Both the position numbers and the translations under genes were made by a program. Shown piece by piece: positions 1 to 40,989 of a stretch of 40,989 nt of DNA. The notes under the pieces are model-generated. The model did not search any database. It was not told where the DNA came from and worked only from the letters and a program-made list of their open reading frames with translations. The stretch's first letter is position 1, and every line of letters starts with the position of its first letter. This DNA comes from a virus. The stretch covers positions 1 through 40,989 of IMG/VR virus record IMGVR_UViG_3300046167_000627; one strand, given 5' to 3'.

Positions 1-268
1 CGCTAGGGCGGACATGCCGCAGAAGACCGCCTACAACACCATAAAGGGCAACACGGCCTGCACATTGCCCACTCTGGATAAGATATGCAAGACGCTTATG
101 GTGAGCCCTACGGCGATGGTGACGCCACACCTACCGACTGGTGTATTGATGAGCCGCCGGGTTGTCAGGCTCATTGAGAAGCACGCCAAGCTGTCCATGT
201 CGCAGCGTGAGGCCGTAGAGGACATGATGGATAAGATGCTGGGCATAGAGCCAGAAGAGCTCGAATAA
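1..268 (+). CDS. Helix-turn-helix repressor-like protein, C-terminal part (continues from 40892)
   Basis: This is the 3' part of a gene that begins at 40892 and crosses the window ends. Joining base 40989 to base 1 keeps the frame and gives a 121-residue protein. The join falls inside a helix-turn-helix of the Xre/Cro type: SSRELAARADMPQKTAYNTI reads as helix, turn and recognition helix, followed by a typical TLPTLDKICKTLMVSP segment. The C-terminal 50 residues are charged and helical and may dimerise. No LexA-like peptidase Ser-Lys pair is visible, so this is a short repressor, not a full CI-type self-cleaving one. A good terminator follows at 287. Its likely job is control of lysogeny or of the early genes that follow on the same strand; this is inferred from family and position. 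Confidence 0.8.
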   Translation, partial: ARADMPQKTAYNTIKGNTACTLPTLDKICKTLMVSPTAMVTPHLPTGVLMSRRVVRLIEKHAKLSMSQREAVEDMMDKMLGIEPEELE

Positions 269-286
269 CCCCTAATTAGCTGACCG

Positions 287-309
287 AGCCCCTTAACTGG
301 GGCTTTTTT
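287..309 (+). terminator. Rho-independent terminator after the repressor gene
   Basis: Stem AGCCCC (287-292) pairs with GGGGCT (299-304) around a 6-nt loop and runs into six T residues. It lies 18 bases after the repressor stop codon and would separate repressor transcription from the region beyond. Confidence 0.85.
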
Positions 310-544
310 ATGCCTAATATTTGGCTTAGGTAAGCCATTCTTGCATTTATTTCGCATTTTATTACTAATCTTGGGAATAACCATAAGACTTTGCGCGTCA
401 TCTTCCCGTAGCCAAGACGCAAGCAACCAAGCCAAAACGATGGCGGAAAGTGTTAAACGCTTGGCGCAACTGGTCAAGAGGTTAGGCTTAGAGTAGTACA
501 TAATGGCTTCATTGATTAGGAACACGGCAACACAGAAACACAAT

Positions 545-917
545 CCTAACCTGCTAAGGGGTTAGGCGGAAGGCCAGCAACAGGGTCGTTCGTTATCCCG
601 CTCCGGGGCTGTCAAACAGGAGTTACTTAGCACTAGGGGAAAGCGCAGCGAGTACCCACCCTAACGAACACTAACAACAATCTAGGCAAGCGGCCTAGGA
701 CTGGATCCTCGGATCCTTAGACGGTTGGGCCTTCGGGCACTGGCCGATCAGTGAGCCAAAGGAGGCGGTGCTGATGGTAATAAAAGCCAATAGCCAACGC
801 TAGGCAGGGTGAGCAGCAGTGACTGCTTGTGAAAGCAAATCAAACACTGATTGCGGGCCTTACAACCCGCGACCCGCCTTACAAGCGGCAGGGAGTGGCT
901 TGGCCTACAACCAAGCC
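545..917 (+). ncRNA. Candidate structured non-coding RNA in a 668-base gene-free region
   Basis: The stretch 310-977 has no credible gene on either strand; 310-544 and 918-977 show nothing else assignable. Between 545 and 917 many perfect local helices can be read: CCTAACC (545-551) with GGTTAGG (560-566); a longer-range 8-bp helix GTTCGTTA (588-595) with TAACGAAC (662-669) enclosing smaller hairpins; TGCTT-GTGA-AAGCA (824-837), whose loop is a GNRA tetraloop; AATCA (838-842) with TGATT (848-852); and three tandem hairpins at 853-917. This density is more than expected by chance and suggests a folded transcript or leader. I cannot assign a family. Large ornate phage RNAs such as GOLLD or ROOL are possibilities to test, not identifications. 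The strand is assumed from the neighbouring genes. Confidence 0.45.
853..917 (+). repeat. Three tandem hairpins sharing the loop CYTACAA
   Basis: Hairpin 1 is GCGGG (853-857)/CCCGC (866-870). Hairpin 2 is CCGC (874-877)/GCGG (885-888). Hairpin 3 is GGCTTGG (897-903)/CCAAGCC (911-917). The stems differ in sequence but the loops are CCTTACAA, CTTACAA and CCTACAA. Conserved loops on unlike stems are the pattern expected of repeated protein-binding or loop-loop interaction sites. They end 60 bases before the first gene of the early operon. Confidence 0.6.
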
Positions 918-977
918 TGCCCCTTTAACTCGATCAGAAAGGTATTTTATTACTAACTACTATCTAAGGAGATAGAC

Positions 978-1253
978 ATGAAGAAGGTACTTAAATCAGC
1001 AGACGGCACCAAGGTCATCCTTGGGCACCACGCCCTGCAACGCATGGCCGAGCGTCAAATCAGCCTCAGCTTAGTACAGCACGCCATTGACAACGGCGAG
1101 CTGCGCAAGCAAGCCAACGGCAACCTCCAGTGGGTTGCCACTATCGACAAAGGTCGTAGCCGAATATTACTAGCCATCGTTCCTGATGCTAGGGGCCACA
1201 TCTTTGTGCCGACCCTAATGATTCGGGGTCGCTTGGATAACGGGGTTATATAA
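978..1253 (+). CDS. DUF4258-like small protein, possible toxin-type RNase fold
   Basis: A 91-residue protein with the layout of DUF4258: an N-terminal GHHALQRMAERQIS motif (about residues 16-29), where His, Arg and Glu-Arg are the usual conserved positions, then VQHAIDNGE and a beta-rich C-terminal half (RILLAIVPDARGHIFVPTLM). DUF4258 proteins are related to RelE/BrnT-like folds and are often found beside DUF2283 proteins; such a protein is encoded at 2752 in the same cluster. The start is fixed by AAGGAGAT just upstream. It is the first gene of the rightward small-gene cluster and is closed by its own terminator. A toxin or RNA-binding function is inference. Confidence 0.7.
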   Translation: MKKVLKSADGTKVILGHHALQRMAERQISLSLVQHAIDNGELRKQANGNLQWVATIDKGRSRILLAIVPDARGHIFVPTLMIRGRLDNGVI

Positions 1254-1265
1254 AGCCCCGTTTTT
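1241..1265 (+). terminator. Rho-independent terminator overlapping the end of the DUF4258 gene
   Basis: CGGGG (1241-1245) pairs with CCCCG (1256-1260) and is followed by TTTTT. The stem begins inside the last codons of the gene, so the stop codon sits in the loop. Confidence 0.75.
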
Positions 1266-1280
1266 CTTCAGTAATTTCAG

Positions 1281-1309
1281 TTACTTATATCCCCTGTGAT
1301 ATCTATATA
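1281..1309 (+). promoter_or_regulatory. Predicted sigma70-type promoter for the small-gene cluster
   Basis: A TTACTT box (1281-1286) and a TATATA box (1304-1309) are separated by 17 bases. They lie right after a terminator and about 45 bases upstream of the start codon at 1353. No experimental support; AT-rich intergenic DNA can mimic this. Confidence 0.45.
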
Positions 1310-1352
1310 TGTAGGCAAGAGATTACTAACCAACCCAATGGAGGGTAGCAAC

Positions 1353-1577
1353 ATGGAAAAATCATTAACAAAAGCTGTATCAGCAGTAAATCAAAAACTG
1401 CACAAAGGCCCCGTCGTGGACACATGGCAGGTTGTCAAGCCCGGAACGGGCGCAATCGTGGAGGAACTCTCCACATCGCAGGAGTGGGAGCTGCTGGGGG
1501 TTATGTCGGACATCTCCACCATGGACCCCATGGAACTCCTCATCGCCATCGAGGATGGCACAACGGGCCTTGAATAA
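1353..1577 (+). CDS. Small acidic protein of unknown function
   Basis: A 74-residue protein that I do not recognise. The start at 1353 was chosen over two upstream in-frame starts because GGAGGG lies seven bases before it. The N-terminal half is polar and basic (KSLTKAVSAVNQKLHK). The C-terminal half is acidic and helical (EWELLGVMSDISTMDPMELL). There are no cysteines, signal peptide or membrane segment. It is the first gene behind the predicted promoter at 1281, followed by a run of similarly small genes with strong ribosome binding sites, a layout typical of phage early regions whose products adjust the host. Confidence 0.65.
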   Translation: MEKSLTKAVSAVNQKLHKGPVVDTWQVVKPGTGAIVEELSTSQEWELLGVMSDISTMDPMELLIAIEDGTTGLE

Positions 1578-1623
1578 GGCCCACAGATTCGGGGATAACC
1601 CCACAAACAAATAGGAGGGCATT

Positions 1624-2118
1624 ATGCCTTTACCATTACTTGCAATCCCGGTCATTCACTCGGCAGGCGGTTGGATCGCCTACGCTGGTGGTTCTTATCT
1701 TGGCGGTACTCTTTCATCCACATGGGCTGGCGCCTTCATAGCAGGCAACAGCACCCTGCTGTCTGGCATTGGCATTGGTTCCGCTGCAACTGGCGCCGCA
1801 GCTTTTGCCAGCGGTGCTGGCGCGGCTGTATCTGCCGGTGCTGCCGCTGTCGGTTCGGCGGCAACATCTGCCGGCGTGGCTCTAGGGGTTATCACACCAA
1901 CCTTCCTTGGCCTAACGCCTATCGGTTGGGCTATTACCGGCGGTGTATTGGCAGCAGGTGGCGCGGCATTTGCCATCTGGCGTCTCCGTAACAGGGACGC
2001 CGTCAGCCTGCTTGAGCGTAACCTGCCCGAGATTAACTCGGAGCGGGAGCGCGGCGGCCTTTCACCAATTAAATCTGTTGCGGATCTCATCCGTGAGCTA
2101 TTTCGCAACGGCAAATAA
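1624..2118 (+). CDS. Glycine/alanine-rich multi-pass membrane protein
   Basis: A 164-residue protein, very hydrophobic for residues 1-120. It is packed with Gly, Ala and Ser (for example GAGAAVSAGAAAVGSAATSAG), ends its membrane part with a clear helix GWAITGGVLAAGGAAFAIW, and then has a charged cytoplasmic tail (RLRNRDAVSLLERNLPEINS). Two to four membrane passes are plausible. TAGGAGGGCATT precedes the start. The small-residue bias resembles channel or pore proteins, but no family is recognised. A holin-like role is possible, although its position in the early cluster away from virion genes argues against it. Confidence 0.65.
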   Translation: MPLPLLAIPVIHSAGGWIAYAGGSYLGGTLSSTWAGAFIAGNSTLLSGIGIGSAATGAAAFASGAGAAVSAGAAAVGSAATSAGVALGVITPTFLGLTPIGWAITGGVLAAGGAAFAIWRLRNRDAVSLLERNLPEINSERERGGLSPIKSVADLIRELFRNGK

Positions 2119-2142
2119 CTTAACAAGCCTAAGGAGGCAATT

Positions 2143-2430
2143 ATGCAAACTCAACAACTAGGCCCTCGGGCAAAGCAGCGTATTGCTGCACTAACCAAAA
2201 CCTTCAACGGCCACATCTCTAATGCCCGGAGCAACTTTAATGTAGCTCGCAAGGCATTGGACGGAGGCATCGGCGACTTGGCCGAAGCCAACGGCCAATT
2301 GTGGCACCAAGCTGGTGAGGAGCGTATGGACAATGCGCTTACCTGCATCAGCAAAATGCAGGTACTGGGTGCCAGTGAGGAGCAACTCGCCCCTCTCTGG
2401 GAATCCTTCCTTGCAAACCAACAAGCCTAA
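2143..2430 (+). CDS. Small helical protein of unknown function
   Basis: A 95-residue soluble protein predicted to be mostly alpha-helical, for example KQRIAALTKTFNGHISNARS and RMDNALTCISKMQVLGASEEQL. No motif is recognised. It starts 12 bases after a CTAAGGAGGC ribosome binding site. The same 27-base block, including the binding site and first codons, occurs again at the next gene, so the two starts may have arisen by local duplication. Confidence 0.6.
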   Translation: MQTQQLGPRAKQRIAALTKTFNGHISNARSNFNVARKALDGGIGDLAEANGQLWHQAGEERMDNALTCISKMQVLGASEEQLAPLWESFLANQQA

Positions 2431-2447
2431 GGAGGCAATTATGCAAA
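2421..2447 (+). repeat. 27-bp duplicated translation-initiation block (other copy 2123-2149)
   Basis: The 27 bases from ACAAGCC through AAGGAGGCAATT and ATGCAAA are identical at 2123-2149 and 2421-2447, each spanning a ribosome binding site and the first codons of a gene. A shorter form recurs at about 2615-2633. This gives neighbouring genes nearly identical initiation strength and suggests duplication of an expression cassette. Confidence 0.75.
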
Positions 2448-2620
2448 ACTCTACATTCAACCACCGCTGGGCTAATATTCAGCGTCAACACCCCAAGCCC
2501 GGCCACGGCTGCGTAAGCACCAAAGGCTGGAAGCTGCCCAAGTGGGCTAAACAGCCAACAGTACAAGTTGTTGGCACCTGCATTGGCCCCGGTCACTTCG
2601 TGGCTGGCGGTCACCGCTAA
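2441..2620 (+). CDS. Small basic protein of unknown function
   Basis: A 59-residue basic protein rich in Trp, His, Lys and Pro (HRWANIQRQHPKPGHGC; KGWKLPKWAKQP). It has two cysteines and several histidines, but not in a standard zinc-finger spacing. The start at 2441 follows CTAAGGAGGCAATT exactly, and a longer in-frame extension upstream lacks such a site. Charge and size suggest nucleic-acid or ribosome contact; this is inference only. Confidence 0.6.
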   Translation: MQNSTFNHRWANIQRQHPKPGHGCVSTKGWKLPKWAKQPTVQVVGTCIGPGHFVAGGHR

Positions 2621-2630
2621 GGAGGCAATC

Positions 2631-2759
2631 ATGCGGGTCAATAATCTAGTGGCTAAAAATGCCCGCCGCTTTAACAAGGCAGCGGTCCATACGGATCGCA
2701 AAAAGGCTTTGCGTCGCGGTGTGGTTAAGCACAAGGGTAGGGCTTTCGCTAATGCGTAG
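2631..2759 (+). CDS. Very small, highly basic protein
   Basis: A 42-residue protein with about one third Lys or Arg (NLVAKNARRFNKAAVHTDRK, then KALRRGVVKHKGRAF). It is too short for a domain assignment. CTAAGGAGGCAATC precedes the start. Its stop codon overlaps the start of the next gene by 8 bases, which suggests translational coupling. The composition is like ribosomal or nucleoid-associated peptides and suits a nucleic-acid-binding role. Confidence 0.6.
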   Translation: MRVNNLVAKNARRFNKAAVHTDRKKALRRGVVKHKGRAFANA

Positions 2760-2922
2760 CCTTACCTTTGACGCTGAGGCCAACGCCACATACATCTATG
2801 TGGTACAGGGTGAGCAAATCACCCGCACAACAACCGTCCACGAGGACAGTAAAACGCTGATTAATCTTGACTTCGCTGGCGACACGCTGGTCGGGGTTGA
2901 GATTGTCAGCACCGAGAAGTGA
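2752..2922 (+). CDS. DUF2283 family protein, possible antitoxin partner
   Basis: A 56-residue protein that matches the DUF2283 pattern: two short strands with TFDAEANATYIYV, a TTTVHEDSKTLINLDF segment and the closing LVGVEIV motif. DUF2283 genes are frequently next to DUF4258 genes in bacteria and have been proposed as antitoxin-like partners; a DUF4258 gene lies at 978. Here five genes separate the two, unlike the usual adjacent pair. The start at 2752 overlaps the preceding gene and probably depends on coupling. Confidence 0.75.
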   Translation: MRSLTFDAEANATYIYVVQGEQITRTTTVHEDSKTLINLDFAGDTLVGVEIVSTEK

Positions 2923-2940
2923 CAACCTAAGGAGGTTATT

Positions 2941-3144
2941 ATGCTACGTCTACAAAACAACCGACGCGCCACAGAGTGCGTCCGCAAAGGAATGGAAGCC
3001 TCATGGCGAGGCGTCGAGCTCCGTCTAGCACGCGGTATAACCCGCTGGAACGAGCACGGTGTACGCAAAGGCGTAGCACGCTGCTTGGTTCCCACATGCT
3101 TCTGCTCAGGCAGAGCAAACTTCCTTGTACGCAAAGACGTATGA
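2941..3144 (+). CDS. Small basic cysteine-containing protein
   Basis: A 67-residue protein rich in arginine (RRATECVRKGMEASWRGVELR) with three cysteines (one near residue 13, then C-x4-C-x-C-like spacing near residues 48-55, CLVPTCFC). It may bind metal or nucleic acid, but no family is recognised. CTAAGGAGGTTATT precedes the start. It ends about 60 bases before the first recognisable helix of the permuted tmRNA and is probably on the same transcript, so tmRNA processing could affect its message. Confidence 0.6.
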   Translation: MLRLQNNRRATECVRKGMEASWRGVELRLARGITRWNEHGVRKGVARCLVPTCFCSGRANFLVRKDV

Positions 3145-3203
3145 GGACACATTTGGTAAGGGCCAGCGCCTTAGCGGTGCAACTCGAAAAGCCTCCATTG
3201 CCG

Positions 3204-3479
3204 TAGGCCCTATCCGGAGCCTAGCCCACTTGTCAACAGAACGGGCTATCTAATTCGATGAAGCATCACGACAAGTAAGTTCGGACGCGGGTTCAACTCC
3301 CGCCGCCTCCAAAAATCGGGGGGGCGTTCTGGATTCGACGGGCAAGCGTAAGTGATGTGGAGAAGCGGCGATCTAAGCTGCCGTGCTGTGTAACAGCAGA
3401 AACGCGAAGGAATAAACTATCAGCAAACGATAGCGAGTACCGACTAGCCGCATAAGCTAGTCTGGGGCGGCCACTGCCC
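3204..3479 (+). ncRNA. ssrA: Circularly permuted (two-piece type) tmRNA
   Basis: tmRNA frees stalled ribosomes and tags the stuck protein. Here its two halves are in swapped order. The acceptor piece comes first: T-arm GCGGG/CCCGC (3287-3291, 3299-3303) with loop TTCAACT, then CGCCTCC (3304-3310) and discriminator A3311. After only eight bases (3312-3319) the coding piece begins with GGGGGCG (3320-3326) and the hallmark TTCTGGATTCGACGGG. The seven acceptor pairs form perfectly, with a G3-U70 wobble, the alanine identity element. P2 forms between GTGATGT (3352-3358) and GCATCAC (3263-3269). Hairpins at 3366-3397 fit pseudoknot 1, the tag frame is 3423-3455, and a 7-bp hairpin (3442-3462) encloses its stop codon, as in other tmRNAs. 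CCA is not encoded. The outer ends (3204, 3479) are estimates. Permuted genes are known from Alphaproteobacteria, some Betaproteobacteria and cyanobacteria. Confidence 0.88.
3423..3455 (+). other. tmRNA tag reading frame, peptide ANDSEYRLAA
   Basis: The resume codon GCA at 3423 follows ACTATC and opens ten sense codons, ANDSEYRLAA, ending in TAA at 3453. With the alanine carried by the tmRNA the full tag would be AANDSEYRLAA. It keeps the AND start and the LAA end recognised by ClpXP and SspB-type systems (E. coli tag: AANDENYALAA). It differs in the middle, where Ser-Glu-Tyr-Arg replaces Glu-Asn-Tyr-Ala. Confidence 0.88.
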
Positions 3480-3521
3480 TTATTACCCAAGTGTCGGCAC
3501 CTATCAACTAAGGAGATGAGT

Positions 3522-3653
3522 ATGGACACTCGAAAGAAAGGTAAGATATACCCGCACTGCCCAAAGTGTGGGCAGCCTATTCGCTCTGAGGAGCGGTTGA
3601 AGAACCACCTAAACCGGTGCCTCGCCACCGGCAAACACCTAAGGAGGAAGTAA
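3522..3653 (+). CDS. Small C2HC zinc-finger peptide
   Basis: A 43-residue peptide with a clear zinc-binding set: C-P-K-C (residues 13-16) followed by KNHLNRC, giving a C-x2-C...H-x3-C pattern like classical zinc fingers. The rest is basic (MDTRKKGK at the start, HLRRK at the end), consistent with nucleic-acid binding. AAGGAG lies eight bases before the start. Its TAA overlaps the ATG of the CsrA-like gene (TAATG), so the two are translationally coupled. It starts about 40 bases after the tmRNA coding piece, probably in the same transcript. Confidence 0.75.
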   Translation: MDTRKKGKIYPHCPKCGQPIRSEERLKNHLNRCLATGKHLRRK

Positions 3654-3835
3654 TGGGACTTAAATTAATGCTCGATAAGGGCGACAAAATATTACTGGGC
3701 GATGACACCATCATCACCGTAATGGCACTGGGTAGCAGGCCGCAGCTACACTTCGATGCGCCGCCAGACGTGAAGATCATCCACGTCCACAGTGACCCGG
3801 ACAAACAATTTAAAAACCGCAAGAAGGGAGCCTAA
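3653..3835 (+). CDS. csrA: CsrA-like RNA-binding protein
   Basis: A 60-residue protein with the length and strand pattern of CsrA/RsmA. KLMLDKGDKILLGDDTIITV corresponds to the CsrA start LTRKVGESIMIGDDVTVTV, and FDAPPDVKIIH corresponds to the conserved INAPKEVSVHREE segment. CsrA dimers bind GGA motifs in mRNA leaders and change translation or stability. In this copy the usual arginine of VHREE is replaced (IIHVHSD), so RNA binding could be altered. It is coupled to the zinc-finger gene and closed by a strong terminator. Beside the tmRNA, it suggests a block for control of host translation; that link is inference. Confidence 0.65.
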   Translation: MGLKLMLDKGDKILLGDDTIITVMALGSRPQLHFDAPPDVKIIHVHSDPDKQFKNRKKGA

Positions 3836-3850
3836 GGGCTCCTTTTTTTT
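3827..3850 (+). terminator. Strong rho-independent terminator after the CsrA-like gene
   Basis: GGAGCC (3827-3832) pairs with GGCTCC (3837-3842) around TAAG, followed by eight T residues. The stop codon of the CsrA-like gene lies in the loop. It would end the transcript that carries the tmRNA. Confidence 0.88.
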
Positions 3851-3872
3851 CGCCCAAGGAAAGGGGATAGAT

Positions 3873-4064
3873 ATGCGTACAGTTAGCAATGTACGGCTCA
3901 ACACGCTTGAGAACATGAGCATTCAAGACATGATGGAATACGTTGAGGACTTCGGCTACTGCGTCGAGGGCCTCAGTAATGACGACCTCTATGATTTGGC
4001 TGTGTCTCTGATGGATGGATGGGACGAGAGCGACGAGGTACAAGAGTTGAGCTTTGATGTTTGA
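3873..4064 (+). CDS. Small acidic protein of unknown function
   Basis: A 63-residue, strongly acidic protein (DMMEYVEDFGYCVEG; MDGWDESDEVQELSF). The start at 3873 follows AAGGGGATAG; a longer in-frame reading would begin inside the terminator. No family is recognised. The last bases overlap the start of the DnaB-like gene by 8, so the two are coupled. Acidity and size resemble DNA-mimic or regulatory phage peptides, but there is no direct evidence. Confidence 0.6.
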   Translation: MRTVSNVRLNTLENMSIQDMMEYVEDFGYCVEGLSNDDLYDLAVSLMDGWDESDEVQELSFDV

Positions 4065-5088
4065 TGACCTAGAGACAGACATCTTAGTAGGACTGGGCCT
4101 CGGACGTTTTCGAGACCCCAGCAGTATAGTAGACGAGGTAATCGAGGAGCGTGAGAATCCGATACAGGGCATCTCAAGCCCTTGGTCGAAGCTACCGTGG
4201 GAGATCCCCATGACTGGCATCACGTTGTTCGGAGGTTATAGCGGGCACTCTAAATCAACGGTGATTAACCAGTGGTGTTTGCACGCTTGTGCGACGGGCC
4301 ACAAGGTCGCCATTGCCTCGCTTGAACTTACCAATGCCAATCTCTACGAAATACTGGCCTCACAGTCTGCATGTGTCGCATCTCCTCCGGACAGTTATCT
4401 GAAGGAGTTTGCCGCATGGGCAGACGGAAAACTGCACATCGTTGACAGTCACGACGTGCTTAAACCGGAAGAAGTTTTAGAGATGGTCAAGGACAGCAAG
4501 CGCCTACTCGGTTGCTCAATGTTTGTTCTCGATTGCCTATATCAAGTTGATCTAGGTGATGACCTATCTTTAGAAAAGCAATTTTTCCAACAGCTATCAG
4601 CAACCGCCAGAGACTACGAGATGGCGGTGGTTGTCGTTCACCACGCCAGAAAACCTAGTGGCCCAGACGGTGAGTCAAAGCCGCCCGGGAAGGAGTCGTT
4701 CATCGGCTCCAGTCACCTAGTCAACGCGGCAGCGGCAGTGCTGGTTATTCACGAGGACAAGAAGAAGGCGGCAGCGAAGAGGGCTGGCGAGGAGGTAGAC
4801 GACAGCTTTGGTGATTTTTCGCTATCGGTCTTGAAATCTCGCTTCTCGGCATGGGAGGGCCGTGTGTCCCTCTATAAGCATCAATCAGCACGCCTGCTCT
4901 GCAACAGCCGGGCACGGCAATACAAACCTATCGACGTGAGGGAGGACAAGGAATGCAAAAAATCAAAGAGCGAACGGTCTACTTGGTCGCAGGGAGTGGA
5001 CCCGACAGGTGGTTTACCGGAGAGCTCTCAGCTAGAGACTACGTCTCGGATAGATTCGACGACATCGATGGGCCAATACCCTTTCTGA
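4057..5088 (+). CDS. DnaB/RecA-fold ATPase, probable replicative helicase
   Basis: A 343-residue protein with a RecA-type core. The Walker A motif is GYSGHSKST (about residues 68-76), Walker B is MFVLDCLYQ (about 161-169), and VVVVHHARKP (about 201-210) matches the DnaB H4/sensor region. The DnaB N-terminal domain is missing, so it resembles the C-terminal ATPase domain of DnaB or the helicase half of phage T7 gp4. It would unwind DNA at the fork or load onto ssDNA. ATG at 4057 was chosen over TTG at 4054. The last 45 residues are Ser/Thr-rich and lie out of frame over the next gene. A run of six A (4957-4962) could shift the reading into that gene. Confidence 0.75.
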   Translation: MFDDLETDILVGLGLGRFRDPSSIVDEVIEERENPIQGISSPWSKLPWEIPMTGITLFGGYSGHSKSTVINQWCLHACATGHKVAIASLELTNANLYEILASQSACVASPPDSYLKEFAAWADGKLHIVDSHDVLKPEEVLEMVKDSKRLLGCSMFVLDCLYQVDLGDDLSLEKQFFQQLSATARDYEMAVVVVHHARKPSGPDGESKPPGKESFIGSSHLVNAAAAVLVIHEDKKKAAAKRAGEEVDDSFGDFSLSVLKSRFSAWEGRVSLYKHQSARLLCNSRARQYKPIDVREDKECKKSKSERSTWSQGVDPTGGLPESSQLETTSRIDSTTSMGQYPF

Positions 5089-5150
5089 AGGAGCTCACGC
5101 TGTCGGAAGCGTTTAACAGATTGAACGAATTGGAGGCCAAGGATGGATAG
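4953..5150 (+). CDS. Small protein overlapping the helicase 3' end
   Basis: A 65-residue protein (MQKIKERTVYLVAGSG; RDYVSDRFDDIDG; FLKELTLSEAFNRLNELEAK) that looks more protein-like than the helicase C-terminus it overlaps by 136 bases in another frame. GGAGGACAAG lies before the start. It could instead be the true C-terminal extension of the helicase, joined by a -1 slip on the six A residues at 4957-4962, where the same GGGAGG sequence would act as a stimulator, as in E. coli dnaX. The function is unknown. Confidence 0.6.
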   Translation: MQKIKERTVYLVAGSGPDRWFTGELSARDYVSDRFDDIDGPIPFLKELTLSEAFNRLNELEAKDG

Positions 5151-5700
5151 CTTTATGGCGCTTTATAGGATCACTAACTTAGTTAGTGGGACTGTGTATT
5201 ACGGGATATCAAATAACCCGCAGCAGAGATGGAGATCGCATTGCCACTTTGCCAAGAACGGCAGGAAGACGCCCCTATATGACGCGATGCGCTCATACGG
5301 CAAGGACTCTTTTGAGATGACCGTGCTTTGCTATTCCTCAGAAGCTTTTATTCGTGCGATGGAGGTTAATTTGATCGCCAACGGAGAGAAGAAGTACAAC
5401 CTGCACTCGGGAGGTATGGGAGGGTTTTGTGTCCCACAGGAATCTATAGGTGAATGGAAGGTGAAGCTGTCGGCGTCAAGGCAGGGAAGGCAGCCGGCGC
5501 TTGGTATGTCTCACTCTGACCAGACAAAGGAGGTTTGCCGGGTAAGCGGCCTCGCCAGATGGGACGGCAAGAGGGCATCTGATCGATGGAATCTTGACGA
5601 GGTTCTATCGCTTGGCTTCGCCGAGGCAAACAGGCGCTATGGAATCCCGAAAACAACCTATTACCGGGCACTTCGTAAAGCAGCCCTTTCGGCTGCCTGA
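5143..5700 (+). CDS. GIY-YIG homing-type endonuclease
   Basis: A 185-residue protein with an N-terminal GIY-YIG domain. ALYRITN and VYYGISNNPQQRW form the two-strand motif with the catalytic arginine, and the glutamate in RAMEVNLIA (about residue 74) fits the metal-binding position. The middle has AAGGTG-like NUMOD3-type text (GMSHSDQTKEVCR). The C-terminus ends in a helix-turn-helix-like segment (GFAEANRRYGIPKTTYYRAL). This layout is that of free-standing homing endonucleases such as T4 Seg or I-Tev relatives, which cut DNA near their own site and spread. It lies directly before the ribonucleotide reductase gene, a common target of such enzymes. GGAGG precedes the start, which overlaps the previous stop. 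Confidence 0.85.
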   Translation: MDSFMALYRITNLVSGTVYYGISNNPQQRWRSHCHFAKNGRKTPLYDAMRSYGKDSFEMTVLCYSSEAFIRAMEVNLIANGEKKYNLHSGGMGGFCVPQESIGEWKVKLSASRQGRQPALGMSHSDQTKEVCRVSGLARWDGKRASDRWNLDEVLSLGFAEANRRYGIPKTTYYRALRKAALSAA

Positions 5701-5734
5701 GATCGGCATTTATTACTAACTAGGAGATACACCA

Positions 5735-7624
5735 TTGAGCAAATTAAGTGACTATCAAACACTGATCGCGGCATCTCGCTATGCCCGGTGGCTGGACGAT
5801 GAGGAGCGCCGTGAGACCTTCCCGGAAACAGCCAAGCGTTACACCGACTACTGGCTCAACAAGGACAAGATCACCGCAGAGGAAGCTGACCGGCTCACCA
5901 AGGCCATCACCAGCCTATCTTGTGTACCAAGCATGCGAGCACTGTGGACGGCAGGCGAGGCACTGGATCGTGACAATGCCGCCGGGTTCAACTGTTGCTA
6001 TACAGCAGTCGATCACGTCCGGGCATTCGACGAGGCTTTCTACCTGCTCATGTGTGGCTGCGGCGTCGGCTTCTCTGTAGAGCGGCAGAACATTGCCAAG
6101 CTGCCCGAGGTGCCCGAGGACATGCACACCAGCGACACCGTGATCAATGTTCCTGACAGCAAGCAGGGCTGGGCGTCATCTTTGCGGCAGCTGATTAGCC
6201 TGCTCTACTCGGGACACATTCCCAAGTGGGACGTTAGCAACGTCAGGCCATCAGGTGCGCGGCTCAAGACGTTTGGCGGCAGGGCTTCAGGTCCACAGCC
6301 ACTGGTTGACCTCTTTGAGTTTACCGTCCGGGTGTTTAAGGGCGCAGCAGGTCGTCAGCTCAACAGCATCGAGTGCCACGACATCATGACCAAGATCGGC
6401 GAGGCGGTAGTCGTTGGCGGTGTCCGACGTAGCGCCATGATCAGCCTATCAAACGTCAGTGATGACCGTATGCGGATGGCCAAGTCTGGTGCTTGGTATG
6501 ACCAGCACGGTCACCGGGCGCTAGCTAACAACTCGGCAGCGTACACAGAAAAGCCAGACTTCGCTGTGTTCCAAGCAGAGATGAAGGCGCTGTACGAGAG
6601 CTACTCAGGCGAGCGTGGCATCTTCAACCGCGAGGGTGCACGCAAGAAGTTACGCGACCACGGTAGGCGAGAACACGATCACGATTGGGGTGGAAATCCC
6701 TGTTTAGAGGTGATCTTGCGACCGAATCAAATGTGCAATCTATCCGAGGTTGTCATCCGTGAGAACGACACGCTTGCCTCGCTCAAGAAGAAGGTCGAGA
6801 TAGCCGCGATCTTTGGCACGCTGCAGTCAACGCTGACCGACTTCCGTTACCTGCGGAAGGTATGGAAGGACAACTGCGACGAGGAGCGACTGCTGGGTGT
6901 CAGCATGACGGGTATCTGTGATCACGCTGTTATGTCAGGTCAGGAAGGCATGGAGAAGTTAGGCAGCTGGCTCCGTCAGTTACGCGACCACGCTGAGAAG
7001 GTCAACGAGGATTGGGCTGAGAGGCTGGGCATTAACCCAAGCACATCAGTATCCGTGATTAAGCCATCGGGTACGGTCAGTCAATTGGTAGATGCAAGCT
7101 CCGGGATTCACCCACGCTACAGCGATTTTTATATAAGGCGCCTGAGAAATTCGGTAAACGATCCAATTACCAGCTTCCTGATCGATCAAGGAGTGCCACA
7201 CGAGAAGTGCGTCATGCAGCCAGAGACGACGGTGGTGTTTGACTTCTATGTCAAGTCACCAGAGCACGCACTGACCACTAGCCAAGTCGGAACCATTGAC
7301 CAGCTAGAGCTTGCGAAGTGCTACGGCGAGAACTGGGCGACCCACACGGTTAGCTGCACCACCTACTACACCGACGACTCATGGTACGACGCGTGCTCGT
7401 GGATGTGGAAGAACTGGGACAGTCTGATCGGGATGAGCTTCCTGCCCCACGACGGCGGCACCTACCAGCAGGCGCCATACGAGGAGATTGATGAGGCCAC
7501 GTTTAACTACGCGGTCAACGGGATCAACCCTATCGACTGGTCGCTGCTACCCAGCTACGAGAGAGGTGACACCACCGAGGGCGCGAAGACTGCGGCCTGT
7601 GTCGGTGACGCCTGCGAGCTGTGA
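5735..7624 (+). CDS. nrdJ: Class II (adenosylcobalamin-dependent) ribonucleotide reductase
   Basis: A 629-residue reductase that turns ribonucleotides into deoxyribonucleotides for phage DNA. It fits the monomeric class II group (Lactobacillus leichmannii type, about 740 residues), somewhat shortened. The first redox cysteine is in FNCCYTAV (about residue 86). NPCLEVIL (about 323-330) holds the thiyl-radical Cys with Asn and Glu, and QMCNLSE supplies the second redox Cys. PSGTVSQLVDASSGIHPRY is a conserved barrel segment. The C-terminal tail ends in CVGDAC, the re-reducing cysteine pair. No ATP-cone domain is seen. The enzyme is oxygen-independent but needs host vitamin B12. The start is TTG at 5735, with TAGGAG eight bases upstream and no suitable ATG. 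Confidence 0.93.
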   Translation: MSKLSDYQTLIAASRYARWLDDEERRETFPETAKRYTDYWLNKDKITAEEADRLTKAITSLSCVPSMRALWTAGEALDRDNAAGFNCCYTAVDHVRAFDEAFYLLMCGCGVGFSVERQNIAKLPEVPEDMHTSDTVINVPDSKQGWASSLRQLISLLYSGHIPKWDVSNVRPSGARLKTFGGRASGPQPLVDLFEFTVRVFKGAAGRQLNSIECHDIMTKIGEAVVVGGVRRSAMISLSNVSDDRMRMAKSGAWYDQHGHRALANNSAAYTEKPDFAVFQAEMKALYESYSGERGIFNREGARKKLRDHGRREHDHDWGGNPCLEVILRPNQMCNLSEVVIRENDTLASLKKKVEIAAIFGTLQSTLTDFRYLRKVWKDNCDEERLLGVSMTGICDHAVMSGQEGMEKLGSWLRQLRDHAEKVNEDWAERLGINPSTSVSVIKPSGTVSQLVDASSGIHPRYSDFYIRRLRNSVNDPITSFLIDQGVPHEKCVMQPETTVVFDFYVKSPEHALTTSQVGTIDQLELAKCYGENWATHTVSCTTYYTDDSWYDACSWMWKNWDSLIGMSFLPHDGGTYQQAPYEEIDEATFNYAVNGINPIDWSLLPSYERGDTTEGAKTAACVGDACEL

Positions 7625-7803
7625 GCCAGAAGGATTGGTGGGGGGCAGAGCGTGCCCCTCGCCAGTACGCCGATGCACTACTGCAAATGAAGGGAGACGC
7701 CGAGAGACAGCGCGGGTTCATGTTGGTTCATGTGCCTGAGCATCTTCACGAGCTGGTGAGGGATCACTACCGCACGGCGTTAGCTCTAGGAGGTAAGAAG
7801 TAA
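7621..7803 (+). CDS. Small protein coupled to the reductase
   Basis: A 60-residue protein (KDWWGAERAPRQYADALLQM; VPEHLHELVRDHYRTALAL) without a recognised family. It starts with GTG inside GTGA, overlapping the reductase stop by 4 bases, and its own stop overlaps the next ATG (TAATG), so it lies in a tightly coupled operon. Thioredoxin or glutaredoxin is excluded because there is no Cys pair. Confidence 0.6.
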   Translation: MSQKDWWGAERAPRQYADALLQMKGDAERQRGFMLVHVPEHLHELVRDHYRTALALGGKK

Positions 7804-8054
7804 TGGACTACTTCAGCAAGCAACGATTACGGAAACGGATCGCCGGTCAGATCAAGGACTTCCTTGGCTCTGGCGGCGCCATTGAAATCATCCCGCCACG
7901 CAGAGTCTGCCCCGCCCACATGGGCTGGATAGCGGAACGTGGATGGGACTACACGCCTTGGTCAAGCATGGGTGGATCTGACTTCTTTGGAGGGCAGACG
8001 GTACTCGATGAGGGTTGCTACCACACCAAGCCGACAAAGACAGAGGAGGATTAA
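7803..8054 (+). CDS. Hypothetical protein
   Basis: An 83-residue protein with a basic helical start (FSKQRLRKRIAGQIKDFL) and a Trp/Gly-rich middle (HMGWIAERGWDYTPWSSMGG). It has two cysteines, far apart. No family is recognised. AGGAGGTAAG lies just before the start. It lies within the coupled run between the reductase and the methyltransferase, so a link to nucleotide or DNA metabolism is likely only by position. Confidence 0.6.
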   Translation: MDYFSKQRLRKRIAGQIKDFLGSGGAIEIIPPRRVCPAHMGWIAERGWDYTPWSSMGGSDFFGGQTVLDEGCYHTKPTKTEED

Positions 8055-8056
8055 TC

Positions 8057-8353
8057 ATGGACGACGACACGGAGGTTGAAATGATCGAGCTATTAGGTGA
8101 CGAGTACGCGGACGCATTACTAGGGGCCGTATTCGAGGACGACGGTACGCCAGTGCCCTGCTACTCGAGTGCTGCGGTAATGGATCATCTACTACTCAGC
8201 GGGCACGACGAGGACTCGGCTCTTGCTGCGGTAGAGGAGGCTACCGATGGCATGAGAATGCTCTGGATTCACCCTCTTGAGCTTGAGGTTGAGTTTGTGG
8301 CAGATGACAAGCCACACCTGACGCTGGTGCCTAGCAAGAAAGACCTGCACTGA
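8057..8353 (+). CDS. Acidic hypothetical protein upstream of the methyltransferase
   Basis: A 98-residue, strongly acidic protein (MDDDTEVEMIELLGDEYADA; AVFEDDG; HDEDSALAAVEEATDG) with mixed helix and strand and no known domain. GAGGAGGATTAATC precedes the start at 8057; the longer in-frame reading upstream lacks such a site. Its TGA overlaps the methyltransferase ATG (TGATG). An acidic partner next to a DNA-modifying enzyme could be a DNA-mimic protein, but nothing more specific supports that. Confidence 0.6.
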   Translation: MDDDTEVEMIELLGDEYADALLGAVFEDDGTPVPCYSSAAVMDHLLLSGHDEDSALAAVEEATDGMRMLWIHPLELEVEFVADDKPHLTLVPSKKDLH

Positions 8354-9501
8354 TGAGGTACGGAAGCGTCTGTAGTGGCATAGAGGCCGCTACGCAGGCG
8401 TGGCATGGACTTGGATGGGAGCCCGCATTCTTCTCTGACATCGAGAAGTTTCCGGTAGCTGTACTGCAGCACCACTACCCAGACGTGCCGTGTCATGGAG
8501 ATTTCACAGACATCACGGAGGATGACTATGGACCAATTGACTTGCTTGTCGGAGGAACACCCTGCCAATCATTCAGCGTCGCAGGACTCAGAGGCGGCAT
8601 GGATGACGACCGTGGCAACTTGGCACTCGAATTCATTAGGCTTGCTCAACGAAAGCGGCCACAGTGGCTGGTCTGGGAAAACGTCCCCGGCGTCCTGTCA
8701 TCAAACGGAGGACGGGACTTTGGAAGCTTCCTCGGGGCGCTGGCTGAAATCGGGTATGGGTTCGCCTACCGGGTTCTTGACGCTCAATACTTCGGAGTGG
8801 CCCAAAGACGCCGCCGTGTGTTCGTTGTCGGATACCTTGGAGACTGGAGACGTGCCGCCGCGGTTCTTTTTGAGCGCGAAAGCCTGTCAGGGAATCCTGC
8901 GCCGAGCAGAGAAGAGGGGGAAAAAGTTGCCCCCGCTGTTACAACTGGCCCTCCATTCAGTCGCACAGGAAACGAGCGAGTAGAGTGCGAGGCCATTGTG
9001 CCAATGCAGATCGGATCCGGAAGCGACCCTGAGTTAATGGCAACGCTCTGCGCCAAAGACAACGAAAAGTGGGGCTGTAACCAGTGGGTGAATGAGGGCA
9101 AGGCTGTTATCGGTTTTCAGTCAACCGCAAACGCCTGTGACGCGGCGGCGGCAGGGATCAATGTTAGCCCCACGCTGAAAACTGACCCTATGGCTGTGGC
9201 GTTTGCTCAGAACAGCAGGGATGAGCTCAGGGAGATGCCTTACTCGGGCGCTCTGGCGGCCAGCCCCGGCATGAAGCAGACCAGCTATGTGCGCGAAGGT
9301 CTTAGCGTCAGGCGCCTTACACCAACCGAGTGCGAGAGGCTGCAGGGATTCCCCGATGGCTTCACGCAGATATCTTGGCGCAACAAGGAGCCAGAGAACT
9401 GTCCAGACGGGCCACGCTACAAGGCTCTGGGTAATTCGATGGCTGTTCCCGTAATGAAGTGGATAGGCGAGCGCATTCAGGCCGTGGAGGACCTGCAATG
9501 A
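8353..9501 (+). CDS. DNA (cytosine-5) methyltransferase
   Basis: A 382-residue Dcm-type methyltransferase that transfers a methyl group from S-adenosylmethionine to cytosine C5. The motifs are in order: I (GSVCSGIEAATQAWHGLG, residues 4-21), IV with the catalytic Cys (GTPCQSFSVAG, about 68-78), VI (ENVPGVL, about 109-115), VIII (QRRRRVFVVG, about 150-159), and IX-X near the end (RRLTPTECERLQGFPDGF; YKALGNSMAVPV). The region from about 170 to 310 is the variable target-recognition part, so the target site cannot be read. No restriction enzyme is nearby, so it most likely protects phage DNA. Bases 8495-8983 also carry a second reading frame. Confidence 0.93.
   Translation: MRYGSVCSGIEAATQAWHGLGWEPAFFSDIEKFPVAVLQHHYPDVPCHGDFTDITEDDYGPIDLLVGGTPCQSFSVAGLRGGMDDDRGNLALEFIRLAQRKRPQWLVWENVPGVLSSNGGRDFGSFLGALAEIGYGFAYRVLDAQYFGVAQRRRRVFVVGYLGDWRRAAAVLFERESLSGNPAPSREEGEKVAPAVTTGPPFSRTGNERVECEAIVPMQIGSGSDPELMATLCAKDNEKWGCNQWVNEGKAVIGFQSTANACDAAAAGINVSPTLKTDPMAVAFAQNSRDELREMPYSGALAASPGMKQTSYVREGLSVRRLTPTECERLQGFPDGFTQISWRNKEPENCPDGPRYKALGNSMAVPVMKWIGERIQAVEDLQ
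8495..8983 (+). CDS. Second-frame ORF inside the methyltransferase gene, conserved phage-type tail motif
   Basis: A 162-codon open frame runs within the methyltransferase gene in another frame. Its last third (SEWPKDAAVCSLSDTLETGD, VPPRFFLSAKACQGILRRAE, KRGKKLPPLL) matches, from memory, a short phage protein family with the text FLSAKACAGILRRAERRGK that is often encoded beside or over Dcm-type methylase genes. The methyltransferase frame is also well conserved here (QRRRRVFVVG; VLFERESL). A real overlapping gene is therefore plausible. The true start is unclear: Met codons at 8495, about 8504 and later are open, and no strong ribosome binding site stands out. The function is unknown. Confidence 0.5.
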   Translation: MEISQTSRRMTMDQLTCLSEEHPANHSASQDSEAAWMTTVATWHSNSLGLLNESGHSGWSGKTSPASCHQTEDGTLEASSGRWLKSGMGSPTGFLTLNTSEWPKDAAVCSLSDTLETGDVPPRFFLSAKACQGILRRAEKRGKKLPPLLQLALHSVAQETSE

Positions 9502-9998
9502 GCTTTGGCGGCAAGATCAAACGCAACATAGCCGACAAGCACTTTAGCGATTGCATTCGTAAGGCAGCGGAGTGGAAGTGCCAGCGATGCGAGAAGGACT
9601 ACACCGACAGGCCGCAGGGTCTGCAGTGCAGCCACTACATTTCTCGTGGCCACTGGTCGGTACGCTACGACCCCAAGAATGCGCTGTCGCTATGCGCCTA
9701 TTGTCATAATTATTTAGAGGGTTTCCCAACGGCACACACGCAGTTGTACCGCGAAATTCACGGAGGTATTCATGGAAGAGACGAGACTGACGCATCGCTT
9801 AACGCGCTTCTTCAGAGGGAAGCCTGCAAGAGCAGAGCCCAGTACGCCAGACAAAACGCAAAAGGAGCAATCTCAGCCCACTATCGAGAAGAGAGCAAGC
9901 GACTCGACGGTGAACTCGAACGCAAAGCCAAAGGCAAGGAGGCCGATCTTGAAGTCTACAGCTACGTCCAGAGGACGAAGACACTTAGTGATACCTGA
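9498..9998 (+). CDS. ninG: NinG/Rap-like recombination protein
   Basis: A 166-residue protein of the lambda NinG (Rap) kind, a Holliday-junction endonuclease family. WKCQRCEKDY supplies a first C-x2-C pair. LQCSHYISRGHWSVRYDPKNALSLCAYC has the His core and the second C-x2-C, a zinc-bound HNH-like arrangement. The C-terminal third is helical and basic. ATG at 9498 overlaps the methyltransferase TGA (ATGA). With the Sak3-type annealing protein and SSB-like protein downstream it forms a plausible phage recombination set. Its last 227 bases are shared, in another frame, with the start of the next gene. Confidence 0.75.
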   Translation: MSFGGKIKRNIADKHFSDCIRKAAEWKCQRCEKDYTDRPQGLQCSHYISRGHWSVRYDPKNALSLCAYCHNYLEGFPTAHTQLYREIHGGIHGRDETDASLNALLQREACKSRAQYARQNAKGAISAHYREESKRLDGELERKAKGKEADLEVYSYVQRTKTLSDT

Positions 9999-10743
9999 CG
10001 TCCAGCAGAAGCCGGGATGCACTACCGACCACCTAACGTGGGCGGGTCAGTACGCGGTCGAGATGCTGCCAGACGTGATCGTGGTTATTGGCGACTGGTG
10101 GGACATGGAGAGTCTCAGCAGTTATGACAAGGGCAAGAAGTCGTTTGAGGGTCGCCGCTACGTCAATGACATCGACGCTGGCTGTCAGGCTATGGACGCG
10201 TTCATGGCACCCATTAGGGCAGAGATCACCCGACGCAAGAAGGGTAAGCGCAAGGCATGGGACCCGGAGCTGCACTTCACACTGGGCAACCACGAGAACC
10301 GTATCGTCCGGGCGGTAGAGGACAGCGCGGAGCTGGAGTGCCTGATGTCGTTCGATGACTTCAACCTAGAGGAGCACGGCTTCAAGGTGCACGACTACCT
10401 CGACGTTGTGACCATTGACGGTGTGGCCTACTCGCACTTCTTTACTAGCGGAGTCATGGGTCGGCCAGTCAGTAGCGCGGCAACCATGCTCAATAAGAAG
10501 CACATGAGCACGGTTATGGGCCACGTCCAAGACCGCCAGATCGCCTACGCCAAGCGTGCAGACGGCGCCCGTATTACTGGCATCTTTGCGGGCATCTACT
10601 ACCAGCACGACGAGGAGTACTTAACGCCACAGACAGGCACGTCTACAACGTGGGCAGGTGTGTGGGTCCTTAACGAGGTCAATGACGGCAGCTTCGACGA
10701 GATGCCGGTCAGCCTCAACTATTTAAGGAGCAAGTATGAGTAA
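9772..10743 (+). CDS. Calcineurin-like metallophosphoesterase
   Basis: A 323-residue protein with the metal-binding motifs of calcineurin-like phosphoesterases in order: VIPDVQQKPG (about residues 73-82), VVIGDWWDM (about 104-112), TLGNHENR (about 171-178) and MGHVQDR (about 243-249). These are typical of phage phosphatases and nucleases acting on nucleotides or DNA ends. The first 68 residues are polar and low in complexity and lie over the end of the NinG gene. The start at 9772 was kept because GGAGG lies seven bases before it, although a shorter start cannot be excluded. The last bases overlap the next gene. Confidence 0.8.
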   Translation: MEETRLTHRLTRFFRGKPARAEPSTPDKTQKEQSQPTIEKRASDSTVNSNAKPKARRPILKSTATSRGRRHLVIPDVQQKPGCTTDHLTWAGQYAVEMLPDVIVVIGDWWDMESLSSYDKGKKSFEGRRYVNDIDAGCQAMDAFMAPIRAEITRRKKGKRKAWDPELHFTLGNHENRIVRAVEDSAELECLMSFDDFNLEEHGFKVHDYLDVVTIDGVAYSHFFTSGVMGRPVSSAATMLNKKHMSTVMGHVQDRQIAYAKRADGARITGIFAGIYYQHDEEYLTPQTGTSTTWAGVWVLNEVNDGSFDEMPVSLNYLRSKYE

Positions 10744-10957
10744 CCGAGAGCAAGAGGAGAGGCGCCAAGAGCTGTGGCAATTCATCCGCGACGTGTCAGC
10801 GTGTGAGGAGGTGCCTATGTCTTCAATCAGGGAGCTGGCGAATGCTCACGTTATAGACATCACGAAATACCGCATCGCTTGGGACGCGCTATGCGACGAG
10901 GCGTACAAGGTGATTTCTATAGCAGAGGATCGGATGGAGGCTGCGGATGAGTACTAG
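10736..10957 (+). CDS. Small helical acidic protein
   Basis: A 73-residue protein rich in Glu and Arg with two long helices (NREQEERRQELWQFIRDVSA; DALCDEAYKVISIAEDRME). No family is recognised. The ATG overlaps the end of the phosphoesterase, with TTTAAGGAGCAAGT as binding site. It is the first of three small overlapping genes, two of which encode membrane proteins. Confidence 0.6.
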   Translation: MSNREQEERRQELWQFIRDVSACEEVPMSSIRELANAHVIDITKYRIAWDALCDEAYKVISIAEDRMEAADEY

Positions 10958-11099
10958 GACCTTTGAGGATCAGTTTTACAGCGTGATCTCTTGGGCCCTT
11001 ATGATCCTGACGGCGCCCATCTGGATTCCGCTAGGTCTATATATCGGCATGACATACCACTGGGAGGACACCGTACCCAAGGAGGAAGACTATGAGTAA
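10947..11099 (+). CDS. Single-pass membrane peptide (50 residues), first of a pair
   Basis: A 50-residue peptide with a polar N-terminus, one membrane helix (VISWALMILTAPIWIPLGLY) and an acidic tail (HWEDTVPKEEDYE). It overlaps the previous gene by 11 bases and the next by 8. Together with the next gene it forms two adjacent membrane peptides of equal length. The location in the early recombination operon does not favour a holin; a superinfection-exclusion role is possible but unproven. Confidence 0.7.
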   Translation: MSTRTFEDQFYSVISWALMILTAPIWIPLGLYIGMTYHWEDTVPKEEDYE

Positions 11100-11244
11100 G
11101 TACAGCGTAGGCGATGTCCTTATGACGCTATTCATGCTGGTTCTCTTTCCGGTACTCATACCCGTAGTGTTTTTCGTGGTGATCTACTGGATCGCATGCG
11201 GGCTGCTGAGTAGCGACAAATACAAGAAGGAGGTGGATGAATGA
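11092..11244 (+). CDS. Single-pass membrane peptide (50 residues), second of a pair
   Basis: A 50-residue peptide (MSKYSVGDVLMTLFMLVLF, then PVLIPVVFFVVIYWIACGLL) with a long hydrophobic stretch that could cross the membrane once or form a hairpin, followed by a charged tail (SSDKYKKEVDE). GGAGGAAGACT precedes the start. It overlaps the previous gene (ATGAGTAA) and the next (ATGA), so it is co-translated with its neighbour; the two may act together. Confidence 0.7.
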   Translation: MSKYSVGDVLMTLFMLVLFPVLIPVVFFVVIYWIACGLLSSDKYKKEVDE

Positions 11245-11546
11245 GTATTGACGCAAAGCCAGAGGAGTACGACGCGGTGACCAGTCGCTTCTACGACAAC
11301 CGGTCGCCCAAAGAGGTGCCCTATGTGCCTGACCCGGTGAACCAGCCAGACCACTACCGGGTTGGTGAGGTCGAGGCGATAGCATATATCGAGCAGCAAC
11401 TAGGCTCAGGTGTTCGCGACTATCTCTTGGGGAATTTACACAAGTACCTACACCGTCATCGGTTCAAGGGTAACGCCTTGGAGGACTTGAAGAAGGCCCA
11501 GTGGTATCTCAATAAGTTAATCATGGAAGAAGAGCAAGGAGGCTAA
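11241..11546 (+). CDS. DUF3310 family protein
   Basis: A 101-residue protein with the DUF3310 pattern: VNQPDHYRVGEVEAIAYIE (about residues 32-50), then GNLHKYLHRHRFKGNALEDL and KKAQWYLNKLI. This family is widespread in phages and has been linked to nucleotide metabolism by genome context, without a proven reaction. AGGAGGTGGATGA precedes the start. It lies next to the annealing protein gene in the same operon. Confidence 0.85.
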   Translation: MSIDAKPEEYDAVTSRFYDNRSPKEVPYVPDPVNQPDHYRVGEVEAIAYIEQQLGSGVRDYLLGNLHKYLHRHRFKGNALEDLKKAQWYLNKLIMEEEQGG

Positions 11547-12260
11547 ATGAAAGAAGAAAATCGCTTTGTAAAGCTGAGTAGAAAGGATGTGTCCGAGGGC
11601 ATAGAGAGAAAGGGCAACCTTGACTTCTTATCATGGGGCGTAGCTTGGACGAAACTGTGCGAGGACTATCCCGGCAGCACATACTTTTATGGTGAGCAGG
11701 AGACGTTCCCCGATGGCTCTGTGATGGTCGAGATGAGCGTCACGGTCGAGGGACTTACCCACACCATGAGGCTGCCGGTTATGGATAACCGCAACAAGAG
11801 CATCCTAAACCCATCGTCGAGAGACGTGTCGGACGCGAACATGCGATGTCTTGTTAAGTGCATCGCGATGCACGGCTGCGGACTTTCTTTGTACACCAAG
11901 GTGAAGGGTCTGGTTGACGAGTCACCGTTCGATGTTGTGTCACGCCTTATCGACTCGGGCGATCACAGTAAGTTTCACGAGTACGTTACCGGGCTGGATG
12001 AGAGGACCAGAACCGATTTGTTTAACGAGGCGCCGTCAGGTCAGAAGACAAAGTTCAAGGACGCTTATAGAGGTGCATTACGCACCGCCAATCTGTTCTT
12101 TGACAGCGTCTCTGAGATGGTGGTAGCCGCAAGGGAGCGAGACGACACTGATCTATTGCTGGAGACAATAGGTGAGCTGACTGGTTACGAGAAGACAGCT
12201 CTGTGGTCCAGACTGGGCGCAGAGGATCAACAATTCATTCAATCAACTACAGGGAAGTGA
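11547..12260 (+). CDS. Sak3/DUF1071-type single-strand annealing protein
   Basis: A 237-residue protein resembling the DUF1071 (Sak3) annealing recombinases. The typical opening is present (KGNLDFLSWGVAWTKLCEDYP, shortened here to FLSWGVAWTKL and YP around residues 27-43), then VEMSVTVEGLTHTMRLPVMD and a conserved SDANMRCLVKCIAMHGCGLSLY segment (near residues 94-115). Such proteins anneal complementary single strands for homologous recombination and replication restart. The C-terminal 90 residues are a variable helical tail. It is followed by the SSB-like gene after two bases, a common pairing. AGGAGGCTAA precedes the start. Confidence 0.75.
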   Translation: MKEENRFVKLSRKDVSEGIERKGNLDFLSWGVAWTKLCEDYPGSTYFYGEQETFPDGSVMVEMSVTVEGLTHTMRLPVMDNRNKSILNPSSRDVSDANMRCLVKCIAMHGCGLSLYTKVKGLVDESPFDVVSRLIDSGDHSKFHEYVTGLDERTRTDLFNEAPSGQKTKFKDAYRGALRTANLFFDSVSEMVVAARERDDTDLLLETIGELTGYEKTALWSRLGAEDQQFIQSTTGK

Positions 12261-12262
12261 TT

Positions 12263-12562
12263 ATGAGCTATGAAGAATCAATGTTAGTCAAAGGCTTCTA
12301 CCCCAAGCAGAAGCACCCAAACGCGCCAGACTTCGTTATCGCGAAGGGCTCTATCAACCTGCCTCAGTTTGCCGAATTCATGCGCGAGTTTAAGGCAGCC
12401 AACCCCGGAGAGGAGTGGGTCAACATCGACATGAAGCTGTCGAAGGCTGGCAAGGGTCACGCAACCGTGGACACATGGAAGCCAGACCCAGCCATGCAGG
12501 GCCAGTCAGCACCGGCACAGGCCCCGGCTATGGCGGCGGTCGACACAGACCTCCCCTTCTAG
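12263..12562 (+). CDS. Small SSB-like protein with acidic C-terminal tip
   Basis: A 99-residue protein with a compact N-terminal domain (MLVKGFYPKQKHPNAPDFVI; AEFMREFKAANPGEEWVNID). A Pro/Ala-rich linker (MQGQSAPAQAPAMAAV) leads to the terminal DTDLPF, which mimics the DDDIPF tip by which bacterial SSB recruits repair and replication partners. It directly follows the annealing protein gene. Shorter than E. coli SSB (178 residues), it would bind ssDNA and recruit host or phage partners. A terminator follows 19 bases after the stop. Confidence 0.7.
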   Translation: MSYEESMLVKGFYPKQKHPNAPDFVIAKGSINLPQFAEFMREFKAANPGEEWVNIDMKLSKAGKGHATVDTWKPDPAMQGQSAPAQAPAMAAVDTDLPF

Positions 12563-12580
12563 CGATCAACTAAACCTACA

Positions 12581-12604
12581 AGGGGCTTCGGCCCCTTTTT
12601 TATT
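12581..12604 (+). terminator. Strong rho-independent terminator closing the recombination operon
   Basis: AGGGGC (12581-12586) pairs with GCCCCT (12591-12596) around a TTCG tetraloop and runs into a T-rich tract. It separates the replication and recombination genes from the integration genes. Confidence 0.9.
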
Positions 12605-12615
12605 TCGGAGGATTT

Positions 12616-12735
12616 ATGACTAAAAGAGTATGGCGACCACTCAACACCGTGGGCCTAGTAATCATCGGAGCCACCGTGGCATTCGTGATCACCTACAACA
12701 TACTGGAGCTGTCGCGTGCCTGTAGTGCCCTTTGA
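12616..12735 (+). CDS. Tiny single-pass membrane peptide
   Basis: A 39-residue peptide with a basic start (MTKRVWRPL) and one membrane helix (GLVIIGATVAFVITYNIL). CGGAGGATTT gives a strong ribosome binding site, which is the main support. Its end overlaps the DUF4224 gene by 20 bases. No known function. Confidence 0.6.
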   Translation: MTKRVWRPLNTVGLVIIGATVAFVITYNILELSRACSAL

Positions 12736-12907
12736 GGCGCTGCAGGAGCTGTCAGGCTACAAGCAGGTCAGCAAGGTGATTGCGTTTCTTCGGGAACATC
12801 GCATACGATACGTCATCGGCGGGGACGGAAAGCCCCGGACAACCAGTGACTTTCTGAGCGAGGATCTCGATGGCGAAAAGCAAACTTCCACCATACTGTT
12901 TAAGTGA
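12716..12907 (+). CDS. DUF4224 family protein beside the integrase
   Basis: A 63-residue protein with the DUF4224 pattern: FEALQELSGYKQVSKVIAFL, then REHRIRYVIGGDGKPRTT, a winged-helix-like DNA-binding unit. Genes of this family typically sit immediately upstream of tyrosine integrases in prophages, as here, and may act as excision or directionality factors; that role is inferred. The start is GTG at 12716 with GGAG upstream. It overlaps the integrase start by 38 bases. Confidence 0.75.
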   Translation: MPVVPFEALQELSGYKQVSKVIAFLREHRIRYVIGGDGKPRTTSDFLSEDLDGEKQTSTILFK

Positions 12908-13820
12908 CAAGTACGGCTATCGATACAAGCCCTATCTAGGGCGCGTACTAGGCAAGATAAAGTGGGGCCCGACAGTGTTCTTGGCCCCGCCAGACGCCAC
13001 CATGAGCGAGGTCTGGAAGGCTTACGAGGAGTTGACCAGTGGGCCAAAGGATACGGTGGGATGGCTGCTCAACCTGTACCGCGATAGTGATCGGTTCAAG
13101 GAGCTGTCGCCTAAGTCTCAGAAGGATTACTCAAAGGCCATCGAGAAGCTCATAGGAGCCCCTGTGGGAGCGATTCGATTTGGTGATGCGAAGCTAACGC
13201 AAGTCAAGAAACAGACCGTCAGGAGCTACCTAGACGCCTATCCCAGCCCAGTCGCAGCCAACCGCCAGATAGCGGTGCTTAAGTCTGCGTGGAACTGGAC
13301 GCTAGAGCGTTACGAGGTGCCTGACAACCCATGTATAGGTGTGAAGCTCAATCGGGAGGCCCCCCGAGAGAGATACGTCACGGATGACGAGTTTGAGACG
13401 GTGCTAAGGATGGCGCCGCCACCTATATCACAGATGATGGAGCTGGCGTATCTACTCCGGGCTAGGCTGTCCGAGGTGCTAAACCTGACAGTTGAAGACG
13501 TGTCTGACACCCATGTCACGCTCAGGAGGCTAAAAGGCAGCGAAGGAGAGCTAACAATGCTCTCAGACCGCCTCAGAGCCGCTGTGGGCGACGTTAGGGG
13601 TGGCAGTCATATATGCTACCAGTACAGCGAGAGTGGCTTTAGGAGCGCATGGAGGCGCTTACAGGCCAATATGAAAAAGGCAGGTATTGAGCCTTTTCCG
13701 TTCCATGACCTCAAATCTAAGGGCGTGAGCGACCACGAAACCAACCATAGTGGGCACCGCAGCCCCTCAATGAGGAAGACTTATGTTCGGAAACTTCAGC
13801 AGGTCGAAGCCACCCGGTGA
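12870..13820 (+). CDS. int: Tyrosine recombinase (phage integrase)
   Basis: A 316-residue integrase. The N-terminal part has a core-binding helical domain (about residues 60-150). The catalytic domain shows the first Arg in YLLRARLSEVLNL (about 193), HDLKSKG (about 275-281), SGHRS (about 291-295) and the nucleophile Tyr in RKTYVRK (about 304-306). In the second box the usual H-x-x-R is H-D-L-K, so Lys replaces the second catalytic Arg, a variant to note. It would recombine the attP downstream (14059-14103) with a host tRNA-Asn gene. Overlaps with its neighbours at both ends suggest coupled translation. Confidence 0.88.
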   Translation: MAKSKLPPYCLSDKYGYRYKPYLGRVLGKIKWGPTVFLAPPDATMSEVWKAYEELTSGPKDTVGWLLNLYRDSDRFKELSPKSQKDYSKAIEKLIGAPVGAIRFGDAKLTQVKKQTVRSYLDAYPSPVAANRQIAVLKSAWNWTLERYEVPDNPCIGVKLNREAPRERYVTDDEFETVLRMAPPPISQMMELAYLLRARLSEVLNLTVEDVSDTHVTLRRLKGSEGELTMLSDRLRAAVGDVRGGSHICYQYSESGFRSAWRRLQANMKKAGIEPFPFHDLKSKGVSDHETNHSGHRSPSMRKTYVRKLQQVEATR

Positions 13821-13980
13821 CTTCATAATCGGTGACGTTGAGGTATGGGAAAATGAATTGTGCGTCCCCCTGCGGATGAATCACGTCCCCGTGCAGCAGA
13901 CTAGGGGCGTCAACTGGTTTCGTGACGTGCCAAAGCGAAAACGCTTCGGGAACAAAAACACGAAACGGCCTATAAACTAG
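13783..13980 (+). CDS. Hypothetical protein overlapping the integrase end
   Basis: A 65-residue protein (FIIGDVEVWENELCVPLRMN; VNWFRDVPKRKRF) overlapping the integrase by 38 bases, with GAGGAAGACTT as a possible binding site. No family is recognised. Its 3' end contains the first arm-type repeat of the attachment region, so the DNA has a second role. It could be a small accessory protein or a chance ORF. Confidence 0.4.
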   Translation: MFGNFSRSKPPGDFIIGDVEVWENELCVPLRMNHVPVQQTRGVNWFRDVPKRKRFGNKNTKRPIN

Positions 13981-14058
13981 CTTAAATATTTAATTCTCGG
14001 GAACAAGTTTACGGTGAAATCGACGTACTATATAGCTCTCAGGGCTGTGACCCGATGG

Positions 14059-14103
14059 CTGTTAATCAGTAGGTCGCTGGTTCGAGCCCAGCAGACGGAG
14101 CCA
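14059..14103 (+). other. attP core: 3' half of a tRNA-Asn gene
   Basis: The 45 bases contain an anticodon loop CTGTTAA (anticodon GTT, Asn), the variable region AGTAGGTC, a T-arm GCTGG/CCAGC with loop TTCGAGC, and a 3' end GGAGCCA. The 5' half does not complete a tRNA: no TCCGTCT to pair with AGACGGA, and a poor D-arm. It is therefore the piece that restores the host gene after integration, not an expressed tRNA. Confidence 0.75.
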
Positions 14104-14124
14104 TATATAGTAAGCCACAAGGAC

Positions 14125-14153
14125 GTGGCGTGTCGAGAGTAGCCACCTTTTTC
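14125..14153 (+). terminator. Possible terminator between the converging arms
   Basis: GTGGC (14125-14129) pairs with GCCAC (14142-14146), followed by CTTTTTC. The loop is 12 bases and the stem only 5 bp, so the call is weak, but the site lies where + strand transcription should stop before the leftward operon. Confidence 0.35.
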
Positions 14154-14175
14154 GGGAACATCCTCGGGAACAATG

Positions 14176-15576
14176 TTAAAACGGGGCAATTAAACTGGCC
14201 AGCAAGCCGACAGTGTCCCCGGCAGACTTACCAGCATTTAGGTAGGGGAATCGCTTGTCTATCGGACTGAGCAAACCCTCGACCTTATCGCCAAGGCGAC
14301 TAAATCCCTCCTCACTTCCCCCCTTCATCATGTGATTGGCCTCAGCGCCGGCAGTGACCACGTCCTCGCCATTCATCACGCCAGACAATCCCCTAGCAAT
14401 ACCCTGCCAGCCCGTCATGGGCGCATCCAGTATCGTCATCAGAACTTCCCCAGCCTTACCCATCTGCTCACCAAAAGACGGTGCCGGCAATGGTGCAGTG
14501 GGATCAACGGGCTCATCCTTCATAAGAGCTGGCGCTGCCAGCAAACCAGTAGTGCCTGCCGCCGTACCCGCCAGCAATCTGGGGTCGGCATTGCCTTGCT
14601 CTGGTGGTCTTCGCATATTCACAGAGCTGGCCTCTCTCTGCATTTCCAAGGCGCGTTCTAATGTTGCCTCTGGCTCTTCAACAGGTCGCCGTCCTAATCG
14701 ATATGCGTTTTTTAATGCCGACTTGGACGATACTTGGCCTTGCATTTCTGGGTAATCAAGCAACGCAGATTCCTGTAGCTCGCTGCCAATACCGCCCCGC
14801 CTAAACTCCTCTGGAACCTCCAGCCCTAAAGTCGAGGCCGTGCCGTCTGGGTATATTCCGAGCCGCATAAAGCCGCCAGAGGGATCGTGTGTATACGTCG
14901 CCTCGCTTGACCAAGGTAAATTCACGTCATCTTGACGATTCAAGGCTTTGCTTATAGATTTTGCCAGAGGCCCAGCTTCAGAGTCATCAGATGCCCCAAG
15001 CGCCAGCAAACCAGAAGCGCCCGCCGCCGTACCTGCCAACAGTCTAGGGTCGGCAAACCCGTTTTCCATATAACCGAACTCGTATGGATACCCCTCAGAC
15101 TGAAGCCTTCTCGCAAATGTTGGCTCCTCTAGCACTTTGTAGTCACCATTAAGGGTGTTTTGGCCGTGCATGTCGGCGTATTCCCTGCTGGTAGTTACCC
15201 AATCTCCATCTGCAATTTGATCTGGTGCGTCAGAAGGCACGGCCCTGTACATCTGAACTTCCGCGTCTGGGTTTCCTCTTACAGCATTCAAAACCCCGAA
15301 GGCTTCCTCGTCTACAGCATCATTCCCAAGACCGTACAGTCTTCGCCCGGCTGGCCCGTAAACGTCTTCTGGTATCATTTCGGTTATGTTGTGGAGCGGC
15401 GCCCCATACTCCGCACTAGGGGCAACATGATCTCCCCTGTACGAGACATCAACATCCCCGCCAAACCTCGCGGCATTTGCCTCAGCTCTCAGCGCGGCGA
15501 TCTTAGCGGCCTTCTCGTCTGCGACCTTCTTTAGGCCCAGCTCGACAATATTCGCTCCTACACCCAATAAACTCAT
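14176..15576 (-). CDS. Probable injected virion protein with ADP-ribosyltransferase-like and GNAT-like segments
   Basis: A 466-residue protein, last gene of the leftward arm. Residues 45-170 look like an ADP-ribosyltransferase: SYRGDHVAPS, MYRAVPSD (candidate Arg), DGDWVTTSREYADMHG (candidate STS-like strand) and YPYEFGY (candidate catalytic Glu). Residues 215-305 resemble a GNAT acetyltransferase: STLGLEVPEEFRRGGIGSEL has the acetyl-CoA loop R-x-G-G-I-G, and SKSALKNAYRLG follows. After each unit comes a near-identical hydrophobic element, ADPRLLAGTAAGxxGLLA. The C-terminal 110 residues are helical. Multi-domain proteins of this kind resemble polyvalent or ejected phage proteins that modify host targets at entry. 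Both enzyme assignments rest on motifs read by eye. Confidence 0.6.
   Translation of the reverse strand: MSLLGVGANIVELGLKKVADEKAAKIAALRAEANAARFGGDVDVSYRGDHVAPSAEYGAPLHNITEMIPEDVYGPAGRRLYGLGNDAVDEEAFGVLNAVRGNPDAEVQMYRAVPSDAPDQIADGDWVTTSREYADMHGQNTLNGDYKVLEEPTFARRLQSEGYPYEFGYMENGFADPRLLAGTAAGASGLLALGASDDSEAGPLAKSISKALNRQDDVNLPWSSEATYTHDPSGGFMRLGIYPDGTASTLGLEVPEEFRRGGIGSELQESALLDYPEMQGQVSSKSALKNAYRLGRRPVEEPEATLERALEMQREASSVNMRRPPEQGNADPRLLAGTAAGTTGLLAAPALMKDEPVDPTAPLPAPSFGEQMGKAGEVLMTILDAPMTGWQGIARGLSGVMNGEDVVTAGAEANHMMKGGSEEGFSRLGDKVEGLLSPIDKRFPYLNAGKSAGDTVGLLASLIAPF
14537..15055 (-). repeat. Pair of 54-bp imperfect direct repeats inside the virion gene (14537-14590 and 15002-15055)
   Basis: The two blocks both begin GCCAGCAAACCAG on the + strand and end in GGTCGGCA. 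They encode the duplicated ADPRLLAGTAAGxxGLLA elements that follow the two enzyme-like segments. The DNA similarity points to a fairly recent internal duplication or recombination joining two modules. Confidence 0.75.
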
Positions 15577-15579
15577 AGA

Positions 15580-15873
15580 TTAAATCCTAAATTTCTCGTA
15601 TTCGCCCGAGTTAAGCTCTATCTGCACCACGTCTTCTATGGCTGGGTCGTCCAGCCTTATGCCCCACTTCTGACTCCACATCTGCTCCAGCCACGGTGGG
15701 TAGCTGTACTGTGGCTCGCACTCGTAACTCACAAAGTCCAGCAGCTTGCCGCCCTTGTGCTTTCTTGCCGCTCTAGCGTGCTCCGCCTCGCTAAATGCGT
15801 GACTGTCCGAAAACTTCTCGATATGAAGTAGTGAACCGTCGTCTTGAATTTCTAGTGTCCCTGCAATCTTCAT
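15580..15873 (-). CDS. Hypothetical protein
   Basis: A 97-residue acidic protein (MKIAGTLEIQDDGSLLHIEK; AFSEAEHARAARKHKGG; WLEQMWSQKWGIRLDDPAIE). It ends three bases before the start of the next leftward gene, so the two form a pair beyond the capsid-gene terminator. No family is recognised. AAGGAAGAT lies before the start. It might be a chaperone or partner for the multi-domain protein, by position only. Confidence 0.6.
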   Translation of the reverse strand: MKIAGTLEIQDDGSLLHIEKFSDSHAFSEAEHARAARKHKGGKLLDFVSYECEPQYSYPPWLEQMWSQKWGIRLDDPAIEDVVQIELNSGEYEKFRI

Positions 15874-15894
15874 TTATCTTCCTTGATAGGTATG

Positions 15895-15918
15895 AAAAAG
15901 CCCTCCCGGAGGAGGGCT
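15895..15918 (-). terminator. Strong rho-independent terminator after the capsid gene
   Basis: On the - strand AGCCCTCC pairs with GGAGGGCT around TCCG, followed by five T. It begins 14 bases after the capsid stop codon and separates the main virion operon from the last two genes, which must be read through or have their own promoter. Confidence 0.9.
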
Positions 15919-15931
15919 GTCGCGTTCCTAC

Positions 15932-16918
15932 TTACTCGCCGCCAGCGGCTGCTGAGGCAGTGTAAGAGGCCATGTGCCCGCTTGCCTTCTCGTTGAGAGA
16001 CACCAGAGTGTGCTCACCAACGATCTGACCGTGGACAGAGTCGCCAGTCTTGGCCAGCTTCTCTTGCTTCCAGCCGCGAAGGGTTGAGACCTTCCACTTG
16101 CTAGAATCTACAACGTAGATAGATCCAGCAGGCATGAAGCGGTCAGGAACAAACGTCACAGTGCCCCAAGGCGTCTGGTACCGAACGAGGTTGTTATTAA
16201 CCTTGTCTGGTGACACTTGGTTGCGCTGGTTGTTGTTGCCCTCGAGCACCGCTACTGCAGCAGCCATCAAGTCAGACGCGAGGTAGATACGGTCTGGCTC
16301 TCCGCCTGCGTTCCAGATAGCTTCCAAGAGGCTGTCAAAGTCAGCCTGCGTAAAGGCAGCACCAGAGCCGGCAGCGAATCCGCCAGAGCCGTCTGCAGCA
16401 GTTGGGAAGGTTGCGTCACCTACCGTGTTGGTAGTGATCCAGCCGCCCACGCCACACAACATGCGAGCCTTGGTGGTAGAGCCAGCGTCACGAGCCTGAG
16501 TACCCAGAAGGGCCATCTCGAGGTCACGCTTCAGCGCCTTACCAGCTTGCAGTGCTTGGTATGCGTACTCTTTGTTTCGGCCAGCCAGTGACAGCTTCTC
16601 AGCGGTGCCAGAGACCTTAAAGCCTTCCTTCTGGATCATCGTGTAGTTGCCGACCCGTACTGTTGGGTTGAAACCAGACAACGTGTCAGCTCCCTCAACG
16701 TGACCCGTTACTGCTGCGTCACGAAGCTCGCTTGTCTGCCACTCGGTGTAGGTGTTGCTGGTAGTCGTCTTCCCACACTTGGTGTAAAACGGAGTTTCTG
16801 TGGGGCTGATGTCCGTTATGATATCTGACAAGTCCTCACGGATACCAGTGATTCCACCCTCGTCGGTGTAGCCGGGGCGGTTCAAGTCTCCGCCGTATGA
16901 AGTACCAATTGTAGCCAT
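15932..16918 (-). CDS. Major capsid protein, SU10/DUF5309 type
   Basis: A 328-residue protein matching the SU10 (DUF5309) capsid family. The opening GIREDLSDIITDISPTETPF (near residues 25-44) is typical, as are EWQTSELRDAAV, KVSGTAEKLSLAGRNKEYAY and the C-terminal PWGTVTFVPDRFMP and IYVVDSSKWKVSTLRGW. It forms the icosahedral shell with an HK97-like fold. TTTAGGAGATACAACA precedes the start. It follows the scaffold gene and precedes a strong terminator, as expected for the most abundant virion protein. Confidence 0.9.
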   Translation of the reverse strand: MATIGTSYGGDLNRPGYTDEGGITGIREDLSDIITDISPTETPFYTKCGKTTTSNTYTEWQTSELRDAAVTGHVEGADTLSGFNPTVRVGNYTMIQKEGFKVSGTAEKLSLAGRNKEYAYQALQAGKALKRDLEMALLGTQARDAGSTTKARMLCGVGGWITTNTVGDATFPTAADGSGGFAAGSGAAFTQADFDSLLEAIWNAGGEPDRIYLASDLMAAAVAVLEGNNNQRNQVSPDKVNNNLVRYQTPWGTVTFVPDRFMPAGSIYVVDSSKWKVSTLRGWKQEKLAKTGDSVHGQIVGEHTLVSLNEKASGHMASYTASAAAGGE

Positions 16919-16953
16919 TGTTGTATCTCCTAAAATATTTAAAGAAAAGTTAT

Positions 16954-17973
16954 TTACTCAAGAATTAAGCCCATCGCGTCTTCAATGCTTCCAGACTCTT
17001 TGAGCTTCTGCTTCATCTTCTTTCGTGACGCCTGTGCGGCGCTGACCTTGCGCTTCTTACCGCGCACGACCCCGTTCTTGACCTTCTGCTCAACCTTTTT
17101 CTTACCAGATGCGCTGTTCAAGTTGTTGTACTTCACTGCGTCCATAAGGACCCGGACGTGTCGGTGGTCCATCAACATCGCCAGCTCTTCGGGTGCGAAG
17201 CCATAAGCTTCAGCCGCTGTAGCCACGAGGTTGTCTTTCGCACCTTGACCCGTGTTTTGGTCAAACAACTCAGGGGCATAGCCCTGCAACAATTCGGCCT
17301 CTCTTGCGAGGTAGACCTGCTTTGCGTGAGTCTGCACTTCCTGATTTTCTTGAACTTGCTGCTGCAAGTAGCTGAGCTTATTTTGGTACTCGTTAGCCTG
17401 CTGATCGTAGGCTAATTTCTGCTCCATGTAGGACATGGGATCGCTGTTGAATAGCGCCTCATCGGGTGCCACTGGCGGTGTAGACAGTGCCCCAGATTGC
17501 AACATCTGGAAGGCTTGCTGTATCTGCCCGCGCTCGTGTGAGAGCTGTGCAAAGAGCTGCTCGGTCTCCTTTCGGTGGTGAGCCACCTTCTGCATGCTCT
17601 GGTTGATGAAACTCTGACCTGAATAGCCTCTCTTTAACTCCTCTAGGTCTACCGTAACTTCCTTACCATCAATCTTGACGGCGAAAGTCTGTGGCTCCTT
17701 ACCGGAATCATCGTCTGCGTATTCTTCGTCTTCGTCATCTTCCTCTACGGAATCGTCCGACTGATCGTCCTCATCGAGGGTGGTATCAGCCTCCTCCTCC
17801 TCTTCGTCATACTCCCCTTCTGCTACGGTTTCTGACCCCTCTTCATCGACAGGGCTAGGCTCCTCTCGCTCATACATCTGCTCAAGTAACGCCTCGTCCG
17901 TTAATTGTCCAAGATCGTCGCGGGCTGGTGATCCTGATTCTGGCCCGGTATCAACTAATTCCTGTTCACTCAT
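16954..17973 (-). CDS. Capsid scaffolding protein
   Basis: A 339-residue protein. The first 120 residues are extremely acidic (EEEEADTTLDEDDQSDDSVE, then EDDEDEEYADDDSG), followed by FAVKIDGKEVTVDLEELKRG, a long coiled coil rich in Gln (NEYQNKLSYLQQQVQENQ), and a basic C-terminus (KKKVEQKVKNGVVRGKKRK; SRKKMKQKLKESGSIED). Acidic front, coiled coil and basic capsid-binding tail are typical of podovirus scaffolds, and it lies between portal and capsid. The start at 17973, preceded by GGGAGTCATAGC, was chosen over an upstream in-frame Met. Confidence 0.85.
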   Translation of the reverse strand: MSEQELVDTGPESGSPARDDLGQLTDEALLEQMYEREEPSPVDEEGSETVAEGEYDEEEEEADTTLDEDDQSDDSVEEDDEDEEYADDDSGKEPQTFAVKIDGKEVTVDLEELKRGYSGQSFINQSMQKVAHHRKETEQLFAQLSHERGQIQQAFQMLQSGALSTPPVAPDEALFNSDPMSYMEQKLAYDQQANEYQNKLSYLQQQVQENQEVQTHAKQVYLAREAELLQGYAPELFDQNTGQGAKDNLVATAAEAYGFAPEELAMLMDHRHVRVLMDAVKYNNLNSASGKKKVEQKVKNGVVRGKKRKVSAAQASRKKMKQKLKESGSIEDAMGLILE

Positions 17974-17974
17974 G

Positions 17975-18199
17975 CTATGACTCCCTGTCAATTTTGGCAT
18001 CTGCCTCAATGGCGTCGAATGCCGTTTCTAAGTAACCTATCGCCTTAATGGCCTGATAGGATTCGAGAACCTTCTCCTCCTCGGAGTGTGGGTTCTGGAA
18101 TGTTTTAGTAGCATCTTCCTGTATGCCACTCAGGACATAGATAAGGGTCTCGTCATTGCGAAGTGCCCTCACCCTGTCCGCTAATTCTTTTCGATTCAT
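17975..18199 (-). CDS. Small helical protein between portal and scaffold
   Basis: A 74-residue protein (NRKELADRVRALRNDETLIY; EEKVLESYQAIKAIGYLETA) of two or three helices. Small genes at this place in podoviruses often encode a minor head protein; no homologue is recognised. It starts directly after the portal stop codon and ends one base before the scaffold ATG. Confidence 0.65.
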   Translation of the reverse strand: MNRKELADRVRALRNDETLIYVLSGIQEDATKTFQNPHSEEEKVLESYQAIKAIGYLETAFDAIEADAKIDRES

Positions 18200-20284
18200 T
18201 TACTGCCCCATCCTTGGCGCGTTAATTTTTGCGTATAGCGATGCCTCGTCGAACATCGCCTTGTTGTCTAGTGCCGCAGCGTCCAGTGCTATCTTGGCGT
18301 CGAGCTTGTCCCTCTCGAGGTCTCGGTCCATAGCGTCCTCGGCAAAGCGTGCCTGCAGCTGTTGCATGTCGTCCTGCTGCTTCTGTTGCATTTCGGCCAT
18401 CTTGAATTGCTGTTTCTGTTGCATCTCGGCCTGAGCTATCTGAATCTGTGCCTGCGCCTTGACCTGCTCGGCTTGGACTAGCCCTGCGTTGGGGTCTGGT
18501 TGCTGTTGCTGTGCCTGCTGGGCCATTTGCATCATCTGCTGGGCCTTGGCATCGTCCACGGGCTGGAAGTAGCGGTCAGCGTTCTGTACGCCCGCTAGGC
18601 GTAGCATGTCGGCCACGGTGTTGGTGATTTCTTTAGGCCCAACGATGCCGTTTTGCAGACCGAACTGGGAGATGATCTTCTCCTGAGCCATCATCGCCTG
18701 CTGTAGCGCCATGAGCTTCTGTTGCTCGTTACCAGTGCCCAGTCCCACGTTGACCTGCACGTCCATGTCAGCGGACCACTGGCTGGTGTTGAACTCGACA
18801 TAGTCGCTACCAGAGACGCGCATCATCTGCTCCTGAGACATGTTCTCGATTACCAGCTTCAGGAGACGCTTGAATAGCTTAGTGACGCCTCCCTCTGCGA
18901 GGTTTCGTGCGATCAGCTCAAGCGTTGCGTTGTTGGCAGAGACCATTGCGTTAGCCGCTGCTGCGCTTGTGCCGGCCTTCAGGGTGTCTGCGTTGAGTCC
19001 GTTAGAGGCTCCGCTAACGCCCGTCTTGGCCTCACAGTTGCGGTCTAGGTACTGGAGGGCGCCGAGTGTCTCAGCAGCCACAAAGGGCACCGTGAGCGGC
19101 CTGATTGCGTCTGGGTTCTTGACCCGGACGATCCCACCGATCTCATTGTTCAGCAGGTCATCTATGTTGCAGGCGCCGTCTAGTATCTGCGTGCGCGGGT
19201 TATTGACCAGTGCCGTGTTGTCTAGGATGCCTCTCAGCACCACGGTGGCAGAGTCCTGCTCGCCAAACAGGACGTCGGCAATAGACTGGCCGAAGAATGA
19301 GTGGGGAATAGGGTCCGCACAGAAGTTAATAAAGGGGATGTCGTCCCAAGGCTCAAAGCTCAACATCTTGTAGTTGGTGCCGCCCATCAGGAACTTGTAG
19401 CTCTGCGGTACGCCTGAGCCCTCTGCGTCCACCTTCATATAAACTTCAGTGACCAGCACCTCGCGGTTAGAGGGGTCGATGTCGTCCCTGCCGTCGTCGT
19501 AGTTAAGTCGCTCGAGTGACTCGCTATCGCTCTCGAGGCTGTCCAGCCCTTCCACGTCGGCCCACTCGAATCCCATCTCAATCAGCTCGCCCACGGTCAT
19601 GTCCATGCGCTGGCCAACGATCTGGCAGTCCTCAATGGAGCTTGCCGAAGGGTCGATAATGAACTGCTCGGGTGGTACCGACTCCATCTTGATCTCGCCG
19701 GTCTCGGTAGTCTTGACCACCTTCACGCTGTGGCTCATGGAGGGCATACCCTCGGCGGATACGCTTTCGAGCGACTCGTGCTCGAGTATCTCGAGGTCCT
19801 GAGCCATGCCGATCATCTGCATTTCTTGGTCGGTCAGGTTGGCGTATTCAAATATCTCCTGCGACTCCTGAGAGTCGTAGTAGACCTTCGCAATACCGTT
19901 CTTAGATAGCAGCGAGTCGTGGAATACGTCCTGCAGCAGACTGTAGCCGCCCTGCTTGTTGAATATGATCTTGCAGTACTGGCTGGCGTTCTCTGCCGCC
20001 TGTGCCTGTGCCGGGCTGCTGGCGATAAATTCGACAGGGTGCTCGGCTTGCAGGAAGACCCGCATTAGGCTAGGCTTAATCTGGCGGATAGTGTCCCTGA
20101 CTTTTGTGGAGACAATTTTAGAACGGCCCTCTTCGTAGCCAACATCGCACCGGCCATCGTAGTAGCGCATGGCCTTCTCCCTAGAAGGAGAGACCTCGGA
20201 CTCGATGTAGCTGACGGAGTCCTCGATAGCCGCCTTCACGACGTTACGGATCTCCTTATCTGATAACGGCTTGGGTTTATTCAT
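18200..20284 (-). CDS. Portal protein
   Basis: A 694-residue portal protein of the podovirus type, forming the dodecameric ring through which DNA passes. Features include an N-terminal VSPSREKAMRYYDGRCDVGY, the stem and wing segments RDTIRQIKPSLMRVFLQAEH and GIAKVYYDSQ, ESVPPEQFIIDPSASSIEDC, EPWDDIPFINFCADPIPHSF (typical for this family), and TVVLRGILDNTALVNNPRTQ. The last 120 residues are a Gln-rich coiled coil (QMAQQAQQQQPDPNAGLVQA onward), which in P22 forms the long barrel reaching into the capsid. ATG overlaps the previous stop (ATGA). Confidence 0.9.
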   Translation of the reverse strand: MNKPKPLSDKEIRNVVKAAIEDSVSYIESEVSPSREKAMRYYDGRCDVGYEEGRSKIVSTKVRDTIRQIKPSLMRVFLQAEHPVEFIASSPAQAQAAENASQYCKIIFNKQGGYSLLQDVFHDSLLSKNGIAKVYYDSQESQEIFEYANLTDQEMQMIGMAQDLEILEHESLESVSAEGMPSMSHSVKVVKTTETGEIKMESVPPEQFIIDPSASSIEDCQIVGQRMDMTVGELIEMGFEWADVEGLDSLESDSESLERLNYDDGRDDIDPSNREVLVTEVYMKVDAEGSGVPQSYKFLMGGTNYKMLSFEPWDDIPFINFCADPIPHSFFGQSIADVLFGEQDSATVVLRGILDNTALVNNPRTQILDGACNIDDLLNNEIGGIVRVKNPDAIRPLTVPFVAAETLGALQYLDRNCEAKTGVSGASNGLNADTLKAGTSAAAANAMVSANNATLELIARNLAEGGVTKLFKRLLKLVIENMSQEQMMRVSGSDYVEFNTSQWSADMDVQVNVGLGTGNEQQKLMALQQAMMAQEKIISQFGLQNGIVGPKEITNTVADMLRLAGVQNADRYFQPVDDAKAQQMMQMAQQAQQQQPDPNAGLVQAEQVKAQAQIQIAQAEMQQKQQFKMAEMQQKQQDDMQQLQARFAEDAMDRDLERDKLDAKIALDAAALDNKAMFDEASLYAKINAPRMGQ

Positions 20285-22272
20285 TGTGCGCGACCCTCTA
20301 TAAATTGATTATTGCTTGCCGCCACGTCACCGGATGCGGCTGCAGGGATCGCGGCAGAAAAGCGAGTCCAAAGCTCTCTAGTCAGCACTGCTCGTTTGCC
20401 CGTCCCATTAAATGCCGCCTTGATCGCCTTGGGGTCTCCGCTTAGTAATATGCTCATTACCTCGTCAATCTCCTGTGGCTTAATTTTTTGCTTCAACGAC
20501 TTGCCAATATTGTCAGCCATTGCGACGATGGCGCGGGGATCTCCCTGCATTGCAGTGAATAACTGACTCAGGTTTGTTGTATTGCCGATCCGGTCCGTAG
20601 CTGCCTGTATGCCAGCCGTGGCGCTCGGGTTAAGTAGCTTCTGCTGTGCGGTCCTAGAGGTGGCCGCCAGATCAAGTTTTTTCAATAGAGGGGTAATATC
20701 AGTGCCATCTGCAACCATCTCTAAAAGCATTCTCTGGTTGCTGCCCTCCTGCAAAAACTTCTTCACTGCCTCAGAGCCGCCGGTAGACATGCCGCGAATG
20801 GCGTTTGCTATCTGCTTGCTGGCCGCCCTCTTGGCGCCCTCCATGTAACTGGGGAGCATGTCGCCCTCGCCGTTGCTGGCAAGTTGCCTCTGTTGCTGAG
20901 TTAGTCTGGCCTGCTTAGTTGTTGCGTCAGCAGACACTGAGCCGCTGAAGTCATCAAAGCCCTCATTTAGTACGTTACTCTCTCTGACTTTCCTTCTGGC
21001 AGCCGCCAAATCTGGGGCCGCCTCATCAAGCTGATCCCTCAAACCTCGGTATGCCGTGTTTGCAGAGTCGGCAAGGGTGCCTTGATTGTTGCTGTAACGC
21101 TCCCCCTTGAGGTCGCGCAACAGTCGCATAAGGTGGTCAGCCTCTCCTATGGTTGGAGCATCCGTCCTAGCGGCAACTCCGTCCGCTCCCTCCTTCCACA
21201 GAGGTGCGGGTACTCCAGCCTCTCTTGCAAGCCTCTCCACGCCGGCACGGGCCTCTGGGAATCTACCGTAGAGATCGTCCATAGTGGACAGCAGACCATC
21301 GTTCGTCACTGGGGTCTTTTTGGCTGCATCGTATGCCGGGCCAACGCCCTCCTGAAGGTCCTCGCCACGCCTCTCCATTGCAAGTATCTGGTTCTCTGGG
21401 TCCGCGCCAAGCAGTGTCTTATTAACCTGCTCCTCGGCCTGCCTAGACATCACATTGCCTCGGCCATTATTTCCGCCATAGACCTCTTGAACCATCTTTC
21501 TAGAGGACTCTCCAGCGCCTTGGTAGGCGTTCACTAGGGGCGCCAGCTCTGGAATCTCTGCCACCAGCTTGCCCGAATTAACGTGTGCCACAAGCTCGTC
21601 AGTGCTCATCTGAAGGGCCTTTGCAATGCTCTCAAGCTCGGCGGTGACTGCGGTGGCCGGCATACCATTCACCTTGTCCGCTGTCATGCCCGCCAGCTTA
21701 TTGCCAGCCGCGCCAACAGCGCCACCTAAGAGCCCTCCAACACCTGCCCCCATTGCGCCACCTTTGAGGATATCCCCAGCATGGCCCAAAGAAAACGTGT
21801 CGTTCTCGCTCATTCCAGAGCCGGTAATTAGGCCGTCAAGGGCGCCAGTGGTGGCCGCACCAGCGGCAATCTTTCCGAGACTGTTTGCCCCCTTTAGTGT
21901 GTTGGCTGCGCCCATGCCGGGAATAAACATTGTAGGAAGAGAGCCGACTACGTTATAGGCCAATGACTCATAGGGGTTGTTTTCCCTAAACTCGGACATC
22001 TCTCCTCGGATCTGGTCTCGCTCCGATTTGTAGTCACCAAGGAAACCAAAGCCGGTCTTAACGCCTGCCTCGATCTCGTCACCGTACTCAAACGCGAGCC
22101 CCGCGCCCAGCTCTCTGGCGCGGTCTCCCCAGTCTCCATTTTTAGCTTCCTCCGCAGCGGCCTCCTCAAATATCTTCTTGCCCTGCATCCTTATTTCGTG
22201 ATCGGAAGCGTTAGGCGGGTGCCTTACTTCAATTTCGCTACCGTCTGGCGCAAAAACAGTTGAGACAGGCAT
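20281..22272 (-). CDS. Large internal virion (ejection) protein
   Basis: A 663-residue protein starting at MPVSTVFAPDG, whose ATG overlaps the upstream stop (TAATG) with AAGGGGGCC in front. Residues 1-50 carry an opening often seen in phage virion proteins (PPNASDHEIRMQGKKIFEE). Then comes a Gly/Ala-rich region with likely membrane-active helices (GKIAAGAATTGALDGLITGS; GDILKGGAMGAGVGGLLGGA), followed by about 400 residues of helices and coiled coil. Size, composition and position upstream of the portal fit an ejected protein that crosses the envelope with the DNA. There is no lytic transglycosylase motif. Confidence 0.65.
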   Translation of the reverse strand: MPVSTVFAPDGSEIEVRHPPNASDHEIRMQGKKIFEEAAAEEAKNGDWGDRARELGAGLAFEYGDEIEAGVKTGFGFLGDYKSERDQIRGEMSEFRENNPYESLAYNVVGSLPTMFIPGMGAANTLKGANSLGKIAAGAATTGALDGLITGSGMSENDTFSLGHAGDILKGGAMGAGVGGLLGGAVGAAGNKLAGMTADKVNGMPATAVTAELESIAKALQMSTDELVAHVNSGKLVAEIPELAPLVNAYQGAGESSRKMVQEVYGGNNGRGNVMSRQAEEQVNKTLLGADPENQILAMERRGEDLQEGVGPAYDAAKKTPVTNDGLLSTMDDLYGRFPEARAGVERLAREAGVPAPLWKEGADGVAARTDAPTIGEADHLMRLLRDLKGERYSNNQGTLADSANTAYRGLRDQLDEAAPDLAAARRKVRESNVLNEGFDDFSGSVSADATTKQARLTQQQRQLASNGEGDMLPSYMEGAKRAASKQIANAIRGMSTGGSEAVKKFLQEGSNQRMLLEMVADGTDITPLLKKLDLAATSRTAQQKLLNPSATAGIQAATDRIGNTTNLSQLFTAMQGDPRAIVAMADNIGKSLKQKIKPQEIDEVMSILLSGDPKAIKAAFNGTGKRAVLTRELWTRFSAAIPAAASGDVAASNNQFIEGRAQ

Positions 22273-23639
22273 TATTGCGGCCCCCTTCTTATCATGGTCC
22301 CGCCCCAAGCATCTTCATCGTCTTTATCTTCCTCTTTCTTTTTTCTTCGTCGGTCATACGTCAAGCCAGAATAGCCGTCCGCATAGGCATCATCGTATTG
22401 CCTTCCCTCGTCCTGAGACTTCCATGTTTCCTGCCACTCACCTAGCGTTTTAGATCCGCTATTTAGGTCTCTGGCACGTTGGTCTACTTCCGCATATAGC
22501 TTCTCTTGGGCAATAATCTTCGCCTCGAGGTACTTATCAAGCTCCTGCTCACTAAGCCCTTGGGGTATGCCTGTGCTCATTGCGAGCTGCATCTCCTTTT
22601 CGCTTAGGGCGCCAAAGGTTGCGGAGTTTATGATGTTGATGCCCGCGTTATTTGCTGCGTTTCTTAGGCGCTGGGTTGCCTCATCGAAAGCTGGTAAATA
22701 TTGCCTAAAGACGCCCGACTGAGCGCCATCTGCCAAGGCGCCCCTCGCTTCGTCCATCAGCCTCACGTCTCGCCTAATGCTCTCCCCCTGATCAAAGAAC
22801 TTTGAGCCCTTCTCAGCGGCCAGATTGATGCCGTTAAGCCTGACCTTGAGGTCCGCTTCTGATTGGGCTGTTTCCCCAGTTATGGGATTGCCGTCCTTGC
22901 CCGTTAAGTACTGAACCTTGCTGCTTCCATACCCGTCAGACACGACGACAAACTGCTGTCCGGTTGCCTCATCAATCTGCACCCCAGAAGTGTTAGTCCT
23001 GAATTCCTTGTCTAGGCCAAAATCCTTCTTCATTGCGAGCTGCATAAATTCGCCACGGTGTTCTGGGGCTATATCCATCAGCTTCCTAGCCAGCTCCGGG
23101 TTGTTGTCCACGAGGTATCTCATGGTCTTGTTATTCTTCACGCCCTCCATGCCCTTGGCGTAGTTGGCCTTATTCATTGCAGCCATGCCGCTCTTGCCTG
23201 ACATGGTCATGCCACCGAATCCGTCAGACAGGGCAGAGAACATCATCGCCATGCGGTCGTTATCCTTGTGGAAAGGGGTCTTAAACCACTTCTGCTTAGG
23301 ATCGCCCCGGTCTGGCGTCTGAATGTCTTGGAGGTGCTTACCAGTGACATTCGGTTGCACTTCGTGAAGGTGCTGCCTTCCCTGCGGCGTGACCTCTTTA
23401 AGTGCCGCCTGCGGTTGCTGAGACAGCTTCTCGCCGGCAAAATCTCCAGCCCAGCCACTGCTCGTTGGTGCCTGCTGAGGTGGCGGCGCCGGGGTGGCCG
23501 CGTTTTGCATGGGAGGCACAGGCTCACGCATGGGAGGCACAAACGGAGGCGTGCCCCCAGCAGGCTGTCCCGGAAGCAGTGGCTTGTTCTGGCCAGACTT
23601 CTCAGCGAACTGCTTTAATAATTGCTCGATTAGGTTCAT
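22272..23639 (-). CDS. Internal virion protein with proline-rich N-terminus
   Basis: A 455-residue protein. Residues 1-60 are Pro-rich (PLLPGQPAGGTPPFVPPM), followed by a region with repeated Met and Gly (MFSALSDGFGGMTMSGKSGM) and long helices (EADLKVRLNGINLAAEKGS; SEQELDKYLEAKIIAQEKLY). The tail is highly charged (RRRKKKEEDKDDEDAWGG). This pattern matches structural or ejection proteins of marine podoviruses rather than an enzyme. Start and stop overlap the adjacent genes (ATGA and TAATG), so it is strictly co-translated. Confidence 0.6.
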   Translation of the reverse strand: MNLIEQLLKQFAEKSGQNKPLLPGQPAGGTPPFVPPMREPVPPMQNAATPAPPPQQAPTSSGWAGDFAGEKLSQQPQAALKEVTPQGRQHLHEVQPNVTGKHLQDIQTPDRGDPKQKWFKTPFHKDNDRMAMMFSALSDGFGGMTMSGKSGMAAMNKANYAKGMEGVKNNKTMRYLVDNNPELARKLMDIAPEHRGEFMQLAMKKDFGLDKEFRTNTSGVQIDEATGQQFVVVSDGYGSSKVQYLTGKDGNPITGETAQSEADLKVRLNGINLAAEKGSKFFDQGESIRRDVRLMDEARGALADGAQSGVFRQYLPAFDEATQRLRNAANNAGINIINSATFGALSEKEMQLAMSTGIPQGLSEQELDKYLEAKIIAQEKLYAEVDQRARDLNSGSKTLGEWQETWKSQDEGRQYDDAYADGYSGLTYDRRRKKKEEDKDDEDAWGGTMIRRGPQ

Positions 23640-25045
23640 TTACCTGCTCCCTTGCCAGAGTAGAACGACCCGGCAGCGCCAGCGCCCGTGCTCAGATAGT
23701 CAAATACGCCGGGCTGCTTGCTTGTCGTGCTGGTGGTGTCGCCCTGTGGGGCTCCTGCGAGCGCAGCAAGGTACTGATTGAACTGATCCTGACCAGCGTT
23801 TACTTGCTGGTTCCAGACGTCCTGAGTTGAGTTGGCTAGATTCTGATTGATTGCATCAACCTGTGCGCCTCCCTGAGCCAATGCGTCGGTAGCGTTCTGT
23901 GCCATGTTCCAACGGTCCTGACCCATCCCGTATACGGAATTGGCGGCAGAATTCTGCATGCCTTGGCTAGTTATGTTGTTGTCCATAAACATGCCCTGCA
24001 TCTGCATAGCCGCCTGAAGTGCTGCCTGCTGGCTTGCTGCGGCGTTACGCCGGTCTCCAGCTCCACCATCACCACCACCTCTGCCACTCATTGCTGCCAT
24101 CTGTGCTGCCAGTTGCTTGGCTGAGTTGGCGTTTGCGCTTGCAGTGGCCCCCACGAACTGGTTTCTCTCGTTCTGGGACGTAGCGTTAGCCATTGCGGCC
24201 TCTTGGCCCATCATGGCGTTTGCGCCTCGTTGCTGGTTCATTGCACCCAAGTCGTTCATGGCCGCCGCCTGAGCGTTCTGGAAGCCCTGAGAGCGCAGCT
24301 GTGCAGATGACTTAGCCACCTGATCGAGGTAGTTAGCGTTGTCCATAGACTCCATGACGCCGTGCCGGTCACCACCAAAGGCGCCGCCGCTTGTGGCTGC
24401 GACTCCCGTGCTGTTCAGTGCCTGCTTTCGAGCCTTGTCTAGGTCGCCCATAGTGCTGTCCATGACAGCGTCCATGTAAGGGTCCATGTACTGGCCCACA
24501 TCCATGTCGGACAGCTTCGCCGCCTCATAGCCCTGAGCTTGCACCTGAGCCGGGTCATAGTCGTACAGGCTCTTGGCCACCGCCGTGGTATCGATCATGG
24601 GCCCACCGCCACCGCCGCCCATCATGCTGCCACCACGACCGGCACCGCCAGAACTCATGTCCTTAATCATGCCGGTAATCATGTCCGTGTACTGCTGGTT
24701 CATGGAGTTTGAACCGTTATTCATCTGGTTCTGGAAGAAGTCCATTGCACTGTTCTGGGCGTTTAGTCCAGTCTCAAATGCGTTAGGGCCCTGTCCACCT
24801 CCCGCCGGCGCAGACGATCCGGTCTGCACGGCGTCTCCTATACCGTTGCTCATTAGGGTGTTGAACATTCCCCCCGGACCCGTTGACGCAGGCTGTGGCG
24901 GTGCAGTTGGCGAGGCCATTGACGACGCCTGAGCGCCTCCCTTGCCTCCTCCCATAGTGTCGAAGCCGCCCATAGAGCCTCCCTTGCCACCAGATGCAGA
25001 GGTGCCTGCGCCGTTCTGTCCGTACATTGGATTGCTGCCGGCCAT
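23636..25045 (-). CDS. Gly/Gln/Met-rich virion protein
   Basis: A 469-residue protein with the start at 25045, preceded by ACGGAGGCTAAG; an in-frame extension of 11 residues overlaps the upstream gene. Residues 1-150 are low in complexity (GSMMGGGGGGPMID). The core (YDYDPAQVQAQGYEAAKLSD; YMDAVMDSTMGDLDKARKQA; ATSGGAFGGDRHGVMES) and the Gln/Asn/Ala-rich helical part are typical of the minor virion proteins of marine podoviruses. The glycine- and methionine-rich start suggests a flexible or membrane-active protein, probably ejected with DNA. Confidence 0.65.
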   Translation of the reverse strand: MAGSNPMYGQNGAGTSASGGKGGSMGGFDTMGGGKGGAQASSMASPTAPPQPASTGPGGMFNTLMSNGIGDAVQTGSSAPAGGGQGPNAFETGLNAQNSAMDFFQNQMNNGSNSMNQQYTDMITGMIKDMSSGGAGRGGSMMGGGGGGPMIDTTAVAKSLYDYDPAQVQAQGYEAAKLSDMDVGQYMDPYMDAVMDSTMGDLDKARKQALNSTGVAATSGGAFGGDRHGVMESMDNANYLDQVAKSSAQLRSQGFQNAQAAAMNDLGAMNQQRGANAMMGQEAAMANATSQNERNQFVGATASANANSAKQLAAQMAAMSGRGGGDGGAGDRRNAAASQQAALQAAMQMQGMFMDNNITSQGMQNSAANSVYGMGQDRWNMAQNATDALAQGGAQVDAINQNLANSTQDVWNQQVNAGQDQFNQYLAALAGAPQGDTTSTTSKQPGVFDYLSTGAGAAGSFYSGKGAGK

Positions 25046-25046
25046 C

Positions 25047-25538
25047 TTAGCCTCCGTATAACTTTGATAATAAGCCACTTAACTGCCTTGACCGTCCCTG
25101 TGGTGACTGGGGCATGCCGAAATTGGCTTGTGGCTGGCCCATTGGTTGTGGCTGGCCCATTGGTTGTGGCTGGCCCATTGGTTGTTGCGGCCCCCACTGT
25201 TCTGAAAACCCTCCCTGTGGCTGGCCTACTGGATTAAAGTCGGCAAACTTGGGCATCGTCCCAACCGGGACTTGAGGTAATCCACCACTATGCCACTGAG
25301 ATACTTGTGGCGGCTGTGTAGCATGAAAGCCGGGGCCGTCCAATCCATAGCCCTGACGACCCGGAGGAGGTCCACCCGGCCTAGTCTGTCGCTGCCCATT
25401 AGGCATCATGTGACCCTGTGGGCCGGCAGGTCCTAGTGGGCTGACCTGTGGGCCACCCTTGCCGCCAGATGGCATCTGTTGAGTGCCGCCCTTTCCGCTG
25501 CCGCCCATCTGTGGGCCGCCTTGTTGTCCGCCACTCAT
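25047..25538 (-). CDS. Disordered Gln/Gly/Pro-rich virion-cluster protein
   Basis: A 163-residue protein that is almost wholly low in complexity (GGQQGGPQMGGSGKGGTQQM; RPGGPPPGRQGYGLDG). It contains three tandem PMGQPQ repeats and a short ordered-looking end (RSRQLSGLLSKLYGG). Overlaps with both neighbours (ATGA before, stop next to the following ATG) place it within the ejection-protein block. Such sequences often act as flexible linkers in the particle. No enzyme motif. Confidence 0.6.
   Translation of the reverse strand: MSGGQQGGPQMGGSGKGGTQQMPSGGKGGPQVSPLGPAGPQGHMMPNGQRQTRPGGPPPGRQGYGLDGPGFHATQPPQVSQWHSGGLPQVPVGTMPKFADFNPVGQPQGGFSEQWGPQQPMGQPQPMGQPQPMGQPQANFGMPQSPQGRSRQLSGLLSKLYGG
25131..25184 (-). 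repeat. Three tandem 18-bp repeats coding for PMGQPQ
   Basis: TGGCTGGCCCATTGGTTG (+ strand) occurs three times head to tail, with no mismatch, at 25131, 25149 and 25167. It is in frame, so changes in copy number would lengthen or shorten the protein by six residues. Confidence 0.9.
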
Positions 25539-26056
25539 ACGTTGAACCTCCCTCGGTACATATCTGCAATGTCTGCATAGTCAGCGCCCCATCTTGACTT
25601 CTTCCGTCCCTGCTGGAATTCGCCCTCTGGGTCCATGTTCTTGAACCAGTTGTAATTCTCTCTGTGCAACGCGCTGGGCGTCACAACGCCCGGCATGTAG
25701 TCCTCTAGCTCCTGCATAAGCTCAGGGTACTTGTTCCAAGCGTTTGCTAGGTTCTGTGTGTGGCCGGTCTCGGTCGTGTAGCCCTTAATCCCGCCCCTGC
25801 TTACCTCGTGGGTAGGCAGGCTGTCGGCTATGTTTGCCTCTCCCATGCCAACACCGAGCAGGTTTGCTTGGCCTCCAACATTGGTCCACGCCTGACGGGT
25901 TGCCGCGCTGGGCGCCGCCTGCACAATCCCGCCGTATGGGATGGGCGACTGCTTAGAAAGCATCTGCCCAGTCTCCATTGACTGAAGAAACTCCCTCTTA
26001 AACTCGGGGTCCATCTTCTGCTCGGTAGTCTCGCTACCGCCCTTTCCTCCACTCAT
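25535..26056 (-). CDS. Virion-associated hypothetical protein
   Basis: A 173-residue protein (MSGGKGGSETTEQKMDPEFK; QSMETGQMLSKQSPIPYGGI; HTQNLANAWNKYPELMQELE; KKSRWGADYADIADMYRGRF). The opening of Gly-Gly-Lys plus a PEFK-type helix is shared by small proteins of podovirus ejection clusters. No catalytic motif. It overlaps both neighbours by 4 bases (ATGA). Confidence 0.6.
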   Translation of the reverse strand: MSGGKGGSETTEQKMDPEFKREFLQSMETGQMLSKQSPIPYGGIVQAAPSAATRQAWTNVGGQANLLGVGMGEANIADSLPTHEVSRGGIKGYTTETGHTQNLANAWNKYPELMQELEDYMPGVVTPSALHRENYNWFKNMDPEGEFQQGRKKSRWGADYADIADMYRGRFNV

Positions 26057-26439
26057 TTGTCAAACTCCTGTGTGACGTATCGTAATCCGTTGGTGCCAAA
26101 GCCGAGGTCAGCTAGGGCCTTGATCCATCCAGCGCGGCCATTTAGTGACAGGCCGTCGCATTCGTATGACTTCGCAAACTCCACTAGGCCCTCGTGCGTG
26201 TCCTTGATCTCCTGAAGGTCACCACCGGCTAGAAAAATGTGCAGGTACCGCTTGTTGGGGTAGTTGTGAAACTCTGTGACTAGGGCCGAATTCTCTGTGG
26301 GCCATAGGTGTAGGTTGCCGCTGATAACGCCGTTGACGATGTGAACGAAGTCATGGGTATTGCCACCGTGGTCAAGTGCCCTCTGGATGTGTGGCTGTGC
26401 CTTCAATACCTGCTCGTGTAGCTTCGTTGCTTCGCTCAT
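26053..26439 (-). CDS. GNAT-like small virion-cluster protein
   Basis: A 128-residue protein. HLWPTENSALVTEFHNYPNK and YLHIFLAGGDLQEIKDT are followed by LVEFAKSYECDGLSLNGRAG and WIKALADLGF. This matches, from memory, short GNAT-fold proteins found among podovirus structural genes, which keep the strand order but lack a good acetyl-CoA loop. Here too no R/Q-x-x-G-x-G/A motif is seen, so catalysis is doubtful. GGAGGCGTTGACAG precedes the start, and the gene overlaps the upstream one by 68 bases. Confidence 0.6.
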   Translation of the reverse strand: MSEATKLHEQVLKAQPHIQRALDHGGNTHDFVHIVNGVISGNLHLWPTENSALVTEFHNYPNKRYLHIFLAGGDLQEIKDTHEGLVEFAKSYECDGLSLNGRAGWIKALADLGFGTNGLRYVTQEFDK

Positions 26440-26635
26440 CTGTCAACGCCTCCATGCGTGAGATTCTTGTCGCCGCCTTGTTAAGCCTGTCCTCTAGGTG
26501 CTGTATCCTGCGCCGCAGATAGTTGTCCAAGTCCTCCGCCCATAGCTGTGTGTCACCACTGTATGGCGGGGGAGGCTCTGGCGTATTTCGCATTCGCTCC
26601 AGTTGGATATCTTCCTGACTCCGACTGTCTTTCAT
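26372..26635 (-). CDS. Small coiled-coil protein
   Basis: An 87-residue protein with a Pro-rich stretch (NTPEPPPPYSGD) and a coiled coil (LWAEDLDNYLRRRIQHLEDR, LNKAATRISRMEALTDE). It overlaps the gp10-like gene by 4 bases (ATGA) and the next gene by 68. It may be a trimeric or dimeric connector in the virion; no family is recognised. Confidence 0.55.
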   Translation of the reverse strand: MKDSRSQEDIQLERMRNTPEPPPPYSGDTQLWAEDLDNYLRRRIQHLEDRLNKAATRISRMEALTDERSNEATRAGIEGTATHPEGT

Positions 26636-28246
26636 CGTCTACCGCCACTGCCCATAAGCACGCGCATGTCACCAATACGGACATCGTGCGAGCCACTGCT
26701 ATCATTGACAACATTTACCCTCATCCTCATCTGGCGGCCCGTGAACCGAACGTCCGTCTGTGGCTGCACCGCATAAGGACCGAATGTGATCTCCTCGCCC
26801 TGTGGCTGGAAGCGCGTCTTGAACTCAAGCTCAACACGGCCCAGTGGGCCGCTATCGGTAAGCACCTGAGTGGCGTTAATTACGTTGTCACCAGAGCCCA
26901 GTGATATAGGGCCGGTCTCGGCCCATGCCTGAGCACCGTCAAAGCTGGCATTCTCAATCTCGTGGCGCCACACGTTGCAGCTCTCGTCCAACCAGATAGG
27001 ATCGTTAAAGATTCCCGAGTCAACGCCTGCGTGTCTGGTGATCTCGCCTATGCTCCAGATGTTCTGGGCGTAGTCATAAGTCACATAGCGGTCGTTCACC
27101 TTCTTGATGACCACCTTCCCGTCAACCGTCACCTCGACTCCGGGTGCCTGTGTGGATGTGTAGAACCATGTGATCTCGTTGTACTTTGCGTTGGCCACGG
27201 CAAACACGTTATGGAGGAACGTAGTGTCGATAAACCGGAATACTCGGTCAGAAACCTCACACGGCAGCTCCCTGACGGCAGAGCCGTCGTAGGTGTAGAA
27301 ACCGTCCCGGCCCATCCAGAAGGCGCCGGCACCAGTTGCCGCTGCAGCCCTGTCTGAAGATATGCCGCAATTCTTACCGACCTGCTGAAATCCGTATACC
27401 AGCGGCGGGCCAGAGTACTGTGCGACGTGTGCGTCCGAGGTGGTCAGGATCAGGGTTCGTCCCCTGACACGGATGCCACACTTAATGGCGCCGTCAGTCT
27501 GCAGCTCAAAGCCACCGGCCTCGTTGTCCACCGTGAGGTCCCAGACCTCTGGGTCCTCCCTGTCGCACCACGCTACACGCCTGACGTTAATGGTGCCGTC
27601 TCGTTCAGCGCCGAGGGCAAACAGGAAACGCTCCTCAGTGGCGACCAGTGACAGGCACCGTGGCGCGTTAGCCAGCTCGGTAAACTTCTCCGACTCCTCT
27701 GTCTCGGTAGGCTTCCATCGCCATATCTTGCGGTCGCTGGTGGATACGGCCATAAGCTCTTCGCCGTAGTTGTCTATAGTCCACGTCGTCGCCGGGAGCT
27801 TGGTCTGCCCCTCTGTCTGCCTTGGCGTGCCGTATGCCTGCTTACCGTAAAGACCGCCGCCGTAGCCCTTGTTGAGCGTGGGCGTCTCTGCACCCGGCAG
27901 CGTCTTGCCAGACGTCAGCTGCGTAACCTCACCGAAGCCGTTCATGGCGTATAGGTGTGTCGCTGTCGCAACGGCTAAGTAGTAGCCTGCGCCGTTTGTC
28001 CCGGTCGCGTCGTCTAGGAACCAGCTATGTGCCTCACGGGGCACTGACGTGTCACCAAAGCTCGCGGTAATGTTGACCGCCTGTGGGTCCTCTGTGTTAT
28101 CGACAAAGCGTACCCAGCCACCCACGGGCATCATGGCGCCCTGATCCCATCGCATCAGATTGGCGTCGTGCCACCTGTCAGAGGACTGGTAGGCTGTGCC
28201 GTGCCACCGGACTCCCGGCTGGTACCTGCAGCTTGAGATAATTCAT
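26632..28246 (-). CDS. P22 gp10-like DNA stabilisation (tail hub) protein, N-terminal frameshift
   Basis: A protein of about 537 residues if one shift is corrected. The ATG at 28246 (AGAGGCGG before it, overlapping the previous stop) opens MNYLKLQVPA. The frame must then change at CCC 28214-28216 (GGG on the coding strand) to reach GVRWHGTAYQSSDRWHDANL and the uninterrupted frame MRWDQGAMMPVGGWVRF onward. The start region, the repeated beta-strand text (LYAMNGFGEVTQLTSGKTL; FWMGRDGFYTYDGSAVRELP) and the length are those of phage stabilisation proteins that plug the portal and adaptor after packaging. Read literally, the first ORF stops after about 22 codons and the 507-residue remainder would start at 28155. 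Confidence 0.75.
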
Positions 28247-29115
28247 TCAACCGCCTCTATGTCAGCGTTGTCTGGATAGTTAAACTTAATGCCCCAGATG
28301 ACCCTTGCGGCACCGTGGCCGGCGTCGTCTTGATTTGGTCCGCCACCGCCACCGCCGAACTGAATGCCCACGCCGCCAGATCCGGGGTTGCCGTTGTAGC
28401 CAGTTGTGCCGCTTGTCTCGGGTGGGAGTGTCGCCGTAGCGCCCTTGCCCTTAACACCGACCCCGCCGCCGTTGTAGCCTCTATTTAGACCTATGTAATA
28501 CTCGGTAGGATTCCTGCCGCCACTGGCGCCACCAGAGTTTGGGGCGGGGGCTTGGCCACCGTTACCGCCATTTCCTGTATAGCCGGCAGCTCCACCGCCA
28601 GCTCCAACCTGAGTCATATTTGACCCGCTGGGCCCATACTGGCCGTCTCCACCCTTGCCGCCACCGTGGTCCATGTTGCCGGGATCTGAAACGCCGAAAT
28701 CGCCTCCTGTCCTACCTCCGCCGCCATAGGCCCAAGCTATCCACTCCCACACTGGCTCACCCGTGTCGGGATGAAGCTCCTGATCCCCGTCCGCATCCAG
28801 AACGGGCCTGCGGATACCAGACCTGCCTGTGTCCGATTTCTGGCCCGAGTAGCCTACGCGCACCGACAGCCTCTCGCCGGGCTCTACGTTGATGTTGTTG
28901 ACCCAGACAAGGCCGCCAGCGCCACCGCCAGAAGCCTGACTATCTCCTCGACTCCCGCCAGATACGGCGCCCGCGCCAATCGCGCAGAAGTGTATACGGC
29001 GGAGGCCCAGAGGGACGATAAACGTGGCGTCCTCAACGGGCTCGTCGTAAGTACTCTCGCCGATGTACTTGCTGCCGCCCTCTCCGGTGACTGTCAGTAG
29101 TCTCGACTTTATCAA
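28243..29115 (-). CDS. Glycine-rich tail fibre or adhesin-type protein
   Basis: A 290-residue protein opening IKSRLLTVTGEGGSKYIGES, then a beta-rich part (FIVPLGLRRIHFCAIGAGAV), and from about residue 70 long polyglycine stretches (GGGGRTGGDFGVSDPGNMDH; AGYTGNGGNGGQAPAPNSGG). Such Gly-rich domains, which fold as polyglycine-II helices, cap receptor-binding tips of some phage fibres (for example T-even gp38 adhesins). TTG at 29115 overlaps the preceding stop (TTGA), so translation depends on coupling. A longer reading upstream is a shadow of the previous gene. Confidence 0.65.
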   Translation of the reverse strand: MIKSRLLTVTGEGGSKYIGESTYDEPVEDATFIVPLGLRRIHFCAIGAGAVSGGSRGDSQASGGGAGGLVWVNNINVEPGERLSVRVGYSGQKSDTGRSGIRRPVLDADGDQELHPDTGEPVWEWIAWAYGGGGRTGGDFGVSDPGNMDHGGGKGGDGQYGPSGSNMTQVGAGGGAAGYTGNGGNGGQAPAPNSGGASGGRNPTEYYIGLNRGYNGGGVGVKGKGATATLPPETSGTTGYNGNPGSGGVGIQFGGGGGGPNQDDAGHGAARVIWGIKFNYPDNADIEAVE

Positions 29116-29813
29116 CTTGCGACACCCGAGAAAGCGCCTACTACTCTGGGGCCTGTGCCGCCATCGAAGGAGAAGAACTGTATGACGTTGATGCCTATCT
29201 CTAGGTCCGGGCTCCCGCCGCCGACCCAGTAGACCTGCGAGCTGCCGTTGGCAGACCACTCAATATTCACAGCGGTGTCGCTGCTCTTCTCTAGGATGAC
29301 CGTAATCTCTTCGCCGGCATCAGTCAGCCGCACGTCAAACTCACAGTCAGCAGTTGGCGCAAACATGTACTGAACGGTCCCCGCGTCTGGGTTGAAGGTG
29401 GTCGATGTGGCCGACCCCTTTATGACGTTCTTCTCCTTGATGCGGCCACTGACCTCTAGGTCCCTTGCCTTGATAACGCAGTCCTGAATGATTCCGAGGC
29501 CCTTGTCGTTATCGTCGTCCGCGTCTGGGTTCAGGCCGATCAGTAGATCAACCTTGCCGTTGATGTGCGTGTCTGGGTGAATCTGCAGCGGCTCCTCGTC
29601 GTCTTCGAGGTCGTCGTCTGACTGCCCGAGGATACCGGTGATTAGAGAGCCGTCGATGCTGCCGGTCTGGATGTCGATACCGTTTACCGGCTTCTCACCA
29701 CTGAGTAAGTCGTCCAGCTCATCAAAGTTATCATTGAGGTTTCCGCCCCACTCGTTCTCACTGCCGCCTACCAGCGGCTTTAAGAATTTATATACTTCTG
29801 TTGTGTCAGCCAT
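29112..29813 (-). CDS. Tail fibre or appendage protein
   Basis: A 233-residue protein. YKFLKPLVGGSENEWGGNLN with DNFDELDDLLSGEKPV is a phage-fibre opening that recurs in many marine phages. An acidic middle follows (DDDLEDDEEPLQIHPDTHIN), then a beta-rich end (TSTTFNPDAGTVQYMFAPTA; VIQFFSFDGGTGPRVVGAFS). It is most likely a trimeric appendage subunit. It lies between other fibre-type genes. Confidence 0.65.
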   Translation of the reverse strand: MADTTEVYKFLKPLVGGSENEWGGNLNDNFDELDDLLSGEKPVNGIDIQTGSIDGSLITGILGQSDDDLEDDEEPLQIHPDTHINGKVDLLIGLNPDADDDNDKGLGIIQDCVIKARDLEVSGRIKEKNVIKGSATSTTFNPDAGTVQYMFAPTADCEFDVRLTDAGEEITVILEKSSDTAVNIEWSANGSSQVYWVGGGSPDLEIGINVIQFFSFDGGTGPRVVGAFSGVAS

Positions 29814-29849
29814 TACGCCGCTATCTCCGCTGTTTAGGTTATGGTTAGA

Positions 29850-30602
29850 CTATGAATGGTGCAGGTGGCCTCCTTTTGGTTTAAGTTTCTCAGCCAGCCC
29901 GTCAGCTGCTTCACCGATTCTGGTGGCCGTCACCTCCACCGTTACGTCGTTCTGATTACCTTTAGAATCAAGGTTGGGGAAGGCGTATCCTGTATGGTTC
30001 CAGACATAATTTTCACGAACACTCGGCCCCATCTGCCCCTCTGGGTCATGCCCTGTCATCTGGCTAAAAACGGCAAGCCTGCCGCTGGTTGAAGCAAGCG
30101 AGTTGCCGTAGATGCCCGTGTTGTCAAAAAGCTGAAGCTTGGTAGTGGGGCGGCCATCCTGCTTGATTGTCATGCGTGTCTTGCCACCCATCTTGGAATG
30201 CTGCCCCGGTTTGTAAACAAGGATCATCCACTCGGCGGTGCCGTATTCGTCGACATCTCCAATAATCATTGACTCAAAATAATTTGCAAAATCTCCATAC
30301 AGGGCCTTGCTAGCTTTCCAGCCGCTTACGCCATACGCGGTGCCGCCAGCCCAGCCTTTCGGATAACATATCCCAAGGCTGACCTTTGCCTTTGTGCCGT
30401 CAAAGTAACCAGCACCTGCACCGGGTAATGGAGGAGTGTCAGATTTCCCATAAAAGTCAGTCAGCTTAATAGGGGCGGATGATGTCACTCCACCCGCACC
30501 TAAGTAACTAAGCAGGTTGTTGCCCTTGCCAAACTCAGTCTTTATCTGACTGAGCTTGATAGTCCCAGAACCCGGCAGGCTCTTTGTGTTTCGATCAATC
30601 AT
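29850..30602 (-). CDS. Virion appendage protein with fibre-type opening
   Basis: A 250-residue protein opening LPGSGTIKLSQIKTEFGKGN and ending that segment with APIKLTDFYGKSDTPPLPG. This GSGTIKLSQI...LTDFYG pattern is common at the N-terminus of phage appendage proteins and is shared with the gene at 31551. The remaining 180 residues have no recognised family and may bind the receptor (EWMILVYKPGQHSKMGGKTR; NYVWNHTGYAFPNLDSKG). The ATG overlaps the previous stop. Confidence 0.65.
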   Translation of the reverse strand: MIDRNTKSLPGSGTIKLSQIKTEFGKGNNLLSYLGAGGVTSSAPIKLTDFYGKSDTPPLPGAGAGYFDGTKAKVSLGICYPKGWAGGTAYGVSGWKASKALYGDFANYFESMIIGDVDEYGTAEWMILVYKPGQHSKMGGKTRMTIKQDGRPTTKLQLFDNTGIYGNSLASTSGRLAVFSQMTGHDPEGQMGPSVRENYVWNHTGYAFPNLDSKGNQNDVTVEVTATRIGEAADGLAEKLKPKGGHLHHS

Positions 30603-31096
30603 CCTGTTGCAACCATATCCTTGGCAGTCAGAGTCCCGTTGATAGTTGTGTTGCCTGTCTTTGGAACATAAGCACCATCAGACTCAGACTTGGTGTATGA
30701 GGCTCCAACAAGAGCATAATTCCCAGACGGTTGATAGCTACCCTTTGGTTGCCACTTACTATCACTCTCAGCTTTCGTATAAGACGCGCCGACCAGAGCG
30801 TAACTGCCGATTAGCTGATACTTACCATCAGACTCAGCCTTTGTGTAAGCATCCACAGGAGGAGCGTTTTCTAATGACTCTATGCGTAAGAGTGCCGCCG
30901 CTAGTGCGTCTGCAATAGCTGTGTCATCGTAAGCGACAACCTCTGACCAATCAGCGTCCTGTCTTGCGTATTGGCTGCCGTCCTCTGGAGCCTCTGGAAA
31001 TGAACTACCGCCACCCGCAGCGGACCACGACCAGAAGCCGCCTCCGTTATCTTCCCAGCCGAGTGAGGCGGGATTGTCTACGGATCTTTTACTCAT
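30599..31096 (-). CDS. Short fibre protein with YTKAESD repeats
   Basis: A 165-residue protein. The middle, PEDGSQYARQDADWSEVV, is a typical fibre-module phrase. It is followed by a short coiled coil and three repeats of the form SYALVGASYTKAESD-K-WQP. YTKAESD repeats occur in many phage and pyocin fibres, where they form trimeric shaft segments. The end (NTTINGTLTAKDMVATG) resembles the start of a receptor or chaperone domain that is not present, so the protein may be truncated or act as a connector. It overlaps the upstream gene by 8 bases. Confidence 0.75.
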   Translation of the reverse strand: MSKRSVDNPASLGWEDNGGGFWSWSAAGGGSSFPEAPEDGSQYARQDADWSEVVAYDDTAIADALAAALLRIESLENAPPVDAYTKAESDGKYQLIGSYALVGASYTKAESDSKWQPKGSYQPSGNYALVGASYTKSESDGAYVPKTGNTTINGTLTAKDMVATG

Positions 31097-31539
31097 CGAC
31101 TGCGGTCTCCTCTTCCTCTGGCGCCTCTGGCGCCTCGGGAGGGTTGGCCCTCTGGTGGGACAGGTGGATGTACATGCTGAATAGGAGATCAGCTATATCT
31201 TGATTAGTGAAGCTCCCCTTAACAGGCAGGTCTGTTGTTCTGTCATTATCCATAGCCATCAGATCAGCAATGCTGGTCTCGTTAAAATCTGGGTTGTCAT
31301 CAACAGCGCCCGACGTGTCATACAGAACAAACTCAGCGGCATCCGATACATCAATGTCAGCAAATAAGGCAGTGCCAGAGGGGGAGTAACGAGTACCCTC
31401 GGCATCGCTAATCACGTCCTCTTCTACAAACCTAACAAAAGGGAATAGTGCCTTCGGCAGGCGTGGTAAAGACAACACTGCTAGCACGTCGATAGACTGC
31501 CGCCAGTGTGCTAAATGTGGTCATCTTGTTAATAGACAT
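31089..31539 (-). CDS. Fibre-locus protein of unknown function, frameshift near codon 34
   Basis: The ATG at 31539 has a strong AAAGGAGACAGCA site and opens MSINKMTTFSTLAAVYRRAS, continuing SVVFTTPAEGTIPF. At four A bases (31437-31440, TTTT on the coding strand) the frame must change to reach RFVEEDVISDAEGTRYSPSG and the rest, giving about 149 residues. Removing one base of that homopolymer joins the two halves perfectly. The C-terminus is acidic and Pro-rich (PPEAPEAPEEEETAVDE). No family is recognised. Read literally, only a 35-codon ORF and a downstream fragment starting at 31487 exist. Confidence 0.6.
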
Positions 31540-31550
31540 TGCTGTCTCCT

Positions 31551-32384
31551 TTACAATGGGGTTATCGTTAATCTAATAACTTGTAGCTCGGTTCCTGAGT
31601 TGCTCTGATGGGCTAGGTTCTGAAGCTTTACTCCCAATGTTCCTTCTCCGGGCGTCCAGTTAAAGCCTGACTTGAATTGAGTGATGGCGCCTGTTTGCAT
31701 TCCCCAATTTCCGCCTCCACGGATCATGTGGGTTGCGGTTGGATATATCATATTGCCGTTGTCGTTGATCCTCGCGCCGCCATCGGCATACCGCATGGTC
31801 CAGAGATACGTCTCGGACCTAATGTCGGGTTGTACGCTGTAGTTAGAATTCCAAGATTCGAGATAATTATGACTCCCTTCGGGGGCATGAGGCTCGAACA
31901 TAGGTGTCTTTGAAAAGTCTCCGGTGTAAAGGCCAATACTTATTCCGTAATCATCCCATCTGTCGTTATTAAAAGTATTGGATGCTTCAAATTCGACCCT
32001 GTAAGTTACCCCCGCCTTTAACTCTGCATTTTCATTTGACATGACAAATCCGACTTCAGAAGTTGCTTGGTTACACAGCGCCCCGCCTTTCCACGCGCTG
32101 GGACCCGGAATGTAACGCGCCTTTCCGCTTTGCCATGTTGCATAAAACCTACACACAGACGGCCCCATTGTTGCAATATCAATAGGTTTAGCACTTGAGG
32201 CACCGTAGTACTCGCTCATTGCGTTCTGTGCGCCCGACGCCTTGCCAATCATGTCCCTGACTGCGGCATCGTTTAATGCTGTCTGACTGTTATTAGCCTG
32301 CCCTGCCTCAACGCCTATCGCGTTCAAGTCAATCTGCCCACTGTCAGGTAGGTAGATAGAGGGACTGTCAGGTCTTAGCCTCAC
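31551..32384 (-). CDS. Virion appendage protein with fibre-type opening
   Basis: A 277-residue protein whose first 65 residues (IYLPDSGQIDLNAIGVEAGQ; LNDAAVRDMIGKASGAQNAM; SEYYGASSAKP) follow the same GQI-L-I...S-YYG plan as the gene at 29850. The following 200 residues are beta-rich (GVTYRVEFEASNTFNNDRWD; TYLWTMRYADGGARIND) and could be a carbohydrate-binding or receptor domain. The GTG start overlaps the end of the S74 fibre gene (GTGA). GAGTTAAAGAA is a weak binding site, so coupling is likely. Confidence 0.65.
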   Translation of the reverse strand: MRLRPDSPSIYLPDSGQIDLNAIGVEAGQANNSQTALNDAAVRDMIGKASGAQNAMSEYYGASSAKPIDIATMGPSVCRFYATWQSGKARYIPGPSAWKGGALCNQATSEVGFVMSNENAELKAGVTYRVEFEASNTFNNDRWDDYGISIGLYTGDFSKTPMFEPHAPEGSHNYLESWNSNYSVQPDIRSETYLWTMRYADGGARINDNGNMIYPTATHMIRGGGNWGMQTGAITQFKSGFNWTPGEGTLGVKLQNLAHQSNSGTELQVIRLTITPL

Positions 32385-34006
32385 TTCTTTAACTCATCAA
32401 TCTCAGCAGATAACTGTTTGACACATTCGATTAACAGCGGAACAAGTCTTGGGTAATCAACGGTCATGTACGATTCACCAGTGACACTGCCGCCCTCGCC
32501 GTCATCATCTACAGGGGCGCGGTGTATAAGCTCTGGTGCTACAGCCTGTACAGATTGTGCGCTAACGCCTACCTGTATCTCAGAGCCTTCATAGCCAAGC
32601 TCACGCGCCCTGTCACCGTGTGTGTAGTAGAAGGTCTCAATGGCCTTAACCTTCTCAACGGGGTTCTCAATTGGCCCCTGTATGTCCTTCAGCCTGATGT
32701 CTGAGTAGTAAGCGATTACGTTCTGCTTGCCTCTTATCTCGCCGTCTACTGTGACGCTGCCATAGAACGCGGTGTTGCCAGAACCTTCGATGGTTATGCG
32801 TGCAGAGTCGCCCGCCCTAAAGGTCAAGGTGTCATTAGGGTGGTAGTAACTAATACCTCCCGCTACCGAATTATCGTTGTCACCGAACCAAAGGGCTTGC
32901 TCACTAGAAGAGGTTGCTAAGAGTTGTATTGCATTATGGGTGCTACTTTCTACCAAAAGGTCTGTGTAAGAATGTGAGGTGCCGCCTGAGTCACCCGCTG
33001 AAACATGTAGCTTGTCAGTAGCATCGCTAACGCCAATACCCACGTTGCCACCGAACGTGCCGCCCGCGCCCGCTGAGAACGATCCAGAGCAGCTTATGTC
33101 GCTGCCCAGCTTTGCGCCGACGTAGGGGTCTCGGAATGCGGTGACCCATAGCTGGTCGCCGAAGTATTCAATGGTGTTGTTGCCGATGTCGGTAAAGAAC
33201 GGCTGCGCGGGCTCTGGTATGGCGTCTATCTGATTTTGCACCTCAGCCTTGCTGTACACATCTAAGCTTGATCGCATACCTTCGGCATCGTTCTTCTTTA
33301 TGCCGTTATCAGATGTCTCACCGCCAGACAGGAACCATGTGTCGGCCATGTTGTTTGCAATGTTATTGGAGAATGTTATGTTTTTAACAGTGACTTGGGT
33401 GAACTTGGCGTTACCTTTATCGTCCCTCAGGGCCAGCGTGTTCGGGGTCCAATCGTTAGTCATCTCGGGCAGGTCCATGCCGCCGCCCATGACAGGGAAC
33501 TCGAGCCAACGCTCGCCATCCCAGATCCATACCTCTGCGGTGGTGGAGTCTAGCCACTGTAGGCCCTCTACCCGATCATCTGGCTCTGGCTCCGTGTCCG
33601 AGATGACCATGCCGGCGCCCGGCTGTGCAAGTATCGCGTCGATCTGGTCCTGCAGCTCCGAGTCTCCCTCGGTGCGGTCTGCAGCCTCTTGGTCAATCTG
33701 ACCCTGTAGGGCGGCGTCTCCCTCGGTGCGGTCTGTAATCTCTTGGTCAATCTTGTTGTCCAGTATTGAAACGTCGAGGTTTTCTAGCTGGTCCTCTACG
33801 TCGTTGACGTGGTCCCAAAGCTCTGCATCGCCATCGATGCGGTCTTGGATCTCCTTGTCGATCCTTGCCGAGTTTTGCTGGCCAAGATTCTTGTTTGTCT
33901 CGACCTGATTCTCAACACCGTTGAGGGTGTTGGTGCGGTCGATGACCTCGTTCAGCTTCTCGCGGACACTGAGGCCAGACTCGCCATTATTAATATGGTC
34001 AACCAT
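32381..34006 (-). CDS. Tail fibre/spike with C-terminal S74 chaperone
   Basis: A 541-residue fibre protein. Residues 40-135 form a coiled coil with degenerate repeats of ITDRTEGDAALQGQIDQE, a trimeric shaft. The middle is beta-rich with phrases such as GNVGIGVSDATDKLHVSAGD. The last 115 residues are an intramolecular chaperone of peptidase family S74: AYYSDIRLKDIQGPIENPVE holds the Ser and Lys of the self-cleavage dyad, and EIQVGVSAQSVQAVAPELI follows. In known fibres this domain drives trimer folding and cuts itself off. GPIENP and the KQLSAEIDELKK end also match. Confidence 0.9.
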   Translation of the reverse strand: MVDHINNGESGLSVREKLNEVIDRTNTLNGVENQVETNKNLGQQNSARIDKEIQDRIDGDAELWDHVNDVEDQLENLDVSILDNKIDQEITDRTEGDAALQGQIDQEAADRTEGDSELQDQIDAILAQPGAGMVISDTEPEPDDRVEGLQWLDSTTAEVWIWDGERWLEFPVMGGGMDLPEMTNDWTPNTLALRDDKGNAKFTQVTVKNITFSNNIANNMADTWFLSGGETSDNGIKKNDAEGMRSSLDVYSKAEVQNQIDAIPEPAQPFFTDIGNNTIEYFGDQLWVTAFRDPYVGAKLGSDISCSGSFSAGAGGTFGGNVGIGVSDATDKLHVSAGDSGGTSHSYTDLLVESSTHNAIQLLATSSSEQALWFGDNDNSVAGGISYYHPNDTLTFRAGDSARITIEGSGNTAFYGSVTVDGEIRGKQNVIAYYSDIRLKDIQGPIENPVEKVKAIETFYYTHGDRARELGYEGSEIQVGVSAQSVQAVAPELIHRAPVDDDGEGGSVTGESYMTVDYPRLVPLLIECVKQLSAEIDELKK

Positions 34007-34209
34007 TAAATCGTCACCCAGTTAGTTGTGTGGTCCTGCCAGAATGCGATGTCGCGCCAGTAGTGTGCAATGTCCTGCCAGAATGCGTTAATCAGTATCC
34101 AGTCCTCGTCGGTGCCCCACTCCTCGCAGTCGTTAGGCCCAGAGATGACCGACCAAGAGCCGCAGCCCTTGACCGTCTCCTCCCCCGCCAGAGGATCAGG
34201 CGAGGCCAT
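34006..34209 (-). CDS. Small Trp-rich protein
   Basis: A 67-residue protein with seven tryptophans (CGSWSVISGPNDCEEWGTDE; AFWQDIAHYWRDIAFWQDHT). It contains a short internal repeat, FWQDI(A)HYWRDIAFWQDH. It lies between the adaptor and the fibre genes and overlaps both. The internal repeat and aromatic content suggest a small structural part of the tail, but no family is recognised. Confidence 0.55.
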   Translation of the reverse strand: MASPDPLAGEETVKGCGSWSVISGPNDCEEWGTDEDWILINAFWQDIAHYWRDIAFWQDHTTNWVTI

Positions 34210-34792
34210 GACGCTGCAGCCTCAGTGCCGAACCGGATGATTGGGCCTTATCGCTAGAGCCATTGGCAGACTTAACCGCCTCCCCATACGCCTGCGTCCA
34301 CACCGGCAGCCTAGCGTCGTCCATAAGAAAGGGCGCGACCTGCAGCATGGCGCCGTAGATGTAGATGTCGGGGTATGTGTCTAGGACCCAGTTGGTTGGG
34401 TTGTCGTCGGATAACGCCTCTGGGAACTCCAGATACTCCATCTCAAACGAGATAGGGTCACCCTCGACCGCCGGCAGCAGTTGGAGCTGGTCCCCGGCGT
34501 GTCGATAAAATTTAGGACCTTCAGACAGCTCAACACGCTCGATGTTGAAACTGTCCGTCAGTCGCAGGGGTCGGCCACCAGCTATCACCTTGGTTGTCTC
34601 GACCCAGTTACACGGCAGGGGAAAATACTCCCCATACACCATTGCCTCTGCCCGTTGCGTCATTCGGGTCTTGTCTCTGAGGTCCCTCCTCAGACGCGCT
34701 TCCGTCATCTCAATGAAAACCGGGATCTGGGTACCCAAATCTTGCCGGTTAGCGAAGTCCGCGATCACCTCCTTTAGCTTTGAATAATTCAT
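34196..34792 (-). CDS. Phage adaptor (head-to-tail connector) protein
   Basis: A 198-residue protein of the phage adaptor family: MNYSKLKEVIADFANRQDLG, VFIEMTEARLRRDLR, the conserved middle (FPLPCNWVETTKVI) and YPDIYIYGAMLQVAPFL. These proteins bind below the portal and connect it to the tail. The start at 34792 has GAGGATTTG just before it; a TTG start five codons upstream is less likely. It follows the terminase large subunit, whose corrected reading frame ends nine bases before this start. Confidence 0.75.
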   Translation of the reverse strand: MNYSKLKEVIADFANRQDLGTQIPVFIEMTEARLRRDLRDKTRMTQRAEAMVYGEYFPLPCNWVETTKVIAGGRPLRLTDSFNIERVELSEGPKFYRHAGDQLQLLPAVEGDPISFEMEYLEFPEALSDDNPTNWVLDTYPDIYIYGAMLQVAPFLMDDARLPVWTQAYGEAVKSANGSSDKAQSSGSALRLQRHGLA

Positions 34793-34799
34793 CAAATCC

Positions 34800-36150
34800 T
34801 CATGCAACGTATAGGTGGCTGTTTCTGCGTATGGCTGAACCGCTGTTTCCGTGTGACTTCATGGGTCCAGACCAGCTCGTCAGGTCTTGGTAGCCGATAA
34901 TTAGGTAGCGAAACGCATCCGCCGCGTGGGAACTCCAGTCGTGGGCAGGCTTGGGCTTAAACGTCCTAGCCTTCTCCAGCCACTCAGCGTGGTAGTGCCT
35001 CAGGCACTTCAGTAGCCGCTTGGTCTGGCTCTCGTCGAAATAGCACGGCTAGAAAAGCCATACGGACGGCAGCAATACCGTCGTCAACCCTCAGAGATGG
35101 CGCCACAATGATGTCCATAACGCCCAGCTCGCCTAAAATCTCGATTCTGGACTTACCGCTGCCCAATTCACGGACCCTAGCGTCATGCGGCAGGATGCTC
35201 GTGCCGTAGACGTATCCCTTCTCCTTGGCCTTGTCCTGCAGCACCCTCACATAGTGATCAAGGGGCATCTGGGAGTCCTCGTAGTAGTCAATCACGCGGA
35301 TCTCTGAGCCGATAAACTGTGCAAATACGATACTGGTGCTGTCGTTGATCCCGAGGTCCCAAGCGGTCACCACGGGGATATTCCGGTCGAAGTCTAGAAA
35401 CTGCCTGATGCGGCCATTTTTGCCCGACTCCAAAATACAGTCCCGGTAATAGGCGCCCTCTTGGAAATCGAGGCACTCGCCGTCCCAAACGTGGGCAAAT
35501 ATCTCTGGACGCAGCCTAGCCCGGTCGTTCTCCATCTCCTGCCGCAAAACTTCCGGGAAAAACGGGTTATCAGAGAAATTGCACTTGACCACCTTGGCAT
35601 TTTTGGGCGGGTTATCAACAAACCGCTCATAGGTGCTGGATTCCGGGTCAAGCGGGTTAAATGACACCCATATCTCGGAGTCCTCCTCCCGGACGGTCGG
35701 CAATAGGGTCCGCCACGCCATGTCCGTAATGCTCTCGGCCTCGTCACACCAGCACAGCAGAATACGCGCCTTGGACTTAATGGATTCCAGATTGGTACGC
35801 AGCCCGGCAAAGGTGAAGTCAATAGACTTGCAGTTGGTGCGTATATAGCGGGCGCCGATATCAAACTGGCTGGCCAGAAACGGGTCCTCCTCGATGGCGG
35901 ACCGGATCTCAGTGAAGCTAGACTCCTCCAAGCTGTTCAGGTGCTCACGGGCGCATAGTATCTGCCCCACCTTGCCCGCTCTGGCGAAATTGTAGGCCAT
36001 GACGGCTGCCATCTTCGCAAAGGTGCGAGTTTTTCCGCTTCCTCTTCCTCCGAAGGCCACTCTATACCTAGCGGGGCCGTCAAATAGCTCGGCCATCTTG
36101 GCCGGCATCTCAATGTTGAGGGCTGGGGCGTTCATAGCTTCGCTATCCAT
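34800..36150 (-). CDS. terL: Terminase large subunit, with a frameshift near the C-terminus
   Basis: The packaging motor. The ATPase part has Walker A GGRGSGKT (about residues 34-41), Walker B ILLCWCDEAE (about 130-139) and SFNPLDPES. The nuclease part has TAWDLGINDST (about 266-276). The open frame ends at 34984 with a C-terminus (LFRREPDQAATEVPEALPR) foreign to the family. A one-base shift around 35041-35052 restores YFDESQTKRLLKCLRHYHAE and KPAHDWSSHAADAFRYLIIG, the usual end including the third nuclease acid (HAAD). That frame runs on without a stop to TGA at 34800. The full length would be about 450 residues. It is of the PBSX/Terminase_3 kind, compatible with headful packaging. Confidence 0.88.
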
Positions 36151-36178
36151 TGATCTCCAATGAGGTTACAGTGATCAA

Positions 36179-36560
36179 TCACTCGCCGTCATCTTCCTGA
36201 ATCAGCTCAAAGGTTACGGCCCTGACAGCCTCGGCAACGGGTCCCTCCTCACGCAGGTCGGCCAGCACCTCCTTCTCGGGCTTCTGGGCGATAATATTGA
36301 TCGTCGCGGGCGGTACCATGCTCTTATCACTCGAGATCTGGTCGATGTCGATCTCCTTGGGCATGGTCTGGGCCACCATCCGGGCGAAGCTGGCCTGGAT
36401 CAATGAGCGCCATCTCCTTGAGGGCCTCAAATCCCTGCTCCTCCCAAACCTTTAGGCAATCAGTAAAAAATGAGTGCGCCAGCTTGTTCTTGGAGCCCAG
36501 CGGCCTGCCCTTGGGGTTACCGGACTGGCCGGGCATGAACTGTCCTAGCTCGTTTCGCAT
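36179..36560 (-). CDS. terS: Terminase small subunit-like DUF5681 protein, frameshifted
   Basis: The ATG at 36560 opens MRNELGQFMPGQSGNPKGRP and LGSKNKLAHSFFTDCLKVWE, the DUF5681 signature (GQSGNPKGRPxGSKN). After about residue 54 (MALIDP) the frame becomes nonsense and stops at 36327. A one-base shift in 36386-36398 leads into ASFARMVAQTMPKEIDIDQI and on to TGA at 36179, a normal ending for this family (LIDP...FARMVAQ.MPKE). The corrected length is about 126 residues. DUF5681 proteins precede large terminases and probably recognise the packaging site. Read literally, two overlapping fragments result. Confidence 0.75.
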
Positions 36561-36573
36561 TAAATGTCCTTAT

Positions 36574-36810
36574 TTAATCTGAATAGATGTCGCAGGGGTT
36601 CCATACGCTGACCCGGCAGGGCTCATTGCCCTTAGGAGGCTCTGTAGGGGCCTGTGGCGGCGTTTGTGTCTGGGTGGTACCATTCACCGGCACCACGCAA
36701 ACGTCCCCTGAGAAGCCGTAGGAGGCACATGTGGCCGCATCGTTCACAAATAGCCGGTATTCGTCGGCAAAGGCGGTGATCGGCAGCAGAAGTAATAGGA
36801 GTAGTTTTAT
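36574..36810 (-). CDS. Small exported proline-rich protein with a non-standard ATA start
   Basis: The frame 36574-36810 encodes 78 residues: KLLLLLLLPITAFA is a clear signal peptide with an A-x-A cleavage site before DEYRLF. The mature part contains CASYGFSGDVC, a Pro-rich linker (TTQTQTPPQAPTEPPKGNEP) and CRVSVWNPC, so four cysteines could form two disulfides. There is no ATG, GTG or TTG between the upstream in-frame stop and the signal peptide; the only sensible start is ATA at 36810, with AAGGGT six bases upstream. It is either a rare AUA start or a base error. The Pro-rich exported character faintly recalls outer spanins, but the lipobox is absent. Confidence 0.6.
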   Translation of the reverse strand: MKLLLLLLLPITAFADEYRLFVNDAATCASYGFSGDVCVVPVNGTTQTQTPPQAPTEPPKGNEPCRVSVWNPCDIYSD

Positions 36811-36908
36811 ATTTGGACCCTTATAAGACTATGAGTAGGTACCATCTGCCCAAATTGTGGCCCCCGGGGGTCGATTTGGCCTAGATGCTGGGCTGCCACC
36901 CTATTCTA

Positions 36909-36927
36909 AATGAGAATGATTCTCGTT
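36909..36927 (-). promoter_or_regulatory. Fur-box-like palindrome over a possible promoter
   Basis: GAGAATGATTCTC (36912-36924) is a perfect 13-bp palindrome that matches 10 of 13 positions of the Fur half-site pair GATAATCATTATC. With flanking AAT and GTT it looks like Fur operators of Gammaproteobacteria. On the - strand a TAGAAT -10-like box (36903-36908) follows at once, which puts the palindrome in a promoter spacer, upstream of the exported protein and terminase genes. The rest of 36811-37133 holds no gene, only a GC-rich palindrome at 36861-36874 and two direct repeats near 37071. Confidence 0.55.
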
Positions 36928-37070
36928 CCCATTACCATTAGGGGTCTAACTTCCTTAAATGAACATTTACGTCAGCTATAGAATGGCTTACCTATGCGGT
37001 TTACAGCGTGTTCATTGCATTCATCGCTGCATTTATGTGCAGGTTGTGTCTGATTGCGACATGATTACAC

Positions 37071-37106
37071 TAATGTCATACCTTATGCCTACACCTAATG
37101 TCATAC
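37071..37106. repeat. Two direct copies of TAATGTCATAC in the intergenic region
   Basis: TAATGTCATAC lies at 37071-37081 and 37096-37106, 25 bases apart. Each is preceded by ACAC (with or without an extra C) and followed by a base and TTATG. The spacing is about two and a half helical turns, which could suit a regulator dimer, but the AT-rich sequence makes this tentative. Confidence 0.5.
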
Positions 37107-37133
37107 ATTATGTCCAGATTATTCCCAGTACAA

Positions 37134-37580
37134 CTAAGCCGCGCTCGCCTGACTATTCCATCTATCGAGTATCACGTCACATGCCTCTGGTGTGAGCATA
37201 TCGATGCCTACCTTTGCCCAATCGTCACCATGTATGTCATCAATCATGTGCTCATCAATGATGTGTACGTTGTGCTCTGGGTCTACCTCATCCCACACTG
37301 CATCTACTGCAGCATCAATGACGTTGGCTGCTACATCAGCATCTACCTTGAACCACTCATACTCTTGGCCTTCACTGACTGCTCTTAGCTTTGCGTGCAT
37401 ATCCTTATCATGTACGGTGATAGGTACATCCCAAGTATCATGGTATCTACACTGCTTGCCTCGTGATCCCACGTTGTAGGATGTCAGCCTGCTTGCTAGA
37501 TCCTGTGCCTCTCCGAACTTAATCCACTCTGGTTGATTGGGATCAACCATGATGTACAAATGTCTTATGTCTTCGCTCAT
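37134..37580 (-). CDS. GIY-YIG-fold protein (T5orf172-like)
   Basis: A 148-residue protein opening with HLYIMVDPNQPEWIKFGEAQ and DLASRLTSYNVGS. This is the variant GIY-YIG core (YIM...IKFG..-D...R) seen in T5orf172 and Mug113-like proteins; WFKVDADVAANVIDAAVDAV supplies the later Glu-free helix. The catalytic Glu is not obvious, so nuclease activity is uncertain. The C-terminal 50 residues are acidic (DEVDPEHNVHIIDEHMIDD). ACTCAAGGATGAGAT precedes the start. It is unlike the GIY-YIG protein at 5143. Confidence 0.65.
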   Translation of the reverse strand: MSEDIRHLYIMVDPNQPEWIKFGEAQDLASRLTSYNVGSRGKQCRYHDTWDVPITVHDKDMHAKLRAVSEGQEYEWFKVDADVAANVIDAAVDAVWDEVDPEHNVHIIDEHMIDDIHGDDWAKVGIDMLTPEACDVILDRWNSQASAA

Positions 37581-37594
37581 ATCTCATCCTTGAG

Positions 37595-37783
37595 TTACGG
37601 TACTGACTGACTAATAACGTATAGACCTAACGCTCCACCACCTATCCCAAACAGTGCGACTGCCACGATCACCGCCTCGAACCAATCGTTTATCCACGGA
37701 TATGAGTCTAGGTCTGTCTTAACCTTGTGCCTTCTTGGCTGACTTACTGTGCTTAGTGGGTCTTTGCTCTGTCTCTTCTTCAC
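37595..37783 (-). CDS. Small single-pass membrane protein
   Basis: A 62-residue protein with a basic N-terminal half (KKRQSKDPLSTVSQPRRHKV) and one C-terminal membrane helix (WFEAVIVAVALFGIGGGALG LYVI, split here by a space at the helix middle). N-in topology with almost no periplasmic tail resembles small holins or antiholins. It lies beside a cytosolic helical protein and a lipoprotein, so the group could be the lysis cassette, although no endolysin is recognised. AAGAAGAGACAG overlaps the upstream coding end. Confidence 0.6.
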   Translation of the reverse strand: MKKRQSKDPLSTVSQPRRHKVKTDLDSYPWINDWFEAVIVAVALFGIGGGALGLYVISQSVP

Positions 37784-37964
37784 GCTCTAGCCTCTCGATG
37801 AGTGCCTCAACCGTAGCAGTGAGGCTGTCTACCTTGCTCTGCAGCCCAACCTCCAACTTAGTTAGGTCCACATCTATGTCCTTTATGGCGTCCCTTGTTG
37901 CATAGCACGCTATGACTGCGTACTTAATGGGCCTCGATAATGTCTCTTTGATGTCTGCGTCCAT
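37719..37964 (-). CDS. Small helical protein in the putative lysis group
   Basis: An 81-residue protein with the start at 37964, chosen because GAGGATTGAGC lies before it. It has an N-terminal amphipathic helix (ETLSRPIKYAVIACYATRDA), a long coiled-coil helix (TKLEVGLQSKVDSLTATVEA, then LIERLEREEETEQR) and a Lys-rich tail (KHSKSAKKAQ). It overlaps the membrane-protein gene downstream by 65 bases. No family is recognised. Confidence 0.6.
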   Translation of the reverse strand: MDADIKETLSRPIKYAVIACYATRDAIKDIDVDLTKLEVGLQSKVDSLTATVEALIERLEREEETEQRPTKHSKSAKKAQG

Positions 37965-37966
37965 GC

Positions 37967-38149
37967 TCAATCCTCGACGATGATGATGGTGACTGGCGAC
38001 TGTGTCGGCTCACACTGGCATGGCTCAATCCTGCGCTTCTCGATAGCCGTCTTCACTGTCTCTGTTGTCAGGGTGGTACAGCCTGCGATGCTCATGATGA
38101 TGAACAGGCAGGCAGCTCCGATCAGTATTGAGTGGCTGTTACGATCCAC
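37967..38149 (-). CDS. Small lipoprotein, possible outer-spanin-like
   Basis: A 60-residue protein with a membrane segment and lipobox: SILIGAACLFIIMSIAGC, where Cys 24 would carry the lipid. The mature part is only 37 residues (TTLTTETVKTAIEKRRIEPC) and ends QSPVTIIIVED. Outer spanins (Rz1) are similarly short lipoproteins, but this one lacks their high proline content, and the partner with a membrane anchor and periplasmic coiled coil is not evident. The GTG start overlaps the exported protein's end by 11 bases. Confidence 0.65.
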   Translation of the reverse strand: MDRNSHSILIGAACLFIIMSIAGCTTLTTETVKTAIEKRRIEPCQCEPTQSPVTIIIVED

Positions 38150-39491
38150 TTGTCACCGTCATTGTGGCGAATGTCTTGTTGGGTGAGCTATATCCGTATG
38201 AGAATGCACCGTTAGCTATGCGAGTCGATGCGAAGCCGATCACTGGAAGCCCGGTGATTGTCACACCATTGTCCGACTTAGGCATGACCTGCTCGCCCAC
38301 AAACTTAGCCACACCTGCCTGATAGTTGAATCCAGCCGGCACGCTGACGCTGCCGACACCCAGTGCAGACGATGGACCAAACGAGACAACCGACAGGTTG
38401 TCGCAGACAGGACCAGCAACACCATAGGTAGTTGCAGAGCTGAATGAGTTAGAGCCCGTGTTGCTGAAGCCCTCGCGGTCATACTGTGACAGCTTATAGG
38501 TCTCACACGACGTGCTGACGTCCTTGGTGTTGTCATACACCTTGGTGAACGGCGCCAGTGCAGTTGATCCAGACACAAAGTAACGCTTAGTAGGATATGA
38601 CAGCACGATGTCTGTGCTGGCGGCAATAGATGACTCAACAGTCACCTCATTAAGCACCGTATGGGCCGCTAGGAGCGCGCTGGTGGCCAGTGCAGAGCCA
38701 TTAGCCTTGCTGGTGTAGTCAACGAGCTGCCCATTTACTGTGGCCGTCTTAACGCCCTGATCGAGCGTTGGCAGCATTGATCCGGGTGCCTTGTGCTGCA
38801 CGGTGGTAGACCACCCATCGATTGCAGTGACCGGGATAGACGTGCTGTAGGCGCTGTCCACCTTGATGAAGAAGGCATTGCCTGACAGCCCACCAGTGGG
38901 CGCCGACAGGTTGGCTGATGAGTTGCTAGACCATGCCCCGCTGTCCCAGAGCTCTGCGATCTCGTCGCACTTGGTGACGTCAACAGCCGCACCATCAACC
39001 ACGCCCATCTCAATGACCTCAAGGGAGCCCATTAATGTGCGAGCCACTCCGTTGACCTCGTCATCGGCGAACAGGAACGGCACGAATGGCTGGCTGCGGA
39101 GTGTTGAGCCATCCGCGAGCTCGCTGGTTGTGCCTGAGTAGGCGCCATTGGATGTGCCCAGAGCTGGCACGGTACAGCTATCGTCATTGGTGAGCACCGC
39201 TCCGCCGCCAACCGCGTCAGCGGCAATCGCCATTGGGAACACGTCATAGGGCGATAAATAGAGGTTCCACTCTAACGCTACGGCACCACTCAGGTACTCA
39301 AGGAATCGCACCTTGACTGCCTTGGTGTCTGCCGTGTTGTTGACGATGTGTGCGTAGGTGTTGGTGTTGTTGTCTGCGTTGTAGAAGGGGAATAACAGCA
39401 CCTGCCCGGTGCCGCTATCGGAAATAGTCTGCTGCGCTGTGGCTGGTATAGAGGCAGCGACCACCGCTGCCGTCAGTAGATTCTTAATCAT
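38139..39491 (-). CDS. Exported protein of gammaproteobacterial type (moron-like)
   Basis: A 450-residue protein with a signal peptide (MIKNLLTAAVVAASIPATAQ, cut after about residue 19). The start of the mature part, GQVLLFPFYNADNNTNTYAH and VKVRFLEYLSGAVALEWNLY LSPYDV, matches from memory a family of secreted proteins of Gammaproteobacteria with the text VRFLEG.NS..VLDFNLYLSP.DVW. A beta-rich, Ser/Thr/Gly-rich body with several cysteines follows. No hydrolase motif was seen, so it is unlikely to be an endolysin. In a phage it would suit a lysogenic-conversion cargo or an unusual surface protein. It overlaps the small genes on both sides, so it is expressed with the leftward arm. Confidence 0.65.
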   Translation of the reverse strand: MIKNLLTAAVVAASIPATAQQTISDSGTGQVLLFPFYNADNNTNTYAHIVNNTADTKAVKVRFLEYLSGAVALEWNLYLSPYDVFPMAIAADAVGGGAVLTNDDSCTVPALGTSNGAYSGTTSELADGSTLRSQPFVPFLFADDEVNGVARTLMGSLEVIEMGVVDGAAVDVTKCDEIAELWDSGAWSSNSSANLSAPTGGLSGNAFFIKVDSAYSTSIPVTAIDGWSTTVQHKAPGSMLPTLDQGVKTATVNGQLVDYTSKANGSALATSALLAAHTVLNEVTVESSIAASTDIVLSYPTKRYFVSGSTALAPFTKVYDNTKDVSTSCETYKLSQYDREGFSNTGSNSFSSATTYGVAGPVCDNLSVVSFGPSSALGVGSVSVPAGFNYQAGVAKFVGEQVMPKSDNGVTITGLPVIGFASTRIANGAFSYGYSSPNKTFATMTVTSGS

Positions 39492-39703
39492 TATTTAAAC
39501 TCCTTTTCGATGATATCCAACATGCCTTGGTACTCAGCGAGTAGTGAGATGTTGTCCTCAATGTCCTTTAGGAACGACTTATGGCCTGCCACCCCAACGG
39601 GGTGATCTAGGAATAGGTTGGTCTCTTCCTTTAGCATGAGGATATGGCCCTCAATGTGGCTCTTAACGGCGTATAGGCGCGATTGGCGCTGTGGACTAGG
39701 CAT
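39491..39703 (-). CDS. Small helical protein
   Basis: A 70-residue protein of two or three helices (RQSRLYAVKSHIEGHILMLK; FLKDIEDNISLLAEYQGMLD). No family is recognised. Its start overlaps the end of the HNH gene by 8 bases and its stop overlaps the next ATG, placing it in the same transcript. Confidence 0.6.
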   Translation of the reverse strand: MPSPQRQSRLYAVKSHIEGHILMLKEETNLFLDHPVGVAGHKSFLKDIEDNISLLAEYQGMLDIIEKEFK

Positions 39704-40151
39704 GTGTTACAGCTCTCCCTGACAGGATCTTGTTTATATATGAGCGCGATACACCCATTAGTTGGGCGATTAGCTTTTTAGCCATACCTGCCTCAACCAG
39801 CTCCTTTATCATTAGCTTGCCGCTGGTCGTTACCTTGCATGGGATCAGCCCATGCTTGACTGCATGAGCCATGTTCTCGGACCTAGTGGACCACTCGAGA
39901 TTAGATGCTCTGTTGTCTGATTTATCCCCGTTGATATGATTAACCTGAGCTTTGCCCTTTGGGTTAGGCACAAAAGCCAAGGCAACAAGCCTGTGAAGGG
40001 AAAATGTTTTCTGCTTGCCCTCATCGCTGTAAAGCGGGATGAGCTCATAGCCGTCTGAAGTGGTCGAGGATGACAGTGCGTGCCCTCTGGGACCGATAAC
40101 CTTGCCAGACTCTTGTATATCGTATTTCGAGTAACCGTCGATTGACGCCAT
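39696..40151 (-). CDS. HNH homing-type endonuclease
   Basis: A 151-residue protein with the start at 40151, given by GGAGGATTATCT; a longer in-frame reading lacks a site. The HNH_3 motif is complete: QVNHINGDKSDNRASNLEWS TRSENM with the His-Asn-Asn core, preceded by FSLHRLVALAFVPNP. The C-terminal ELVEAGMAKKLIAQLMGVSR SYINKI is a helix-turn-helix used for target recognition. Such free-standing enzymes are common phage hitchhikers. It is the first gene after the strong leftward promoter. Confidence 0.9.
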   Translation of the reverse strand: MASIDGYSKYDIQESGKVIGPRGHALSSSTTSDGYELIPLYSDEGKQKTFSLHRLVALAFVPNPKGKAQVNHINGDKSDNRASNLEWSTRSENMAHAVKHGLIPCKVTTSGKLMIKELVEAGMAKKLIAQLMGVSRSYINKILSGRAVTHA

Positions 40152-40300
40152 AGATAATCCTCCATGATGATCTGTGGAATTCAGGTATAGGTGGGGTAAT
40201 CTCAATAACTGTCGATGAACTCAACAGTTGAGGCAATGATGCTGAGTGTCTAAGCATCGCTCCCTTGGGGGTCGCTACTCAATAACGACTGATTCAAGGA

Positions 40301-40329
40301 ATTATAACATGAATCCAAGCATAAGTCAA
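40301..40329 (-). promoter_or_regulatory. Near-consensus sigma70 promoter for the leftward arm
   Basis: On the - strand TTGACT (40324-40329) and TATAAT (40301-40306) are separated by exactly 17 bases, with an extended -10 TG at the right place. It points at the HNH gene 150 bases away. The leader contains two hairpins, GATGC/GCATC (near 40237-40257) and CTCAAC/GTTGAG (near 40219-40231), that could modulate read-through. This is the best promoter seen in the window. Confidence 0.85.
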
Positions 40330-40427
40330 ACAATACTAGGAGATAATACAGAGACTAGCAGTACCAAGGGCTACAGGGCCGCTGAATAGGGCCCAGAATG
40401 TAAGCCTGCATTTATTTCGACACGTTT

Positions 40428-40592
40428 TTAGGTGATTTCCAGCCCAGATATCAGCGTCACAGAGGTCGCCATCGCCCTTTCTAGCAGTTGCAGCGCGAAA
40501 CAGTTGGCGTCCAGCAGGTGCTTGAACGTGGCCATCTCATCGCCGTCAAGACTCACCGTGTACCGCTCCCCGGAACGAAGCACCTCTACCAT
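40428..40592 (-). CDS. Small protein of unknown function near the repressor
   Basis: A 54-residue protein (MVEVLRSGERYTVSLDGDEM; FKHLLDANCFALQLLERAMA) with a good ATG at 40592 and a GAGGG site eight bases before it. It is transcribed leftward, away from the repressor leader at 40801. A position facing a repressor gene would suit a Cro-like or anti-repressor protein, but no helix-turn-helix is visible, so the role is open. Confidence 0.6.
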   Translation of the reverse strand: MVEVLRSGERYTVSLDGDEMATFKHLLDANCFALQLLERAMATSVTLISGLEIT

Positions 40593-40800
40593 GCCAAACC
40601 CTCACTGCTAATTTTTATTATCAAACTATGCCAAATGAGACTTTATACCATTACCCGACATTAGGCAGTGCAAAAGGTGACAACCACACCGCCCATAGTG
40701 GACATGTGTAGTGTTTGAGTACATATTATGAGGGTAAGACGCCCAGCGGCAGGGAGAGAGCCCATACCGCTAGGCTGACCATCAGATCTCGGAGGATCAC

Positions 40801-40899
40801 ATGGCTGTACGAATAGTAACCCACAAATACTCACTTTCACCACCCACTTGTACGGACAAGCCCTTGGTTGTATCATCGGGGGTAGTCAGTTATGCCTAA
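40801..40899 (+). CDS. Leader ORF (32 residues) coupled to the repressor
   Basis: ATG at 40801, preceded by CGGAGGATCAC, opens 32 codons (MAVRIVTHKYSLSPPTCTDK, ending VVSSGVVSYA). Its TAA at 40897-40899 overlaps the repressor ATG at 40892 by 8 bases. The repressor has no good ribosome binding site of its own, so ribosomes finishing this ORF may start the repressor. It could be a regulatory leader peptide rather than a functional protein. Confidence 0.55.
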   Translation: MAVRIVTHKYSLSPPTCTDKPLVVSSGVVSYA

Positions 40900-40989
40900 C
40901 AGAGTGAAAAGCATGGACCTCACACAGATAGTGGCCAATAACCTGCAGCGTATATGCAAGGAGCACGACCTGAGCAGCCGTGAGCTGGC
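40892..40989 (+). CDS. Helix-turn-helix repressor-like protein, N-terminal part (continues at base 1)
   Basis: The first 32 codons and two bases of the repressor-type gene: MPNRVKSMDLTQIVANNLQR then ICKEHDLSSREL. The opening helix TQIVANNLQRICKEHDLSS is typical of Xre-family domains. The last two bases (GC) join base 1 (C) to give Ala, and the helix-turn-helix is finished on the other end of the window. This shows that the sequence is a linearised circle or a circularly permuted molecule. Confidence 0.85.
   Translation, partial: MPNRVKSMDLTQIVANNLQRICKEHDLSSREL

Follow-up and report, generated by a model that had tools for sequence, protein, structure and literature searches.

The window analysed here, the whole stretch of 40,989 nucleotides of a viral record from IMG/VR, raises the question of whether a locus on its plus strand encodes a functional tmRNA in circularly permuted order and to which of the known permuted lineages such a gene would belong. 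A two-piece tmRNA originates from a precursor that is cut on both sides of a linker. The pieces stay paired, alanine is charged via the G3-U70 pair, and rescue and tagging proceed with the aid of SmpB.

Gene order and parts of the tmRNA

A circularly permuted tmRNA gene is indicated at 3250-3500 both by ARAGORN and by an Rfam covariance model. In a scan of the whole window, the model for permuted tmRNA (RF04321, tmRNA_permuted) matched with 76.3 bits at a cut-off of 47 and an E-value of 4.7e-13, and the features of this family are present as well: the 3' half lies upstream of the 5' half, a T arm and helix P2 are formed, the acceptor stem of seven base pairs includes G3-U70, and the tag frame ends in AA with the stop codon inside a hairpin (Table 1). 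The permuted order with an 8-base linker, the seven acceptor pairs, G3-U70, P2, the tag and the stop-codon hairpin had all been proposed in a preliminary description, and each of these parts sits where it had been placed. The borders given there (3204-3479) are superseded by a true extent of about 3250-3500, and of the "intact functional design" it is the intact permuted design that stands, while function is a prediction. ARAGORN calls the gene at 3222-3546 with a long tag, AETRRNKLSANDSEYRLAA, which begins too early in the frame. A one-piece tmRNA was not found elsewhere in the window, the standard model RF00023 reaching 28.8 bits (cut-off 47) on the T-arm part only.

Table 1. Parts of the permuted tmRNA gene and neighbouring genes, in window coordinates
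Feature	Position	Strand	Remarks
P2 helix, 3' strand GCATCAC	3263..3269	+	Start of acceptor piece; pairs with 3352-3358
T arm GCGGG-TTCAACT-CCCGC	3287..3303	+	Rfam alignment; 5 pairs, stem 3287-3291/3299-3303
3' acceptor strand CGCCTCC and discriminator A	3304..3311	+	Strand 3304-3310, discriminator A3311; 7 pairs with 3320-3326 including G3-U70; no encoded CCA
8-base linker (intervening segment) AAAATCGG	3312..3319	+	Processing expected to remove linker
5' acceptor strand and D-loop region GGGGGCG-TTCTGGATTCGACGGG	3320..3342	+	Rfam alignment; strand 3320-3326, TTCTGGATTCGACGGG 3327-3342
P2 helix, 5' strand GTGATGT	3352..3358	+	7 pairs with 3263-3269, one G-U
Two adjoining hairpins, PK1 region	3366-3369/3380-3383 and 3384-3388/3394-3398	+	Within 3366..3398
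Tag frame ANDSEYRLAA and TAA stop	3423..3455	+	Tag 3423-3452, TAA 3453-3455
P5 hairpin, stop codon in loop	3442..3462	+	3442-3448/3456-3462, 7 pairs; from folding
3' tail of coding piece (hairpin, CCCTTATTACCCAAG)	3463..3500	+	In-register match to profile of beta permuted tails
Small cysteine-rich ORF adjoining tmRNA	3522..3653	+	Adjoins tmRNA in L280 too, 70% over 37 aa
DnaB-like helicase	4054..5088	+	Downstream in window, L265 and L280
Ribonucleotide reductase	5735..7624	+	Downstream in window, L265, L280 and L055

Neither a sigma-70-like promoter nor a terminator was detected near the gene, and nucleotide BLAST of the whole tmRNA region returned no phage match. In free energy the whole region does not stand out (z -1.33); what speaks for structure is comparative evidence.

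Relatives with a tmRNA at the same place

Scanning with the ribonucleotide reductase revealed two relatives, L265 (93% identical in this enzyme) and L280 (55%), in both of which a tmRNA occupies the corresponding locus and precedes the genes for helicase and ribonucleotide reductase; searches with the portal protein, the helicase and the ORF at 1624-2118 did not reach a tmRNA. The T stem has the same sequence in all three. Compared with the window, L280 has two acceptor pairs in which both bases are replaced and pairing is kept, and in the PK1 region of L265 one end pair per hairpin is altered on both sides, from C-G to U-A and from U-A to C-G. Two-sided changes that keep pairing also affect four of the seven P5 pairs in L280 and three in L265, where one further pair is broken. 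Because P5 and the tag codons share bases, changes in the hairpin go along with changes in the tag. The comparison of P2 leaves out L265, which is truncated on the 5' side. Pairing in the acceptor stem, PK1 and P5 has therefore been kept through two-sided changes, which, as judged from these alignments, marks the window tmRNA as an RNA under structural selection.

The same observations bear on the idea that the locus is a fragment of a host ssrA gene that serves the phage for attachment (attP), an arrangement found in many temperate phages, and that has no RNA function. The phage does encode a tyrosine integrase (12870-13820), positions 3278-3311 resemble the 3' ends of gammaproteobacterial ssrA genes, and pieces of ssrA serve as attP in other phages. 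We nevertheless regard this idea as highly improbable, given that both halves of the gene are there together with the tag frame and with helices that covary, that A3311 is not followed by CCA and that the integrase gene is 9.5 kb distant.

The records of other relatives, among them L264 (ribonucleotide reductase 96% identical) and L266, contain no tmRNA; two fragments of the same species, L085 and L086, end short of the region. Since it is missing from these records, the tmRNA looks like an accessory gene, situated at the same place in those relatives that possess it.

Lineage of the gene, its tag and its linker

Among the models of the tmRNA clan, beta_tmRNA (RF01850) fits best. It aligns the window gene from end to end with 48.3 bits, below its cut-off of 84, and we therefore call the gene "beta-type" and not a formal member of RF01850. 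L265 and L280 score 85.1 and 93.7 bits, respectively, and both exceed the same cut-off. The alphaproteobacterial model (RF01849, alpha_tmRNA) reached 21.4 bits, short of its cut-off of 50, and the cyanobacterial one (RF01851, cyano_tmRNA), covered by the whole-window scan and not by a single-model run, was not listed at the gathering threshold. With the permuted tmRNAs of Betaproteobacteria (for instance of Azonexus and Accumulibacter) the window gene has in common not only the permuted order and the full-length alignment but also a 10-residue AND...AA tag, a tail motif in register and, with regard to some genera, a short linker (7 bases in Accumulibacter). It differs from them in its sub-threshold score, the lack of an encoded CCA, the D-loop GGATTCGACGG and a resume codon whose distance from G1 is greater by 18 bases (offset 103 versus 85).

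When a profile was made from bacterial beta tails with the tRNA-like domain left out, the 70 bases that follow the stop codon fitted it in register; among 4000 dinucleotide shuffles none matched in register and one matched anywhere. One-piece gammaproteobacterial tails did not match this profile. A few other phage permuted tmRNAs do, and the tail thus marks the permuted kind and not the beta lineage alone. The tails of three such phage genes (L010, L023 and L059, with tags ANKIVRFSRQ.APVAA) outmatch that of the window on this profile. Profiles of the upstream region and of the PK1 region of bacterial beta genes did not find the window. For the tRNA-like domain taken alone, one-piece gammaproteobacterial and phage permuted genes gave summed scores of 43.5 and 44.5 bits (in the order listed) and bacterial beta genes 24.8; with 96%, the highest-ranking individual match belongs to a one-piece gene. 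As the domain fits the first two groups equally well, it does not discriminate between lineages. A helix of CACTTG (about 3228-3233) with CAAGTG (about 3488-3493), seemingly common with beta genes, is not claimed here, because CTTG in the latter reads as part of a promoter -35 box (CTTGAA, 17 bases, CATAAT).

It has to be asked, then, whether a one-piece gammaproteobacterial ssrA was rearranged within a phage, as a fourth permutation with no kinship to the permuted genes of beta, alpha and cyanobacterial type. The identity (up to 96%) of the tRNA-like domain to one-piece tmRNAs of GTDB Gammaproteobacteria would fit such an origin, as would the finding that GGATTCGACGG was not encountered in any permuted gene with a linker of up to 30 bases in a genome collection of 84,980 species. 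The tail, however, is in register with the tails of permuted beta genes, no such match exists for one-piece gammaproteobacterial tails, and the syntenic genes of L265 and L280 exceed the beta_tmRNA cut-off, that of L280 with the usual GGTTTCGAC. An independent permutation is hence unlikely. By the full-length model and the syntenic relatives, the gene comes out nearest to the Betaproteobacteria-type permuted form; we call it beta-type on this sequence comparison, a name that does not fix its deeper origin.

The tag does not settle the origin either. ANDSEYRLAA had been taken as gammaproteobacterial in style, yet it has seven of ten residues in common with the gammaproteobacterial ANDENYALAA and six with the betaproteobacterial ANDERFALAA. 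Resembling both, it is no proof of a gammaproteobacterial descent. The 16 bases from position 3327 recur unchanged in E. coli ssrA. In L265 and L280 the tags read ANDMEYAIAA and ANDDNYAIAA.

The preliminary description had further confined permuted tmRNAs to Alphaproteobacteria, some Betaproteobacteria and cyanobacteria and had seen the linker as very short. Neither point is supported as a novelty. A survey of phage genomes from 2022 reported 53 two-piece tmRNAs, of which 50 are marine or aquatic (PMC9004378), and the window gene adds one more to the phage permuted tmRNAs already known. A search pattern for short linkers matched 69 stretches in IMG/VR, many with 5-9 bases, a length that is thus ordinary in phages. 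Caution is warranted: short linkers and AND...LAA tags are no lineage markers.

Like the window, Melnitz and the other marine and aquatic phages of the survey carry a two-piece tmRNA; that of Melnitz belongs to the alphaproteobacterial type and has a glutamine riboswitch associated with it (PMC9004378), whereas the window gene is closer to the beta type. By the same tools, permuted tmRNAs were also recognized in Stenotrophomonas phage DLP6, Xanthomonas phage Rb1 and Bordetella phage PHB04, that of DLP6 again above the beta_tmRNA cut-off. These three genes of cultured phages differ from the window gene in that they reside beside phage tRNA genes, in larger genomes, and have other tags. They are situated at 1469-1812 (DLP6, L199), 944-1372 (Rb1, L200) and 944-1315 (PHB04, L201) and bear no annotation among the features shown for these records.

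The linkers of the two syntenic relatives measure 30 bases (L265) and 28 bases (L280), and both begin with CCA. The 8-base linker of the window is therefore probably the result of a deletion from about 30 bases that removed the encoded CCA as well, the direction being read from these two relatives. A loss of this kind might point at a decaying gene or at a decoy that inhibits trans-translation of the host, and a frameless phage tmRNA (DS6A) inhibiting E. coli tmRNA provides a precedent according to a passage in PMC11915505. Against decay or a decoy, which we consider improbable, stand the intact acceptor pairs, G3-U70, tag and stop hairpin, together with the many phage permuted genes that likewise have no CCA in their linkers. 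Moreover, tRNA genes without CCA are usable where a CCA-adding enzyme acts. A further suggestion, tentative and rather doubtful, is that the CCA-less segment entails maturation by RNase P, RNase Z-like cleavage and the CCA-adding enzyme, a route unlike that of the CCA-encoding relatives, and that the fast-changing tag would let the phage set the fate of tagged proteins.

Phage context and proposed function

One HTH-like protein frame runs uninterrupted across the ends of the window (40895-40989 and 1-268), and the record, classed as lacking end repeats, thus probably represents a phage genome that is circular and complete, with a size of about 41 kb. The tmRNA lies in a left-to-right block together with replication genes, ribonucleotide reductase and integrase, and the structural genes occupy the opposite minus strand. 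Relatives of the portal protein are at most 33% identical in the sampled genomes and 43% in an Octadecabacter phage; at this distance, no host is named.

Our preferred reading, to which we assign a probability of roughly 0.85, is that the locus is a functional Betaproteobacteria-type permuted (two-piece) tmRNA gene, which stands as an accessory among the plus-strand (probably early) genes of a podovirus-like phage of roughly 41 kb and which some relatives have at the corresponding locus. The observed basis of this reading consists of gene order, helices, compensatory changes, tag frame and synteny, together with the finding that the window encodes no SmpB; for processing, charging and rescue we infer the following course. 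RNase P would cut the precursor at G1 (3320), the 3' processing of the host would trim it after A3311, and a host enzyme would add CCA. Acceptor and coding pieces would be held together by the acceptor and P2 helices, and alanine would be charged via G3-U70. As the phage lacks SmpB, rescue would need that of the host: the charged RNA and host SmpB would release stalled ribosomes and add ANDSEYRLAA for proteolysis. Phage-supplied trans-translation with host SmpB is hence the most likely function, and the earlier proposal of a phage-owned ribosome rescue with its own tag is retained as plausible. Breakdown of host RNA, heavy translation late in infection and possession of an own tag may each be a reason for keeping the gene, and the sequence does not discriminate between them. 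Small podovirus-like phages of one group thus appear to carry a beta-type permuted tmRNA under structural selection; as no such gene turned up in the available DNA of some close relatives, it becomes possible to test what ribosome rescue supplied by a phage is for.

Elsewhere in the window, the cytosine methyltransferase stretch at 8532-8922 exhibits 86% DNA identity to Caulobacter phage DMCA, the genome of which is otherwise unrelated; judging by this identity, the stretch is a recent exchange.
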